A DNA stretch of 64,000 nt from Acinetobacter tianfuensis (GTDB lineage Bacteria; Pseudomonadota; Gammaproteobacteria; Pseudomonadales; Moraxellaceae), in NCBI RefSeq assembly GCF_003611465.1, contig NZ_RAXV01000007.1, positions 1 through 64,000 of the forward strand. The letters run 5' to 3'. This document shows, one piece after another, positions 1 through 64,000 of this stretch. How positions within the stretch are numbered: position 1 is the first letter of the stretch; the number at the start of each line of letters is the position of its first letter. The position numbers and the translations under genes were made by a program. The notes beneath the pieces are model-generated. The model did no database searches and was not told the origin of the DNA. It saw nothing but the letters and a program-made list of their open reading frames with translations.

Positions 1-1178
1 ACATCACCAATATTCACAGGATCTTTAGCTGACAGCCACCAGCCTTTTTGTGCAATATCATCATCATTGCTGCCCAGCCATTTAATTGCCTGCTTTTGCA
101 AACTTAATGACATAGCAGAATCAATTGGCAAGTTATGGATTAAGCCCAATGATTGATTTAAGGTAAGATCAGCAGTAATGCCTTTGATTTTACCGCTCAT
201 ATAAACGTTTTCAAATTTAGAGCCCGTTGGCGCAAGCAAGCATGCAAACAAACTGCAATCTGTCACAGTAGCAGTGACTTTACCGCCCAGCGCAATAACT
301 CCAGTCGGATAACCTGTTACAGGATCATAGGTAACTTGGCCTGCACCTGGATAATTGCTTTTATCATCGCCCAGCAAAATATCCGGCACATTTACCCTTG
401 AAACTAAGGTGACTTGCTTCATACGTGTACCGTTCACAACAATCGCAGGCGTGGTAAACGGATTATTGTTAATATCAGGTATATTAAAACCGCCAGCTGT
501 GGTCTTAAAATCAACTTCCGCCAAACCGCCTAAACCCAACGCCTGCAATCGGCCATTTACAGACAAATTGCCATATTGATTTGTGCCATATAAATTATAG
601 CGAGTCCCTGCTGTACTCGCTAAGCCCTTAATTGTGCCGCTGCTGTCAGACTGAACCTTCATGTAGCCAGACAGGCTGTTGATGCCATTGGGTTTAGAGG
701 AGTTTTCTGTCCCCGTTGTCAGTAAACCTTTAACTTTATCAGCACTTAAGCGAAAACCGACGACTTCCCGCGTTGAAGCGCTATTCGGATTTTTCACAGC
801 AAATTCAATAAAAGGATTGGTCAATTTTGCAGAAGAAGATGCACGGCCATCCGCAGTTGCGCTTTGACCGCTCAAACTGAGATTATCAATATCAATATCA
901 CAGCCGCCTGCGCCATTTGCACCGCCGCAGCCCAGCTTTAAGCTTTTCACATTAATATTCATATCCATTTCAGCATTCATGCCTAATTTATAAAAACCGA
1001 TATTTTCAGCTTTCATTTGTGCATTGGTTTGCGAAGGATCGGTAACCGTTAAGTTTAATAAAGCTTGTCCATTGATATTTGAAAGTTCTTGCTCTTCTAT
1101 TTGGGTCAAGCCCTCTGCCGCCTGTACAGAAGTGAAGGTACAAATAGCAAGAGCGACTGCAAGCGCCGTTTTATTCAT
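1..1178 (-). CDS. Secreted FilA-like/DUF6160-type protein (partial, C-terminus outside window)
   Basis: The reading frame starts at ATG 1178 and stays open to the left edge, so the C-terminus is missing. It begins with a signal peptide (MNKTALAVALAICTF, then a cut near VQAAEG), followed at about residues 22-40 by a segment ending ELSNINGQALLNLTV. That segment is typical of the Acinetobacter secreted family annotated as FilA or DUF6160, which is linked to pilus operons. The rest is Gly/Ser/Thr/Asn-rich and beta-like, with no membrane spans, consistent with a surface or periplasmic protein. The family name is from memory of its N-terminal motif; the function is not established. The next gene upstream is a flavodoxin on the same strand, separated by a terminator, so this gene probably has its own promoter. 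Confidence 0.6.
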   Translation of the reverse strand, partial: MNKTALAVALAICTFTSVQAAEGLTQIEEQELSNINGQALLNLTVTDPSQTNAQMKAENIGFYKLGMNAEMDMNINVKSLKLGCGGANGAGGCDIDIDNLSLSGQSATADGRASSSAKLTNPFIEFAVKNPNSASTREVVGFRLSADKVKGLLTTGTENSSKPNGINSLSGYMKVQSDSSGTIKGLASTAGTRYNLYGTNQYGNLSVNGRLQALGLGGLAEVDFKTTAGGFNIPDINNNPFTTPAIVVNGTRMKQVTLVSRVNVPDILLGDDKSNYPGAGQVTYDPVTGYPTGVIALGGKVTATVTDCSLFACLLAPTGSKFENVYMSGKIKGITADLTLNQSLGLIHNLPIDSAMSLSLQKQAIKWLGSNDDDIAQKGWWLSAKDPVNIGD

Positions 1179-1320
1179 TCTGGCTTATCCTTATCTATTC
1201 TTATGTACCGCTTTCCTAAGCGGATTAATGAGAAAATTAAAGCAAGCAATCACTCAAATTAAAATATCTTTTTGTGACATGATTCTCTATTTATTGGCTA
1301 AAAATGCCATTTTAAGCAAT

Positions 1321-1357
1321 AAAAAAAGCCAAAGGAATATCAATTCTTTTGGCTTTT
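1321..1357 (-). terminator. Rho-independent terminator of the flavodoxin gene
   Basis: Inverted repeat with AAAAGCCAAAAG-type arms around a short loop. Read on the minus strand it ends in a run of seven T. It lies just after the flavodoxin stop codon and before the promoter region of the FilA-like gene. Confidence 0.7.
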
Positions 1358-1408
1358 CAATAATTTATATATGAAATATAAACTAACATTTTTGTAAATT
1401 GCAGCGCT

Positions 1409-1960
1409 TTATTTCATTTTACCCAGCAATTCCGCAATATGCTGGCCAAACCAAATTGCCGTCTGCAAATCACCGTCAGGCGGCGTTTGCTCTACAGGCG
1501 CATTATCAGACTGTGTCATTAAACCCAAGAAACTGGACATACGGTTTAAATCAGCAGCAGTACGTCCTGTCGGCATTAACGGCAAACCCGTCCAAAGCAT
1601 GCCGTGCTGCATTGCAAATAAATTAATCTGCTGCAAAACTGCCAGCTTATCACCGCTTAAACCGCCGCCATTGGTAAATGCAGCAGCCAATTTACCCTGC
1701 CATGTACGCGCCAGCCAGCGCTTTGAAGACTGCTCCATAAACAGCTTCAAACCAGAAGTCAGATTTCCCATGTATGTTGGACAGCCAAATACGATGGCAT
1801 CTGCGGCATCTAAGGCATCCCAATCCAGATGATCAATATCCATAAGATGGACTTGCACACCTGTTTTTTTCGCCCCCTGAGCAATGCAATCCGCAACCTT
1901 AGCGGTGTGTCCATAAGGGCTGTGATAAACGATAGCGAGAGATTGATGAGACAAAGTCAT
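1409..1960 (-). CDS. Flavodoxin family protein (NAD(P)H:quinone oxidoreductase/WrbA-like)
   Basis: 183 residues, ATG start at 1960. The N-terminal stretch IVYHSPYGHTAKVADCIAQG is the FMN phosphate-binding loop of flavodoxins and WrbA-type reductases. It is followed by DAIVFGCPTYMGNLTSGLK (isoalloxazine-contacting loop, about residues 55-75) and AAAFTNGGGLSGDK (about 90-105). The fold should bind FMN and carry out two-electron reduction of quinones or similar substrates in the cytoplasm; the substrate cannot be read from the sequence. It lies 40 bp downstream of pgeF on the same strand and may share its transcript. It ends at a clear terminator. Confidence 0.8.
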   Translation of the reverse strand: MTLSHQSLAIVYHSPYGHTAKVADCIAQGAKKTGVQVHLMDIDHLDWDALDAADAIVFGCPTYMGNLTSGLKLFMEQSSKRWLARTWQGKLAAAFTNGGGLSGDKLAVLQQINLFAMQHGMLWTGLPLMPTGRTAADLNRMSSFLGLMTQSDNAPVEQTPPDGDLQTAIWFGQHIAELLGKMK

Positions 1961-2000
1961 AACAAAGAGAAGCCAGTAGATTCAGTGAAGTTTAACATTT

Positions 2001-2741
2001 TCAAGCAATAAACACGAATGTCGCCATACGTCCAGTTTGCGCATTACGGCGGTATGAAAAATACGCTTCTGGCTGGCTGTAAGAACATTGATCACCGCCA
2101 GTCACGACTTCTACACCCTGCTCACGCAATATATAACGGGCAATTGCATACAGGTCAGCATAATGTTTGCCTTCTTTTTCACCGGCCTTAAATGCACTTT
2201 CCAGTGCAGGATATTTACTGCAAAAAGCATCTTTTACTTCAGCGCCAATTTCAAAGCAACGCTGACTGATGGCGGCACCCAGCCACGCCCATGCAGGCGG
2301 ATTCTGCATCGCAGCAACCGTATTTTCAATAATGCCATTGGCAAGGCCGCGCCATCCCGCATGCAAGTTGGCCACTTCCGTACCCGCTGCATCACCCAAC
2401 ACGACAGGCAAGCAATCAGCAGTCATCATCATCAAAGCATGGCCTTGACGCTGTGTCACCAGCCCGTCACCTTCTGGTGCTGTAAATGGCATTTCTGCAT
2501 TCATGGTGTGGCAAATGGTGCTGTGGGTCTGTGTCATCCATGTGATTTTATCAACACCATAAGATGAAAACTCCTGCAGCAATGCCATACGGTGCCGCTG
2601 CACACGCGAAGCCTCATCATTGACATGCAATGCCAAATTAAAACCTTGCAGCGCATCATTTTGCGCAGGCAAGGCCTGTTCATGCTGAACCCGTGTTTGA
2701 CCTGCATAAACACCTTTAGGCAATCCCTGAACAAATTGCAT
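2001..2741 (-). CDS. pgeF: Peptidoglycan editing factor PgeF (YfiH family)
   Basis: 246 residues. The ATG at 2741 is chosen because AAGGGA lies six bases before it; a TTG at 2756 would add five residues but has no better site. Family signatures are visible: TADCLPVVLGD and NLHAGWRGLANGI, which hold the metal-binding Cys and His residues of the YfiH/laccase-domain fold, and CSYSQPEAYFSYRR near the C-terminus. E. coli PgeF removes UDP-MurNAc-L-Ser type mistakes from peptidoglycan synthesis; older names were polyphenol oxidase or laccase-domain protein. It follows rluD by 97 bp on the same strand, the usual rluD-pgeF order. Confidence 0.92.
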   Translation of the reverse strand: MQFVQGLPKGVYAGQTRVQHEQALPAQNDALQGFNLALHVNDEASRVQRHRMALLQEFSSYGVDKITWMTQTHSTICHTMNAEMPFTAPEGDGLVTQRQGHALMMMTADCLPVVLGDAAGTEVANLHAGWRGLANGIIENTVAAMQNPPAWAWLGAAISQRCFEIGAEVKDAFCSKYPALESAFKAGEKEGKHYADLYAIARYILREQGVEVVTGGDQCSYSQPEAYFSYRRNAQTGRMATFVFIA

Positions 2742-2838
2742 GTCATTTCCCTTCAATCATAGAACTGTAACAGCGAACATCATTTATATGCATAGGGCAG
2801 CACTACGCTGCCCATGCACAGAGTGTGAAATGAAAAAC

Positions 2839-3891
2839 TTAGTACGCTTTGTTTTCTGTACGAAGCACTTCAACCAAATTTGTAAAATCTTCTGGCCATG
2901 GCGCTTCAAACAGCATTTCTTCTTTAGTGCGCGGATGCACAAGGCCCAGCTTGGCAGCATGCAGCGCCTGACGTCTAAAGCCGCGCAATGTATCTTCTAA
3001 CAATACAGATGCGCCCGCGGGCAAACGTACACGCGGCACGTACACCTGATCACCGATCAAACCATGACCGATATAGTTAAAATGCACACGGATCTGATGG
3101 GTGCGGCCAGTTTCCAAACGCGCCTGCACACGGGTAAAGTTTTGGAAGCGCTCTTTCACATTATAGTGTGTTACCGCGTCTTTACCGCCCGGAAGCACAG
3201 CCATTTTCACACGGTCAACTGGATGGCGCTTAATCGGCTGATCGACTGTGCCGCCAGCAATAATGTTGCCGTATACGACTAAATCGTAAACACGGTAAAC
3301 ACTTTTTTTCTCCAGCTGTTTGCTTAAAGCGAACTGTGTTTCCAAATTTTTAGCCACAACCAGCAAGCCAGAAGTGTCTTTATCGATACGGTGAACAAGA
3401 CCTGCACGCGCCAGCTCAACTGACTTTGGATAATGGAACAGCAGCGCATTGACTAAAGTGCCCGTCACGTTGCCCGCACCTGGATGCACAACCATGCCGA
3501 CTGGCTTATTAATGACAACAATATCATCATCTTCATAGATAATATTGAGCGGAATATTTTCTGGCAAACTGCGGGTTTGCGCCTCTAATTCAACGTCTAA
3601 GCTCAGTGATTCTGTGCCTTCACATTTAAATTTAGGCTTCACTGCAGCGCCGTCTACCAGTAAATTTCCATCTTTGATCCACTGTTTCAGCTTCTCACGT
3701 GAAAACTCAGTCCAGACAGCTGCGGCGACTTGGTCGATACGCTGTCCCAGATAGCTTTCATCCAATTGAAATTGCAACGATAAACGTGTTGCAGTTGAGT
3801 CTGAAGTATGGTTATCTGCATCCTCAGAATCTTCAAGTAAATTGAAATCAGTTTCAGGGACAGTAGAATTGGAAGATTGTGCTTGACTCAT
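2839..3891 (-). CDS. rluD: 23S rRNA pseudouridine(1911/1915/1917) synthase RluD
   Basis: 350 residues, ATG at 3891. An acidic N-terminal extension of about 40 residues precedes an S4 RNA-binding domain (RIDQVAAAVWTEFSREKLK). The RluA-family catalytic core follows, with the HRIDKDTSGLLVVAK motif carrying the catalytic Asp and RLETGRTHQIRVH near residue 265. The enzyme isomerises uridines in helix 69 of 23S rRNA, needed for normal 50S assembly. It is divergent from bamD with 71 bp between start codons, as in many gammaproteobacteria, and is followed by pgeF. The N-terminal extension is longer than in E. coli RluD (326 residues). Confidence 0.93.
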   Translation of the reverse strand: MSQAQSSNSTVPETDFNLLEDSEDADNHTSDSTATRLSLQFQLDESYLGQRIDQVAAAVWTEFSREKLKQWIKDGNLLVDGAAVKPKFKCEGTESLSLDVELEAQTRSLPENIPLNIIYEDDDIVVINKPVGMVVHPGAGNVTGTLVNALLFHYPKSVELARAGLVHRIDKDTSGLLVVAKNLETQFALSKQLEKKSVYRVYDLVVYGNIIAGGTVDQPIKRHPVDRVKMAVLPGGKDAVTHYNVKERFQNFTRVQARLETGRTHQIRVHFNYIGHGLIGDQVYVPRVRLPAGASVLLEDTLRGFRRQALHAAKLGLVHPRTKEEMLFEAPWPEDFTNLVEVLRTENKAY

Positions 3892-3962
3892 TTGCTCATT
3901 CAGACAAAAGTGATTTAATAGTGCAATTGTAGCTCATTGCCCGTATTAACAGAGGAATTTTT

Positions 3963-4952
3963 ATGTCGCTACCACATTATAAAATGACAATGCTTGCGCT
4001 AACGATTGGCATTGCATCGGCAATGGTAGGCTGCAGCAGCAATCCAAAAAAAGAAGTCGTAGATACAGGCCCTCAATCGAGTGAGCAAGTTTATATAGAA
4101 AAAGCACAAAAAGCGCTAGAGCGCCATCAATATACAGACGCATCTAAGCACTTGGAAGCATTAGAAACTTATTACCCGACCAGCAGCCATGCAACGCAAG
4201 CGCAGCTGGAATTGCTGTATGTAAAATTTCAGCAAAAAGACTTTGAAGGCGCTATTGCGCTGGCTGACCGTTTTATCCGTTTAAACCCGCAGCACCCAAA
4301 TGCTGACTATGCATACTATGTGCGCGGTGTTTCCAATATGGAACAAAATTACAACGGTTTGCTGCGCTATACCTCATTGAAGCAGTCTCACCGTGATGTC
4401 AGCTATCTGAAAGTTGCTTATCAGAACTTTGTCGATTTCATCCGCCGCTACCCGTCAAGCGAATATGCAGTAGATGCAGCGCAGCGCATGAAGTTTATTG
4501 GTCAAGAACTTGCTGAAAGTGAAATGAATGCTGCCCGCTTCAACATCAAACGTAAAGCATACTTAGCTGCCGTTGAACGTTCGCTTTGGGTTATTGAACA
4601 CTATCCGCAAACACCGCAAATTCCAGAAGCGCTGGCAACTGCCGCTTATGGCTATGACAAGCTAGGCGACAAAGCAACGTCACAGCAATATATCGGCATC
4701 TTAAAGCTGAACTATCCTGAACTGGTAAAATCTGACGGCACCGTAAATATGCGCGCTGCCCGCAGTGACGGCAGCTTCCTGAACCGCGCGACTTTAGGTA
4801 TTTTCGGTACAGAAGCCCGCACTCACTCTGAGCAAGATGTGAAAACCGAATCTTCTGATTCAGAAGAACGCAGCCTGACCAACCGCTTGAGTTTTGGCTT
4901 ATTAGACCGTCCAAAGACTGAATCTGCAGAGATTCCGCAGCCAACTGAATAA
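3963..4952 (+). CDS. bamD: Outer membrane assembly lipoprotein BamD (ComL)
   Basis: 329 residues, ATG at 3963 with AGAGGA upstream. The N-terminus is a lipoprotein signal with a lipobox ending at Cys24 (AMVGCSS). Tetratricopeptide-like helices follow, including QVYIEKAQKALERHQYTDA and YPTSSHATQAQLELLYV, matching the BamD/YfiO fold. BamD is the essential lipoprotein partner of BamA in the beta-barrel assembly machine at the inner face of the outer membrane. The protein is about 80 residues longer than E. coli BamD; the extra part is a charged Ser/Glu-rich tail after about residue 255. A strong terminator follows the stop codon. Confidence 0.93.
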   Translation: MSLPHYKMTMLALTIGIASAMVGCSSNPKKEVVDTGPQSSEQVYIEKAQKALERHQYTDASKHLEALETYYPTSSHATQAQLELLYVKFQQKDFEGAIALADRFIRLNPQHPNADYAYYVRGVSNMEQNYNGLLRYTSLKQSHRDVSYLKVAYQNFVDFIRRYPSSEYAVDAAQRMKFIGQELAESEMNAARFNIKRKAYLAAVERSLWVIEHYPQTPQIPEALATAAYGYDKLGDKATSQQYIGILKLNYPELVKSDGTVNMRAARSDGSFLNRATLGIFGTEARTHSEQDVKTESSDSEERSLTNRLSFGLLDRPKTESAEIPQPTE

Positions 4953-4979
4953 AAGCGCCTGTTTAGGTCGATTTTTTCC

Positions 4980-5009
4980 AAAGGGCAAGTTATCATACTT
5001 GCCCTTTTT
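4980..5009 (+). terminator. Terminator of bamD
   Basis: AAAGGGCAAG and CTTGCCCTTT form a near-perfect stem with an eight-base loop, followed by T residues, 28 bp after the bamD stop. Confidence 0.88.
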
Positions 5010-5172
5010 GCATGTTCAGGCTGAAGTATTTAACAGCTTGATTTGAACGCGCATCACACTGTATAAAAGATATGCGCCTGCAATTTTTAACAAGGCTCAT
5101 AGCAACTGCAGTCAAACAAATGCTTTAACTTTCAGTTCATAAGACAATTTTTAAGATTACATCGGCAACCGC

Positions 5173-7125
5173 ATGGCTATTCCTCAACACACGATTGATC
5201 AAATCCTAGATCGCACCGATATTGTCGATGTGATTGGTCAATTCGTGAAATTGAAAAAGACTGGCCGCACTTATTCAGGCTGCTGCCCTTTCCATCAAGA
5301 AAAGTCACCGTCTTTTCACGTTTACCGCGACAAACAGTATTTTCACTGTTTTGGCTGTCAGGCCAATGGCAATGCGATCCGCTTTTTAATGGATATCGGC
5401 AGCCGCAACTTTGTCGAAGTCATGAAAGATTTGTCCAGCCAAACAGGCATTGAACTGCCTAAGGACAACCACGACTCCAATAAACTGAAATATAAACGTC
5501 AAGCCCCTGCAGCAAAACCTGCGCCAGCACCTGCTCAGCCTAAAGAAGCAGCTAAACAACAGCCTGCTGCCAATGCAGAAAACACCAATACACAAACAAT
5601 GCCGCACACGGCGGACTTTGATCCTTTTGCAGAATTTTATCCGCAAGAAGATGCCTTTTACGGCAGTGACCCATTTTCAGGATTTGAGCAGTACACTGCG
5701 CCTGAAGAAGTCGCGCAAGACGGCAATTTATATGATTTGCTGGAAAATATAGCCCAATTTTATGAACATCAGCTGCCGCATAGCCAAACTGCGCAGCAAT
5801 ATTTTAAGCAGCGGGGCTTAACCGCAGAAACTGTCGCCTATTGGCGCTTAGGCTACGCACCCGAAGACTGGCAGCATTTGGAAAAAGCCTTTCCGCAAGA
5901 TATTGAAGGCATCAAGCTGCTCGGGCTGATCCGCACCAATGACAAAGGCCGCAGTTTTGATCTGCTGCGTGACCGCGTGATTTTCCCGATCCGTGATGCC
6001 AAAGGCCGTGTCGTCGGTTTTGGCGGCCGTGCTTTAAACGATGAAATCAAGCCCAAATATATCAACTCGCCTGATTCTGAAGTGTTCCATAAAAACCAGC
6101 AGCTGTATGGTTTATATGAAGGCCGTAAGCAGAAAGCCAATGACTGGCTGATGGTTGAAGGCTATATGGACGTCATTGCGCTGCAGCAATATGGCGTCGC
6201 AGGTGCAGTAGCAACTTTAGGCACTGCCAGTAATACCGAACATCTCAATATTCTGTTTAATCAAAACGATAAAAAAAATAACCGCATTACTCTGGCCTTT
6301 GACGGCGATGCTGCAGGTCAAAAAGCAGCCCGCAGAACCTTAGAAATTGCGCTGCCGCTATTAACTGATGGCCGTGAACTGAAATTCTTTGTTCTGCCCA
6401 ATGACCATGACCCAGACTCACTGATCCGCCGCGAAGGGATTGAAAATTTTAGACGCCTGCTGGATACCTCGCCGCTGCTGTCTGAATTTGTCTTTGCCCA
6501 GCTGACCCGTGAACAAGATATTGCTTCACCAGAAGGCAAAAGTCAGGTTATGGGTGAGCTGCGCCAGCTCACCGAATTACTGCCGCCAAAAGGCTCATAC
6601 CGCTATTTATTGCAGCAATATTTCCGTGAAAAATTAGGTTTTAACCGTAAATGGCAGCCTCAAGTCAATACCGATGCCTCCCTCAGTTTCAGCACTAAAA
6701 TTGATGCTGAGGAATATGTCATTGCGATTTTGATGAATCACCCTTACTTATATATTCACTTTGAACCGCTGCGCGCGCTCGTACCGCAAGATCAGCTGCT
6801 GTTTAAAGTACTGAATATTTTTAATGTAATTTTTGATGATTTGCCAGATGATCCAGAGCTGTCCAGTTACTATGCGCTCGGCGCCTGTGCAGCGCATCAC
6901 CATGAACTTGCGCAAATTCTGCAGCAAGCCAATGTCAGTGATTACACATCTTCCCCTGAACAAGCCGATAAATTGGCATCAGACTACGCAACCAAATTGA
7001 GCTATCACTTCCTCAAGCTAAAGCTGAAATCAAAAAAATTCGGCAGTATTGAAGAAATGCGTAATTTAAAACATCAAATTTATGAAATTGATAAAAAACG
7101 CTCTATGACGCTATTAGATGATTAA
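5173..7125 (+). CDS. dnaG: DNA primase DnaG
   Basis: 650 residues, ATG at 5173. The N-terminal CHC2 zinc-binding domain is complete (CPFH at 38-41, CFGC at 59-62). The catalytic core and TOPRIM domain follow, with VEGYMDVIAL and LAFDGDAAGQKAA, and the C-terminal part is the DnaB-interacting helicase-binding domain. DnaG makes RNA primers for Okazaki fragments and interacts with DnaB at the fork. The protein is about 70 residues longer than the E. coli enzyme. Most of the difference is a low-complexity Ala/Pro/Gln/Asn linker at about residues 110-150, between zinc and polymerase domains. It is not linked here to rpsU or rpoD as in the classic macromolecular synthesis operon; rpoD lies 16 kb further on. 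Confidence 0.95.
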   Translation: MAIPQHTIDQILDRTDIVDVIGQFVKLKKTGRTYSGCCPFHQEKSPSFHVYRDKQYFHCFGCQANGNAIRFLMDIGSRNFVEVMKDLSSQTGIELPKDNHDSNKLKYKRQAPAAKPAPAPAQPKEAAKQQPAANAENTNTQTMPHTADFDPFAEFYPQEDAFYGSDPFSGFEQYTAPEEVAQDGNLYDLLENIAQFYEHQLPHSQTAQQYFKQRGLTAETVAYWRLGYAPEDWQHLEKAFPQDIEGIKLLGLIRTNDKGRSFDLLRDRVIFPIRDAKGRVVGFGGRALNDEIKPKYINSPDSEVFHKNQQLYGLYEGRKQKANDWLMVEGYMDVIALQQYGVAGAVATLGTASNTEHLNILFNQNDKKNNRITLAFDGDAAGQKAARRTLEIALPLLTDGRELKFFVLPNDHDPDSLIRREGIENFRRLLDTSPLLSEFVFAQLTREQDIASPEGKSQVMGELRQLTELLPPKGSYRYLLQQYFREKLGFNRKWQPQVNTDASLSFSTKIDAEEYVIAILMNHPYLYIHFEPLRALVPQDQLLFKVLNIFNVIFDDLPDDPELSSYYALGACAAHHHELAQILQQANVSDYTSSPEQADKLASDYATKLSYHFLKLKLKSKKFGSIEEMRNLKHQIYEIDKKRSMTLLDD

Positions 7126-7191
7126 GAAATAAAAAATTCGTGATTCAGCAAAATCTGCAATATTGTTTAATATTAAAAATTTAAACCCGTA

Positions 7192-8475
7192 TTAACGTTT
7201 GGCTTTACGGCGTTTCAGCGCTGTTTCAGCAAGACTTTCCTGCATCATTTCAAAGTATGCAGGATCTTCTGCTGCCGCAGCTTGACGCAGCAGCACTGAT
7301 GTTGGGTGCAATAATTTTTGTGTTAAACGATGTGACATTTCCTGCAAAATTTTGGCAGCATCACCGCCCTTTTGCACTTGCTGCAGCGCCAAAGCCAATT
7401 CTTGCTGTCTCAGCTCTTCACCCTGTTCACGGTAAGCATGAATGGTTTTACCTGCCAAATTGACTTTTTGCTGTGTCACCAATTCAGTGGCAAGCTGGTT
7501 CACCATAATTTCAGCTTCAACGGCAGCTTGACGGCGCTGTGCAAGATTTTCATCAATCACCGTTTGCAGGTCATCGACGCCATATAAATATACGCCATCC
7601 AGACTTTCGACTTTGGCTTCAATGTCACGCGGCACAGCCAAGTCCACCAATAGCATCTGCTTATAGCGGCGTTTTTTCAAAGCCGTTTTTACATCTGCAA
7701 AATGAATGACTTGATGCAAGCTGCCCGTACAGCTGGAAATGACATCAGCACGGTGTAAATGATCCGCCAGCTGATCAAAGTCAATAATTTCAACGTCTGC
7801 ACGGTGTGCAATTTCTTGCGCCAGCGCTTCTGCACGGCTGCGGGTACGGTTGCAAATAATAATTTTGCCGACACCCATTTCCGCTAAATGCTTTGCCACC
7901 AAGCTATTCATCTCACCTGCAGCGACAATCATAACCGTCAGCTGCTCAGGTTTACTGAATACTTGCAGCGCCAGCTGAGCAACAGCATAGCCCATAGACA
8001 CCGCATGGCTGCCGACTGCAGTTTCCGAGCGCACCCGCTTGGCTGCATAAAAGGCATATTCAAAAATTCGGTTTAAATCGGGTGAAACTGTTTCAGCCTC
8101 TTTCGCTAAGGACAACGCTGTTTTAACCTGCCCCAAAATCTGAGGCTCGCCCAGCATTAAAGAGTCTAGGCCGCTGGCAACCCGCATCAAATGCGTCACT
8201 GCCTGCGCATCTTCATAACGGTAGATATGATTTGAAAGCTGCTGAGGAGAAATATGATTTGATCGGGCGAGCCAGTCCAATACCATGTCTGAATTTTCAG
8301 ACATCGCATAGACTTCTGTTCGATTGCATGTAGAAACCACCACCATGTCATTCAAATTGGCGGCATGGCTTTGCTGAGCAAGCAGCGCGCTTAACTTTTC
8401 AGGGTTAAATGCAATTTGCTCGCGCAGTTCTACAGAAGCGGTTTGATGGTTGACACCCAATGCAAAGAAAGACAT
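7192..8475 (-). CDS. hemA: Glutamyl-tRNA reductase HemA
   Basis: 427 residues, ATG at 8475. The N-terminus [19 protein letters not shown] and the catalytic motif [10 protein letters not shown] with Cys50 match the family. The NADPH-binding region ([17 protein letters not shown]) and the C-terminal dimerisation helices are present. The enzyme reduces glutamyl-tRNA to glutamate-1-semialdehyde, the first committed step of C5 tetrapyrrole synthesis. It is divergent from the TPR gene at 8509, which is itself followed by lolB and ispE; the hemA / lolB-ispE-prs arrangement is common in gammaproteobacteria. Confidence 0.95.
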
Positions 8476-8508
8476 ATCAGATCATCATTTCACTAAATTT
8501 ATGCTATT

Positions 8509-10266
8509 GTGCAACAACGGTGTCATAAAAAGCATTACTTGGATCAAGAAAAATTGCGTCAAACAAATAGCCGAATCAGCGGCGCGACAATAAAGCAGTA
8601 TTCTACCACATTCTTGCTGCTCGGTAGCATAACTTCTAGCGCACATCTGCGGGCAGCTGGGGAAGTTTATCACGCCAGTTCAAATTATGATGCAATAAAA
8701 CAAAGCATGATTGCAGAGTTTGCTTTGGCTTATGATGACATCCCTACGGCCTTGCACAACTACACAGTGCTCGCCATTAAAAGCAAATCAACAGCAGTCA
8801 AACAAAGGGCTTTAAATGTTGCCATCGAACATGATGACATGCGCTCTGCCCTTGATATTGCGACATTTTGGGTCGTTCAAGAGCCTGAAGATGTGCCGGC
8901 AATGTTCTATTTAGCGCATATTGCGCTCAAAACCCATGAATATGATTTAGCTGCAGAAACACTGGATAAAATTTTAAACATTGACCCGAATGCAGATTTT
9001 GAGCAAATCTTGGCAGGCATTTCCCCTGAATCGCCAGAAGACAGAGACTTCCTTATCAGTACACTGCGCGCCAGTAAAGAAAGTCAAAACCCGTCTATTT
9101 TAGTGCTCATTGCAGGTCTGGAAGCGCAGAATAACCAGCTGAACAGCGCACTGGAAACCATAGGAAAAGCACTTAAAAAACGTCCAAAAACCACGGGCTA
9201 CATTTTAATGAAAGCCAATTTGCTGAATGCGCTAGGCGATAATGAAGCCACGGCAAAATGGTATGCCAAATCAAGTAAAAAACACCGCAGCAACTTAGAA
9301 ATCCGTTTGGCTGAAGTAAAATATTTAATTAAAATCAATGAGTCAGAACAAGCTTTAGACAAACTTGAAGATATTTTGCATAAATGGCCAAAGGCTGAAG
9401 AAGCGCTTTTTATCGCAGGGCTGACCAGTATTGACTTAGAACAATACGAACGTGCTGAACGCTATTTGGTGGAACTGCGCTATTCATCACAATACCAAAA
9501 CGAAGCTTACTATTATCTGGCCGTCAATGCCGAACGAAAACAGCATTTTGAGACAGCTAAAGCATATTACCGTTTGGTAGACGGCAGCCTGTATACCGTG
9601 TCTAGACGCAATATGATCAGTATTTTTGCGCAGCAGGATAAATTGCCTGATGCTCTGCGGTTCTTAACACAAGAACGGGTCAATTATCCGCAGCACGCCA
9701 GCTTCTTATATTTGGCGCAGTCCGATATTTTAAAGCGCATGAATAATCATAAAGCCGCAATCCGCCTCTTGGATGAAGCCACTAAAAACCTGCCTGACGA
9801 CCCAGAACTGATTTATGCCGAAGTTCTGCTGCTAGACCCCTATCAGGACCGAGACAAACTGGACCGCCTGCTGAAACAGCTGCTGAACTTAGAGCCAAAC
9901 AGTCCGACTTATCTAAATGCTTATGCTTATACACTGGCCATGCAAAACAGGCGCTTAGATGAAGCGCGAAGCTATGTAGAGCACGCTTTAGAATATGCCC
10001 CAGAACAAGCCTCTATTTTAGACACTCTAGGCTATATTTGTTTCTTACAAAATGATTTTGCCATGTCTGCTCAAGTGCTTGAAAAAGCATATGCTTTAAG
10101 CAGCAGCGCCAATATCGGCACCCGCTATGCAAAGGCCGTATTTATGCAAGGCGATTTATCTAAATTCAACCAAGTGTTACAGCAGCTTAAAGAAAAACAT
10201 CCAAATGATCCTCAATTGGAACAGCTCAATTCGCTATTATTACCGCAGCATTTCAAAAAGAGTTAA
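8509..10266 (+). CDS. Tetratricopeptide repeat protein, probably exported
   Basis: 585 residues if translation starts at GTG 8509. A TTG at 8554 would instead give MRQTNSR followed by a hydrophobic stretch (FLLLGSITSSAH) resembling a signal peptide; I cannot decide between the two, and the first in-frame ATG lies too far inside. Many TPR-like helical repeats fill residues 70-570, for example SVNAERKQHFETAKAYYRL-like units and LDTLGYICFLQNDFAMSAQV near the C-terminus. TPR proteins of this size next to lolB are common in Acinetobacter and Pseudomonas and are thought to act in envelope protein interactions. The stop is 6 bp before lolB, so the two are cotranscribed. The exact role is unknown. 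Confidence 0.75.
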   Translation: MQQRCHKKHYLDQEKLRQTNSRISGATIKQYSTTFLLLGSITSSAHLRAAGEVYHASSNYDAIKQSMIAEFALAYDDIPTALHNYTVLAIKSKSTAVKQRALNVAIEHDDMRSALDIATFWVVQEPEDVPAMFYLAHIALKTHEYDLAAETLDKILNIDPNADFEQILAGISPESPEDRDFLISTLRASKESQNPSILVLIAGLEAQNNQLNSALETIGKALKKRPKTTGYILMKANLLNALGDNEATAKWYAKSSKKHRSNLEIRLAEVKYLIKINESEQALDKLEDILHKWPKAEEALFIAGLTSIDLEQYERAERYLVELRYSSQYQNEAYYYLAVNAERKQHFETAKAYYRLVDGSLYTVSRRNMISIFAQQDKLPDALRFLTQERVNYPQHASFLYLAQSDILKRMNNHKAAIRLLDEATKNLPDDPELIYAEVLLLDPYQDRDKLDRLLKQLLNLEPNSPTYLNAYAYTLAMQNRRLDEARSYVEHALEYAPEQASILDTLGYICFLQNDFAMSAQVLEKAYALSSSANIGTRYAKAVFMQGDLSKFNQVLQQLKEKHPNDPQLEQLNSLLLPQHFKKS

Positions 10267-10272
10267 TTCCGC

Positions 10273-10863
10273 ATGATGCGTCAGATCTCCAAATTCAGTC
10301 TTTCATTATTAGCTTTAAGCAGCTTAGCGCTCACTGGCTGCCAGCAATTCAGCAAACCGCAGCTGCCGCCAAGCCCAATGCAAACAGCACCTGAAGAAAT
10401 TAATCAATTTGCCTTACAGGGTAAAATTGGCGTGCGCACGCCGCAGCAATCTGGCAGCGCATTTTTTACATGGCAGCAAGAGCAAGACGAATTCGACATC
10501 GAACTTAGCGGTATTTTAGGTGTCGGTAAAACCCAAATTACAGGCCGTCCCGGTCAAGTTACGCTAAACAGCGCTAAAACAGGGGAGATCACAGCAGCCA
10601 CCCCCGAAGAACTATTAAAAAGAGCAACGGGATGGAATGCGCCAATCACCCATCTTGTCCAATGGGTTCAAGCTAAGCCAGCAACTGCCAAAGCCCAGAT
10701 CAGCCAAGATGAGTCAGGCCGCCCCGTACAAATTTTAGAAGATGAGTGGAATGTCCAGCTCAGCTATGCAGAGCAAGCCAAACTGCCAAACAAGCTGATT
10801 TTAAAACAAGCGCTTGAAAATAGCGCGGAAAACCGTATTACAATGGTTATTCAAAACCGCTAA
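10273..10863 (+). CDS. lolB: Outer membrane lipoprotein receptor LolB
   Basis: 196 residues, ATG at 10273. The signal peptide ends in the lipobox ALTGC with Cys23 as the lipidated residue. The sequence INQFALQGKIGVRTPQQSGS starts the LolB fold, and SGILGVGKTQITG and WVQAKPA follow as in the family. LolB takes lipoproteins from periplasmic LolA and inserts them into the outer membrane; lolA is also in this window at 40681-41379. It sits between the TPR gene (6 bp) and ispE (6 bp), forming one operon. Confidence 0.92.
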   Translation: MMRQISKFSLSLLALSSLALTGCQQFSKPQLPPSPMQTAPEEINQFALQGKIGVRTPQQSGSAFFTWQQEQDEFDIELSGILGVGKTQITGRPGQVTLNSAKTGEITAATPEELLKRATGWNAPITHLVQWVQAKPATAKAQISQDESGRPVQILEDEWNVQLSYAEQAKLPNKLILKQALENSAENRITMVIQNR

Positions 10864-10869
10864 CTTATA

Positions 10870-11706
10870 ATGCATATGATTCGTGTCCCGTCCCCTGCCA
10901 AATTAAACCTGTTTTTGCATATTACTGGCCGCCGCACAAACGGCTACCACGAATTGCAAAGCATTTTTCAGCTGATTGATTTGTACGACTGGCTGGAATT
11001 CAGCCAAACAGATTCAAATCAAATACAAATTGAAGGCATTGAGACAGTCGATTTAGAACAGAACCTGATTTTTAAAGCTGCAGAAAAGCTTAAACCCTAT
11101 GCCAAAACTGCATCAACCGGCTTAACTATACGCATTGAAAAAAATATTCCCATGGGTGCCGGCCTTGGCGGCGGCTCATCAAATGCAGCCACAGCCCTGC
11201 TGATTTTAAATCAGCTTTGGCAATGCGGTTTAAATAATGAGCAGCTAGCCAAGCTTGGTGTACAGCTTGGCGCCGATGTTCCTATCTTTATTCATGGCAG
11301 AAATGCATGGGCAGAAGGTATTGGTGAACACTTAACATTCATAGATTTAGCTCAAAAACAGTTCATTGTGCTAAAACCTGACTGTTTTATCAGCACTCAA
11401 CTGCTTTTTTCACAAAAAACGTTGACAAGAGACACGAAGCCTACTAAATTTTGCGCCTATCAGCTAACGCCATCCAATTTTGGAAACAACTTTGAGCCAC
11501 TCGCTAGAAGCTTATATCCAGAAGTAGATGAAGCAATGAAGTACTTAGATCAATTCGGTACTGCAAAGCTTACGGGTACAGGTGCTTGTGTGTTTGTTGA
11601 AGTGACTTCTGATATGAATGTGAAAGACATTTTAAGCGGGTCGCCATGTAGTTCCTACTTGGTAAATAGCTTGAATGAATCTCCGCTGAATCATATCAAA
11701 GTTTGA
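10870..11706 (+). CDS. ispE: 4-diphosphocytidyl-2-C-methyl-D-erythritol kinase IspE
   Basis: 278 residues, ATG at 10870; a second ATG two codons later is also possible. GHMP kinase signatures are clear: SPAKLNLFLHITGRR at the start, the ATP-binding PMGAGLGGGSSNAAT near residue 95 and GTAKLTGTGACVF near the C-terminus. IspE phosphorylates CDP-methylerythritol in the MEP isoprenoid pathway. The stop codon is one base from the first tRNA-Gln gene, so the ispE transcript should run into the tRNA cluster and be trimmed by tRNA processing. Confidence 0.93.
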   Translation: MHMIRVPSPAKLNLFLHITGRRTNGYHELQSIFQLIDLYDWLEFSQTDSNQIQIEGIETVDLEQNLIFKAAEKLKPYAKTASTGLTIRIEKNIPMGAGLGGGSSNAATALLILNQLWQCGLNNEQLAKLGVQLGADVPIFIHGRNAWAEGIGEHLTFIDLAQKQFIVLKPDCFISTQLLFSQKTLTRDTKPTKFCAYQLTPSNFGNNFEPLARSLYPEVDEAMKYLDQFGTAKLTGTGACVFVEVTSDMNVKDILSGSPCSSYLVNSLNESPLNHIKV

Positions 11707-11707
11707 T

Positions 11708-11782
11708 AGGGGTATCGCCAAGTGGTAAGGCACCGGGTTTTGATCTCGGCATCCGTTGGTTCGAATCCAGCTACCCCTGCCA
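11708..11782 (+). tRNA. tRNA-Gln (TTG), copy 1
   Basis: 75-base cloverleaf. The acceptor arms AGGGGTA and TACCCCT pair, the anticodon loop holds TTG, GGTTCGAATCC forms the T arm, and CCA is encoded. It begins one base after the ispE stop codon. Confidence 0.97.
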
Positions 11783-11812
11783 TTAACTCACCTGTAACAG
11801 ATGTACTGTATT

Positions 11813-11887
11813 AGGGGTATCGCCAAGTGGTAAGGCACCGGGTTTTGATCTCGGCATCCGTTGGTTCGAATCCAGCTACCCCTGCCA
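11813..11887 (+). tRNA. tRNA-Gln (TTG), copy 2
   Basis: Identical in sequence to copy 1, including the encoded CCA. It is separated from copy 1 by a 30-base spacer. Confidence 0.97.
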
Positions 11888-11907
11888 TTTTACAGTCTCA
11901 TCTCGCT

Positions 11908-11982
11908 AGGGGTATCGCCAAGTGGTAAGGCACCGGGTTTTGATCTCGGCATCCGTTGGTTCGAATCCAGCTACCCCTGCCA
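11908..11982 (+). tRNA. tRNA-Gln (TTG), copy 3
   Basis: Identical to copies 1 and 2, with a 20-base spacer before it. Confidence 0.97.
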
Positions 11983-12033
11983 TTTTCTCAAAAAAGACAG
12001 AGCAATGTTTACGTCAACATTTGTTAAATAAGA

Positions 12034-12062
12034 TTGACAAATTAACGTAAAAATATTAAAGT
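12034..12062 (+). promoter_or_regulatory. Sigma-70-type promoter before tRNA-Gln copy 4 and prs
   Basis: A perfect -35 box TTGACA (12034-12039) is followed by a 17-base spacer and TAAAGT (12057-12062). The predicted start lies within about 5-10 bases of tRNA copy 4. It lies in the longest spacer of the cluster (91 bases) and would feed copy 4 and prs separately from the ispE transcript. Confidence 0.65.
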
Positions 12063-12073
12063 TCTGCCGCATT

Positions 12074-12148
12074 AGGGGTATCGCCAAGTGGTAAGGCACC
12101 GGGTTTTGATCTCGGCATCCGTTGGTTCGAATCCAGCTACCCCTGCCA
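12074..12148 (+). tRNA. tRNA-Gln (TTG), copy 4
   Basis: Identical to copies 1-3. It ends 36 bases before the prs start codon, so prs mRNA is probably released by tRNA 3' processing. Confidence 0.97.
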
Positions 12149-12184
12149 TCTAATTTCAAATCTGCCAACCGCCAAGGGTGCTTC

Positions 12185-13138
12185 ATGCCCAATCTTGTCG
12201 TTTTTAGTGGAACAGCGCATCCACAATTCGCCCAAAAAGTCGTTAGCCATTTGCACATCCCTCTGGGAGCTGCAGCTGTAGGTAAATTTTCTGACGGTGA
12301 AATCACTGTCGAAATTACCGAAAATGTGCGTGGTAAAGACGTATTTATCGTACAGCCTACTTGTGCCCCTACCAATGATAACCTGATGGAAATCTTGGTA
12401 ATGGCTGATGCTTTGCGTCGTGCAAGTGCTGGCCGTATCACCGCCGTGATTCCTTACTTTGGCTATGCTCGTCAAGACCGTCGCCCTCGTTCAACCCGTG
12501 TACCTATTACTGCAAAAGTTGTCGCAGATATGCTGACAACTGTCGGTATCGACCGCGTTGTAATGATCGACCTTCATGCTGACCAAATCCAAGGTTTCTT
12601 CGATATCCCTGTAGACAATATCTACGGTACCCCTGCTTTGCTTGCTGACTTACGTCAACAATCACACGACAACCTAATGGTTGTTTCGCCAGACGTTGGC
12701 GGTGTGGTTCGCGCACGTGCGGTTGCAAAACAAATGGGTGATATTGACCTTGCAATCATTGATAAACGCCGTCAAAAAGCAAATGAATCACAAGTGATGC
12801 ATTTGATTGGCGATGTTAAAGGCCGTGACTGTGTCATCGTCGATGATATGGTTGATACTGCTGGTACGCTATGCAAAGCTGCTGATGCACTGAAAACTTT
12901 TGGTGCGCGCAAAGTTGTTGCATATGCAACTCACCCAGTATTATCAGGCAAGGCGCTTGAGAACCTTAAAAATTCTGTCATTGATGAATTGGTTGTTACC
13001 GACACCATTCCTCTTTCAGAAGAAGCTCTAGCTCTTGGCAAGATTCGCCAAGTTTCAGTAGCAAGTATGGTTGCTGAAACAATTCGTCGTATTAACAACG
13101 AAGAATCTATTAGCGCAATGTTCGATTCTTATCTATAA
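12185..13138 (+). CDS. prs: Ribose-phosphate pyrophosphokinase Prs
   Basis: 317 residues, ATG at 12185 ([14 protein letters not shown]). The family motifs are intact: [16 protein letters not shown], the ATP-binding [13 protein letters not shown] loop, and the PRPP-binding [17 protein letters not shown] near residue 220. The enzyme makes PRPP from ribose 5-phosphate and ATP for nucleotide, His and Trp synthesis. Frames running upstream through the tRNA gene are artefacts; the ATG after the tRNA matches family length. A terminator follows before rplY. Confidence 0.96.
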
Positions 13139-13155
13139 TATAGCGCTGAATTTCC

Positions 13156-13182
13156 AAAGCCCTGCCATTTGGCGGGGCTTTT
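13156..13182 (+). terminator. Terminator of prs
   Basis: AAAGCCCTGCC and GGCGGGGCTTT form a stem with a short loop and a T-rich tail, 17 bp after the prs stop. Confidence 0.8.
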
Positions 13183-13186
13183 ACTC

Positions 13187-13209
13187 ACTAGACTGGTCGC
13201 AAGTCTAGT
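13187..13209 (+). promoter_or_regulatory. Hairpin in the rplY leader
   Basis: ACTAGACT and AGTCTAGT form a perfect eight-base stem around a seven-base loop, 29 bases before the chosen rplY start and outside the prs terminator. It has no T run, so it is not an obvious terminator. E. coli L25 represses its own translation through its mRNA leader, so this hairpin is a candidate operator; that role is inference. Confidence 0.45.
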
Positions 13210-13238
13210 TCATTTAAAACTTAAATAGGATGTCTATC

Positions 13239-13535
13239 ATGGCAAACTTCGTATTAAACGCAGCAGCACGTGAAGAAGCAGTTCAAGGGAAAGGTGCGAG
13301 CCGCCGCCTTCGTCTTCAAGCTAAAGTTCCAGCAATCATCTACGGCGGCGAAGCTGCTCCAGTAGCGGTTACTTTAGAGCTTCGTCAACTTGTTAAGGCG
13401 CTTGAAAACAACGCATTCTTCGAAGAAGTTGTTGAAATCAACATCGATGGTAAAGTTGAAAGCGTTAAAATCCAAGCTTTACAGCGTCACCCAGCTAAAA
13501 ACACGCCAATGCACGCTGACTTCAAACGCGCATAA
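13239..13535 (+). CDS. rplY: 50S ribosomal protein L25
   Basis: 98 residues. ATG at 13239 (MANFVLNAAAREE) is chosen because AGGA lies eight bases before it; an ATG at 13230 overlaps that site. Short L25 form without the CTC extension: GKGASRRLRLQAKVPAIIYGG and the C-terminal HADFKRA match the E. coli-like 5S rRNA-binding protein. It sits between prs and pth, the usual gammaproteobacterial order, with only 19 bp to pth. Confidence 0.93.
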   Translation: MANFVLNAAAREEAVQGKGASRRLRLQAKVPAIIYGGEAAPVAVTLELRQLVKALENNAFFEEVVEINIDGKVESVKIQALQRHPAKNTPMHADFKRA

Positions 13536-13554
13536 GTGTTAATGGTGTAAATTA

Positions 13555-14130
13555 GTGTCAAACATTTCACTGATTGTAGGTTTGGGCAACCCTGGTAAAG
13601 AGTATGCCCAAACCCGCCATAATGCAGGCTTTTGGTTCGTAGAACGCATTGCCGAAGCATATGGCATTTCCCTAAAAGCAGACCCGAAGTTCAATGGAAT
13701 CAGCGGTCGCGGCAATATTGAAGGTCAAGACGTTCGTCTGCTATTGCCAACAACCTTTATGAACCTTTCCGGTAAAAGTGTTGTCCCCTTCGCAAAATTC
13801 TATCAAGTTGCTCCTGAAGCAATGCTCATCGCACATGATGAACTGGATATGAATCCCGGCGTCATCCGCTTAAAAACAGGCGGCGGTCACGGCGGTCATA
13901 ACGGTTTGCGTGATATTGTTCCTCATACTGGCCCCAATTTCCATCGTTTGCGTATCGGCATTGGTCACCCAGGTTCTAAAGACCGTGTATCTGGACATGT
14001 ATTGGGCAAAGCGCCAAGCAGTGAGCAAGGTTTAATGGATGATGCTATCGCTCATGCTATTGCGCGCACTAAATTACTGGTGAACGGCGATATACAGCAA
14101 GCCATGAACCAAATCAATGCTTACAAATAG
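13555..14130 (+). CDS. pth: Peptidyl-tRNA hydrolase
   Basis: 191 residues from GTG 13555 (SNISLIVGLGNPG). The catalytic His is in the motif YAQTRHNAGFWFVE, and TFMNLSGKSV, HDELDMNPG and KTGGGHGGHNGLRDI are all conserved. The enzyme frees tRNA from prematurely released peptidyl-tRNA. The GTG start is supported by the first residues matching known Acinetobacter Pth. It is cotranscribed with rplY. Confidence 0.94.
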   Translation: MSNISLIVGLGNPGKEYAQTRHNAGFWFVERIAEAYGISLKADPKFNGISGRGNIEGQDVRLLLPTTFMNLSGKSVVPFAKFYQVAPEAMLIAHDELDMNPGVIRLKTGGGHGGHNGLRDIVPHTGPNFHRLRIGIGHPGSKDRVSGHVLGKAPSSEQGLMDDAIAHAIARTKLLVNGDIQQAMNQINAYK

Positions 14131-14280
14131 AACTGATAAACCCATAAATTGTTGAACAATGCTTCTTGCCATGCTGCGTATTTCAGAGCAAAATGCGCAT
14201 GCTTGACTGTTGATCCAGCAAGTAACTCGTTGATTCAACCATAAGATTAAACTCTTAGGTCCACTAAGGAGACGCTAGTC

Positions 14281-14661
14281 ATGCTATCTCGTTTATTAAA
14301 AGCAAAAATCCACCGTTGTGTTGTTACACAAGCAGAATTACATTATGAAGGTTCTTGTGCAATTGACGGCATTCTTTTGGATTTAGCAGGTATCCGCGAA
14401 TATGAAGAAATTCATATGTGGAACGTGACTAACGGCAAGCGTTTTACAACGTATGCAATCCGCGGTGAAGAAGGTTCAGGCATTATTTCTGTCAATGGCG
14501 GCGCTGCCCTTCAAGCTGATGTTGGCGACCTGATGATTATTGCTACATTTGGCGACTTCACTGAAGCTGAAGCCAATGCCCACAAGCCGCGCCTTGTATA
14601 TGCAAACCCAAATAACACTGTAAACCACACAGCGAACTGCATTCCAGTTCAAGTGGCTTAA
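14281..14661 (+). CDS. panD: Aspartate 1-decarboxylase (proenzyme)
   Basis: 126 residues, ATG at 14281 with an AAGGAGA site eight bases upstream. The self-processing site Gly24-Ser25 is visible in HYEGSC; cleavage makes the pyruvoyl cofactor on Ser25. The sequence [12 protein letters not shown] and the overall length match PanD. It makes beta-alanine for pantothenate and CoA. It is monocistronic here, with a 150 bp leader and its own terminator. Confidence 0.95.
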
Positions 14662-14675
14662 TTGCAGTCAAAAAG

Positions 14676-14700
14676 AAACCCGCAGCATGCGGGTTTTTTT
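14676..14700 (+). terminator. Terminator of panD
   Basis: AAACCCGC and GCGGGTTT form the stem around AGCAT, followed by a run of T. Confidence 0.9.
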
Positions 14701-14727
14701 ATGCGCCAATTTTTCAGTCAAACCAAT

Positions 14728-15261
14728 CTATTTAAAAGCTGGATTTCCATCCTGCCAACGCTGCTGTGTTTCACAATTCAAGCTTTTCAATTGAGTATCA
14801 GTTAATCGATACAAAATCGCTTGTCCAGTATCTATAACTTTAAACTCCGCAAATTTGGCATGGCTATAACAGTCCGCTAACCCTTCAGCAAATAAATAAC
14901 TGGTTGTTACTGGATAAAAGCTGCTGCTATGCGGCAGATGCTTTAACAAGATTGGCACCCACTCCTTTGCATCCGCACGATCAGCCACATGAAAGCGGGT
15001 TTCTGAAACAATATTCAGCTCATTTAACTTCACATATGCTTTTGAACGTTTAGCATCTGGTATTGGGCCGCGAATATGCATCTCATAACGCAAAGCCATA
15101 TAGTCGCCTTGCAATAGTGAACGCGGATCTACAGGCTGTAAAGAAACAAATACACTTTGACCGCGCTGAAGCGTATTCTCATTACTCAGAATCAATAAGT
15201 TAAATAACCCAATTGACAATATCACCAGCAGCACAGGCATCCTCTTAACTAACTTTTGCAT
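14728..15261 (-). CDS. GDYXXLXY domain membrane-anchored protein
   Basis: 177 residues from ATG 15261, chosen because AGGAGG lies seven bases before it; an ATG at 15297 would place that site inside the gene. One N-terminal membrane segment (VLLVILSIGLFNLLIL) is followed by a periplasmic domain with the motif QGDYMALRYEM that names the family. The start overlaps the end of the DUF2157 gene by 13 bases, so the two are translationally coupled. This pairing is common in proteobacteria, but its function is unknown. Confidence 0.8.
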   Translation of the reverse strand: MQKLVKRMPVLLVILSIGLFNLLILSNENTLQRGQSVFVSLQPVDPRSLLQGDYMALRYEMHIRGPIPDAKRSKAYVKLNELNIVSETRFHVADRADAKEWVPILLKHLPHSSSFYPVTTSYLFAEGLADCYSHAKFAEFKVIDTGQAILYRLTDTQLKSLNCETQQRWQDGNPAFK

Positions 15262-17030
15262 ACCTTCGCCTCCTGCGAACTTAATTTCTTCAGCCATCCA
15301 GCTAAACCGAGAACCGCAAGTCCTGAACCAAAAATCGTGATACTTTTATGCAAAAATGTCATATCTAAACTGTAATACAGCAGCCAAAGCATTAAACATA
15401 GAGCCACTATGCTAAGCACATAGATAAACGCATGCTTATAAAAAAGCGCCCATGCCAGTACAAGTAAACCAAGAAAGATCTCAAAATAGCCAAAAACACA
15501 TAAGACTGCAGAAAAAGCAAACCAAAGCAGCAATTGTGTTAGCGGAAGAATATGTGCATAAACCTTATAAAAGCTGGCCCACCAAAAGATAAACAGCAAT
15601 CCCGTCCCCCATACAGGGATAACCGCAGCACTGGCGGAGTGTGTTGAAAAAGCATCAAGCAGCAGCATAAGCGAGCCTTGCCCAATAAGAATCATAAATA
15701 GGCTCGACAAAAGCAGCGCCGTTCTATATTTAAAATCAATCCATTGCAGTACAAATAAAATCACTGCATATAGAAAATAATGCCCGATGCTCCATAACCA
15801 GCTAAATCCGTCCCGACTCAGCCCCCACTCATGGACAGCGTAAAATAGGCTCAGCAGCAGCATGCCATATGCAGATAAAAACTGTAAAAACAGCAGCCAC
15901 GGAGATAACTTATACAGATAGCAAGAGATAATCAGCGGCAGCATGACCAGCATAGCGGCAACAGGGTTTTCAAACATGCCCAAAAGCCCGCCATACAATC
16001 CTAGCTGTGCAAAAATCAAAATACAGTAATACAGCTGCTTCATGAAATAGCCATAATCATTGCGCTTAAGAAGATATAGCGCGAATGGGAAGGCCAATAG
16101 CCCTGAAACAAATACCCCTTCTGCAGAGCGGAAAATACCTATGACAAATGCAGCCAACAGCAAGCCAGACAGCCACGCGCCAATAAACAGCGGAATATAG
16201 CCAAAATTTGATGCTGGAAATAAACTTAGAATTATTTTGGTCAATACGCCAAAAATACCCAGACTCATGACCACCAGCAGCAATAAGCCAAATGACGCTA
16301 AATTGAGATGATCAAGCACACCATAAGCAATCCAAATCAGCAGATTAATGCCAGCCGCCGCACTAAGCATACTGACGGTTAAAGCATTTTTCTGCCAATA
16401 TTCATAAGCAGTTACCGCCATCAGCGGCAAAAATGCAGCAATAAAAAAAACAAAAGAATATTCATTCTCTGCAACATATTGGACCATACTGACAATGGAC
16501 CAAAAGCAAATCCAAAGCGTAAAATATTTATTGAGATGAATATAGAACCGCTTTGCATACAGCCAAAGCAATAACAGCCATACATAAACCGAAATGTTTA
16601 ACTGCCATTCACTGAAACCAAGCTGAGTATTTAGCAGCATCAGACTTAAAAAGCCCGTAATACTCAACAGTATGATTATTCCTGTATTTTTGCGGTATAG
16701 CCAAGGCAGCAACAGTAAGCTCCAAAGCAAAAAAAGCAAATAACTGTCCGTGCCAGCTTGATACACCTGTCCAATTACAGCCAAACTTAAACCAAGCATT
16801 AAGCCGTAAACCGTATGCAAAGTTTGAACCGCCGCCTGTGACTGTACAAAAAATATGCTTGCAGAAGCAGACAGAAGTAAAAACAGCTGCGGAACAGCAA
16901 GCTGAATCTCCTTAGGCAGCATCCACCAATTAGCAGCAAGCAAATACAGTACACTCACCGCAATCAAAGCCAAGCCGACACTGTATAAATGCCGGCGGTA
17001 AGCAGGCTGATTTAAAATATTTTCACTCAT
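15249..17030 (-). CDS. DUF2157/DUF4401 polytopic membrane protein
   Basis: 593 residues, ATG at 17030. The protein is nearly all hydrophobic, with well over a dozen predicted membrane segments. The N-terminal part (YSVGLALIAVSVLYLLAANW, then LPKEIQLAVPQ) is typical of DUF2157, and the rest resembles DUF4401. It has no recognisable catalytic or transport motif. It is coupled to the GDYXXLXY gene downstream, suggesting one complex in the inner membrane. The family assignment is from the N-terminal pattern and the gene pair; the role is unknown. Confidence 0.75.
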   Translation of the reverse strand: MSENILNQPAYRRHLYSVGLALIAVSVLYLLAANWWMLPKEIQLAVPQLFLLLSASASIFFVQSQAAVQTLHTVYGLMLGLSLAVIGQVYQAGTDSYLLFLLWSLLLLPWLYRKNTGIIILLSITGFLSLMLLNTQLGFSEWQLNISVYVWLLLLWLYAKRFYIHLNKYFTLWICFWSIVSMVQYVAENEYSFVFFIAAFLPLMAVTAYEYWQKNALTVSMLSAAAGINLLIWIAYGVLDHLNLASFGLLLLVVMSLGIFGVLTKIILSLFPASNFGYIPLFIGAWLSGLLLAAFVIGIFRSAEGVFVSGLLAFPFALYLLKRNDYGYFMKQLYYCILIFAQLGLYGGLLGMFENPVAAMLVMLPLIISCYLYKLSPWLLFLQFLSAYGMLLLSLFYAVHEWGLSRDGFSWLWSIGHYFLYAVILFVLQWIDFKYRTALLLSSLFMILIGQGSLMLLLDAFSTHSASAAVIPVWGTGLLFIFWWASFYKVYAHILPLTQLLLWFAFSAVLCVFGYFEIFLGLLVLAWALFYKHAFIYVLSIVALCLMLWLLYYSLDMTFLHKSITIFGSGLAVLGLAGWLKKLSSQEAKVCKS

Positions 17031-17240
17031 GGAAAATTATGCCTCTATAAATTTATTGTCATTTTTCTTAAATGCTTTTGTCACCATTTTATCGGTATGA
17101 GCCATTTAAAAACACAGCCTCATAATGAATATTTTTTAATCAAAAATATAATGCTTTGCATTGTTTATTCTATTTATAGAACTGAAGCTTCTAATGATGA
17201 TCCTGTTTTTTTTATGTATTAAAGTCTATACTAAAGCCAC
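17031..17240. other. AT-rich divergent promoter region
   Basis: This stretch holds the promoters of the DUF2157 gene (minus) and of the ribB riboswitch transcript (plus). The best plus-strand -10 box is TATACT at 17227-17232, just before the riboswitch. No gene is visible. Confidence 0.5.
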
Positions 17241-17241
17241 A

Positions 17242-17392
17242 TCGCTTCAGGGCGGGGTGCAATTCCCCACCGGTGGTAATTTGGACTGACGTTTAAGATC
17301 CAACAGCCCACGAGCTCATTACATTCTTTGTAATGAGCAGATTTGGTGAAATGCCAAAGCCGACGGTATAGTCCGGATGAAAGAAGACGACG
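17242..17392 (+). promoter_or_regulatory. FMN riboswitch (RFN element) controlling ribB
   Basis: The conserved RFN blocks are present in order: AGGGCGGGGTGCAATTCCCC, ACCGGTGGTAA, CAGCCCACGAGC, an expanded variable stem (CTCATTACA with TGTAATGAG), GCCGACGGTATAGTCCGGAT and the closing GAAAGAAGACGAC. Established RFN elements bind FMN and lower expression of riboflavin genes. A TTTTTT run after ACCG at 17396-17404 may be part of the expression platform. The start codon of ribB lies about 100 bases further on. Confidence 0.93.
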
Positions 17393-17492
17393 TCACCGTT
17401 TTTTATCTCAATATTTGGGATATTCAGTTACGCCCCCTATTTCTCATGTCCTGAAATGTTCAACCGTATGTCTTTTTTACGAGAGCGTTTCA

Positions 17493-18152
17493 ATGTCTAG
17501 CTTAATACAACCCGAAATTTTCTTTTCCGCACTCGCGCCAGCTGAACAGCGCATCAAACAAGCGCTTAAAGACATCCGCCAAGGCAAACCTGTTTTGGTC
17601 ATGGATGATTTTGACCGTGAAAATGAAGCAGATCTTATTGTTGCTGCCGAAACACTCACTGTAGAAACCATGGCGCGCATGATCCGTGACGGTTCAGGGA
17701 TTGTCTGCCTATGCCTTACAGATGAGCTGGCTGACCACCTTGAGCTTCCGCCTATGGTGCAAGACAACTCCAGTCAATTTAAAACTGCGTTCACCATTAC
17801 CATTGAAGCTGCTGAAGGCGTAACAACTGGTGTCTCAGCTCAAGACCGCACCACAACTGTTCAAGCCGCCATTAAGGATGGCGCTGCAGCCAGTGACCTA
17901 AACCGCCCCGGCCATGTTTTTCCGCTGCGCGCCAGAACAGGCGGTGTATTAACCCGCCGCGGCCACACCGAGGGCACAATTGATTTAGCACGTTTAGCTG
18001 GATTAAAACCAGCTGGTGTTTTATGTGAACTGACCAATCCTGACGGCACAATGGCCTCGGGCATTCAGGTACTGGCTTATGCGCAAACGCATCATTTAAC
18101 CGTGCTTACGATTGAGGAAATTGTGCAATATCGTCAAACACATGGTATTTAA
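17493..18152 (+). CDS. ribB: 3,4-dihydroxy-2-butanone 4-phosphate synthase
   Basis: 219 residues from ATG 17493 ([11 protein letters not shown]); frames extending upstream run through the riboswitch and are artefacts. Active-site motifs are complete: [56 protein letters not shown] and [13 protein letters not shown]. It converts ribulose 5-phosphate to the four-carbon precursor of riboflavin. The length fits monofunctional RibB, not a RibBA fusion with GTP cyclohydrolase. It is controlled by the FMN riboswitch upstream and ended by a terminator. Confidence 0.95.
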
Positions 18153-18190
18153 AATACTTTAGGTTAATCAGATTTAGAATCTGCATTTAA

Positions 18191-18229
18191 TACAGCCCCT
18201 TATGCAGCACATTCGGGGCTGTATTTTTT
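18191..18229 (+). terminator. Terminator of ribB
   Basis: TACAGCCCC and GGGGCTGTA form a nine-base stem with a longer loop, followed by TTTTTT. Confidence 0.8.
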
Positions 18230-18368
18230 GAAAAAGCTTCCAAAAAGATTTAAAAAAATACAATCTATTGATTTACATAATATTTATGATTTATCTTACC
18301 CTAATGATGTTCAATAGCCATAAATAGTTGATTCTATTTATTATCTCGCATCATTTCAAACTTTAAAC

Positions 18369-18900
18369 TTAAACCGTATAAATGCCATATGCTGCAACCA
18401 ACAATAAAACCGCACCGCAAACTACAAGTAATTTTGCATAAAAGCATTAGTATAAGAAGACTGATATCCAAATCAGCTTTAATTCCTGTAAACTGCGGAA
18501 AGAACGATACAAAGAAAAGATATCTTTAGGATTTGAAATACCAACCAAAAACCCTTGTTTAAAGCCGCCTTTAACAGCACTGAAAACTGCTGACATCGGC
18601 GCTGCCTGAGCAGCTTCTTTTCAAATTTGCAGCCCAATATAGCCAATATAAACACAGCCAAATATTTTGATCAGATCGAGGCCACTGATCATTTACCTTC
18701 AATACACCCTTCAGCATCAATACTGAAAGCAATATCAGCACCAATGAAGCCAAATTTAGTACCCAATATCGTTTGCAGCCCCCTTATAGCCGCCATTTAA
18801 CCCTGCACTGACCACAGCAGCATGACAGGACCGGTGTTGCAATCATAATAACTACAGCAGCCTTCCCAGAACGCTCACGCTCTTCACGCTCCTGCAGCAT
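18369..18900 (-). pseudogene. LysE/RhtB family amino acid exporter, decayed
   Basis: Conceptual translation with frame changes recovers a LysE exporter. After ATG 18900 come pieces reading TPGPVMLLWSVQG, GLQTILGT, ASLVLILLSVLMLKGVLKV, IFGCVYIGYIGLQI, FKQGFLVGISNPKDI, and a C-terminus LVVCGAVLLLVAAYGIYTV before the stop at 18371. At least four frameshifts and an internal stop separate these pieces. The total length is shorter than the 600-plus bases of an intact gene, so a deletion lies between the NPKD region and the last helix. The short open frames at 18479-18753 are fragments of this gene, not separate genes. Confidence 0.85.
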
Positions 18901-18929
18901 CTAAAAAATAGAAATAAAAAAGAGGACTT

Positions 18930-19430
18930 TCAGTCCTCTTCACTCATTTGAATCAAACGGCTGCTGATGCTGTCCGCTCTTAAAAAAGCTAAATCATAAC
19001 TGGCTGTCGCCAAAGCCAATACACGGCGCTCAAACTCTTGCCAAAGCGGCCGCACTTGTTTGTAATGAATACCCAGACCGCTGTCATCGGTAAAATGGCG
19101 GTTTTTTTCACATAACTTCAAGGCATGATAAAGCTTACGGCCTTTTGAGGCATCAGGACGCAAACGCACCCGCTTCGACAGTACAAAAATTTCAACATGA
19201 TGCAAATCAGCAAAAGGCAGCATCGGCACCAAAATCTGATCCAGCTGCGCATCTAGACGGCGCCAAACAGCACTGTGCTGTGCTGCTGTATAAGTATTCC
19301 AGTTAATAACTTCGTGGTTAAAACGGCGGCAGCCCCGGCAGACCGAGTCACCAAACACCGTAGAACAGCGCCCTGCACATGGCGTTAATGAAGCAATTCG
19401 ACGGTCATTATTCAAAACAGGCTCCTGCAT
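18930..19430 (-). CDS. DUF1289 domain protein
   Basis: 166 residues, ATG at 19430. The Cys cluster CAGRCSTVFGDSVCRGCRRF at about residues 18-37 is the DUF1289 signature, probably a metal-binding site. The remainder is Arg- and Leu-rich with no other known motif. The family is widespread in proteobacteria without a settled function. It is divergent from trhO and stands just upstream of the decayed LysE gene on the same strand. Confidence 0.8.
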   Translation of the reverse strand: MQEPVLNNDRRIASLTPCAGRCSTVFGDSVCRGCRRFNHEVINWNTYTAAQHSAVWRRLDAQLDQILVPMLPFADLHHVEIFVLSKRVRLRPDASKGRKLYHALKLCEKNRHFTDDSGLGIHYKQVRPLWQEFERRVLALATASYDLAFLRADSISSRLIQMSEED

Positions 19431-19602
19431 CGGCTGAACTGAAGCCCAGACGCAGCTTCAGCAGGTAGGCGAAGAATATACACGCACTTTAAGCCGAATA
19501 GAAGCCATCAAGCCCTGTTGTTTTACTCGCTTATTCAAACAATACGCGTTAAAATATGCGCCTTTCAAAATTCCTATTTTTATTTTCTATTTGGAGTACT
19601 CC

Positions 19603-20535
19603 ATGAACGCTACTGTAGAACAGCTTGCACCTGTAGAACAGCAAGCGACCTCTGGTTGGGTTGTTGCCGCGCTATATCAATTTAAAGAAGTTCAAGACGC
19701 AGCTGCGTTAAAAGAACGCCTATTAGATTTAGTCGGCTCGATCAATTTGTGCGGTACTCTGATTGTTGCGGATGAAGGTATTAACGGTACTGTAGCGGGC
19801 GACCGCGCAGCAGTGGATGCTGTACATCAGTTTCTCTTAGACGAAGGCTTTACGTCTATGGAATATAAAGAATCGTACAGTTCGGAAAAACCTTTCCGTA
19901 AAATGAAAATTAAACTGAAAAAAGAAATCGTAACACTAGGCGTAGAAGTGAAGCCGCGTGATTTAGTGGGCCACTACTTAGACCCTAAAGAATGGAACGA
20001 CTTAATTGCGCGTGATGACGTGATTTTAATTGATACGCGTAATGACTACGAATACAAAGCCGGTACATTTAAAGGCGCGATTGACCCGAAAACTGAAAGC
20101 TTCCGTGAATTTCCAGACTACGTAAAAAAAGAGCTGGAACAGCATAAAGATAAAAAAATCGCAATGTTCTGTACGGGCGGTATCCGCTGTGAAAAATCAA
20201 CTTCTTTATTGCTTCAAGAAGGTTTTAATGAAGTTTATCACCTCAAAGGCGGCATTCTTAAGTACTTGGAAGAAACACCTGCTGACCAAAGCATGTGGGA
20301 AGGTGAATGTTTCGTATTTGACGGCCGTACAGCGGTAACTCACGGCATGGAAGAAGGCGCGAATATTAAGTGTCACGCTTGCGGCTGGCCGCTGCTTCCT
20401 GCAGAAGTCGAATTGCCTAGCTATGAGCATGGCGTGTCTTGCGTATATTGCATTGACAACACAACAGAGAAACAAAAAGAAGGCTTCCGCATGCGCCAAT
20501 CGCAAATTTTAGCGGCAAAACGTAAACGTCTATAA
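19603..20535 (+). CDS. trhO: tRNA uridine(34) hydroxylase TrhO (rhodanese-like, YceA)
   Basis: 310 residues from ATG 19603, preceded by TTGGAG. A TTG at 19591 lies inside that site and is not used. The N-terminal acylphosphatase-like domain (GTLIVADEGINGTVAG) precedes a rhodanese domain with the active loop FCTGGIRCEKSTS. A C-terminal Cys-rich section follows (CHACGWPLLP, CVYCID). TrhO hydroxylates U34 of tRNAs in an oxygen-dependent way, a step towards 5-methoxy or oxyacetyl uridine. It has its own terminator and is divergent from the DUF1289 gene. Confidence 0.92.
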   Translation: MNATVEQLAPVEQQATSGWVVAALYQFKEVQDAAALKERLLDLVGSINLCGTLIVADEGINGTVAGDRAAVDAVHQFLLDEGFTSMEYKESYSSEKPFRKMKIKLKKEIVTLGVEVKPRDLVGHYLDPKEWNDLIARDDVILIDTRNDYEYKAGTFKGAIDPKTESFREFPDYVKKELEQHKDKKIAMFCTGGIRCEKSTSLLLQEGFNEVYHLKGGILKYLEETPADQSMWEGECFVFDGRTAVTHGMEEGANIKCHACGWPLLPAEVELPSYEHGVSCVYCIDNTTEKQKEGFRMRQSQILAAKRKRL

Positions 20536-20575
20536 TTTTAAATACAGAGCTCATCCAAATGAACTCTGCATAAAT

Positions 20576-20614
20576 AAAAAAGCTTGCAGGAGTACCGCTC
20601 CGCAGGCTTTTTTT
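20576..20614 (+). terminator. Terminator of trhO
   Basis: AAAAAGCTTGCAGGAG pairs imperfectly with CTCCGCAGGCTTTTT, followed by a long T run. Confidence 0.78.
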
Positions 20615-20779
20615 TATGCCGGAAAATCAGGATCAATGACTCACGCTCAATACCCTAGACAATTGAAAATACAGTCTTTAGCGCTGTAAATTTTGTAACA
20701 GATATTAAGCTTGCTTTACCTCCAGCTGATTCCGCATTAGCATCAAACCCCTTCTCTGCACTACCTTGCTGAGCACCGA

Positions 20780-21415
20780 ATGAACTTAACAGAATGGATC
20801 CTATCCATCATGGAGCAGCTGGGTTATTTTGGCATTGCCCTGCTGATGTTTTTAGACAATGTCTTTCCGCCTATTCCATCAGAAATTATTATGCCTTCAG
20901 CGGGCTATGCGGCATCTCAAGGCCAGCTGCAGCTGCTTGGTGTCATCATTGCCGGCAGCATTGGCTCACTGCTGGCTGCGGCGGTACTTTACTGGATTGG
21001 CTACAAGTTCAATCATGACAGCATCTTCCGCTGTGTAGACAAATATGGAAAATATTTATTTATCAAATCTGAAGATGTCAAAAAATCGCTTCACTGGTTT
21101 GAACAATATGGACACAGGATTGTATTTTTTGGCCGCATGATTCCTGCTGTGCGCTCGCTCATCAGTATTCCAGCAGGCATGAGCCGCATGCCTTTTTGGA
21201 AGTTTATGCTTTATAGCGGTCTAGGTACGGTTATTTGGACGACTTTTCTGGCCTGTGTCGGATTTTATTTTGGCGAAAATCAAGCGCTCATGCATCAAAT
21301 TTTCAGCCAAGTCGGTTATGTCATCATTGCAATTGTCATTGCAGTCATCCTTTGGGCACTATACCGCCGCCAGCAGCGCAAGCGCCGCGCAGGCCAAGAT
21401 CATAAAATCGATTAA
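20780..21415 (+). CDS. DedA family membrane protein
   Basis: 211 residues, ATG at 20780. The DedA/SNARE-associated fold shows in the N-terminal motif FLDNVFPPIPSEIIMPSAGY and in GRMIPAVRSLISIPAGMSRM, with several membrane segments and a basic C-terminus (RRQQRKRRAGQ). DedA proteins are inner membrane proteins involved in lipid flipping and membrane homeostasis. The specific substrate is unknown. It lies 245 bp after trhO and is followed by a small membrane protein gene. Confidence 0.88.
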   Translation: MNLTEWILSIMEQLGYFGIALLMFLDNVFPPIPSEIIMPSAGYAASQGQLQLLGVIIAGSIGSLLAAAVLYWIGYKFNHDSIFRCVDKYGKYLFIKSEDVKKSLHWFEQYGHRIVFFGRMIPAVRSLISIPAGMSRMPFWKFMLYSGLGTVIWTTFLACVGFYFGENQALMHQIFSQVGYVIIAIVIAVILWALYRRQQRKRRAGQDHKID

Positions 21416-21548
21416 ATTTTAATGCTGCGCCCGCTTTTATCATCTAGAATAATAAAGAGGCAAGCTTTTATCCTAAATATCAAAAATATAAAGCCTTTAC
21501 TAAACATCTTAATATTAATCACTGACAACAATCGAAATCTGAATCCTT

Positions 21549-21980
21549 ATGAAAAAATACATTACTTATTTTTCGATCGTGTACCTCATCGTCATGGCTG
21601 TTCTTGCTGTCATTATCAGCTACTTTGACCTGCCGAGCAGTACTTCTGTCGCATGCCTATTGGCCGCAGGCTATGCAGCAGCCGGCAAATTTGTACAGGA
21701 TCATGAACGTGTGCCCGATGCTCAAGAAAAGAAACAGCTTATTTGGGGCTGTTTAGGGGCCTCTATTGCAATCAGCATCTGCGTTTCTATCATCTTTTTG
21801 CTCATCGCATTTCAATCTCTTTCCTTTCTCAGCATGCTTAGCGCAGTACCGCTCTGGATCATAGTTCTAGCCATTGCCTTCACTGTGCTGATTCATTATT
21901 TTATTTTGGCTATGAGTTTTGGCTGGTACGCAAACAGCTGCCTGAAAGGCCTGCAAAAACGGAACAAACGCAAATCATAA
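21549..21980 (+). CDS. Small four-helix membrane protein (ABZJ_00895-like)
   Basis: 143 residues, ATG at 21549. Four hydrophobic segments are visible (about residues 5-25, 32-46, 68-90, 98-125), with a cytoplasmic-looking charged loop (DHERVPDAQEKKQLIWG) and a basic tail. The pattern resembles the small Acinetobacter family named ABZJ_00895, but I recognise it only by general pattern. Function is unknown. It may be cotranscribed with dedA; a strong bidirectional terminator follows. Confidence 0.65.
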   Translation: MKKYITYFSIVYLIVMAVLAVIISYFDLPSSTSVACLLAAGYAAAGKFVQDHERVPDAQEKKQLIWGCLGASIAISICVSIIFLLIAFQSLSFLSMLSAVPLWIIVLAIAFTVLIHYFILAMSFGWYANSCLKGLQKRNKRKS

Positions 21981-22023
21981 AACTGCATCAGAATCTGCTA
22001 ACCCAGCCATAAGCATGCAGGCA

Positions 22024-22055
22024 TAAAAAAAGCACCTCAAAAGGTGCTTTTTTTA
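22024..22055. terminator. Bidirectional terminator between small membrane protein and YecA-like gene
   Basis: AAAAAAAGCACCT and AGGTGCTTTTTTT form a perfect stem and give a U tract on both strands. It lies between convergent genes. Confidence 0.9.
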
Positions 22056-22066
22056 TAGGCGCTGAA

Positions 22067-22591
22067 TTATTCTGGTGTGTGATACATCAAATACAATTCA
22101 TTTAAGTTTTCTGGAATTTCCTCAGCCAGCTCATCCATCAGCTGACCGTTGCGGCGGAAAGTTTCCATTTGCGGATCTTCTTCATCCACACCGCTGAATA
22201 CCATGATCGGCAAAGTCAAATCAACCAATTGCTCTTCGTACTCAGGCGCAAACCATGCGTCTTCATTTAAGAACATTGCATCAACAAAACCGACACTCCA
22301 GTCACCTAAACTTGATTCAACGTCAGCTTCTTCAATTTCAAAAGGGAAAGTAATCCCCTCTTCATTTGCAAGGTTTTGACGGATTGAGTCCAGCCAAGCT
22401 TGGATTTGTGCAATCATTTCTGCAGGCACTTTCTTTTGATTGCCTTCAAACAGCTCATTCAGCCATTTATCAAATGCTGGACCAACCGCAATTGCGCACA
22501 GGAAACCATGAGTCGCTGCAAAATCCAGACCATACTCATTCTGATCACCGTCTAGGTATTCGCTTAACAGGTCTAAATCTAAAGCACTCAT
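22067..22591 (-). CDS. YecA/UPF0149 family protein
   Basis: 174 residues, ATG at 22591. The family pattern is clear: the start LDLLSEYLDG, then FAATHGFLCAIAVGP, AQIQAWLDSI near residue 60, and a C-terminal MDELAEEIPENLNELY. It is acidic and soluble, with no signal peptide. UPF0149 proteins such as YgfB and YecA are small helical proteins; YgfB has been tied to regulation in Pseudomonas, but the role here is unknown. The PA3496-like gene precedes it on the same strand. Confidence 0.85.
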   Translation of the reverse strand: MSALDLDLLSEYLDGDQNEYGLDFAATHGFLCAIAVGPAFDKWLNELFEGNQKKVPAEMIAQIQAWLDSIRQNLANEEGITFPFEIEEADVESSLGDWSVGFVDAMFLNEDAWFAPEYEEQLVDLTLPIMVFSGVDEEDPQMETFRRNGQLMDELAEEIPENLNELYLMYHTPE

Positions 22592-22660
22592 TTCACATCC
22601 ACAAACATAGAATCTTAAAGTCCAAGCATAGCATTTTAAAGGGCTAAGCCAAAACGGATT

Positions 22661-22870
22661 TTAGTCTTCTTCGTCATTAAAATCGTCATCATCATCAAAG
22701 TCGTAATCGAAATCTTTCAATTCACGCTCCAAACGGCGCTGTGCAAGCAGCTCATCAATCAGGCGACGTTTTTCAAGCGATTCCTTAGCGCTGATCTTTC
22801 CGCTGGCCTCATCGAAGTTAACATCATCATCACCGTAGTTATCATCTAGTTCAAAATCTGTCGAAGACAC
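22661..22870 (-). CDS. PA3496-like small acidic protein
   Basis: 69 residues from GTG 22870, preceded by GAGGT at a good distance. An acidic N-terminus, a central helix (KRRLIDELLAQRRLERELKD) and a very acidic tail (DFDDDDDFNDEED) match the PA3496 family, described as a putative envelope integrity protein. It has no signal peptide or membrane segment. Its gene lies 69 bp upstream of the YecA-like gene and is divergent from rpoD. Confidence 0.7.
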   Translation of the reverse strand: MSSTDFELDDNYGDDDVNFDEASGKISAKESLEKRRLIDELLAQRRLERELKDFDYDFDDDDDFNDEED

Positions 22871-23007
22871 TGAAACTACCTCATAATGAAAAAATTTAAA
22901 GGGTCTAGGCGCTATTTATATCGCTTCTAAAATCTTGTCAAGTTTTATTTGTATTTTTCCGTTATAAACACACATTTTAGGCTTTTTTCTTTGTTTAATT
23001 TATGCAA

Positions 23008-23016
23008 TGATATAAT
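23008..23016 (+). promoter_or_regulatory. Extended -10 promoter of rpoD
   Basis: TGATATAAT gives a TG extension and a consensus -10 box. No good -35 box is spaced before it, as is usual for extended -10 promoters. It predicts an rpoD leader of about 250 bases. Confidence 0.6.
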
Positions 23017-23143
23017 CCACCCTGCGTCTTTCAGTTTTATGACCATTCTCATGGCTTAAAACCGATGAACTGCGCACGGGATGAACTTGAAAACTACAAT
23101 TTCAGCCCCACCTATTTTACTGAATTTAATTTTTAAAGCTTTT

Positions 23144-23177
23144 ATCAGGCCGCCAGAAATGGCTGTAAAGACCTGAT
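23144..23177 (+). other. Structured element in the rpoD leader
   Basis: An outer stem ATCAGG/CCTGAT encloses an inner stem GCCA/TGGC closed by a GAAA tetraloop. No T run follows, so it is not a terminator. It lies about 100 bases before the rpoD start codon. The rest of 22871-23274 holds no gene. Confidence 0.45.
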
Positions 23178-23274
23178 GAAATAAGCAAGCTATTCACAAA
23201 TTTTAATGAGATAAACCGCGCAGCTGAGCTGTGCGATTTTTTACTGTCACAAATTCAACGATGAGTGAGCAAAG

Positions 23275-25167
23275 ATGAGCGATATAAATTCCCCTACTTC
23301 ACAGGTAGCGGCGCTGATTAGCCGAGGCAAAGAACAAGGTTACTTAACTTTCGCTGAGGTTAACGATCATCTCCCGGACTCGATCACAGAAAGCGAACAG
23401 ATTGAAGACATCATTCAAATGCTGAATGACGTCGGTATTCCTGTGCACGACCGTGCGCCAGAAACTGACGACACCATGTTTGAAGGCGGAAGCGATGCAG
23501 CTGATGAAGTTGCAGAAGAAGAAGCTGCCGCTGTACTAGCCTCTGTGGAAAATGAGCCAGGCCGCACAACTGACCCTGTACGCATGTATATGCGCGAAAT
23601 GGGCACAGTTGAACTGTTAACGCGTGAAGGCGAAATCAGCATTGCGAAACGTATCGAAGAAGGTATTCGCGATGTTCTGAACTCAATTGCTTACTGGCCG
23701 AATGCGGTTGAAGTTGTTTTAAAAGAATACAAAGATTACGAAGCTGGTGAACGCCGTCTGGCTGACATTCTTTCAGGTTATCTAGATCCGGAAACCAATG
23801 AAGACATTCCAGAAGTTCTGGAAGAAGAATCTGAAATTGAAGCTGACGACGAAGACAGCTCATCAAGCAAATCAACCAAAGATGTAAAATTGGATGATGA
23901 CGAAGAGGAAGAAGAGTCTGAAGGCGATGATGATTCTGAAGGTGACTCTGGCCCAGACCCTGAAATTGCTAAAGCGCGTTTTGATGAACTGGAAGCAGCT
24001 TGGAAAAATACCAAAACTGTCATTGAAAAGCATGGCCGCAACAGTGCAGAAGGCGCAGCTGCGCTAGAAAACCTCGCTGCCGTGTTTATGATGTTTAAAT
24101 TTACGCCTCGCCTGTTTGACATCATTTCTGAAATGATCCGCGGCACACATGATTCAATCCGTTCATCTGAACGTGAAGTCATGCGTTATGCAGTACGCCG
24201 CGGCCGTATGGACCGTACTCAATTCCGTACATCATTCCCTGGCCAAGAATCAAATCCAGCTTGGCTGGATGAACAAATGGCCAAAGCGCCTGCAGAAATG
24301 AAAGGCTACTTAGAAAAAGTTCGCCCAGACGTTCTCGCGTTCCAGCAAAAAATTGCCGATATTGAAACTGAGCTCAGCTTAAGCGTAAAAGAAATTAAAG
24401 AAATTTCTAAGCGTATGGCTGTAGGCGAAGCGAAAGCGCGCCGCGCGAAAAAGGAAATGGTTGAAGCCAACCTGCGTCTTGTAATTTCAATCGCGAAAAA
24501 GTACACCAACCGCGGTTTACAATTCCTCGATTTGATTCAAGAAGGCAACATCGGCTTGATGAAAGCCGTAGACAAGTTTGAATACCGCCGCGGTTACAAG
24601 TTCTCAACGTATGCAACTTGGTGGATCCGTCAGGCTATTACACGTTCAATTGCAGACCAAGCGCGCACCATTCGTATTCCTGTGCACATGATTGAAACAA
24701 TTAACAAGATCAACCGCGTATCTCGTCAATTGCTTCAAGAAATGGGCCGTGAACCGACACCTGAAGAATTGGGTGAACGTTTAGAAATGGATGAAGTCAA
24801 AGTTCGTAAAGTGCTTAAAATTGCCAAAGAGCCGATTTCTATGGAAACGCCGATTGGTGATGATGAAGATTCGCATCTTGGCGACTTTATTGAAGACAGC
24901 AACATCACCTCACCAGTTGATGCTGCAACTTCAGAAGGCCTGAAAGAAGCAACACGCGAAGTGCTTGAGAACTTGACTGAACGTGAAGCGAAAGTCTTGA
25001 AAATGCGTTTCGGTATTGACATGCCAACAGATCATACTTTGGAAGAAGTAGGCAAACAGTTTGATGTTACCCGTGAGCGTATCCGTCAGATTGAAGCGAA
25101 AGCATTGCGTAAACTTCGCCATCCATCACGTTCAGAGCATTTGCGTTCATTCCTTGAGAATGACTAA
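23275..25167 (+). CDS. rpoD: RNA polymerase sigma factor RpoD (sigma-70)
   Basis: 630 residues, ATG at 23275. Region 1.1 ([20 protein letters not shown]) is followed by region 1.2 ([20 protein letters not shown]), a non-conserved insert with a very acidic stretch (about residues 183-225), and regions 2.1-2.4 ([32 protein letters not shown]). Region 4.2 ([20 protein letters not shown]) closes the protein. It is the housekeeping sigma factor. The gene stands alone instead of following dnaG, and it is preceded by an unusually long leader. Confidence 0.96.
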
Positions 25168-25286
25168 CCTATAACTAGGACAATGCAGGGTTGAATATGG
25201 GGCTTCCCGCCCCATATTATGATCATGCAGCAAATGATTCTAAATACCTGCAAACGTGCAGGTATTTTCAAATACAGAGGTATCCC

Positions 25287-25583
25287 ATGACTGACATGAC
25301 TAATCGCGCTCCTTCTCGTGAATTGCAAGAGCATCTTTGGGTCTTCCCGATGGACTATCCTATTAAATTGATTGGCAATGCCGGCGAAGAACTTTTTCAG
25401 GCGGTGAACGCAATTTTTGTCAAGCATTTTCCTGAATTTGACGGCGCAGCAATGCTGGTAACGCCTTCACGTACAGGCAAATACCATTCAATTACAGCGC
25501 AGCTTCGCTTTGAAGAGCTAGAGCAAGTTCATGCAGTCTACGCTGACCTTGCAGCTTGCCCGCTGATCAAAACAGCACTGTAA
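25287..25583 (+). CDS. ybeD: DUF493 family protein (YbeD-like)
   Basis: 98 residues from ATG 25287, with CAGAGG upstream. The sequence LWVFPMDYPIKLIGNAGEELF and the ACT-like beta-alpha layout match DUF493/YbeD. Family members are small cytoplasmic proteins found before lipB, and the same order is seen here. The function is not established, though a regulatory role near lipoate synthesis is often suggested. It ends in its own terminator. Confidence 0.85.
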   Translation: MTDMTNRAPSRELQEHLWVFPMDYPIKLIGNAGEELFQAVNAIFVKHFPEFDGAAMLVTPSRTGKYHSITAQLRFEELEQVHAVYADLAACPLIKTAL

Positions 25584-25585
25584 TA

Positions 25586-25611
25586 AAAACACGCTTTCGG
25601 GCGTGTTTTTT
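25586..25611 (+). terminator. Terminator of ybeD
   Basis: AAAAACACGC and GCGTGTTTTT form a perfect stem with a short loop and a T run. Confidence 0.88.
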
Positions 25612-25645
25612 ATGCCTAAGCGCTATTCAAACTCAGACAGACACC

Positions 25646-25674
25646 CTGCCATTCCCCGCCAATTTCCCTATAAT
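25646..25674 (+). promoter_or_regulatory. Promoter of lipB
   Basis: CTGCCA (25646-25651), a 17-base spacer and the consensus TATAAT (25669-25674) lie 40 bases before the lipB start codon. Confidence 0.6.
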
Positions 25675-25713
25675 AGATCATCGATATCTCAACCAATTAA
25701 ACAGGACACACGC

Positions 25714-26370
25714 GTGGAGACTGAAGCCAAACCGCAGCTCATTATTCGTCATTACACACAGCTGACTTCATATGAAGAGCGCTTTTGGGAAATGAAAAAC
25801 TTTACAGAGCAGCGTGATGAAACAACACCTGATGAATTGTGGATTTTGCAGCATCATGATGTACTGACGCAGGGCCAAGCAGGCAAGCCTGAGCATATTT
25901 TAATGAGCAGCAGTATTCCTGTCGTGCAAACAGACCGCGGCGGCCAAGTGACTTGGCATGGGCCAGGCCAATTGGTTGCCTATTTTATGTTTGACCTGAA
26001 CCGCCTCAACTGGCATGTACGCACACTGGTATCGTATGCAGAAAGTCTGATGATTGAGCTGCTGAACAAATACGGCATTGAAGCCTATGCCAAACCAGAC
26101 GCTCCAGGTGTTTATGTTGCAGAACGTAAAATTGGCTCTTTGGGCTTTAAAATCCGTAAAGGCCGCTCATACCATGGATTATCTTTAAATATTGACTGCG
26201 ACCTGTTTGGTTTTCACACTATCAACCCATGTGGCTATGCAGGCCTAGAAATGGTCCGCGTACAAGATTTAGTCGAAAACTACCCTAAATTTGAAAACTT
26301 CTGCGCGGATATCATTGAAACATTAAAAAACAGCGGTTACTTTAATCAAGTGACTGTAGAACACAGATAA
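25714..26370 (+). CDS. lipB: Octanoyltransferase LipB
   Basis: 218 residues from GTG 25714, preceded by AGGA; the frame continues upstream but crosses the promoter and the ybeD terminator. Family motifs are visible: ELWILQHHDVLTQGQAG, RGGQVTWHGPGQLVAY, ERKIGSLGFKIRKG with the catalytic Lys region, and INPCGYAGLEM with the catalytic Cys. LipB moves octanoate from ACP to lipoyl domains. The usual partner lipA is not next to it here. Confidence 0.93.
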   Translation: METEAKPQLIIRHYTQLTSYEERFWEMKNFTEQRDETTPDELWILQHHDVLTQGQAGKPEHILMSSSIPVVQTDRGGQVTWHGPGQLVAYFMFDLNRLNWHVRTLVSYAESLMIELLNKYGIEAYAKPDAPGVYVAERKIGSLGFKIRKGRSYHGLSLNIDCDLFGFHTINPCGYAGLEMVRVQDLVENYPKFENFCADIIETLKNSGYFNQVTVEHR

Positions 26371-26444
26371 AAACTTTGCTTTAACCATTAAAATAAATTA
26401 GAGTATTTACTCTAAAAATAAAATCTGAATATAGGGATGATCAC

Positions 26445-26978
26445 GTGATTGCAGTTAAATCCGTAAAACCCGCCCTCCAGCTTGCTTATGTCAAACTCAT
26501 GATGGATGTGATTGGCAGAGGCCTTGTGATGGCGAGTCAGGTTGATGATGAAGTAAAACAGGAAGTATCAAAATTTCCTGCTGGCTTCAGCCTTTCAATG
26601 AATGTTTTTCCAAATGGGCCTGCCTTTGTCGCACGTGTGACTGCGGACCATAAACTCGAATTGCTGAACAATTACAGCAAAAAGCCTGACTTAACCATTA
26701 CCTTTAAGCATTTGCATCATGCCTTTTTGGTATTTTCTTTTCAGGAAAGCACTGCTCAGGCTTTTGCCAATGACCGCATGATTGCAAATGGCGATATTTC
26801 TTATGCTATCCGCCTTGTGCGCTGCTTAAATAAAATGGAATCCCTTATTCTGCCGAAACTGGTTGCAGAGCTTGCAGTCAAAGAATACCCGAGCAATTTA
26901 AGCCTAAAAGAAAAACTTACTGGAGCTGCAAATATTTATTTGAAAGTAGCTCAATCATATTTCACACGGAGTGCCTAA
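26445..26978 (+). CDS. Hypothetical protein, SCP2-like fold possible
   Basis: 177 residues from GTG 26445, with AGGGA seven bases upstream. It is a soluble protein with the segment PDLTITFKHLHHAFLVFSF and IANGDISYAIRLVRCLNKME, which faintly recall SCP2 sterol-carrier domains. I do not recognise the family with confidence. It stops only 3 bp before the iron alcohol dehydrogenase start, so the two are cotranscribed. A lipid-linked or alcohol-oxidation role is a guess from that context. Confidence 0.6.
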   Translation: MIAVKSVKPALQLAYVKLMMDVIGRGLVMASQVDDEVKQEVSKFPAGFSLSMNVFPNGPAFVARVTADHKLELLNNYSKKPDLTITFKHLHHAFLVFSFQESTAQAFANDRMIANGDISYAIRLVRCLNKMESLILPKLVAELAVKEYPSNLSLKEKLTGAANIYLKVAQSYFTRSA

Positions 26979-26981
26979 ACC

Positions 26982-28166
26982 ATGGCTAAGCCTTATTATG
27001 AATTTTTCTGCCCAGTTAAAGTGATTGCAGGCCATGCTGCTTTAGAACACATTCCGTTTGAACTTGCCGCTCTTGGCGCAAAACGCCCGCTGATCATTAC
27101 TGACAAAGGTGTACGCAGCAATCACTTGCTTGCGCCAATTGAAGCCGCTTTTGAATCGACTGAAACGGTGATTGGTCATATTTTTGATGATGTGCCGCCA
27201 GATTCGAGCTTAGAAACTGTGCGCAAAGCTGCTCAGCTCTACCGTGAAAACAACTGTGACGCCATTATTGCGGTTGGCGGCGGCTCAGTCATTGATACAT
27301 CTAAAGCCACCAATATTTTAGTCTCTGAGGGCGGCGATGACCTGCTGAAATATTCAGGCGCACATAATCTGCCTAAACCGCTGAAGCCATTTTTTGTGAT
27401 TCCAACGACTTCAGGCACAGGCTCAGAAGTCACCATGGTTGCGGTTGTTTCTGACAACCAGAAAAATGTCAAAATGCCGTTCGCATCTTACTACCTGATG
27501 CCGCATGCTGCCATTTTAGACCCGCGCATGACGCAAACGCTGCCGCCGCACTTAACGGCTATGACCGCCATGGATGCGATGACACATGCCGTTGAAGCCT
27601 ATACTTGCCTTGCTGCCAACCCAATTTCAGATGCCTATGCAACTGCTGCCGTTAAAAAAATCAGCGAACATTTATTCAATGTTTTAGACAATCCTGCCGA
27701 TGCCCAAGGCCGTTTAGAGTTGGCTCAAGCCTCTACTATGGCCGGCATTGCATTTTCAAACTCTATGGTTGGCCTAATTCATTCGCTTGGCCACGCATTA
27801 GGTGCAGTTGCACACCTGCCCCATGGACTGTGCATGAACCTGTTCTTGCCATATGTGCTTGAATACAACAAAGAAGTGAATGCAGATAAAATAGCAGACT
27901 TGCTGCTGCCGCTGGCAGGCGCTGACATTTATGCGCAAACCCCTGCGCATTTACGGGCAGATAAAACCATTTCAAGCATTTTAGCAATGCGTGACCGTAT
28001 TCATACACTGACCAAACTGCCGCGTACACTGCGTGAAACAGGCAAAGTGACTGAGGCGCAGCTGGACGAAGTTGCAGAGAAAGCGCTGAATGACGGCTCA
28101 ATCATTTACAACCCAAAAGAAGCAACACTGCAGGATTTAAAAACTATCTTAGAAAAAGCTTGGTAA
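26982..28166 (+). CDS. Iron-containing alcohol dehydrogenase
   Basis: 394 residues, ATG at 26982. The NAD-binding motif AVGGGSVIDTSKA is at 97-109, and PTTSGTGSEVT at 141-151. Metal ligands of group III dehydrogenases are all present: Asp198 and His202 in MDAMTHAVEAYT, His267 in IHSLGHALGAV and His281 in LPHGLCMN. It should oxidise a primary alcohol or reduce an aldehyde with NAD(P); the substrate is not visible. It forms a two-gene operon with the hypothetical protein before it and ends at a strong terminator. Confidence 0.88.
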   Translation: MAKPYYEFFCPVKVIAGHAALEHIPFELAALGAKRPLIITDKGVRSNHLLAPIEAAFESTETVIGHIFDDVPPDSSLETVRKAAQLYRENNCDAIIAVGGGSVIDTSKATNILVSEGGDDLLKYSGAHNLPKPLKPFFVIPTTSGTGSEVTMVAVVSDNQKNVKMPFASYYLMPHAAILDPRMTQTLPPHLTAMTAMDAMTHAVEAYTCLAANPISDAYATAAVKKISEHLFNVLDNPADAQGRLELAQASTMAGIAFSNSMVGLIHSLGHALGAVAHLPHGLCMNLFLPYVLEYNKEVNADKIADLLLPLAGADIYAQTPAHLRADKTISSILAMRDRIHTLTKLPRTLRETGKVTEAQLDEVAEKALNDGSIIYNPKEATLQDLKTILEKAW

Positions 28167-28199
28167 TTGTTGAAAAATCAGCGAATATAGCGCAAATTC

Positions 28200-28230
28200 A
28201 GCCTGATGTTTTTTAAACATCAGGCTTTTA
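28200..28230 (+). terminator. Terminator of the alcohol dehydrogenase operon
   Basis: AGCCTGATGTTT and AAACATCAGGCT form a perfect 12-base stem, followed by a short T run. Confidence 0.88.
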
Positions 28231-28370
28231 TCTATGCGGCAGGAAATACCTCTAAACTCAAATAAAATGAAAGAAGCTGGCATATTTCCTGCAGCTTAAA
28301 ACACAAAAATCACTGGCAAAAAGCGGCATATTAGAGTAGATTGGCGCACTTTTGTTTCAAAACGTAGGGG

Positions 28371-28393
28371 GGATCGTTCGTCTCAAACGATCC
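28371..28393 (+). promoter_or_regulatory. Palindrome upstream of the putrescine permease
   Basis: GGATCGTT and AACGATCC form a perfect eight-base inverted repeat with a seven-base spacer, 50 bases before the chosen start codon. It could be an operator or a leader hairpin; there is no T run. Confidence 0.45.
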
Positions 28394-28443
28394 TATATGA
28401 ACATGAATGATCCTTGATCAACGATTATTATGAGGATACGCCG

Positions 28444-29835
28444 TTGACGAATTTTTCTGGGACTCAATCAGCAGCTAAATTACAAAAAACGCTAGGTTTC
28501 TGGCACATTATCATTATTGGTTTAGCTTATATTCAACCCATGACATTATTTGATACTTTCGGTTTAGTATCAGAAGAAAGTCATTTCCATGTGCCTACGT
28601 CATATATCATTGCATTGATTGCAATTTTATTTACGTCTCTTAGTTATGGCCACATGATTCGCCGTTACCCTTCTTCAGGTTCTGCATATACCTATGCACA
28701 AAAATCAATTCACCCGAACGTCGGTTTCATGGTGGGCTGGTCGTCATGGCTGGATTATTTATTGTCTCCTATGGTCAATATTATTCTCGCCGTTATTTAT
28801 CTTGAAGCCTTATTCCCTGAGGTGAACCACTGGGTATGGGTGATTGGCCTAACAGCATTTATGACTGCTGTGAACTTGCGCGGCGCTCGTTTTGTTGCCA
28901 ACTTCAATGGTCTGATTGTATTTGTTCAATTGGGCGTCATCGCTTACTTCACATGGATGGTTTACAGCCTGCTTTCTGGCGGTGTAAATGCTGACGGCAC
29001 ATTAGTCGATGCAAAATACCAGCTATGGAGTCTAGAGCCGTTCTGGAATGAACTGACAAGTGTCGGCGCGCTTATTACTGGCGCAACACTGCTGTGTTTC
29101 TCTTTTACAGGCTTCGACTCACTGAGTTCACTTGCAGAAGAAACGAAGAATACGGAAAAAACCCTGCCTAAAGCGATCTTCTTTACCGCTTTATTTGCAG
29201 GCGTAATCTTTATTATCAGCACATACTTCATGCAAATTTACTTCCCGAATGACCCAAAAACATACTTTGAAGATGTGGCAGCGACTCAGCCTGATATCTT
29301 GCAAGCTGTTGGCGGCGCAGCCTTCAAAACAATCGTGCTTTATTTTGCGATTGTAACGGTTATGGCTTCGGGTATTTCAGCGCATGCAGGCGTTTCACGC
29401 TTAATGTATGTGATGGGCCGCGACGGTGTAATTAACAAGAAAATCTTTGGCCATATCAGTCCAAAGAACTTCACGCCATCGTATAACATACTGATCGTGG
29501 GCGCAGTTGCGTTAACAGCTGGCTTTATGGATTTGGACATTGTTATTTCGATGATCAGTTTTGGCGCTTTAACTGCCTTCACTTTCGTAAACCTGTCTGT
29601 GATTTCACGCTATGCGCTGCGTGACGGCCGTACTAAAAATGCCAAAGACATTTTTAACTATGTCGTTATTCCGCTGTGCGGTTTCATCAGTATTTTCGCA
29701 ATGTGGCTTGAAATTGAAGAGACAGCGCTAAAATACGGCTTATGGTGGGCAATGTTCGGTATCTTGTACCTCGGTTATAAAACTAAAGGCTTCAAACACC
29801 CTGCTCCGCAGCATAACGAGTTTGATGACAGATAA
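28444..29835 (+). CDS. puuP: APC family permease, PuuP-like putrescine importer
   Basis: 463 residues from TTG 28444, chosen because GAGGA lies nine bases upstream; a TTG at 28414 would add ten residues. Twelve membrane segments are expected. The resemblance to E. coli PuuP is strong along the length: GLAYIQPMTLFDTFGLVS, GSAYTYAQKSIHPNVGFMVG, WLDYLLSPMVNI, CFSFTGFDSLSSLAEET and SGISAHAGVSRLMYVMGRD. It should import putrescine or a similar amine with protons. No puu catabolic genes are beside it. Confidence 0.82.
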   Translation: MTNFSGTQSAAKLQKTLGFWHIIIIGLAYIQPMTLFDTFGLVSEESHFHVPTSYIIALIAILFTSLSYGHMIRRYPSSGSAYTYAQKSIHPNVGFMVGWSSWLDYLLSPMVNIILAVIYLEALFPEVNHWVWVIGLTAFMTAVNLRGARFVANFNGLIVFVQLGVIAYFTWMVYSLLSGGVNADGTLVDAKYQLWSLEPFWNELTSVGALITGATLLCFSFTGFDSLSSLAEETKNTEKTLPKAIFFTALFAGVIFIISTYFMQIYFPNDPKTYFEDVAATQPDILQAVGGAAFKTIVLYFAIVTVMASGISAHAGVSRLMYVMGRDGVINKKIFGHISPKNFTPSYNILIVGAVALTAGFMDLDIVISMISFGALTAFTFVNLSVISRYALRDGRTKNAKDIFNYVVIPLCGFISIFAMWLEIEETALKYGLWWAMFGILYLGYKTKGFKHPAPQHNEFDDR

Positions 29836-29856
29836 TCTCTGTACGGCAGCTCAAAT

Positions 29857-29883
29857 AAAAAAGGCGCTTCATGCGCCTTTTTT
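29857..29883. terminator. Bidirectional terminator after puuP
   Basis: AAAAAAGGCGC and GCGCCTTTTTT pair around TTCAT. It serves both puuP and the convergent lipoprotein gene. Confidence 0.88.
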
Positions 29884-29893
29884 ATTACTCTAT

Positions 29894-30598
29894 TTATTTA
29901 TGTTTCATGGATAAATCTCGCCAGCCCGTCATCTTCGGCTCCTGAGTATCCTCTTTATAATTCAAACCCATATGCAGCGGCAAAGGCTGACACGCATCTT
30001 CTAATGAATCTGGCACAATCAGCTTCATCTTGCTATGCACATCCCATTGCCCATCCACAACCCGATCTAAATTATAATTCAAACGGTAAGTGCGGATTTC
30101 ATCTGGCTGCAGCACTTCAGTCTTTATTTCGCGGCAATCATCAGCTGGGAAAATCTGAACAGCATTTTTAATATCTTGCAGCCTCACAGGCACATCGCAT
30201 TGCGGATATTCAATCTGTACAGGCACTGCATTAGCATTTTCTAAAGTCAGCTGCACAGTTAGCGGAACAGCATGATCTTTATTAAAATTTACATGCAGCA
30301 CAGTCTTTTTCAGTACGGGAGTGTTTTCCACAGGATCAATAAACTGCAGCTCGCGAATCACTAAGCTGCAATGATCGTATGCGGGTTCATTCAAAGACAG
30401 CAGCAGCGGAAAAGCTTCATCAAACTCTTTGTCCGTTTCATCACCATCGCCGGCATTACCTAAACCAGGCGGTGATGGCCTGCCATTTCCAGTCCCTTCC
30501 AAACTGGCGCCCCCTGCGCCAAATAAGTCACCGCATGCAGACATCACTGTACACAGCATACAGACACTAAACAGCTTAAGCGGATTATTCACCGTCAT
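29894..30598 (-). CDS. Putative lipoprotein with Gly-rich linker
   Basis: 234 residues from ATG 30598. The signal peptide ends in the lipobox VMSAC with Cys22. A Gly-rich stretch (LEGTGNGRPSPPGLGNAGDG) follows, then a beta-rich domain with a few Cys (YDHCS, YPQCDVP, DDCRE) that may form disulfides. I do not recognise the domain. The start lies 14 bases inside the end of the DUF6502 gene, so translation is coupled. Similar DUF6502-plus-secreted-protein pairs exist in other proteobacteria. Confidence 0.65.
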   Translation of the reverse strand: MTVNNPLKLFSVCMLCTVMSACGDLFGAGGASLEGTGNGRPSPPGLGNAGDGDETDKEFDEAFPLLLSLNEPAYDHCSLVIRELQFIDPVENTPVLKKTVLHVNFNKDHAVPLTVQLTLENANAVPVQIEYPQCDVPVRLQDIKNAVQIFPADDCREIKTEVLQPDEIRTYRLNYNLDRVVDGQWDVHSKMKLIVPDSLEDACQPLPLHMGLNYKEDTQEPKMTGWRDLSMKHK

Positions 30599-31388
30599 GC
30601 TGATAAACTCCAAATCTGAAGGTTTGGGTTGCTTCTGGCTTCCCTTCATCTAAAGCGCATCTTTCTGATGCCAGTTTTAATAAGCGTAAAGAATATTCTT
30701 GCCATAATTTAAGGCTTTCATCATGCAATATATTAATTGATTTTTCAGTTAACTCATCCGCACAAATCGCCTGTTCCAGATAAGTTGCTCCATTATTTTG
30801 AAACAAATTATGTAACCCTGCTGCCAAATGGGCAGTTAAATTATTGGTTAGAATTTTTCGGGCTTCCAGTAAAGAAGGGTCTGGAATAAATGGGCCTTTT
30901 TGCAGCACAACATTTTCTTCATCTTCTGTTACTACGCCTAGACGAATCAGCTCATTCAGCACTGACCGCGGATGACGCTCAGTTGAAACCCGCTTTACTA
31001 AATGCTCAAAACTGTTTTCAGTTTCACTGTAAAAAGCTAAAGATTCTTTCCAGCCTTCTGCCAGCCATAAACCAATCACACGCGAAGGCACACTGATCGG
31101 CTCAGAAATTGCAGCCTCTGTCAGCGCTTTACCCTCTTCAACAGTTTGCTTATAAGCCGTCACATCCTTTCGGTGCAGCCCCGAAAGCAGGCTAATTGCA
31201 GAAATGGTTGGTTTTTGCTCTATGCGCTGCAATTCCTGCAATGCTTGTTCATAAAAAATAGGCTTTAATGCCGCCGTAAATTCCGTGTAGCCCACCCCTG
31301 AACGGATAAGCCATTCAGTCAAATAATTCATTAACAGCAATACTTGCTGCAAATTGAATTGAGCATCATTCAGCGGAAGTTTGTTCAT
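30585..31388 (-). CDS. DUF6502 family protein
   Basis: 267 residues, ATG at 31388. The N-terminal segment LTEWLIRSGVGYTEFTAALK and the ISAISLLSGLHRKDVTAYK region look like two helix-turn-helix-like units, as in DUF6502 proteins. That suggests a regulator rather than an enzyme. It has no signal peptide or membrane segment. It overlaps and precedes the lipoprotein gene at 29894-30598, which it may regulate; that is inference from position. Confidence 0.65.
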   Translation of the reverse strand: MNKLPLNDAQFNLQQVLLLMNYLTEWLIRSGVGYTEFTAALKPIFYEQALQELQRIEQKPTISAISLLSGLHRKDVTAYKQTVEEGKALTEAAISEPISVPSRVIGLWLAEGWKESLAFYSETENSFEHLVKRVSTERHPRSVLNELIRLGVVTEDEENVVLQKGPFIPDPSLLEARKILTNNLTAHLAAGLHNLFQNNGATYLEQAICADELTEKSINILHDESLKLWQEYSLRLLKLASERCALDEGKPEATQTFRFGVYQHDGE

Positions 31389-31460
31389 GCATATAGCCAG
31401 CCAGAGTAAAGAGCACTTTATAAGTGAAATTTTCGCATTATTTGACCTGCTTCACAATTT

Positions 31461-32651
31461 TTATTTGATTAAGTCCGATGGATATTCATTATAAAATTGA
31501 TTCATCTGATTGAAATTTGTAAAGGATAAACTAATCGAAACATCCAGACTTTCCACACTATGCCACCAGCCAATCGGAATAAATAGCGCTTCGCCAGGTT
31601 CCAGTACGCACTCTAAAGGCGTGACATGCTGCAGCTGCGGATATTGTTTTAAATCTGCATTATCTAAACAATTCAGTTCACTAAACACCCAGCAATGATT
31701 ATACATATCAGGCATTTGCAAGGCTGGAATTAAAGTAACTTTTTTGCGTCCATACAGCTGGACCAGCATATTATTGGTTAAATCATAATGAAGCGGTGTA
31801 AAAGTCCCAGCTGGCCCCATCCATAAAAACTGGCGCTCAGATTGAGTTAGATCACAATAACCTGTACCAAAGTCTGCAATATCTTTTTGCAGCGCCTGCA
31901 TCAGCAGTTTATTTTGCGCTGCATTATTTGCAGTCAAATACATATCATTGCTGTACTGCACCGCCATTAGCTTAGAAATAAAATCCCGCATCAGTGTCAG
32001 CCTTTTCAGCTGCGGAGAATTGCGCTCAAAATTTGGATCACTTTGCCTATGCATCTGCACTTCAATCATTTGCTCTGGAAAGTGCGCAGCAAAATATTCA
32101 GGACTCCATTGATGACGGGCCGGCCAATGCTCAATACCATGAAGCAAAATAACAGGTACTTGCAAACTATAATGCTGCTGTACAAATTCAGAAAAACCTG
32201 GGACAGACTTACGTTCTATCTGAGCTGCATAATTCGGCTGCAGCTGACGCAGCCGATCCTGTGTCCGCATCATCCAGCTGCATTTATTTAATTTCTGCTG
32301 TGTTTGCAGCAGTTTACGAAATACAGGATCAACGGTCAGGTCTAAATACGTTTCTTCTATTTGCGCTGCTGGCCAACCTTTTGCCATGCCGTCAGCAATA
32401 ATTTCAGCGCCACCATCTCCCGCGAGGCTGCGCTCCAGCACAAATTCACGAAGTGATTGATCGATATCAATATCACCCGGTTCAAAAACCTGACTGGGCG
32501 CTAGGCCATGCTGTTTAAGCACAGCCATCAGCTGCTCTTCGCTGCAGCCGCGCTGCAGGTTTTGTTCCAGCCATATTTGCCAATCTTGAGGCAGCTGCTG
32601 CAGCCAAACTTGACCTGCCTGTTCCAGTTTAAGCATTTGCTGATGATTCAT
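31461..32651 (-). CDS. Cupin-like (JmjC) Fe(II)/2-oxoglutarate hydroxylase family protein
   Basis: 396 residues from ATG 32651; a TTG at 32660 is possible but lies too close to the ribosome site. The C-terminal half is a cupin_8 domain. VPVILLHGIEHWPA opens it, TPLHYDLTNNMLVQLYGRKK carries the His-x-Asp iron ligands, and FIPIGWWHSVESLDVSISL supplies the distal His. Family members hydroxylate proteins or small molecules using 2-oxoglutarate. The N-terminal 130 residues are helical and of unknown role. The substrate cannot be stated. It is followed by the DUF6502 gene on the same strand, 72 bp away. Confidence 0.78.
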   Translation of the reverse strand: MNHQQMLKLEQAGQVWLQQLPQDWQIWLEQNLQRGCSEEQLMAVLKQHGLAPSQVFEPGDIDIDQSLREFVLERSLAGDGGAEIIADGMAKGWPAAQIEETYLDLTVDPVFRKLLQTQQKLNKCSWMMRTQDRLRQLQPNYAAQIERKSVPGFSEFVQQHYSLQVPVILLHGIEHWPARHQWSPEYFAAHFPEQMIEVQMHRQSDPNFERNSPQLKRLTLMRDFISKLMAVQYSNDMYLTANNAAQNKLLMQALQKDIADFGTGYCDLTQSERQFLWMGPAGTFTPLHYDLTNNMLVQLYGRKKVTLIPALQMPDMYNHCWVFSELNCLDNADLKQYPQLQHVTPLECVLEPGEALFIPIGWWHSVESLDVSISLSFTNFNQMNQFYNEYPSDLIK

Positions 32652-32817
32652 TTTAATCAATCTCCCTCTTTACAACTGGAGTATAAATGATCTATCTTAA
32701 AAATGCTAAATTTTCGCATTTTATTAAAAGGTCAAAAAAACCTTAAATTTGCAGCGCATGTTACGGCAGACACACAACACCAAATAAATCATTTAAGCCC
32801 TAAAAGGAGTGGCTATC

Positions 32818-33213
32818 ATGAACAAACTTTCGCTTCTAATACTTTCAGCAATGACCGCGTTAACACCTGCCGCACATGCGGGCTTTGCAGACACAATGCG
32901 CGAATTGCGCGGAACTCTAAACCAGATCACCGAGACAACAAAAGAACTGAGCGGTACAGCCAAAGAAGTCAGCGGTTTCGGCAGCGGCGCCAACAGCTCA
33001 AACGCTAATGCTTCATATACAGCAGGACAGCGCCTTTACCCAAAAATCAATAATCTAGCACTTTACCAAAGTCCAAATAAGTCTAGCCCTGTGGTCAGCA
33101 AACTGTCTAAAAATACAGATGTGGTCTTTGCTGGAAATATGAATAAAAACGGATTGATTGAAGTGAGCACTGAATATGGCAATGGCTGGATTGAATCACA
33201 TTTAGTTCAATGA
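32818..33213 (+). CDS. Secreted SH3-domain protein
   Basis: 131 residues from ATG 32818, with AGGAG eight bases upstream; a GTG at 32809 falls inside that site. A signal peptide (MNKLSLLILSAMTALTPAAHA) is followed by a helical stretch and then a bacterial SH3 domain (ALYQSPNKSSPVVSKLSKNT to NGWIESHLV). SH3b domains often bind peptidoglycan or other wall parts, so a periplasmic role is likely. No enzymatic domain is attached. Confidence 0.75.
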   Translation: MNKLSLLILSAMTALTPAAHAGFADTMRELRGTLNQITETTKELSGTAKEVSGFGSGANSSNANASYTAGQRLYPKINNLALYQSPNKSSPVVSKLSKNTDVVFAGNMNKNGLIEVSTEYGNGWIESHLVQ

Positions 33214-33255
33214 TAAGTCTTTGAAATATTTAGAAATACATAATTATCACCTGAG

Positions 33256-33295
33256 GTCTTATGCGCTGCTGCTCCCCACTGCCAGCGCATAAGAC
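33256..33295 (+). other. Long hairpin between SH3 and repeat lipoprotein genes
   Basis: GTCTTATGCGCTG and CAGCGCATAAGAC form a perfect 13-base stem with a 14-base loop. The tail is TTCCTC rather than a T run, so a simple intrinsic terminator is doubtful. It could be a weak terminator, a processing site or a protein-binding palindrome. Confidence 0.5.
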
Positions 33296-33362
33296 TTCCT
33301 CACTCTTGCGCGCTGTTAACAACGATCCGTAGTGCGCTAAAAAATAAGAAGAGGAAAAAAGA

Positions 33363-35006
33363 ATGAATACCATGACAAAAAGCAGTCTTGCCCTGCTCAT
33401 GCTGATTGGTCTAAGCGGATGCGGCGGCTCCAGCTCTGATGATAAAGGTACGGATTCAACACCAACACCTACTCCGACACCAACACCTACTCCGACCCCG
33501 ACCCCAACCCCGACCCCGACCCCGACTCCGACTCCGACTCCAACTCCAACTCCGACTCCAACTCCAACTCCAACTCCAACTCCAACTCCAACTCCAACTC
33601 CAACTCCAACTCCAACTCCGACTCCAACGACAGTTGCCGATCAATTTGTTGGCGATTGGATTCAGGGCAATAATAGTCTTGGAAGTACCAATTGTAATTT
33701 ACCTCAGATTACCATCACCAAAAATACAGCCAATTCAGTCCAAGCAGTCAACGAAGAAGCCGCATATGCTGCTCACAATACTACAGAAAAAAGCTGCAGC
33801 GGTGAGCTGATTTCTAAACGCTATCAATTACTGCATGATCTGGTCATCAGCGATATACAGCCTGCAGCGACGCTCAGCAACTTCCAATATCATGCAATTA
33901 AATTTCAGCCTGAGCGAGGCAACACGCCGAGTAACCGTGTACTGACTTTTTTAAATAACAATAGCTTCTGTATTATTAACAGTACGATCTCCAATCCTAA
34001 CTACATCATCATGGAACGCGGCCTGATTAAAGATCCGCTCAAAGACAGGCGCTGCTATACCAAAAGCAGCACGGTGTTTTTTAGCAATCTGGCGCCAAAA
34101 GCAAAAATTACAACTGCGGACTTTAAAACAGCAGCATTCCGTAACTCTCTCAACAGTGCAGACTTTTTAACTCAACTGAATTTAATGGGTCAAAATGGCT
34201 ATAAATTCATAGGCTATGATACGCCAACGAAAGACAGCGGCATTGTTAACACTTATATGAAATTGGCGAATGACAGCGCTAAATTCAGCCATATCGCCGA
34301 AAACCGCACAAATACAGTTGTTGCTGACAATTACTTCAGCTGGCGCGCTCAGCTCAATGAGAAAGGTAAAACTGGCTATCAGCACCTCCATACCATCCGT
34401 CCAACGACAGAGATGAAGTACATTGATTATTTTATTAAAAAAGAGAATGATACGGCTTCTTATACCTATGACAGCGGCTATGTTGCCGGAGCTGTCGATC
34501 CGACTGCACTAGAAACTATGCTCAACAGTCTTGGAACTCAGGGCTGCCGTATCATCGAGTTTAAAAGCTATTTCACAGGCAACCATCCTGAAATTTTAGA
34601 TGGCAAAGTCAACCAGCCTAAGATTGCCACTTGTGTAAACAGCAGTGCACATAATGGAACATACAGCTACCGTTATAAAGCAAACCCATCAAGCACCACT
34701 GCCCTTCAAACCATGCTCGATGAGCAAGCCAAAGAAGGCTACCGCTTGGTCAGCATGTCTTTAGATATGAGTTCAACCAATAAAAATGGCTTACTGTTTA
34801 TGAAAGACAGTGAAAACACCAATGTCGGAGAATTCAAAGTCTTTAGTGAGAAAGTTTTCCGCAATTTAACTTTTAATGATGTATTGGCACAGCGTTTAAA
34901 TCAGCAAGGTACACTAGGCTGGCTGTTTACCAATGGTCAGTCGATGTACGCAACAAATCCAAAATCACTGCAAACAGATCTAAGCGATTTCAATTTAATT
35001 GATTAA
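33363..35006 (+). CDS. Lipoprotein with 28 Thr-Pro repeats
   Basis: 547 residues, ATG at 33363. The signal peptide ends in LSGC with Cys20, followed by [12 protein letters not shown] and then 28 Thr-Pro dipeptides (residues 33-88). This forms a rigid stalk lifting the rest of the protein from the membrane. The C-terminal 450 residues hold several units with the pattern [16 protein letters not shown] or [16 protein letters not shown], suggesting a repeated fold. The domain is not one I recognise. A surface or periplasmic location is likely. A terminator follows. Confidence 0.75.
33459..33626 (+). repeat. Six-base tandem repeat coding for Thr-Pro
   Basis: 28 units of the form ACN-CCN. The first part mixes codons (ACACCA, ACCCCG), while the later part is nearly pure ACTCCA, which favours slippage. 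Each unit is six bases, so gain or loss keeps the frame and only changes the stalk length. Confidence 0.9.
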
Positions 35007-35031
35007 AGATCCGCTTGCTTAGCTCCAAGCT

Positions 35032-35065
35032 AAAAGCCTCTGTTTGATAAAAAACAGAGGCTTTT
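35032..35065. terminator. Bidirectional terminator after the repeat lipoprotein
   Basis: AAAAGCCTCTGTTT and AAACAGAGGCTTTT form a perfect 14-base stem. It lies between convergent genes. Confidence 0.88.
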
Positions 35066-35070
35066 CCATA

Positions 35071-35499
35071 TTATCTTAAACGGCAATTGAAACCCATCTG
35101 GGTATCTACAATATTATTTTTATAGCCCAAGCTCTGGATAAATAAATTTCGATCATCTATCTGTTTCTGATCAGCCTCACTCAATCTGCTTTTATTCTCC
35201 ACGGCTAATTGATAGGTATCATCCACCACGGTTTGGAAAATCCCGCAAACTTCTTGTCTTTTTTGCTTATTTAAACTGCGTCCAGTCCAGCTGCGCTCAA
35301 AATCCTCTGGCTTCAGCGTTGCTCCCCACGCCTCAATCCGGCTGCTTAAATCTGCTTTCATGTTTTGTATGCCGTTGTGAATTTCATCGGCAGTTAAAGG
35401 CTGAGTTTGATCAAGTTCAGCAGCCATCACCACTGAGCTGACGATGAATGCGCCAAAGAAAACCCCAAAACTAATCTTCAATATTTTTAACAAGCTCAA
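35071..35499 (-). CDS. Hypothetical exported protein
   Basis: 142 residues from TTG 35499; a second TTG at 35493 is nearly as good and is better spaced from GAGAG. An N-terminal hydrophobic segment (ISFGVFFGAFIVSSVVMAA) looks like a signal peptide. The mature part is helical and charged, with two Cys that may pair (EVCGIFQ and GFNCRLR). No known family is recognised. It lies convergent with the repeat lipoprotein and has no clear operon partner. Confidence 0.55.
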   Translation of the reverse strand: MSLLKILKISFGVFFGAFIVSSVVMAAELDQTQPLTADEIHNGIQNMKADLSSRIEAWGATLKPEDFERSWTGRSLNKQKRQEVCGIFQTVVDDTYQLAVENKSRLSEADQKQIDDRNLFIQSLGYKNNIVDTQMGFNCRLR

Positions 35500-35602
35500 T
35501 ATCTCTCAAACATCATGTGTACTTTATATACAAAAGCACAGCGCGGCTAAACCCTGTACAAAATAACATTACAATTTTTTTATTTATCTTTGCGCATCAC
35601 AT

Positions 35603-35630
35603 AAAAAAGCCATCTTAAAAGATGGCCTTT
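35603..35630 (-). terminator. Terminator of trmL
   Basis: GGCCATCTT and AAGATGGC pair around a short loop; on the minus strand a run of six T follows. Confidence 0.82.
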
Positions 35631-35650
35631 AATGAAATGCTATAAAACAC

Positions 35651-36130
35651 TTAAGTCAGTATTTGAAAGCCCTGCTGACGCCATGCTTCATATAAAATCA
35701 CAGCAGTTGCATTCGACAAATTCAAACTGCGTGAATTCGGCGCCATCGGCAAGCGGATCCAATGCTTTTGCGGGAACATTAGACGCACATCTTCTGGTAA
35801 ACCGCGGGTTTCAGGCCCCATCAGCAGCGCTACAGAACGGTTTAAATCAGAAGTATGCGGCGTTTCTGTACCTTTTGTTGTTAAAGGATAAATGGCATCA
35901 TTCATCACGCCTTGGCTTTCCAAATGCGTCAGGCATTCTGCAAAGTTTTCCCAGACCTTCATATGCGCCCATTCATGATAGTCCAAACCGGCACGGCGCA
36001 ATTTTTTATCATCCAGCTCAAAACCTAATGGTTTGACCAAGTGTAACTGCGCTCCGGTATTGGCACATAAACGAATGATATTCCCTGTATTTGCAGGAAT
36101 TTCTGGCTCGTATAAAACAACATGTATCAC
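35651..36130 (-). CDS. trmL: tRNA (cytidine(34)-2'-O)-methyltransferase TrmL
   Basis: 159 residues from GTG 36130, with GAGA upstream. The SPOUT methyltransferase fold is evident: VVLYEPEIPANTGNIIRLCA at the start, LLMGPETRGLPEDV, and the knot region IRLPMAPNSRSLNLSNATAV. It methylates the wobble ribose of tRNA-Leu. It lies downstream of the hypothetical gene at 36169 and ends with its own terminator. Confidence 0.93.
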   Translation of the reverse strand: MIHVVLYEPEIPANTGNIIRLCANTGAQLHLVKPLGFELDDKKLRRAGLDYHEWAHMKVWENFAECLTHLESQGVMNDAIYPLTTKGTETPHTSDLNRSVALLMGPETRGLPEDVRLMFPQKHWIRLPMAPNSRSLNLSNATAVILYEAWRQQGFQILT

Positions 36131-36168
36131 GTATTTTCTCTATATTAAATTGTTTGATAAATACATAT

Positions 36169-36873
36169 TTACCAAGATTTGACCAACTTCACTTTTGCAA
36201 TCCCCCATGGGACTGCTTCAAGTCCTGACGATTCATCATTTAGAAAATCTTCAATTTCAGACTGTCTTGAAGAATCATCAAATAAATTATTGTAATTAAG
36301 TTCTAAATTGAATTTCTCACAAAGCCTATCTGCAAGATGGTGACAATGAAAACTGTGAAAATCTCCACAAGGTTCTATACCAATATAGTCATAGCCTAAA
36401 AGTAATTCATTTGTATCTTCAGGTTCAACAATTACCTTCTTCAAACATGCATAAAGGCCGACCTCTCCTATATTAGGAAAAGCAGGTTTATAAATTTCAA
36501 GAATATCCTGTCTATATTCTTCATCAATATACATTGATAATAAGTGAACATTTTGACAATGCTCAAAGAATTTATGCTTATATTCTAAAGCAGTTTCAAT
36601 ATCGTAAAAGAGGCTGATCCAACCAACCTGATCTTGCAAACTATGTTGATCAGCCCACTTCCGCAAGTTACTCAATTGCAAATTAGACAAATTAAACTGG
36701 CTTTGTACATCTTCTATTTTAAAATGAGCATTTTTAACGCATGAATAAGACCAATTGCTAATCAAATGATCATTAATGCAAGAACTGCAAGTACGAATAA
36801 ATTGATTAGCCCTGTTCAATAATGCATGCTGTTTAAGCTGCAACAAATAATAGCCAGCAAAATAATAGGCCAT
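36169..36873 (-). CDS. Hypothetical protein downstream of cysG
   Basis: 234 residues, ATG at 36873. I do not recognise the family. Visible points are a Cys pair near residue 30 (RTCSSCIND), an internal His/Cys cluster (FHSFHCHHLADRLC) and an acidic C-terminal part. There is no signal peptide or membrane segment. It starts 3 bp after the cysG stop and so is cotranscribed with it, yet it is more AT-rich than cysG, which suggests later arrival. Confidence 0.6.
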   Translation of the reverse strand: MAYYFAGYYLLQLKQHALLNRANQFIRTCSSCINDHLISNWSYSCVKNAHFKIEDVQSQFNLSNLQLSNLRKWADQHSLQDQVGWISLFYDIETALEYKHKFFEHCQNVHLLSMYIDEEYRQDILEIYKPAFPNIGEVGLYACLKKVIVEPEDTNELLLGYDYIGIEPCGDFHSFHCHHLADRLCEKFNLELNYNNLFDDSSRQSEIEDFLNDESSGLEAVPWGIAKVKLVKSW

Positions 36874-36876
36874 CCA

Positions 36877-38253
36877 TCAATCCAGCCATTGAAGCTGTTC
36901 ACGCAGACTCACCACATCACCAATAATCGTCAATGTAGGCGCCTGAATTTGGTATTCACTGACTTTAGATGCAATATCTGCCAATGTCCCGACCACGACT
37001 TTTTGTTCAGGCGTCGTCCCTTTAGAAACTAATGCGACAGGCATGTCTGGACGCTGCCCATGCGCGATGAGTTTCTCACAAATTTTTTCTAGACCGACCA
37101 AGCCCATATACAGCACCAGTGTTTGATTTTGATAAACCAGTTCACGCCAAGGCAGCTCAGGCGAGCCTTCTTTGAGATGACCCGTCAGGAATCGTACACT
37201 TTGCGCATAATCACGATGCGTTAAAGGAATACCGGCATAAGCTGAACAGCCAGATGCAGCTGTAATTCCTGGAACGACTTGGAAGGCAACGCCTGCCGCA
37301 AAGAGTTCCTGAATTTCTTCTCCGCCGCGGCCAAAGATAAACGGATCTCCGCCTTTTAAACGGCAAACTCGCTTACCTTCTTGCGCATACTTCACCAATA
37401 AAGCATTGATGCTTTCTTGCGGTACGGCATGGTTTGAGCGCGCCTTGCCGACATAAATTTTTTCCGCATCACGGCGGCATAAATCCATAATTGCAGGTGA
37501 TACTAAACGGTCATAAATCACCACATCCGCCTGCTGCATTAAACGCAGCGCTTTCAATGTGAGCAGTTCAGGATCACCCGGACCAGCCCCCACCAGATAG
37601 ACCTCGCCTTTCGGCTCAGGCCATTGCTGCAATGCCTGTTCAATCAAACGGTCAGCTTCAGCCAAATTGCCATTAAAGACCTGCTCTTTCAGCGGACTTG
37701 CATACAAGTCTTCCCAAAAGATGCGGCGCTTGTCTGGATTTTCAATTTTTTCTTTCACTGCACTGCGCCATTTGCCCGAAAATTCAGCCAATGCGCCCAT
37801 CCCTTGCGGAATGGCTGCTTCTAACTGTGTACGGATCTGACGTGCAAGGACTGGAGATGCGCCATTGGTCGCAATAGATACCACCAGCGGTGAACGGTCA
37901 ATAATTGCAGGCACCATAAAACGGCAATGCGGAGGATCATCGACACTATTGACCAGCACATTTTCAGCTTCACAATCTGCAAATACAGTTTGATTTACAG
38001 CAGCTTCATCTGTCGCTGCAATGACTAAACGGTATTTACGCAGCGCGATATGCTGACTATATTGCGCCTGAACAAATTGACCGCCGCTCTGCTGCACAAG
38101 ACCCAGCAGGCCTGCATCAATTTCAGGTGAAATAACATCAATGACTGCACCTGCTTTTGCCAGAAGCACAGCCTTACGGTATGCAATATGGCCGCCGCCC
38201 ACAATCAAACAAAGCTGCTTTTGCAGCTTCAGTGAAATTGGAAAAATATCCAC
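36877..38253 (-). CDS. cysG: Siroheme synthase CysG
   Basis: 458 residues from GTG 38253, with GAGG upstream. The N-terminal domain (LCLIVGGGHIAYRKAVLLAK) is the NAD-dependent dehydrogenase/ferrochelatase part. The C-terminal part is uroporphyrinogen III methyltransferase with VYLVGAGPGDPELLTLKALR, RLKGGDPFIFGRGGEE and PGITAASGCSAYAGIPLTHR. It makes siroheme for sulfite and nitrite reductases. It lies just downstream of serS. Confidence 0.94.
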   Translation of the reverse strand: MDIFPISLKLQKQLCLIVGGGHIAYRKAVLLAKAGAVIDVISPEIDAGLLGLVQQSGGQFVQAQYSQHIALRKYRLVIAATDEAAVNQTVFADCEAENVLVNSVDDPPHCRFMVPAIIDRSPLVVSIATNGASPVLARQIRTQLEAAIPQGMGALAEFSGKWRSAVKEKIENPDKRRIFWEDLYASPLKEQVFNGNLAEADRLIEQALQQWPEPKGEVYLVGAGPGDPELLTLKALRLMQQADVVIYDRLVSPAIMDLCRRDAEKIYVGKARSNHAVPQESINALLVKYAQEGKRVCRLKGGDPFIFGRGGEEIQELFAAGVAFQVVPGITAASGCSAYAGIPLTHRDYAQSVRFLTGHLKEGSPELPWRELVYQNQTLVLYMGLVGLEKICEKLIAHGQRPDMPVALVSKGTTPEQKVVVGTLADIASKVSEYQIQAPTLTIIGDVVSLREQLQWLD

Positions 38254-38320
38254 ACAAACCTCAAAACTATAGTGCTGATGGTCAGAGGGCTAGCATACGC
38301 TAGCCCTCCTGCACATCTGA

Positions 38321-39637
<1,317 letters not shown>

Positions 39638-39726
39638 TCACAATAAAAAATACAGTCAAGCTGATCATGCCTGCGCCTTATTAAAGCAATATCAGCAGGA
39701 TTCGCTTCAAATCCTGCTGCACAGCC

Positions 39727-40500
39727 TTATTTTGAATTTTTAGGCAGACTTGGCAAATATTTTGACTGAATCAAAGCCGCTGCTGACTCATACGGCAGTT
39801 TCAGCTCCGTCATGCCTTCTGCATAACTTGCCAATTCATAGAGCGGATAAACAAATACAATACCATTGGCGCCATAATAGTAATTATCGCTTAATTTCAG
39901 CTGCGATTTTTCAATCTGACGGTTATACAGCCAATTGGTATTTGCCTCATACAACGCTTCTAGAACTTTTTGCTCTGCGCCCTGATTTAAAATATCATGC
40001 AGCGCCAAACGCTTCTGATTTTTTAAATCAAAATTGACATATTCAATATGGTACAAACCATGCGCAGCTCCTGAACTATAGCTATAGCTGGCCATCGCAA
40101 AAGTCGCAATATCATACTGCTGCCCCATATAACGGACACTGATGCTTTGCTGATTCAGCTTTGCCGGATCCGTTTCTTCAGCGGCCTGCGGCTGAATTTC
40201 AGAAAAAGCGACTGGTTCAGCCTTACGGATACGGTCTGCAAAATATTCATCAATCCATGCTGCATTACTTTTTACCGTTTGCAGGTCAAATTGAGTACAG
40301 CCCTCTTTTTCACATACATTTTTATTAAAGCCTTCCATAGGCACAGCCTGCACTTGCAGCAACTGAATGGACGCTGCGGCTGGGGCAGATGCCTCCGCTT
40401 GCGGCTCTGCCGGCACTTCACGCGGCTGACAGCCAGTTAAAACTGCTGCTCCCAGCACTGCTGCCGCCAGCAGTCCAAATTTAAATTGTGCTGGTTTCAT
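39727..40500 (-). CDS. DUF3298 (RsiV-like) lipoprotein
   Basis: 257 residues from ATG 40500, with GGAAGA upstream; an ATG at 40512 is less well placed. The lipobox VLTGC sets Cys24 as the lipidated residue. An Ala/Pro/Glu linker is followed by a domain with SYSYSSGAAHGLYHIEYVNF, LHDILNQG and IVFVYPLYELASYAEG, typical of DUF3298 and its partner PdaC/DUF4163. These domains occur in anti-sigma factors and lipoproteins of unknown use. Its role here is unknown. Confidence 0.72.
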   Translation of the reverse strand: MKPAQFKFGLLAAAVLGAAVLTGCQPREVPAEPQAEASAPAAASIQLLQVQAVPMEGFNKNVCEKEGCTQFDLQTVKSNAAWIDEYFADRIRKAEPVAFSEIQPQAAEETDPAKLNQQSISVRYMGQQYDIATFAMASYSYSSGAAHGLYHIEYVNFDLKNQKRLALHDILNQGAEQKVLEALYEANTNWLYNRQIEKSQLKLSDNYYYGANGIVFVYPLYELASYAEGMTELKLPYESAAALIQSKYLPSLPKNSK

Positions 40501-40638
40501 CAGATCTTCCATAGCAACTTCATTATTTAGTTCAATGATTTTTCACATTTTACTAAGTGCACAGCTCAGCTCAATTTACAAAGTGTATCTAAAATAGCCT
40601 TTTAATCTCTATTGCTCAAAACTGCAGCGCAAAAATAC

Positions 40639-40664
40639 AAAAAGCAGGCCTAAGCCTGCTTTTT
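40639..40664 (-). terminator. Terminator of lolA
   Basis: AAAAAGCAGGC and GCCTGCTTTTT form a perfect stem with a four-base loop just after the lolA stop codon. It would also work on the plus strand. Confidence 0.88.
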
Positions 40665-40680
40665 AAAATGTGTCATCCGC

Positions 40681-41379
40681 TTATTGATCAATGATGTCTG
40701 TCCCTTTAGGCGGCGCAAAATTAAACGTAGATGCTGGGATAGAGGCATTCACTTTGACATTATTAAAACGCACATAAGTCGTTTGACCCAAAGAATCAGC
40801 AAGAATCATCAAGGTCGGCGCTTTATTTGCGCCAAAACTAATGGTTAAGCTTTGAAACACGCCATCTTTTTGTTTTGGATAGAGTGTGTAATAGGTTTTT
40901 GTTTTATCTGGCTGTGTTACACGGTATGAGCTCATGATTTGGCTGGTATTGCCAGAGAGCAGCAATGCAGGCGTATTTGCCACTTGCTCATCTAAACTTT
41001 GGCGTACAGCCTGCTGCAAGTCTGGATCATAAATCCATACTGTTTTACCTGAAGTCACAATAGTCTGTTTCGCTGGACTGGTTGTTTCCCAGTAGAATTT
41101 GCCTGGACGCTCAACGTTCATGACACCTTTAAAGGTCTGGTTCATATGCTGTGCAGACAAGCCTTGTTTTTTCACAGGCTTACTGCCGCCCGTAACCTTA
41201 GATGTCTGTTCAAAATTCGCGCTTAAACTGCGGATGCCGCTGAGCTGCTTCACTAAACCTGCAGTCGCCTGCTGCTCCGATGCTGCAACTGGAGCAGCCA
41301 ACACAGTTGTACTCATCATCGGCACAGTCAGCGCTGAACCCAATGCGATTGCACATACGGTTTTACGAAGCATATTCAT
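40681..41379 (-). CDS. lolA: Outer membrane lipoprotein carrier protein LolA
   Basis: 232 residues, ATG at 41379; the ATG two codons later is also possible. A signal peptide ends near VLAAPVA. The mature part has LSGIRSLSANFEQTS, GKFYWETTSPAKQTIVTSGK and a C-terminal FNFAPPKGTDIIDQ, typical of LolA. LolA ferries lipoproteins from LolCDE across the periplasm to LolB, which is encoded at 10273-10863. A terminator follows the stop. Confidence 0.93.
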   Translation of the reverse strand: MNMLRKTVCAIALGSALTVPMMSTTVLAAPVAASEQQATAGLVKQLSGIRSLSANFEQTSKVTGGSKPVKKQGLSAQHMNQTFKGVMNVERPGKFYWETTSPAKQTIVTSGKTVWIYDPDLQQAVRQSLDEQVANTPALLLSGNTSQIMSSYRVTQPDKTKTYYTLYPKQKDGVFQSLTISFGANKAPTLMILADSLGQTTYVRFNNVKVNASIPASTFNFAPPKGTDIIDQ

Positions 41380-41527
41380 AATTCACCTTTTTCTAGTTAG
41401 AGCAATTTAATGTATGAAATTATCTTAAACCAATTTGAATAGCTAAAATGATAGAAAATAAGACGTTTTGTAGTCTTATTTATGCAAAATGGCTGTTTTT
41501 ATTCATCATGATGGAGATAAATACCAT

Positions 41528-41559
41528 AAAAAAGCCCCTGTAAAAACAGAAGCTTTTTT
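41528..41559 (-). terminator. Terminator after the adhesin pseudogene
   Basis: AAAAAAGC and GCTTTTTT with CTGT/ACAG form an imperfect stem 20 bp after the last codon. Confidence 0.7.
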
Positions 41560-41579
41560 GCAGTATTAAATTAATTCGG

Positions 41580-42530
41580 CTATTTCCACTGCCAGCCTAT
41601 AGAAAGGCCTGCACCGAAATCTCCTTCAGTATTTGCAGTCGCTGCTAGTTTATAGACATATTTATTATTGTCCGAAACGCCGCTAAAGCCAACTGCAAAA
41701 CCCTGTTCACTTTCCCATGTTCCTACACCTGCACTCAGCATGCTCAAGCCTGCTTCCGTCGGTTGCGGCAAGGATGCGATGGCGATACTCGATGCAACCG
41801 CTGCATGCAATCCATCTTCTAGATGGTCCACCCTGCGGTTTAACTCAGCAACCCGGTTATCGGTATAACGTTTTGACTCATTTAAGCTATCAACTCCATC
41901 ACGTCCTGATGGTCCTCTCAGACTAAGCAGCCATTCTGCTTGGCTTCCTTCAAAGCCATTGTTCGCTGCAACTTCATATGCGCTTAATCCAGTAACACCT
42001 TGTTCACCTTTCTCACCTGCAACACCTTGCAGTCCTGCTGGACCTTGTAGTCCTGCTGGTCCTGCCGATCCTGGTTCACCTTGCGGTCCTGCTGGCCCTT
42101 GTGGCCCTGCTGGTCCTGCCGATCCTGGTTCACCTTGCGGTCATTCTGGCCCTTGTGGCCCTGCTGGTCCTACTGGTCCTTGTTCACCTTTTGGCCCTTT
42201 CGGTCCTGAATGCTCTTCATGACCATTACCATTACCATTGCCGTGTTCTTCATGTCCTTGTCCATTCTCAGCACCATTGGAATGGTGAGCATCCTCACCA
42301 AGTGTTGCCCAAGCGCCTCCACTAAAGGCCAGCATACTGCTTAGCAGCAATAGTTCTGGCATATGGTGTAAGCCTCGTGTCACTTTGCGAGCAGAAAAAC
42401 CAGACAAATATTCAGTATTTTTTGACATTGCAGAGCAATTTACCGTTACGCGTCTTTCAGATTCCTTATCAGAAAGCTTTTTACTTTTAGAACAGGCTTG
42501 AGTGAATAGACTTTTTAATATCATGTTCAT
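41580..42530 (-). pseudogene. YadA-like trimeric autotransporter with collagen-like repeats, interrupted by a stop codon
   Basis: From ATG 42530 the frame reads a long signal region (residues about 1-75, ending GGAWATLGED), a His/Gly/Asn-rich part and collagen-like Gly-x-y repeats ([20 protein letters not shown]). It then meets TGA at 42141-42143 (codon 130). The same frame stays open afterwards through more repeats ([18 protein letters not shown]), the spacer [20 protein letters not shown], a coiled coil and a YadA-type membrane anchor ending SIGWQWK. Compared with the neighbouring repeat copy, GCAGGA has become GAATGA. The product would lose its anchor, so the adhesin is probably inactive unless the stop is read through or is a sequencing error. 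Confidence 0.88.
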
Positions 42531-42712
42531 GCCCTTGTCCTTTTTATCATCTAGAGTTTCATTAGACTCTCTTAATAATGTGATGTAAATAACATTAAAT
42601 TGCATATTTGAGACTCAATTATTATTAAATATTTCTAATGAATACTTTATTCTTTTAATGAAATTTAATTTATTGTTTTAAGCAAATTATTTTAAATAAT
42701 ATTTAATTGGCA

Positions 42713-42733
42713 TAAAAAAACCCGCATAAAATG
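42713..42733 (-). terminator. Terminator of rplU-rpmA
   Basis: AAAAACCCGCA and TGCGGGTTTTT form a perfect stem directly after the rpmA stop codon and would also stop plus-strand transcription. Confidence 0.9.
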
Positions 42734-42755
42734 CGGGTTTTTTCTATCTCAGCTA

Positions 42756-43010
42756 TTACGCGTCAACAGATACGTAGCGACGGCCAAATTGACCTTTCAC
42801 TTCGAATTTTACTACGCCGTCAGCAGTAGCAAATAGTGTATGGTCACGACCCATACCTACGTTAACACCAGCGTGGAATTCAGTACCACGTTGACGAACG
42901 ATGATGTTACCAGCAGTTACAGTTTGACCACCGTAAACTTTAACACCAAGCATTTTAGGGTTCGAATCACGACCGTTCTTAGTCGAACCACCGGCTTTTT
43001 TAGATGCCAT
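42756..43010 (-). CDS. rpmA: 50S ribosomal protein L27
   Basis: 84 residues, ATG at 43010. [20 protein letters not shown] and [15 protein letters not shown] are diagnostic. L27 reaches the peptidyl transferase centre with its N-terminus. It follows rplU by 19 bp, the standard pair, and is closed by a terminator. Confidence 0.96.
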
Positions 43011-43029
43011 GTCTCTTTACTCCTCGTAA

Positions 43030-43341
43030 TTAGCCTGAAATAGCTGTAATTTTCAACTCAGTGAACCATTGACGGTGACCTTGCTGTTTACGATAGTGTT
43101 TACGACGACGCATTTTGATAATGCGGATTTTGTCGTGACGACCATGGCTAACTACTTCAGCAGTTACTTTAGCGCCAGCTACAACTGGTGCACCAATTTG
43201 AACGCTGTCACCGTTAACAAGCATCAACACGTCATCAAACGTAATTGTTGAGCCAGTTTCAGCTTTCAATAATTCTACTTTAAGGGTTTCACCCTCAACA
43301 ACACGGTGCTGTTTACCACCGCTTTGGATAACTGCGTACAT
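43030..43341 (-). CDS. rplU: 50S ribosomal protein L21
   Basis: 103 residues from ATG 43341 ([14 protein letters not shown]); the frame runs further upstream but the extension lies in the promoter leader. [17 protein letters not shown] and [16 protein letters not shown] match L21, a 23S rRNA-binding protein. It is cotranscribed with rpmA from the promoter at 43432-43460. The operon is divergent from ispB, as in many gammaproteobacteria. Confidence 0.95.
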
Positions 43342-43431
43342 AACGTACTCCAAACATGCCCGTGTCGACGTGCCGGTAAAGGAATATACCGATCTTAAGA
43401 CGACCGCCACTGGGGTTGTACAAGGGCAAGG

Positions 43432-43460
43432 ATTTTAAGTGATAATCCGCCAAACAACAA
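43432..43460 (-). promoter_or_regulatory. Promoter of rplU-rpmA
   Basis: On the minus strand TTGTTG and TAAAAT are spaced by exactly 17 bases, about 90 bases upstream of the rplU start. Confidence 0.65.
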
Positions 43461-43743
43461 GTCATTTGCACAAATTAATAGCCATATTTAACGATTATTT
43501 AATAAACAGCGGCTTATCAGCTGATCATTTTTTATCTAAGGTAATGTGCAGGATAAAAAATGACATAGATTTTTAAAATCTATTCGCTACTATAGACAGC
43601 ATAAACAAAGGCAAATATAAGGTTTGCCAATATAACAGCATTACAGATTCGCACTGAAAGATTAGAAATAGAGAGTTGTCTGATTTTTTCACTCAACTTT
43701 AAATCAATCACTTGGCTTTCTATCTGCATTTCTCAGCGCAAAT

Positions 43744-43752
43744 TGTTACACT
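43744..43752 (+). promoter_or_regulatory. Extended -10 promoter of ispB
   Basis: TGTTACACT gives a TG extension and a fair -10 box about 40 bases before the ispB start codon. Confidence 0.45.
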
Positions 43753-43792
43753 AGCCACAGCCAACTCCAGATAAATTGAGGTTTTTCTTCAC

Positions 43793-44770
43793 ATGACCAT
43801 CGACTTTAAGCAAGACATTCTCGCACCTGTTGCTTCAGACTTTGCCGCGATGGACACATTCATTAATGAAGGGATTACTTCTAAAGTTGCTTTAGTGATG
43901 GCCGTCAGCAAACATGTCGTAGAAGCTGGCGGAAAACGCATGCGCCCGATCATGTGCTTATTGGCGGCTAAAGCCTGCGGCGCAGAAAATTTAGAAAAGC
44001 ACCGCAAGCTGGCTGCAATTATTGAAATGCTGCATACCGCAACTTTGGTACATGATGATGTGGTCGATGAGTCTGGCTTACGCCGCGGCCGCCCTACGGC
44101 TAACGCAACATGGAATAACCAAACGGCAGTACTGGTAGGCGACTTTCTTATCTCGCGCGCTTTTGACCTGCTTGTCGATCTGGACAATATGGTTTTATTA
44201 AAAGATTTTTCAACAGGTACGTGTGAAATTGCCGAAGGCGAAGTTTTACAGCTTCAGGCGCAGCATCAGCCAGATACTAATGAACAAACTTATTTAGATA
44301 TTATTCACGGCAAAACATCCCGCTTATTTGAACTGGCAACTGAAGGCGCAGCAATTATCACTGGCACAGAACAGTACCGTGAGCCGCTGCGCAAGTTTGC
44401 TGGCCACTTTGGCAATGCCTTCCAAATTATTGATGATATTTTAGACTACACCTCTGATGCTGAAACATTAGGTAAAAATATTGGTGATGATTTAATGGAA
44501 GGCAAACCGACTTTACCGTTAATCTCTGCTTTGGCAAATACACAAGGCGAAGAACACAGCATCATCCGTAAAAGTATCGCTACAGGCGGCACAGCGGATT
44601 TAGAACGTGTAATTCAAATCGTGCAAACATCTGGCGCTTTAGAGTATTGCTCACAGCGTGCAACAGAAGAAACAGATGCTGCGCTGCTGGCGCTTGAAGC
44701 TTTACCAAATACTCAGTACCGTGAAGCGCTGCGCAACTTGGCAAAGCTGGCGCTGCACCGCATTCAATAA
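43793..44770 (+). CDS. ispB: Octaprenyl diphosphate synthase IspB-type polyprenyl synthetase
   Basis: 325 residues, ATG at 43793. Both Asp-rich motifs of trans-prenyl synthases are present: LVHDDVVDESGLRRGRPT with the first motif and QIIDDILDYTSD with the second. GGKRMRPIMCLLAAKACG is also typical. The enzyme extends farnesyl diphosphate with isopentenyl diphosphate to make the ubiquinone side chain. Chain length (eight or nine units) cannot be read with certainty. The location opposite rplU-rpmA is the normal one for ispB. Confidence 0.93.
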   Translation: MTIDFKQDILAPVASDFAAMDTFINEGITSKVALVMAVSKHVVEAGGKRMRPIMCLLAAKACGAENLEKHRKLAAIIEMLHTATLVHDDVVDESGLRRGRPTANATWNNQTAVLVGDFLISRAFDLLVDLDNMVLLKDFSTGTCEIAEGEVLQLQAQHQPDTNEQTYLDIIHGKTSRLFELATEGAAIITGTEQYREPLRKFAGHFGNAFQIIDDILDYTSDAETLGKNIGDDLMEGKPTLPLISALANTQGEEHSIIRKSIATGGTADLERVIQIVQTSGALEYCSQRATEETDAALLALEALPNTQYREALRNLAKLALHRIQ

Positions 44771-44795
44771 GCACTTAAAAACTATACCCTTGCCT

Positions 44796-46847
44796 ATGCA
44801 TATAAAATTAAATGATTTATTTTTAACCATGCAGCAGCAGCTTGAGCAGCCTCAAGCTGCTTTGGATGAGCAATTGCTCATAGAGCTGATCAACCGCATA
44901 CGCCCGCTAGACAGCAAAAACAGCCATGAAATCCATCAAAAATTTCAAGCTCTTTTACAAGCCCTGCTGCTGACACCAGATGCAGCCAGCACGCTGCAAA
45001 GCTTTACTTTAAAAATCATCAGCCGCTATAAGCAGACCAGTTTGTATGCTGACACTGGTATTTTATCTTTAGATGGTTTTTGGGCGCAGCTTTCACAACG
45101 TTTAGGCGCACATTTCTTACCGCTCATTGATGATACAAGCCAGCTGCAAGATTTAGTCCGCCGCGTTTTTCATCAGCGCAGCGATAAATATTGGCTGGAC
45201 AGCATAGACGAGCAAGATTGGCAAAAGCTGTTCCGCCTGCTCAATCAAGGCCACAGCAGCCAAGACGAAAAAAAACAAATCCGCAGTGAGCTGATCAAAG
45301 CCATTACTGTTTTGTCTTACCGTGTCAGCGGCATTGGTTTATATCCTGAATTTATTAATGCGCAGCCTGAACTGACTGAATACGAGTCACCCTTCCTCGT
45401 TCAGAACCGTGAAATCAATGATTTCATTCAGCAATATAAAACTCTGCACCAAAATGCAGAGCAAATGAGCGCCGTCATTCCGCCTGATGCATCTCAAGCC
45501 TTAGTCATGCTGGATCAGTGCCGTGAAGTGGTGCTGAAAATCCGCCGCGCAACTAAGCGTGTTGGCGTCAGTGTGAGTTTGACCTATTTACTGTCACTGC
45601 TTGAACAGTCTTTAGACCGCATCGAAATTTTACTCAACTTAATTGTTGAAGAAGACGATGTCCGCTACAGCTCGCTTGGCTCCTTGCTGGTTGATATTAC
45701 CGATGCCCTATACAGCGAACGCAGCGTGCGCTCTTTGCTTGCGACCAACAGTGAACTCATGGCGCTGCAGGTTACTGAAAATGCAAGCAAGACTGGAGAG
45801 CATTATGTAAGCACAGATAAAAAAGGCTTTGTTTCCATGTATAAGTCCGCAGCTGGCGCGGGCATTATTATTGCGATTATGGCGACACTGAAAACCTTAA
45901 TGATGCGCGCAAGCCTTGCGCCGCTCATGCAAGCCTTCAGTTACAGCATGAATTATTCATTGGGTTTCATGCTGATTCATGTGCTGCATTTTACAGTTGC
46001 CACCAAACAGCCTGCGATGACTGCAGCCGCCTTAGCCTCAACTGTACAGCACCGCAAAGGCTCCAAAACAGCACAAATTGCAGAATTAGCCGCATTGATT
46101 ATTAATATTATCCGCACCCAATTTATTGCTATTTTAGGCAATATTTCAATTGCGATACCTGTTGCTGCTCTCATCACAATCGGCTGGGAAATGACGCTGC
46201 ATGAACCGCTGATGAATCATGTTAAAGCAGCCAAAACTTTGCATGACCTGAACCCTTTCACCTCATTAGCTATTCCTCATGCAGCAATTGCCGGCATTTG
46301 CCTATTTTTATCCGGCTTGCTGGCAGGCTATTTTGACAATATGGCCATCTACCGGAAAGTCGGCCCGCGCATGCAGGCGCACAAAAAGCTTAGATCACTG
46401 ATGGGTCAGGAGCGTTTAAATAAGTTTGCCGCTTATATAGAGCGTAATCTTGGCGCACTGGCGGGCAACTTTATCTTTGGCATCATGCTCGGCAGCATGG
46501 GAACCATCGGCTATATTTTAGGTCTGCCTTTAGATATCCGCCATATTGCCTTTGCTTCTGCAAACTTTATTCAAGGTTTGCTTAATATCAATGACAGTCC
46601 AGATATTGGCCTGATTATTGTTTCTTTTTTAGGTGTGCTGCTGATTGGCCTGACTAACTTATTTGTCAGCTTTACACTGACCATTATTGTGGCTCTTCGA
46701 GCGCGGCGTGTACGCTTTGAACAGTGGAAACCTTTAGCAAAACTGGTTTTAACCCACTTGCTGACCCGCCCAAGCGATTTTTTCTGGCCGCCGAAAGAAC
46801 CTCTAGAAGTTAATGATGCAAATAACGCACAGAAACACAGCCACTAA
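44796..46847 (+). CDS. Gcr-like protein annotated as site-specific recombinase, a membrane protein
   Basis: 683 residues from ATG 44796, 25 bp after ispB; a longer frame starting inside ispB is not credible. It matches the family named after the gonococcal gcr gene: YRVSGIGLYPEFINAQPELT, FLVQNREINDF, RRATKRVGVSVSLTYLLSLL and the membrane region YSMNYSLGFMLIHVLHFTVA. At least six hydrophobic spans occupy residues 345-650. There is no serine or tyrosine recombinase motif, so the recombinase name is doubtful. It may be cotranscribed with ispB. Confidence 0.78.
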   Translation: MHIKLNDLFLTMQQQLEQPQAALDEQLLIELINRIRPLDSKNSHEIHQKFQALLQALLLTPDAASTLQSFTLKIISRYKQTSLYADTGILSLDGFWAQLSQRLGAHFLPLIDDTSQLQDLVRRVFHQRSDKYWLDSIDEQDWQKLFRLLNQGHSSQDEKKQIRSELIKAITVLSYRVSGIGLYPEFINAQPELTEYESPFLVQNREINDFIQQYKTLHQNAEQMSAVIPPDASQALVMLDQCREVVLKIRRATKRVGVSVSLTYLLSLLEQSLDRIEILLNLIVEEDDVRYSSLGSLLVDITDALYSERSVRSLLATNSELMALQVTENASKTGEHYVSTDKKGFVSMYKSAAGAGIIIAIMATLKTLMMRASLAPLMQAFSYSMNYSLGFMLIHVLHFTVATKQPAMTAAALASTVQHRKGSKTAQIAELAALIINIIRTQFIAILGNISIAIPVAALITIGWEMTLHEPLMNHVKAAKTLHDLNPFTSLAIPHAAIAGICLFLSGLLAGYFDNMAIYRKVGPRMQAHKKLRSLMGQERLNKFAAYIERNLGALAGNFIFGIMLGSMGTIGYILGLPLDIRHIAFASANFIQGLLNINDSPDIGLIIVSFLGVLLIGLTNLFVSFTLTIIVALRARRVRFEQWKPLAKLVLTHLLTRPSDFFWPPKEPLEVNDANNAQKHSH

Positions 46848-46920
46848 TTTGTTAATTTACTTTATTGGATGTTACATAAACACCAAAAAGAAATTAGCAT
46901 AATTTACACACACTTGAAAT

Positions 46921-46944
46921 AAAGTGTACTGATGAGTACACTTT
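46921..46944. other. Perfect inverted repeat before the PAP2 gene
   Basis: AAAGTGTACT and AGTACACTTT pair around GATG. It may be the terminator of the gcr-like gene or an operator of the PAP2-adeIJK unit; the following bases are AAACC rather than T. Confidence 0.45.
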
Positions 46945-46994
46945 AAACCATCAATTAATTGGACTTGCTCCAGTTAAGATACAAGGATTCAAGC

Positions 46995-47609
46995 ATGCCC
47001 AAGCGATTGCTTTTCCTCGGCTGTTTCATGTTAATTTTCAGTATTTTATTGCTGATATTTCCAACATTGAATAGGTTTGACCTTTCCGTTTTGGACTGGA
47101 TGCACGCGCACCGCAATGCCGCATTCAACACTGCAGCCATAGGATTTTCCATCGCGGGAGGCATGCCTTTTGTATTATTTATAACCACGCTATGGTGTTT
47201 ACAGTCAGCATGGTATAAAAAATATTCACTTATTGCTTTTATCAGTATAGGAATTTTAGGAAGTATAAGCCTGACATGGCTTTTGAAATACCTTATCTCC
47301 CGGCCGCGCCCACCTGAAATGTATTTTCTGGTGAACACCTACGGAGATTCATTTCCAAGTGGGCATAGCCTCTATGCCGCAGCATTGGGGTGCTTAGGGT
47401 TATACATCTATCAGCAGTATACACAGCGTAAATTGATTTATCTGTTTATTTGTACATGGGTTCTGCTGATGGGTTTTTCAAGAGTATATGCAGGCGCTCA
47501 TTATCCTTCCGATGTACTTTCCGGCTGGGGAATAAGCCTTATTTGGATCACGTTTTTATATGCGGTATTGAATAAACAGCAGCTGCGTAAACTAAATAAT
47601 GAATTTTGA
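46995..47609 (+). CDS. PAP2 superfamily phosphatase
   Basis: 204 residues from ATG 46995, with AAGGA seven bases upstream. The three catalytic motifs are intact: KYLISRPRPP (98-107), PSGHS (121-125) and SRVYAGAHYPSDV (162-174). About six membrane segments are expected. Such enzymes dephosphorylate lipids, for example undecaprenyl pyrophosphate or phosphatidylglycerol phosphate, on the periplasmic side. Its stop lies only 24 bp before adeI. Confidence 0.88.
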   Translation: MPKRLLFLGCFMLIFSILLLIFPTLNRFDLSVLDWMHAHRNAAFNTAAIGFSIAGGMPFVLFITTLWCLQSAWYKKYSLIAFISIGILGSISLTWLLKYLISRPRPPEMYFLVNTYGDSFPSGHSLYAAALGCLGLYIYQQYTQRKLIYLFICTWVLLMGFSRVYAGAHYPSDVLSGWGISLIWITFLYAVLNKQQLRKLNNEF

Positions 47610-47633
47610 TAAAAATCTAATTGAGGTGGAAGA

Positions 47634-48887
47634 ATGATGTCTGCAAAGCTTTGGGCTCCGGCCCTGACTGCTTGCGCATTAGCAACAAGTATTGCACTTG
47701 TAGGCTGCAGCAAAGATCCAAAGGAGGCACAGCAAGCTGGCGCTGCTCAGCAAATGCCTCCAACTGAAGTTGGAATTATTGTTGCTCAGCCGCAAAGCGT
47801 GGAACAGTCTGTAGAACTTTCAGGCCGTACTACAGCATTTGAAATTTCCGAAGTGCGACCGCAAGCCAGCGGTGTCGTTCTGAAACGTCTTTTTGCTGAA
47901 GGCAGCTATGTCCGCGAAGGCCAAGCACTGTATGAAATCGACTCTAGCACTAACCGTGCAAATGTCGATAACGCACGTGCGTCTATTGCCAGCGCTGAAG
48001 CAAACTTAAACGTTTTACGCGTTAAAGAAGGCCGCTACCGCCAATTGGTAGGCACAAACGCCATTTCTAAGCAAGAATATGACGACATTGCTGCACAAGT
48101 GAAACTTGCTGAAGCAACATTAAACGCCAACCGCGCTACGTTAAAAAATGCTGAAATCAACCTAGGTTATTCAACTGTCCGTGCGCCAATTTCAGGTCAA
48201 ACGAACCGCTCTACAGTCACTTCAGGCGCATTGGTAACCGCCAATCAGGCAGATCCGCTGGTAACTATTCAGCGCTTAGATCCAATCTATGTTGACATTA
48301 ACCAGTCAAGCGCTGAATTGCTTCGTTTGCGTCAGCAGCTGAGCAAAGGCGCTCTCGACAGCAGCAACAACACGAAAGTGAAGTTAAAGCTTGAAGATGG
48401 CAGCGAATACTCACAAGAAGGCCGTTTAGCTTTTTCTGATGCAAGTGTAAACCCAGATACAGGCACAGTTACTTTGCGCGCAGTATTCCCGAACCCGAAT
48501 CACCTGCTGCTTCCGGGCATGTTTGCAAATGCAAAAATCGTACAAGGCGTAATTCCAAACGCTTATTTGATCCCGCAAGCTGCAATTACACGCACCCCGA
48601 CAGGCCAAGCAATGGCAATGCTGGTCAATGAAAAAGGCGCTGTTGAACCTCGTCCTGTAACTACTGCAGGCGTTCAAGGTAAAGACTGGATCGTAACAGA
48701 CGGTTTGAAACCGGGTGAAAAAGTCATTGTTGACGGTATTGCAAAAGTAAAACCTGAACAGCAAGTTACTGCTAAACCTTACCAGCCAAAAGCTGTGCCT
48801 CAAGGTGCACCAAGCGCGGCAAGCCAAGCTAAACCTGCTTCTGAAGCAGAAGCTAAACCAGAACAAAAATCTACTTCAAATTCATAA
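47634..48887 (+). CDS. adeI: RND efflux periplasmic adaptor AdeI
   Basis: 417 residues, ATG at 47634 (a second ATG follows at once), with GAGGTGGA upstream. A lipobox ALVGC puts Cys25 at the mature end. Adaptor features follow: ELSGRTTAFEISEVRPQASG (lipoyl-like half), a coiled-coil hairpin at about 110-165, STVRAPISGQTNRSTVTSGA, and NPNHLLLPGMFANAKI. The C-terminal tail is rich in Ala, Pro, Lys and Gln. It links AdeJ and AdeK in the AdeIJK multidrug pump of Acinetobacter. The gene is 12 bp from adeJ. Confidence 0.93.
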   Translation: MMSAKLWAPALTACALATSIALVGCSKDPKEAQQAGAAQQMPPTEVGIIVAQPQSVEQSVELSGRTTAFEISEVRPQASGVVLKRLFAEGSYVREGQALYEIDSSTNRANVDNARASIASAEANLNVLRVKEGRYRQLVGTNAISKQEYDDIAAQVKLAEATLNANRATLKNAEINLGYSTVRAPISGQTNRSTVTSGALVTANQADPLVTIQRLDPIYVDINQSSAELLRLRQQLSKGALDSSNNTKVKLKLEDGSEYSQEGRLAFSDASVNPDTGTVTLRAVFPNPNHLLLPGMFANAKIVQGVIPNAYLIPQAAITRTPTGQAMAMLVNEKGAVEPRPVTTAGVQGKDWIVTDGLKPGEKVIVDGIAKVKPEQQVTAKPYQPKAVPQGAPSAASQAKPASEAEAKPEQKSTSNS

Positions 48888-48899
48888 GGGGTAGACTGA

Positions 48900-51800
48900 A
48901 TGGCTCAATTCTTTATTCATCGCCCCATCTTTGCATGGGTGATTGCATTAGTCATTATGCTGGCGGGTGTTCTCACGCTCAGCAAAATGCCTATCGCGCA
49001 GTATCCGACCATTGCTCCGCCAACGGTCACGATTTCTGCAACATATCCAGGTGCATCTGCCGCTACAGTTGAAAATACAGTAACGCAGATCATCGAACAG
49101 CAAATGAATGGTCTAGACGGCTTGCGCTATATCTCGTCAAACAGCGCAGGTAACGGCCAAGCGTCTATTTCATTAAACTTTGAACAAGGGATCGATCCAG
49201 ATATCGCCCAAGTTCAAGTGCAAAACAAACTGCAGTCTGCCACTGCGCTTTTACCTGAAGATGTACAGCGTCAAGGGGTAAAAGTAACCAAGTCAGGCGC
49301 CAGCTTCCTGCAAGTTTTAGCGTTTTATTCTCCTGATGGCAGTTTGTCTGCAAATGACATTAAAGACTATGTAAACTCAAATATTTCTGAGCCTCTAAGC
49401 CGCGTTGCCGGTGTGGGTGAAGTACAGGTGTTTGGCGGTTCATATGCAATGCGTATTTGGATGGATCCATCTAAAATGGCAAGCCTGCAAGTCACTCCAA
49501 GTGATATTGCTGCAGCATTAAGAACACAAAACGCTCAGGTTGCAGTAGGTCAGCTCGGCGGTGCGCCCTCTATTGAAGGCCAAGTGCTGAATGCAACAGT
49601 GAATGCGCAAAGCTTACTGACAACACCTGAAGAGTTTCAAAACATCTTCCTGAAAAATACGGCGAGCGGCGCTCAAGTACGCTTAGGCGATGTGGCCCGT
49701 ATTGAATTAGGTGCAGATAACTATCAGTTCGACTCTAAATTTAATGGCAAGCCTGCCGGCGGTGTTGCAATTAAACTTGCAACAGGCGCTAACGCGCTTG
49801 ATACAGCAGAAGCTGTAGAAGCGCGCCTTGTTGATTTACGTAAAAACTACCCTGCAGGCATGCAGGACAAGCTTGCGTTTGATACAACGCCATTTATTAA
49901 ACTGTCAATTGAATCTGTAGTACATACACTGATTGAAGCTGTTATTCTGGTATTCCTTGTCATGTTCCTGTTCTTGCAGAACTGGCGCGCAACATTGATT
50001 CCAACAATGGCCGTACCTGTTGTTGTATTAGGCACCTTTGCAGTTATTAACGTTTTCGGTTTCTCAATCAACACATTAACCATGTTCGCCATGGTACTGG
50101 CTATTGGCCTTCTGGTCGATGACGCCATCGTTGTAGTAGAAAACGTTGAACGTGTCATGGTCGAAGAACACCTCGACCCTGTGAGCGCTACCGAAAAATC
50201 AATGAAGCAGATTTCTGGCGCATTGATTGGTATTACTTCTGTATTAACTGCGGTATTCGTACCGATGGCATTTATGAGCGGCACAACAGGCGTGATTTAC
50301 CGCCAGTTCTCCATTACGCTTGTAACCGCCATGATTTTGTCACTGATTGTGGCATTAACCTTTACTCCAGCTTTATGTGCGACCATGCTGAAACAGCATG
50401 ATCCAAACAAAGCAACAAGCAATAATATCTTTGCCCGTTTCTTCCGCTGGTTTAACCAAGCATTTGACAAAGTTGCTGGAAAATACCAGAACGGCGTTAA
50501 CCGCATGACGCATGCCAAAGTGTTTTCTGGCGTGCTGTATCTTGTGGTGATTGCAATTCTTGGCTTCCTGTTCACTAAGCTGCCGTCATCGTTCCTTCCA
50601 GATGAGGACCAAGGTGTTGTTATGACACTGGTTCAATTGCCGCCAAATGCGACATTGGAACGTACTGATAAAACCATCAGCACCATGACTGACTACTTCC
50701 TTAATAAAGAAAAAGACTATGTTGAATCTGTATTCAGCGTATCTGGCTTCTCATTTACAGGTGTAGGTCAAAATGCTGGCTTAGCGTTCATTAAACTGAA
50801 AGACTGGGAAGAGCGCACAACGCCTGAAGCAAAAGTCGGTTCGATTATTCAGCGCGGCATGGCATTGAACATGATTGTAAAAGATGCGTCCTATATCATG
50901 CCTTTACAGCTTCCTGCAATGCCTGAATTAGGTGTAACAGCTGGCTTTAACTTGCAATTGAAAGATGCAAGCGGCAGCGGACACGATCAATTGCTGAATG
51001 CGCGTAATGCCATTTTAGGCATGGCGGCTCAAGACAAGCGCTTAGTCGGCGTGCGTCCAAATGGTCAGGAAGATACACCGCAGTACAAGATCATTGTTGA
51101 CCAAGCGCAAGCTGGCGCCATGGGCGTAAGCATCGCCGAGATCAATACCACGATGGGTATGGCTTGGGGCGGTTCGTATATCAATGACTTCGTCGACCGC
51201 GGCCGTGTGAAAAAGGTTTATGTGCAAGGCGAAGCGGATTCCCGCATGATGCCGGAAGACTTAGACAAATGGTATGTCCGCAACAACCAAGGCACAATGG
51301 TTCCGTTCTCTGCATTCGCAACTGGCCAATGGACCTATGGTTCTCCGCGTCTTGAACGTTATAACGGCATTTCATCGATGAACATTCAAGGTACTCCTGC
51401 TCCAGGCGTCAGCTCTGGTGATGCCATGGCTGCCATGGAAGAAATCGTTGCTAAACTTCCATCTATGGGACTTAGCGGCTATGACTATGAATGGACAGGC
51501 CTATCTCTGGAAGAACGTGAGTCAGGTGCTCAAGCGCCAATTATCTACACACTTTCTTTACTGATTGTATTCCTGTGTCTGGCTGCTTTATACGAAAGCT
51601 GGTCAATTCCATTCTCTGTCCTTTTGGTTGTACCTCTAGGTGTTGTTGGTGCAGTCGCATTAACCTTCATTGGTATGGTTCTGTTTAAAGATCCGAACCT
51701 TTCTAACAACATTTACTTCCAAGTCGCAATCATTGCAGTCATTGGTTTGGCTGCCAAAAATGCGATTTTGATTGTAGAATTTGCGAAAGAGCTTCAGGAA

Positions 51801-52079
51801 AGCGGTGAAGAACTGTTTGACGCAACAATGCATGCTGCAAAAATGCGTTTACGTCCAATCATTATGACCACTCTAGCCTTCGGTTTTGGTGTACTTCCGC
51901 TTGCGTTAGCATCTGGCGCGGGTGCAGGCAGCCAGCACTCTGTAGGTTATGGTGTACTGGGCGGCGTAATCAGTTCAACCTTATTAGGCATCTTCTTTAT
52001 CCCTGTGTTCTACGTATGGATTCGAAGCATCTTTAAATACAAACCAAAACAACAAAATAATCAGGAGCACGCATCGTGA
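48900..52079 (+). CDS. adeJ: RND multidrug efflux transporter AdeJ
   Basis: 1059 residues, ATG at 48900. It has the HAE1-type layout: twelve membrane segments, two large periplasmic loops, and motifs such as FFIHRPIFAWVIALVIMLAG at the start, AIGLLVDDAIVVVENVERVM with the two proton-relay Asp residues in segment 4, and GLAAKNAILIVEFAKEL with the Lys of segment 10. AdeJ exports beta-lactams, tetracyclines, fluoroquinolones and other drugs. The stop TGA overlaps the adeK ATG by one base. Confidence 0.95.
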   Translation: MAQFFIHRPIFAWVIALVIMLAGVLTLSKMPIAQYPTIAPPTVTISATYPGASAATVENTVTQIIEQQMNGLDGLRYISSNSAGNGQASISLNFEQGIDPDIAQVQVQNKLQSATALLPEDVQRQGVKVTKSGASFLQVLAFYSPDGSLSANDIKDYVNSNISEPLSRVAGVGEVQVFGGSYAMRIWMDPSKMASLQVTPSDIAAALRTQNAQVAVGQLGGAPSIEGQVLNATVNAQSLLTTPEEFQNIFLKNTASGAQVRLGDVARIELGADNYQFDSKFNGKPAGGVAIKLATGANALDTAEAVEARLVDLRKNYPAGMQDKLAFDTTPFIKLSIESVVHTLIEAVILVFLVMFLFLQNWRATLIPTMAVPVVVLGTFAVINVFGFSINTLTMFAMVLAIGLLVDDAIVVVENVERVMVEEHLDPVSATEKSMKQISGALIGITSVLTAVFVPMAFMSGTTGVIYRQFSITLVTAMILSLIVALTFTPALCATMLKQHDPNKATSNNIFARFFRWFNQAFDKVAGKYQNGVNRMTHAKVFSGVLYLVVIAILGFLFTKLPSSFLPDEDQGVVMTLVQLPPNATLERTDKTISTMTDYFLNKEKDYVESVFSVSGFSFTGVGQNAGLAFIKLKDWEERTTPEAKVGSIIQRGMALNMIVKDASYIMPLQLPAMPELGVTAGFNLQLKDASGSGHDQLLNARNAILGMAAQDKRLVGVRPNGQEDTPQYKIIVDQAQAGAMGVSIAEINTTMGMAWGGSYINDFVDRGRVKKVYVQGEADSRMMPEDLDKWYVRNNQGTMVPFSAFATGQWTYGSPRLERYNGISSMNIQGTPAPGVSSGDAMAAMEEIVAKLPSMGLSGYDYEWTGLSLEERESGAQAPIIYTLSLLIVFLCLAALYESWSIPFSVLLVVPLGVVGAVALTFIGMVLFKDPNLSNNIYFQVAIIAVIGLAAKNAILIVEFAKELQESGEELFDATMHAAKMRLRPIIMTTLAFGFGVLPLALASGAGAGSQHSVGYGVLGGVISSTLLGIFFIPVFYVWIRSIFKYKPKQQNNQEHAS

Positions 52080-53527
52080 TGCAAAATATATGGTCTATTG
52101 CAGGTCGTAGCATTGCGGTTTCTTCACTTGCGCTTGCTTTGGCTGCCTGCCAAAGCATGCGCGGTCCAGAACCTGCCGCTCAGGCGAACATTCCAGAAGG
52201 TTACAGCAGTTATGCTTCTGGTTCATCTGCTGCAGAACAAGGCTATAAAGAGTTCTTTGCTGATCAGCGTTTAGTTCAAGTGCTGGATTTAGCTTTGGCG
52301 AATAACCGCGACCTGCGCACTGCCGCTCTGAATATTCAGCGTGCGCAGCAGCAATACCAAATCACTTCGAACAATCAGCTTCCAACGATTGGCGCAAGCG
52401 GCGGTGTATTGCGTCAGGACACGCTCAGTTCTCAAAAGCCCATGACTTCTTATAATGTCGGTTTAGGCGTGACTGCGTATGAGCTGGATTTTTGGGGCCG
52501 TGTACGCAGCCTGAAAGACAACGCTTTGGATAACTATCTGGCAACGGCAAGCGCACGTGATGCAACGCAAATTGCTTTGGTTGGCCAAGTTGCTCAAGCA
52601 TGGCTCAGCTACTCATTTGCAAATGCCAATCTGAAACTGGCTGACCAAACCCTTAAAACGCAGCTTGAGTCTTATAACTTGAACAAAAAGCGTTTTGATG
52701 TCGGTATTGACAGCGAAGTTCCTGTACGCCAAGCGCAGATTTCAGTTGAAACAGCCCGCAATGATGTAGCGAACTATAAGACACAAGTTGCTCAAGCACA
52801 GAATATGCTGAATCTGCTGGTAGGCCAGCAAGTTCCAGCAAATCTGCTGCCTGCTCAGCGTGTTACCCGCATTACATCAAGCAATGCAATGGGCACAGGC
52901 ATTCCAAGTGACTTGCTGAACAACCGCCCAGATGTACGCGCAGCTGAATACAAACTTTCTGCAGCCGGCGCAAACATTGGCGCAGCAAAAGCGCGTTTGT
53001 TCCCCACCATCAGCCTAACTGGCTCTGCGGGCTATGCATCGACAGATTTAAGCGACCTGTTTAAATCTGGCGCATTTGTATGGTCATTAGGCCCAAGCCT
53101 AGACATCCCGCTTTGGGACTGGGGCACACGCAAAGCAAACATCAAAATTTCAGAAACTGACCGTGAAATTGCTTTATCTGATTATGAAAAATCAATTCAA
53201 ACTGCGTTCAGTGAAGTGAATGATGCCTTAGCTGTGCGTCAAAATATTGGTGACCGCTTAGCAGCTCAGAAACGTTTAGTCGATGCAACCAATACCACTT
53301 ACAAGCTTTCTAATGCCCGCTTCCGCGCAGGTATCGACAGCTATTTAACAGTATTGGATGCACAGCGTACTTCTTATGGCGCTGAACAAGGCTTGCTTCT
53401 GCTTGAACAAGCGAACTTGAACAACCAAGTGGAACTGTACAAATCATTAGGCGGCGGCTTAAAAGCCAATACCTCTGATGCTGTACAAATTCAGCAGTCT
53501 TCTGCAGAACGCAAAGCAGCGCAATAA
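52079..53527 (+). CDS. adeK: Outer membrane efflux channel AdeK
   Basis: 482 residues from ATG 52079; a GTG one codon earlier is the alternative. AGGAG precedes it. The lipobox ALAAC marks Cys24. The TolC/OprM family is shown by NRDLRTAALNIQRAQQQYQI, YELDFWGRVRSLKDNALDNY, and the repeated NNRPDVRAAEYKLSAAGANI and SLDIPLWDWGTR. It forms the outer membrane duct of AdeIJK. A terminator follows. Confidence 0.94.
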   Translation: MQNIWSIAGRSIAVSSLALALAACQSMRGPEPAAQANIPEGYSSYASGSSAAEQGYKEFFADQRLVQVLDLALANNRDLRTAALNIQRAQQQYQITSNNQLPTIGASGGVLRQDTLSSQKPMTSYNVGLGVTAYELDFWGRVRSLKDNALDNYLATASARDATQIALVGQVAQAWLSYSFANANLKLADQTLKTQLESYNLNKKRFDVGIDSEVPVRQAQISVETARNDVANYKTQVAQAQNMLNLLVGQQVPANLLPAQRVTRITSSNAMGTGIPSDLLNNRPDVRAAEYKLSAAGANIGAAKARLFPTISLTGSAGYASTDLSDLFKSGAFVWSLGPSLDIPLWDWGTRKANIKISETDREIALSDYEKSIQTAFSEVNDALAVRQNIGDRLAAQKRLVDATNTTYKLSNARFRAGIDSYLTVLDAQRTSYGAEQGLLLLEQANLNNQVELYKSLGGGLKANTSDAVQIQQSSAERKAAQ

Positions 53528-53561
53528 ACGAAACAGCAGGTACTGGTTTAACCGGTACTTT

Positions 53562-53590
53562 AAAAAAGCTCACCTCGGTGGGCTTTTTTA
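53562..53590 (+). terminator. Terminator of adeIJK
   Basis: AAAAAAGC-T-CACC and GGTG-G-GCTTTTTT form a stem with a two-base loop and a T run, 34 bp after the adeK stop. Confidence 0.82.
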
Positions 53591-53651
53591 TTGCAATTTC
53601 AACGCAGTTTACCTATCTTCAATATCAATCTCATTGTCAAATATTTGCATC

Positions 53652-54008
53652 ATGCTTTTAAGTAATCTTGAATCTGTTCCGGGCCATACCATTACGCAGC
53701 AGCTGGATGTTGTTTATGGCAGCACTGTACGCAGCAAACATGCAGGCCGTGACTTGCTTGCTGGACTGAAAAATATTGTCGGCGGCGAACTCACTGCTTA
53801 CACAGAGCTGCTGGAAGAATCCCGCCAAGAAGCCATGGAGCGTATGATTGCAAAAGCGCAAAACTTAGGCGCCAATGCTATTGTGGGCATCCGTTTTTCT
53901 ACGTCTAACATTGCCCAAGGTGCATCTGAATTGTTTGTTTACGGCACTGCGGTACATGTCGAAGCGAACCAGCCAAAACTGCCTGACCCATTTCCTGCAC
54001 AAGGTTAA
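53652..54008 (+). CDS. YbjQ/UPF0145 family protein
   Basis: 118 residues from ATG 53652. The family features are clear: GHTITQQLDVVYGSTVRSKH, GGELTAYTELLEESRQEAME and NAIVGIRFSTSNI. UPF0145 (YbjQ) proteins are small oligomeric cytoplasmic proteins with heavy-metal-binding-like folds; their role is unclear. It is followed at 5 bp by a divergent paralogue, suggesting an old tandem duplication. Confidence 0.88.
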   Translation: MLLSNLESVPGHTITQQLDVVYGSTVRSKHAGRDLLAGLKNIVGGELTAYTELLEESRQEAMERMIAKAQNLGANAIVGIRFSTSNIAQGASELFVYGTAVHVEANQPKLPDPFPAQG

Positions 54009-54013
54009 ACGCC

Positions 54014-54451
54014 ATGGATGCTTTTTTATTAAAAGTCACCATTTTTGTGATTTTGTTTGCCGTGGGCTGGGGCTTTGGCCGCCATGCAGAACGCAAGCAC
54101 CTCACCGAGCTGGAAATACAGGAAAAACGTCTCGCCTACATCCGTTTAGACAGCAGCCGCTTTAAAACCACAGAACATTCAGGGCAATTGGTATCCAGCA
54201 ATGTGGTGATTTCGCACGATTATTTTAAATATGTCATTGCGAATATTCAGAACTTTTTTGGCGGCAACCTCAGCAGCTATGAAACGGTGGTTGAACGCGC
54301 CAGACGCGAGGCTGTGGTGCGCCTTAAGCTGGAAGCTGAAAAGATTGGCGCATCTGAAATATTGGGTTTGCGCCTCAGCACGACCGAAATGGGTATGGAC
54401 GGCGGCATGGTTGAAGTGTTTGCGTATGGCACGGCGATTCAAAACCACTGA
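54014..54451 (+). CDS. Membrane-anchored YbjQ-like paralogue
   Basis: 145 residues, ATG at 54014. An N-terminal membrane segment (TIFVILFAVGWGFGRHA) is followed by a UPF0145-like domain: GGNLSSYETVVERARREAVV and ASEILGLRLSTTEM, matching the same positions in the gene before it. The tandem pair thus has one soluble and one membrane-tied member, which suggests they work together. Function is unknown. Confidence 0.8.
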   Translation: MDAFLLKVTIFVILFAVGWGFGRHAERKHLTELEIQEKRLAYIRLDSSRFKTTEHSGQLVSSNVVISHDYFKYVIANIQNFFGGNLSSYETVVERARREAVVRLKLEAEKIGASEILGLRLSTTEMGMDGGMVEVFAYGTAIQNH

Positions 54452-54468
54452 CTCTACCAATAATATCT

Positions 54469-55221
54469 TCAATACAGATACTCACTGCGGTATGCTTTGG
54501 GTATTTGGTATTGCGAGCCATCAAATTTCAAATTAAATCTTTGCTCTGAAATCTGGTGTTTTGAATCTACACAATTTTCAATCATCCCATATGATTGATA
54601 GCTTTCAATTTCACTTTTTACAAAAATATCAAATCTTTGATTAGACTGTGTACTTTTCATAGTTAAGGTTGATTTACGGTATTTAACTTCCGCATTACAG
54701 CCCGTACCCATTTCGACTTGGGATTGGCTTACAATAAATCTATCTAAAAATTTTTGCTTATTTTTCAAATCGTATAAGTTCAACAAACTGAATGTGGAAG
54801 GATTTACACTTGATTGGACAGCATATCTAAAACGTACTCCTAACACGCGATTCTCTTTAGTTATTCGATAATTTGCAGTATCTAAATGAATAGATTTTAA
54901 AGCTACAGCATCCGAGTTTAGTTCATCTTCATCATCAAATATAAATTTCACTACTGAACCATTTTGCGTAAATTTTAAAATTTTCAGCCGAAAACTTCCT
55001 ATACCTGCATCTTCATAATCTGCTCTCCAAACAGCATAAGCCATAATCATTTCAGATGGATTCTCTGGATCAGGCTTACAATCTATTAAATCGCTCTCAG
55101 ACGCTTTTATGTTGGCTTGTTTTAATACCATTTGAACAAGTGGCTTATTTTCGCAAATTTGTGCATAGGCACCCGTGATTAAGGTCGTCTGCAAAAGGAT
55201 CAATTTAAGTGTTATTTTCAT
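54469..55221 (-). CDS. Hypothetical secreted protein
   Basis: 250 residues, ATG at 55221. A signal peptide (KLILLQTTLITGAYA) leads into a mature part with four Cys (ICENKP, LIDCKP, GTGCNA, ENCVDS) that may form two disulfides. The rest is beta-rich. No family is recognised. It is AT-rich relative to the surroundings and convergent with the YbjQ-like pair, with no apparent operon partner. Confidence 0.6.
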   Translation of the reverse strand: MKITLKLILLQTTLITGAYAQICENKPLVQMVLKQANIKASESDLIDCKPDPENPSEMIMAYAVWRADYEDAGIGSFRLKILKFTQNGSVVKFIFDDEDELNSDAVALKSIHLDTANYRITKENRVLGVRFRYAVQSSVNPSTFSLLNLYDLKNKQKFLDRFIVSQSQVEMGTGCNAEVKYRKSTLTMKSTQSNQRFDIFVKSEIESYQSYGMIENCVDSKHQISEQRFNLKFDGSQYQIPKAYRSEYLY

Positions 55222-55260
55222 TGAGTTATTTTCTTCTTATATGCTGAATATTTGAATATA

Positions 55261-55290
55261 AAAAAGACGCCAATTTTATAAGCGTCTTTT
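55261..55290 (-). terminator. Terminator of the SDR gene
   Basis: AAAAGACGC and GCGTCTTTT form a nine-base stem around an AT-rich loop, which is bidirectional in form. Confidence 0.78.
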
Positions 55291-55317
55291 ATCATATACA
55301 TGGCTTAGTGAAGTAGA

Positions 55318-56124
55318 TCACTTCACCTTCGCCTTACGAATCATTTTGTACAGTGTGCTTGGCGACAGACGTGAAACCCAAGTGCCAAGCAGCTCTTTGC
55401 GTCCGCCCACCACAATATACTCTTCACCTTTCAGCAGCGCTTTGACCGAAATTTTAGCAAACTCATCTGCTTCCAAACCATTGGCCGTCGCATCATTATC
55501 AAAACCTTGCGCCTTGCCTTCACCATTCAAGGCATTAATAGACACATTTGTTTTGACAAAACCCGGGAAAATCACGGAAACATCAACACCGTCATCGGCA
55601 ACCTCGGCACGCAAACTGTTGGCCCACATATGAATCGCGGCTTTAGCCGCAGAATATGACGCCCGATACTGCGTACCTAAAAGACCAGCAACACTGGAGA
55701 CAAAAACCACGCGCCCTGATTTTTGCGCCAACAAGGTCGGCAGCACCGTTTTGGTCAAAAAGACCTGTGAAAAATAATCAACTTCTAAAATAGCGCGCTC
55801 AGTTTGCATCGAGGTTTCAGAAATTAAAGCGCGCTGACTTAAACCTGCATTATTGATCAGCCAATCAATACGTCCTTTGCATTTTAAAACCTGTTCATGC
55901 GCATGGCGAATCTGCGCTTCATCCGTAATATCTGCCGCAATAGACAAATGCTGATCTGGATTTAACAGCCCCACACGTACATTTTCCAGCTCTTCAAAAC
56001 GCCGAGCGGTTAAAATCACCTGCGCCCCCTGCAGCGCGCACTCCTGCGCCAGCGCCTTCCCTAAGCCAGATGAAGCGCCCGTGATCCAAACCACTTTACC
56101 ATCCAAGCTATTTAATTTCGCCAT
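55318..56124 (-). CDS. Short-chain dehydrogenase/reductase
   Basis: 268 residues, ATG at 56124. Classical SDR motifs: VVWITGASSGLGKALAQE (cofactor loop), NNAGLSQR, the catalytic Ser in VVFVSSVAGLLG and YSAAKAAIHMW with Tyr and Lys. The likely cofactor is NADP, judged by the basic residues after the second strand (TARRFEELE). The C-terminal FPGFVKTN is usual for SDRs. The substrate is unknown. It is followed by a terminator and lies after the hypothetical gene at 56165. Confidence 0.87.
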   Translation of the reverse strand: MAKLNSLDGKVVWITGASSGLGKALAQECALQGAQVILTARRFEELENVRVGLLNPDQHLSIAADITDEAQIRHAHEQVLKCKGRIDWLINNAGLSQRALISETSMQTERAILEVDYFSQVFLTKTVLPTLLAQKSGRVVFVSSVAGLLGTQYRASYSAAKAAIHMWANSLRAEVADDGVDVSVIFPGFVKTNVSINALNGEGKAQGFDNDATANGLEADEFAKISVKALLKGEEYIVVGGRKELLGTWVSRLSPSTLYKMIRKAKVK

Positions 56125-56164
56125 TTCCTGTTCCTTCGCTGCGCATATTCATGATTTTTCAGGC

Positions 56165-56830
56165 TCAGCCATGAGACTGGCCCTTTTGTATAAAACCGAC
56201 AAAGTGATCAAAATACAGACTGATTTGAGCAGCATCATACATTGAACCTAATTTATCAAAACGCTTATAACCCAATTGAGTTGTCAAGTTAATCACGCCA
56301 TTTAAAGTTTTATCGACCACCACATTAAACTTCAGCATTTTTTTAGGCTTGCGCACCAAATGTGTCACGCCTTGATCAACCACCTCTGTAAAGGCTTTCA
56401 GTGCAGTCGGCACATACTGATTGTTGCCCTGCTTCATTTGTTCCACACAGCCCATCAGCTCTGCAATCAAGGCATTGTCTACAGGATAGGTCACAAAAGT
56501 ATCGCTATTTTGGTCTACTGTCATTTCATACAAGTAGTTCACCATAGGCTTTAAACGGTCATTGCCAAAAAATGATACAGACCACGGCATATATTTGCGG
56601 GTCATTTCAGTCACTTGCTGAATAATTTTTTCAGACTCATGATCATTAGAACTGGACATTTTTGCCATATTTCCAAACACTTGATCAATAATGTCGCAGG
56701 CGATATCCGCCAAAGTGTCCCCTAAAGGCTTTGCTACACTATCAGGATTATTATCGTTAATTTTTTGATAGATCCCCATAAAACGCTGGTGAGTTTCTGG
56801 CTGAATTTTAAGGAAAATTGTATAACTCAT
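56165..56830 (-). CDS. Hypothetical protein
   Basis: 221 residues, ATG at 56830. It is a soluble, helix-rich protein (IACDIIDQVFGNMAKM, KAFTEVVDQGVTHLVRKPKK) without signal peptide. The sequence looks like a conserved Acinetobacter protein but I do not recognise a family. It starts opposite valS, with about 180 bp between the start codons, and lies 40 bp upstream of the SDR gene on the same strand, so they likely share a transcript. Confidence 0.65.
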   Translation of the reverse strand: MSYTIFLKIQPETHQRFMGIYQKINDNNPDSVAKPLGDTLADIACDIIDQVFGNMAKMSSSNDHESEKIIQQVTEMTRKYMPWSVSFFGNDRLKPMVNYLYEMTVDQNSDTFVTYPVDNALIAELMGCVEQMKQGNNQYVPTALKAFTEVVDQGVTHLVRKPKKMLKFNVVVDKTLNGVINLTTQLGYKRFDKLGSMYDAAQISLYFDHFVGFIQKGQSHG

Positions 56831-56961
56831 TGCAGGCCTCCTTCTTATAGTGTTTGACGTTCTACGCGTTCTTTTCTTAAGCCTATCATAATGCTAAGGA
56901 TTCGTACTGCCAATTGGCGAAAGTTTACATTCTTGCAACATCCCTAAAACCGCATTTTTTT

Positions 56962-56970
56962 TGCTACAAT
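56962..56970 (+). promoter_or_regulatory. Extended -10 promoter of valS
   Basis: TGCTACAAT combines a TG extension with a near-consensus -10 box, 38 bases before the valS start; no good -35 box stands at 17 bases. Confidence 0.5.
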
Positions 56971-57008
56971 GAACGCAATTTTTTATCCACTTTTGAATTG
57001 TTCGAACT

Positions 57009-59903
57009 ATGACTGATTCAGCGCAAAATATCGCTACTACGTACGATCCAACCGAGATCGAGAAAAAATGGTACCAAACTTGGGAAGAGCGCGGTTACTT
57101 CAAGCCGTCTGAAAAAGGCGAGTCTTTCTGTATCATGATTCCGCCGCCAAACGTCACCGGTAGCTTGCACATGGGTCATGGTTTCAACAATGCCATCATG
57201 GATGCTTTGACTCGCTACAACCGCATGTCAGGTAAAAACACCTTATGGCAGCCGGGTACGGACCACGCAGGTATTGCAACGCAAATGGTTGTAGAGCGTC
57301 AGCTGGGTGCTCAAGGTGTGAGCCGTCATGACTTGGGCCGTGAGAAGTTCATCGAAAAAGTTTGGGAATGGAAAGAACAATCGGGCGGCACAATTACACG
57401 CCAAATCCGCCGCTTGGGTTCTTCTGTAGACTGGTCTCGTGAACGCTTTACCATGGATGACGGTTTATCGAACGCAGTAAAAGAAGTGTTCGTAAAATTA
57501 CACGAAGACGGCTTAATCTACCGCGGTAAACGCCTCGTCAACTGGGATCCAAAATTACAAACTGCCCTTTCTGACTTAGAAGTTGAGTCTGATAAAGAAG
57601 AAGCAGGTTCACTTTGGCACTTCAAATATTTCTTTGAAGACAAATCACTTCGTACCCACGATGGTAAAGATCACATTGTAGTTGCGACAACTCGCCCTGA
57701 AACATTATTAGGTGATACAGCAGTTGCAGTTGCGCTGGATGATGAACGCTATGCGGCGCTTGTTGGCAAAAACATTATTTTGCCAATTACAGGTCGTGCG
57801 GTTCCAATTGTTAAAGATGAATATGTAGACAAAGAATTCGGTACAGGCTGCGTAAAAATTACCCCTGCACATGACTTCAATGACTATGAAGTAGGCAAAC
57901 GCTGTGAACTTCCAATCATCAACATCTTCAACAAAAATGCGGAAGTATTGGCTGAGTTTGAATACATCGCGAAAGCGGGCGAGCAAATTTCTAAGACGAT
58001 TCCTGCCCCTGCGGACTACATTGGCTTAGAGCGTTTTGAAGCGCGTAAAAAGTTAGTCGAACAAGCTGAAAGCGAAGGCTGGTTAGACCAAATTCAACCG
58101 TATACCTTGAAGCCACCTCGCGGTGACCGTTCAGGCGTAATCGTTGAGCCATTACTCACAGACCAATGGTATGTGAAAATTGCGCCGCTTGCTGAGCCTG
58201 CGATTAAAGCGGTTCAAGACGGTCAAATTAAGTTTGTGCCTGAGCAATACAGCAACATGTACATGGCATGGATGAATAACATTCAAGACTGGTGTATTTC
58301 TCGTCAATTGTGGTGGGGTCACCGTATCCCTGCTTGGTACGATGCTGAAGGCAATGTATATGTAGGTCGTTCTGAAGCTGAAGTCCGTGAGAAAAATGGC
58401 ATCCCTGCCGATGTTCAATTAGATCAAGACGAAGACGTGTTAGATACATGGTTCTCTTCGGGTCTTTGGACATTCTCAACTTTAGGTTGGACAGGCGATG
58501 CGAAGAAAGATGCGGAAAACTATTTCTTAAATACTTTCCACCCAACTGATGTACTGGTAACAGGTTTCGACATCATCTTCTTCTGGGTTGCCCGCATGAT
58601 CATGATGACCATGCACTTCATGAAAAATGAAGACGGCACACCGCAAGTTCCGTTCAAAACTGTGTATGTACACGGTTTGGTACGTGATGGCGAAGGTCAG
58701 AAAATGTCTAAATCTAAGGGTAACGTGCTTGACCCATTAGACTTGATTGACGGTATTGACCTTGAAACTTTAGTACAAAAACGTACAACAGGTTTGATGA
58801 ACCCGAAACAAGCGGCGAAGATTGAAAAATCTACCCGTAAAGAATTCCCTGAAGGAATTCAATCTTACGGTACAGATGCCGTTCGTTTCACTTTCTGTGC
58901 GCTTGCGAACACTGGCCGTGACATTAAGTTCGACATGAAGCGTGTTGAAGGTTACCGTAACTTTGCCAACAAAATCTGGAACGCTACCCGTTTCGTGATG
59001 ATGAACTGCGAAGAGCAAGTGATTGGTCAAGAAGTTCGTCAAGACCTTTGGGAATTGCCTGAACAATGGATTGTAAGCCGTCTGCAAAAAGCGGAACAAG
59101 CGGTGCAAACTGCATTTGCGACTTACCGTTTAGACTTAGCTGCACAAGCGATTTACGAGTTCATTTGGAATGAATACTGTGACTGGTATGTTGAGCTGAC
59201 GAAGCCTGTTCTGAATGACGAAAACGTATCGGTTGAACGTAAAGCTGAAGTACGTCGTGTTCTACTTGCTGTGATGGAAGCATCTTTACGTTTGGCTCAC
59301 CCATTGATGCCTTACTTAACAGAAGAAATCTGGCAAACACTTGCGCCAAAACTCAACATTTCTGGCGAAACCATTATGTTGGCGCAGTACCCTGTTGCTG
59401 ATGAAGCAAAAATCAACGAACAAGCTGAAGCAGATATGCAATGGCTGCAAGGTTTAATTGGTGCGGTACGTAACATCCGTGGTGAGATGGGTCTAGGTAA
59501 TGCACGTTTATTACCTGTTCTTCTGCAAAATACCACTGATGCTGAAAAAGCACAGATCACACGTATTGAAGCGTTATTCACTGCATTGGCAAAAGTTGAG
59601 AGCATTACGTTCTTGGCTGATGGTGAACAACCACCATTGTCTTCTTCTTCTGTAGTGGGTCATGTGTCTGTATTCGTTCCAATGAAGGGCTTAATTGACC
59701 CTAAAGCGGAATTGGGTCGTTTGCAAAAAGACTTAGACAAGGTTCAAAAACAGCACGACCAAATTGCCACTAAATTGGGTAATGAAGGTTTTGTGGCGAA
59801 AGCGCCTGCTGCGGTAGTTGAAGGTGAGAAAGTGAAACTTGCTGAATTTTCTGACCAATTAGCGAAGATTAAAGCGAATATGGAGCAAATTGCAGCGCTT
59901 TAA
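57009..59903 (+). CDS. valS: Valyl-tRNA synthetase
   Basis: 964 residues, ATG at 57009. Class I motifs are intact: [13 protein letters not shown] (HIGH-type) and [10 protein letters not shown] (KMSKS). The editing domain between them contains [15 protein letters not shown], and the C-terminal coiled coil ([20 protein letters not shown]) closes the protein. It charges tRNA-Val and removes mischarged Thr. A strong terminator follows, right before the SIR2 gene. Confidence 0.96.
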
Positions 59904-59930
59904 TGTGTTGTTAACTTGATCTAATTTGTG

Positions 59931-59960
59931 TATAAAGGGCTGATTATTCAGCCCTTTATA
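59931..59960 (+). terminator. Terminator of valS
   Basis: TATAAAGGGCTGA and TCAGCCCTTTATA form a perfect 13-base stem with a four-base loop, followed by CTTTTAT. It ends only 8 bases before the SIR2 gene start codon. Confidence 0.85.
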
Positions 59961-59968
59961 CTTTTATA

Positions 59969-61663
59969 ATGACAAATCAATATATTAAATATTTCCCTAA
60001 ACCATTTTTAGAAGATCTCATAGAAGGTCATGTTTTTCCTATTGTCGGTGCAGGATTTTCAAGGAATGCCAAAAGTGATGATAATAAGCCAAGCCGCGAC
60101 TGGGATGAGTTAGGCCGTTATTTTGCAGAAGATATTGTTGATTATAAATATAATGGTGCTATTGATGCTATTTCAGCATTTGAATACGAATACTCAAGAT
60201 CAAAGCTGGTAGAAAAAATGTATTCTGCCTTAAAAATTGGTTCTATACATCCTGATTTAGCACATAAATCATTTGCAAAACTACCTTTCCAATTAGTAGC
60301 AACTACCAACTTTGATTATTTACTTGAAGAATCTTATACACATTTAGGAAACCGATTTTGCAGAACAATAATTGATGAAGAGCAACTACCAATTATCAAT
60401 AAAGATATTAAACATCTAAACTTATTAAAAATACATGGAGATTTAAGTCATCCATCCAGGTTAATTGCTACTGAAGAGGACTATGATAGTTTTTTAACTA
60501 AATTCCCAATGATTGCAACATATATCACCAACCAATTTATATCTAAAACAGTATTATTTATAGGTTATAGTGTAGATGATAATGACATACGACAAATTTT
60601 CCAGATGATAAAAGATAGACTAGGAAAATTAAAGCGAAGAGCCTATACCATTAGAATTAATGCATCTACACAAGAAATAAATAGATTTACGAGAAGGGGG
60701 ATTAAAGTAATCAACATTCCCATTATATCTGAAAAAATAGATTATAATAAAACTTTCTCTGAAATATTTGATGAGCTTCATAATTACTGGACTAATAACA
60801 TACCTAATAATGCAACTGAAGAAGACTCAAACATTGATCTAAAGCTTGCTAAAATCCACTCTAAAAATGTCAGTCGACTATCTTTTTTCTCAGTTGGGAA
60901 TGAAGACTTACCTTACTTTAAAAGTAATTTTTTCCCTATATTTTATAAATATGGATTTACACCAGTTACACCTGATGATTTTTTGGATTCAAACGATAAT
61001 TATATTGCAAGAGTTCAATCATTAATTAATGTATCTAATTTATGTTTAGCAGATTTTACCTCCTCATCTAATGACCGATTACAAGAAACTGAATTCCTGA
61101 TAGAAAAAGTTATCACATCAAAAAGTGACTTTCATTTAATTATTGCAGTAGATACCAACAACTTATTTAGTAAAAATAAATTTTACAATTCATTAAACAA
61201 TTTAAATGAAGAAAGTTTTGAAAAGATAAAAGCTAGAGTCCACTTCATAAACTTTAATAAAGGATTAAATCAACTAGATTTCAATCAACTTGAAGATATC
61301 TTAAAATCTATATCTGATCGAGTGTATGATCAATTCGATAATGAAATAGAAAATTTATTTAAAAGTAAACAATATGATATCGCATTATTGATGGGTTATA
61401 TTACTTTTGAGAAATCATTAAGAAATTTTTATAAAGACTCTCGTTTCTCATCTTATAAACTCTCGGACAGACTCATTAAGGATGAAATTATTTCTTTCGC
61501 CGAAGCCGAGATATTGATTGAAGCTCGAAACTTGAGAAATAACATAGCTCATGGACTTAATGAACATAAATTAAATAAGGATGTCGTAAAAAAATATCTA
61601 AATTTTTTCAAAATGATTCAAAAACGATTAGTATCTGAGTCCCCAATAGCTAAAGACTCATAA
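59969..61663 (+). CDS. SIR2-domain protein with Rossmann-like and HEPN-like domains (candidate phage-defence gene)
   Basis: 564 residues, ATG at 59969, with no clear ribosome site because the valS terminator ends 8 bases upstream. Residues 1-270 form a SIR2 domain: VGAGFS (26-31), TTNFDYLLEE (112-121) with Asn114, KIHGD (154-158) with His156, and FIGYSVDDND (198-207). These are the NAD-binding and catalytic points of defence-type SIR2 NADases. Residues about 303-430 look like a nucleoside deoxyribosyltransferase/TIR-type Rossmann domain: FFSVGNED, YGFTPVTPDDF, SNLCLADFTSSSND, then ETEF. Residues about 460-555 are helical with NLRNNIAHG, giving R523-x4-H528 as in HEPN RNases. The gene is far more AT-rich than its neighbours (14 G/C in 60 at 60541-60600, against 27 in 60 at 59041-59100 in valS). 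Defence is inference. Confidence 0.8.
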   Translation: MTNQYIKYFPKPFLEDLIEGHVFPIVGAGFSRNAKSDDNKPSRDWDELGRYFAEDIVDYKYNGAIDAISAFEYEYSRSKLVEKMYSALKIGSIHPDLAHKSFAKLPFQLVATTNFDYLLEESYTHLGNRFCRTIIDEEQLPIINKDIKHLNLLKIHGDLSHPSRLIATEEDYDSFLTKFPMIATYITNQFISKTVLFIGYSVDDNDIRQIFQMIKDRLGKLKRRAYTIRINASTQEINRFTRRGIKVINIPIISEKIDYNKTFSEIFDELHNYWTNNIPNNATEEDSNIDLKLAKIHSKNVSRLSFFSVGNEDLPYFKSNFFPIFYKYGFTPVTPDDFLDSNDNYIARVQSLINVSNLCLADFTSSSNDRLQETEFLIEKVITSKSDFHLIIAVDTNNLFSKNKFYNSLNNLNEESFEKIKARVHFINFNKGLNQLDFNQLEDILKSISDRVYDQFDNEIENLFKSKQYDIALLMGYITFEKSLRNFYKDSRFSSYKLSDRLIKDEIISFAEAEILIEARNLRNNIAHGLNEHKLNKDVVKKYLNFFKMIQKRLVSESPIAKDS

Positions 61664-61664
61664 A

Positions 61665-61760
61665 TCATTTAGCACGAAGGATTTGCCATATCATCTGTTC
61701 TGCATCAGTAGCAGTGTGGCGCATAGTTTTGGCGAATATTAAAAGTTGGGGGTCGATCAT
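61665..61760 (-). pseudogene. Truncated DUF559 endonuclease-like gene, N-terminal remnant
   Basis: From ATG 61760 a 31-codon frame reads MIDPQLLIFAKTMRHTA then TDAEQMIWQILRAK before TGA. That is the N-terminus of DUF559 proteins (typical LR-x-TDAE-x-LLW-x-LR), which normally continue for about 90 more residues. The frame breaks at the position where the SIR2 gene ends, two bases away, so the SIR2 insertion probably replaced the rest. Confidence 0.72.
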
Positions 61761-62061
61761 TTTTCTTATTATTCCAATTTTAAATTTTATTCAATTATAC
61801 GATACACAAAGAAGTTCCCTCTCCTTTTAGGAGATGAGCAGCACTGCTGCGCAAGGGAGAGGTAATGAAGTTAATATTTCTCATGAATTCTACCCCTCCC
61901 CCCAAGGGAGAGGGAGAAAAGCGTCACAGCACATTACACAAAATAAAAAGGCCGCTAAACAGCGGCCTTTTTACAACACATAATTTTTATGACTAACACC
62001 ATGTATAACTTATAACTCATAAATTTATAGGCAACAAAGCATTAATCACAGCATAAGCAGA
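61761..62061. other. Intergenic stretch with pyrimidine/purine-rich repeats
   Basis: No gene is visible. Two copies of a CCCTCTCC / GGGAGAGG pattern occur: TTCCCTCTCC at 61815-61824 with GGGAGAGG at 61855-61862, and CCCTCCCCCC with GGGAGAGGG at about 61903-61922. Such short elements often accompany DUF559 genes in intergenic DNA. The groESL terminator lies at the right end. Confidence 0.55.
61945..61973 (-). terminator. Terminator of groESL
   Basis: AAAAAGGCCGCT and AGCGGCCTTTTT form a perfect 12-base stem with a four-base loop. Confidence 0.9.
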
Positions 62062-63699
<1,638 letters not shown>

Positions 63700-63755
63700 T
63701 TACTCCAAAATTTTTAATATATTTTCAAATCAGATTGGGATAGAAAAATCTGAGC

Positions 63756-64000
63756 TTAGCCTTCAAGTACAGCTAAAATGTCAGACTCTTTCATGACAAG
63801 AAGCTCTTCGCCGTCAACTTTTACTTTAGTGCCTGCATAAGCGCCAAAAAGTACGTTGTCGCCAACTTTCACGTCCAATGCGCGTACGCCATTGTCAGTT
63901 ACTTTGCCGTTACCTACCGCAATAATTTCACCTTGAGCTGGCTGTTCAGCAGCAGATGTGCTCAAGATTAAACCGCCAGCAGTTTTAGTTTCTTTCTCAA
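63756..64000 (-). CDS. groS: Co-chaperonin GroES (partial, N-terminus outside window)
   Basis: The frame is open to the right edge, reading [20 protein letters not shown] at the visible start, then [11 protein letters not shown] and a C-terminus [11 protein letters not shown]. These match GroES, about 96 residues in total; roughly the first 15 lie beyond position 64000. An internal TTG or ATG should not be taken as the start. The mobile loop is [12 protein letters not shown]. It is cotranscribed with groL. Confidence 0.95.

What the first reader, a model, noticed from the sequence alone, without database searches (positions are those of the whole stretch)
59969..61663. Three-domain SIR2 / Rossmann-like / HEPN-like protein, a candidate new single-gene defence system
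Seen: GAGFS, TTNFD, KIHGD and GYSVDDND motifs of a SIR2 domain; a middle part with the deoxyribosyltransferase/TIR-type layout (SNLCLADFT followed by an acidic strand); and a C-terminal helical part with R523-x4-H528. Known: SIR2 effectors in Thoeris, DSR, Avs5 and SPARSA destroy NAD during phage attack, and HEPN domains are RNases in many defence and toxin systems. Inferred: one protein would combine an NADase, a nucleotide-binding or second NAD-handling domain, and a possible RNase. I do not know a named system with this exact order.
Basis: partly seen in the sequence, partly recalled or inferred. Interest (0 to 1): 0.85.

Follow-up and report, generated by a model that had tools for sequence, protein, structure and literature searches.

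The report
Solitary SIR2–TIR-like–HEPN defence protein
A bacterial gene encodes one protein that joins an NAD-destroying type (SIR2) domain, a TIR-like nucleotide domain and an RNA-cutting type (HEPN) domain; it looks like an unnamed single-gene defence against viruses, spread patchily through many bacterial phyla.

Summary
The ORF at 59969-61663 (+, 564 aa) has every motif at the stated residue. Confident predicted structures (pLDDT 88.1 and 88.9) give three domains: SIR2 (about 1-282; PDB Z up to 27, ThsA and KomC), a TIR/DNPH1-type Rossmannoid domain (about 300-432; Z about 13) and a HEPN bundle (about 438-557; Z 11.2, 105 residues, 2.4 A). Forty further intact homologues, in ten phyla, align over all three domains. 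N114 and H156 are invariant in 42 of 42 rows, the TIR-position Glu373 in 37, HEPN R523 in 42 and H528 in 40, although the C-terminal domain averages 25% pairwise identity. No neighbour family occurs in more than 3 of 44 loci. Here and in one congener the gene stands behind valS, a site whose cargo changes across 40 sampled congeners and includes Septu-, TIR- and KAP-like genes. No Pfam, PADLOC or NCBIfam model spans the window protein's three domains. Best reading: an unnamed solitary abortive-infection protein, ThsA-like in its NADase but with TIR-like plus HEPN behind it. No activity has been measured.

The parts
59969..61663 (+). whole gene, 564 aa: SIR2 - TIR/deoxyribosyltransferase-like - HEPN
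   Evidence: full-length model pLDDT 88.1, pTM 0.87
59969..60814 (+). SIR2 NADase-type domain, about residues 1-282
   Evidence: SIR2_2 E 8.2e-25; VIA Z 27.0 to ThsA (358 aligned over two domains, rmsd 10.4) and 26.9 to KomC (251 aligned, rmsd 2.6)
60308..60310 (+). Asn114, aligned with the ThsA Asn that reads Ala in entry 8bto
   Evidence: phmmer alignments; 42 of 42 rows
60434..60436 (+). His156, aligned with KomC His146 (H146N in 9xvc)
   Evidence: 42 of 42 rows
60866..61264 (+). TIR / DNPH1-like Rossmannoid domain with five strands, about residues 300-432
   Evidence: models; VIA Z 13.4 (IL-1RAcPb TIR), 13.3 (DNPH1), 12.2 (SPARTA TIR); Pfam in relatives
61085..61087 (+). Glu373, in the helix after strand 3, where this clade has its active site
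   Evidence: 37 of 42 rows; secondary structure; location of the active site from PMC9503650 section 15
61280..61639 (+). HEPN domain, about residues 438-557
   Evidence: VIA Z 11.2 to 2hsb HEPN, rmsd 2.4, 105 aligned of 126; DUF4145 23.4 bits, cut-off 23.1
61535..61552 (+). R523-N524-x3-H528, the HEPN RNase motif Rx4-6H
   Evidence: R 42, N 39, H 40 of 42 rows
59930..59961 (+). terminator-like hairpin (14 pairs) behind valS, ending 7 bases before the ATG
57009..59903 (+). valS, left border of the variable-cargo site
   Evidence: its 3' end found in 59 of 59 genus genomes, own included
61669..61764 (-). remnant of the DUF559-type gene that often borders the cargo on the right (family name recalled)
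   Evidence: 81% over 96 bases to L002; such an ORF in 15 of 40 regions

Best explanation
A solitary anti-phage (abortive-infection type) protein. The N-terminal SIR2 domain is an NAD+-cleaving effector of the ThsA/KomC/DSR2 kind. The middle domain, of the TIR-DrHyd-SLOG clade, sits where ThsA has its SLOG ligand sensor and most likely binds or processes a nucleotide that marks infection, gating the SIR2 domain. The C-terminal HEPN domain is most likely a second effector, a metal-independent RNase, released by the same switch; being the fastest-diverging part it may also carry recognition of the trigger. Shown here: predicted folds, conserved catalytic-type residues, conservation over full length, no shared partner gene, patchy spread with one cross-phylum placement, cargo-site and phage-contig context. 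Inferred: NAD cleavage, RNA cleavage, gating, defence.
For: SIR2 fold and sequence, with catalytic positions aligned to residues changed in solved structures. TIR/DNPH1 fold with Glu373 in 37 of 42 rows. HEPN fold with R-N-x3-H and the second element E-x3-R (E481 41 of 42, R485 32 of 42), both described in PMC3710099, at 25.4% mean pairwise identity: these residues are held while the rest drifts. 42 of 42 rows, one with a stop, align over all three domains. No neighbour family in more than 3 of 44 loci. Variable site behind valS with PtuA, HNH, TIR and KAP matches. Intact copy on a viral-collection contig about 1.1 kb from a major head protein gene. Rare: 2 of 398 genomes of the phylum sample at E <= 1e-40, one being the window's own; full length in 2 of 149 genus genomes, own included. 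The window and its congener branch with Pedobacter (99/96), not with the other Pseudomonadota. Five further-apart loci hold broken copies.
Against: No activity measured. The window's own middle domain has no Pfam match, and 5 of 42 rows lack Glu373. Two actinobacterial rows, one clade, lack both Glu373 and His528 but keep the SIR2 residues, so those sites were dispensable at least once. Homologue neighbourhoods give only modest defence signals: at E <= 1e-15 the PADLOC tally of 147 neighbours is headed by type II (3) and III (2) methyltransferases, with single HEC-05 and PDC matches; the lists show 25 of 155 and 25 of 146 families, and no control set was scanned. Foldseek alone gave no match at E <= 0.001 for residues 286-564, and Z 11.2 for the HEPN part is under the 13 that the tool advises for helical bundles. 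The tree flags odd residue make-up and a 1.64 stem for the window pair. Frame breaks may be sequencing errors.
Confidence: 0.58

Rival explanations
1. SIR2 is the only effector; the TIR-like and HEPN domains are non-catalytic sensor or assembly parts, in the way that SLOG of ThsA is a sensor.
For: Identity falls from SIR2 to HEPN (window vs L002: 82.8, 42.7, 33.1%; means over 861 pairs 49.3, 29.7, 25.4%), as expected of a recognition end. One clade lost Glu373 and His528 together while SIR2 residues stayed.
Against: R523 in 42, N524 in 39, H528 in 40 and E373 in 37 of 42 rows, against a 25-30% identity background, is hard to explain unless those residues act or bind.
Confidence: 0.27
2. A toxin or exclusion gene that serves its own mobile carrier rather than a dedicated phage defence of the cell.
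For: Two plasmid copies, one frameshifted, and one on a viral-collection contig.
Against: No antitoxin-like neighbour family in more than 3 of 44 loci; in the window it lies at a chromosomal valS site. Which of the other loci are chromosomal was not tested.
Confidence: 0.1
3. A housekeeping sirtuin or NAD-metabolism enzyme.
For: Lies between valS and groL in the window.
Against: No match in 127 of 149 genus genomes and full length in only 2; the content behind valS changes between genomes; best structural matches are defence SIR2s (Z up to 27), with archaeal sirtuin at 14.
Confidence: 0.03

Closest known systems
Thoeris ThsA (SIR2-SLOG)
   Same: Best PADLOC match (E 2.7e-29) and top PDB matches; SIR2 first, Rossmannoid domain second; catalytic Asn and His align
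   Different: The PADLOC match ends with SIR2 (residue 236); the middle domain ranks with TIR and DNPH1; an extra HEPN domain; no ThsB-like neighbour recurs
DSR1 / DSR2
   Same: SIR2 domain first, single protein (Dsr2 E 5e-22, residues 15-275)
   Different: 564 against about 1200 aa; Dsr2 NCBIfam score 76.7 against cut-off 1400
KomC (Kongming; system name recalled)
   Same: SIR2 Z 26.9; His156 aligns with KomC His146
   Different: KomC chain is SIR2 alone, 264 aa, solved in complex with KomB; here two more domains in one chain
HEPN RNases (DUF4145, RiboL-PSP, HepT-like)
   Same: Fold and R-N-x3-H plus E-x3-R
   Different: The 2013 HEPN survey lists a DUF4145 fusion with TIR and ATPase; the string Sir2 does not occur in its main text (the word sirtuin was not searched)
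TIR / DrHyd domains (SPARTA TIR, CAP12 TIR, DNPH1)
   Same: Fold, and Glu in the helix after strand 3
   Different: Placed between SIR2 and HEPN; the window's copy is too diverged for Pfam

Membership tests
SIR2_2 / defence SIR2 NADase | SIR2 fold and family score | tested here: met
   88 bits over cut-off 24.5; Z up to 27
SIR2_2 / defence SIR2 NADase | catalytic Asn and His | tested here: met
   N114 aligns with the position that is Asn in 6lhx and Ala in 8bto, H156 with the one that is Asn in KomC(H146N) 9xvc; 42 of 42 rows
SIR2_2 / defence SIR2 NADase | NAD+ cleavage | not testable with these tools
   needs an enzyme assay
Thoeris (ThsA) | SLOG domain behind SIR2 | tested here: inconclusive
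   ThsA profile matches only residues 3-236; the middle domain ranks with TIR and DNPH1, but SLOG belongs to the same clade and absence from 50 rows excludes nothing
Thoeris (ThsA) | adjacent ThsB-type TIR gene | tested here: not met
   none beside the window gene or L002; no neighbour family in more than 3 of 44 loci; TIR_2 in 3 of 147 neighbours
DSR1/DSR2 | whole-protein match | tested here: not met
   76.7 and 14.5 bits against 1400
HEPN superfamily | HEPN helical fold | tested here: met
   2hsb Z 11.2, rmsd 2.4, 105 aligned, below the tool's advised 13 for helical bundles; DUF4145 over cut-off for residues 286-564 supports it independently
HEPN superfamily | Rx4-6H with N, D or H after R; often a second Ex3[KR] | tested here: met
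   R523 42, N524 39, H528 40, E481 41, R485 32 of 42; definition from PMC3710099 passages
HEPN superfamily | RNase activity | not testable with these tools
   needs an assay
[quoted passage not shown]
   five strands in the model; E373 in 37 of 42; Z about 13 to TIR and DNPH1; definition PMC9503650
TIR-DrHyd-SLOG clade | catalysis on NAD or nucleotides | not testable with these tools
   inactive versions act as sensors (PMC9503650)

The most novel reading that the evidence does not exclude
One polypeptide holds three catalytic activities in a single switch: the TIR-like domain makes or breaks an NAD-derived signal that acts in cis (a one-protein Thoeris), turning on both SIR2 NAD depletion and HEPN RNA cleavage, so that a phage must beat two different death mechanisms at once.
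Probability: 0.2. Interest if true: 0.85.

Novelty: new variant of a known kind. Interest (0 to 1): 0.62.

Why it matters
SIR2, TIR and HEPN are each well-known effectors of bacterial immunity, usually described in separate proteins. A widespread single gene that joins all three in a fixed order gives a compact system in which the link between signal nucleotide, NAD depletion and RNA cleavage could be tested in one protein with point mutants, and it would add a family not covered by the PADLOC 2023 and NCBIfam models used here.

Tried and rejected
Housekeeping role: set aside from patchy presence and the changing site. ThsB or other partner gene: sought by all-against-all comparison of up to four neighbours on each side; the largest shared family is a gene, HTH by eye, in three related loci (L057, L059, L060), ten other families being shared by two loci each. 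The own-sequence scan of genome contigs found no relative; the alignment-based one did. The first viral scan found none; the second found L154 and two partial SIR2-type matches. L080 and L081 match in the SIR2 part and were left out. Nine of the 48 family loci were kept out of the alignments: L040 (same place as L031), L054, L059, L063 (taken as near-copies; not measured), L056, L066 (cut by contig ends), L071, L076, L078 (broken). Foldseek alone on residues 286-564 gave weak E-values mixed with unrelated rows such as arginine decarboxylase; the VIA second look was clearer. No SLOG chain is named in the 50 rows, which excludes nothing. Six of 153 neighbour proteins were dropped before for size limits: four of L030, one of L046, one of L072. 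Regions behind valS were fetched for 40 of the 58 other genomes. The joint loss of Glu373 and His528 in L075 and L079 is one event on the tree, not two.

Full report
What is there. The window carries an intact ORF at 59969-61663 (+), 564 aa, between valS and groL. The genome looks like Acinetobacter by gene content; that name, and the names valS and groL, are recalled, no call gives them. It is the only SIR2_2 match in its assembly.

Domains. SIR2_2 scores 88 bits against a cut-off of 24.5. Two AlphaFold2 models are confident: full length, 42 rows, pLDDT 88.1, pTM 0.87; residues 286-564, 41 rows, pLDDT 88.9, pTM 0.83. The full model matches ThsA (Z up to 27.0), KomC (26.9, 251 aligned, rmsd 2.6), DSR2 (about 22-25), SPARSA and Avs5 (up to 21), human FAM118B (18.7), SIR2/HerA (14-17) and an archaeal sirtuin (14.0). 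The ThsA match runs over 2..448 at rmsd 10.4, so a Rossmannoid domain follows SIR2 in both, differently placed. Residues 286-564 match TIR domains (IL-1RAcPb Z 13.4, SPARTA 12.2, RUN1 11.8) and DNPH1 (13.3) in the middle part, and HEPN protein 2hsb (Z 11.2, 105 of 126 residues, rmsd 2.4) at the C-terminus. Foldseek alone is weak (best E 6.5e-3, unrelated rows among the first ten).

Conservation. Forty-two rows, one of which (L002) has an in-frame stop, were aligned. T112, T113, N114, K154, H156, G157 and D158 are identical in all 42. N114 lies at the ThsA position that is Asn in 6lhx and Ala in 8bto, H156 at the KomC position that is Asn in the H146N entry 9xvc. In the middle domain residue 362 is D in 33 and E in 8, and 373 is E in 37 of 42; 373 lies in the helix after the third of five strands, where the TIR-DrHyd-SLOG clade has its active residues according to PMC9503650 (section 15 read). 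In the HEPN domain R523 is kept in 42, N524 in 39, H528 in 40, E481 in 41, R485 in 32. PMC3710099 (passages) gives Rx4-6H with N, D or H after R, and in many families a second Ex3[KR], as HEPN features. Mean pairwise identity over 861 pairs is 49.3% in SIR2, 29.7% in the middle and 25.4% in HEPN; for the window against L002 it is 82.8, 42.7 and 33.1%. So catalytic-type positions are held in the parts that drift most.

Family matches of relatives. Of 43 members scanned (E <= 0.1): SIR2_2 43, HEPN_RiboL-PSP 10, DUF4145 9, TIR_2 9, Hypoth_Ymh 6, HepT-like 4, CAP12 TIR 3, TIR 2, Nuc_deoxyrib_tr 2. With residues 286-564 alone (41 members, E <= 1): HEPN_RiboL-PSP 21, TIR_2 15, DUF4145 14, Hypoth_Ymh 13, CAP12 6, TIR 6, Nuc_deoxyrib_tr 2. 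Many of these are weak and some chance matches stand beside them. Scores of this part were shown for 11 members: over a Pfam cut-off are DUF4145 in the window (23.4 against 23.1) and TIR in L062 (21.9 against 21.3); one of the ten, L060, matches nothing. For the window protein, PADLOC matches lie within SIR2; for the other members ranges were not shown, and a few match TIR-effector and CARF_HEPN models (4 of 43 each).

Spread. The alignment-based genome-contig scan gave 50 loci, 48 of this family. The tree rows fall in ten named phyla: Pseudomonadota, Bacillota, Bacteroidota, Actinomycetota, Acidobacteriota, Cyanobacteriota, Fibrobacterota, Gemmatimonadota, Kiritimatiellota and Thermodesulfobacteriota as the tool labels them; a broken copy is in an archaeal bin (L078). 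Plasmid records gave two. It is rare: 2 of 398 phylum genomes at E <= 1e-40, the own one included; 22 of 149 genus genomes match, 2 of them full length, own included. On the tree the window and L002 join Pedobacter (99/96) within a mainly Bacteroidota group, apart from the other Pseudomonadota rows, which suggests transfer; the pair has odd residue make-up and a long stem. Broken copies: L002 (stop), L030, L071, L076 and L078 (frame breaks), as for genes that cost their host, if these are not sequencing errors.

Context. In the window the ATG lies 7 bases after a 14-pair terminator-like hairpin behind valS. L002, 61% identical, lies behind valS in another genome. The 3' end of valS was found in 59 of 59 genus genomes. 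Regions behind it were fetched for 40 of the 58 others: in 35 of 40 a conserved gene closes the site, with 0 to 5 changing ORFs of 90 aa or more before it, not counting the DUF559-type gene present in 15. Of 79 cargo proteins, AAA_15 is in 12, HNH in 6, methyltransferase families in up to 5, KAP in 3, integrase core in 3, transposase DDE in 3, TIR_2 in 2; PtuA model PDLC00268 (Septu) is in 9, best E 9.8e-107. In the window a remnant of the DUF559-type gene follows, then groL, so the right side was rearranged; the best match to the closing gene lies on another contig at 46% identity, while in the genome of L002 it lies just downstream at 76%. Among homologues elsewhere, 44 loci with 318 neighbours share no family in more than three loci. 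PADLOC on 147 near neighbours (E <= 1e-15; 25 of 155 families shown) lists type II methyltransferases (3), type III (2), mad3 (2), HEC-05, PDC-M11A, PDC-S68, PDC-S73; Pfam (25 of 146 shown) lists N6_N4_Mtase 3, TIR_2 3, HTH_3 3, nSTAND3 2, FRG 2, Phage_integrase 2, beside ordinary metabolic families. No control set was scanned, so enrichment is not claimed. A viral-collection contig (L154) has an intact copy with N114, H156, R523, N524 and H528, about 1.1 kb from a major head protein gene (E 6.6e-54) and in the same stretch as a scaffolding protein gene (E 4.2e-12).

Mechanism. The SIR2 part most likely cleaves NAD+, as in its nearest solved relatives. The middle domain takes the place that SLOG has in ThsA. 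A review passage (PMC12948488) says that gcADPR made by ThsB binds SLOG and, through filament assembly, switches SIR2 on; by analogy the middle domain here would bind or process the trigger nucleotide. HEPN would be a second, RNA-cutting effector, or part of the sensor. Residue conservation favours catalysis; the divergence gradient and the one clade that lost both Glu373 and His528 while keeping SIR2 favour a sensor. I give the two-effector reading 0.58 and the SIR2-only reading 0.27.

Known or new. Nine searches of the open-access library on the architecture listed no paper that I could tie to a SIR2-HEPN or SIR2-TIR-HEPN protein. Passages were read in PMC9122126, PMC10952713, PMC3710099, PMC9503650, PMC3506569, PMC12657218 and PMC12948488; the other listed papers were seen in the listings only. 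PMC9122126 speaks of uncharacterized systems with SIR2, TIR or HEPN domains in a P4 hotspot without naming this combination in the passages seen; its tables were not seen. No NCBIfam, PADLOC or Pfam model spans the window protein. Each domain and its use in defence is known; the fixed combination in one solitary gene is, as far as could be searched, not named. Hence a new variant of a known kind.

Noticed in passing
59930-59975: The valS terminator-like stem ends 7 bases before the ATG, TATAAT (59965-59970) overlaps the start codon and no Shine-Dalgarno is visible; how the gene is transcribed and started is unclear. In L002 the matching hairpin ends about 12 bases before its ATG.
   Followed up: partly
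downstream of valS in L112-L151: The space between valS and a conserved gene is a variable-cargo site across the genus, with Septu-like, KAP, TIR, transposase and (by eye) caspase-like genes; it may deserve a survey of its own.
   Followed up: partly
L154 3180-4814: A contig of the viral collection carries an intact full-length homologue near phage head genes; whether it is a phage or a prophage was not settled.
   Followed up: partly
L075, L079: Two actinobacterial members keep the SIR2 residues but have lost both the TIR-position Glu and the HEPN His: a natural test of what those two sites do.
   Followed up: no
L029 5230-11608: The Agrobacterium fabrum plasmid copy lies behind genes annotated multiubiquitin, ThiF and dCTP deaminase, perhaps a defence cluster.
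   Followed up: no
11708-12148: Four tRNA-Gln (ttg) genes in a row.
   Followed up: no
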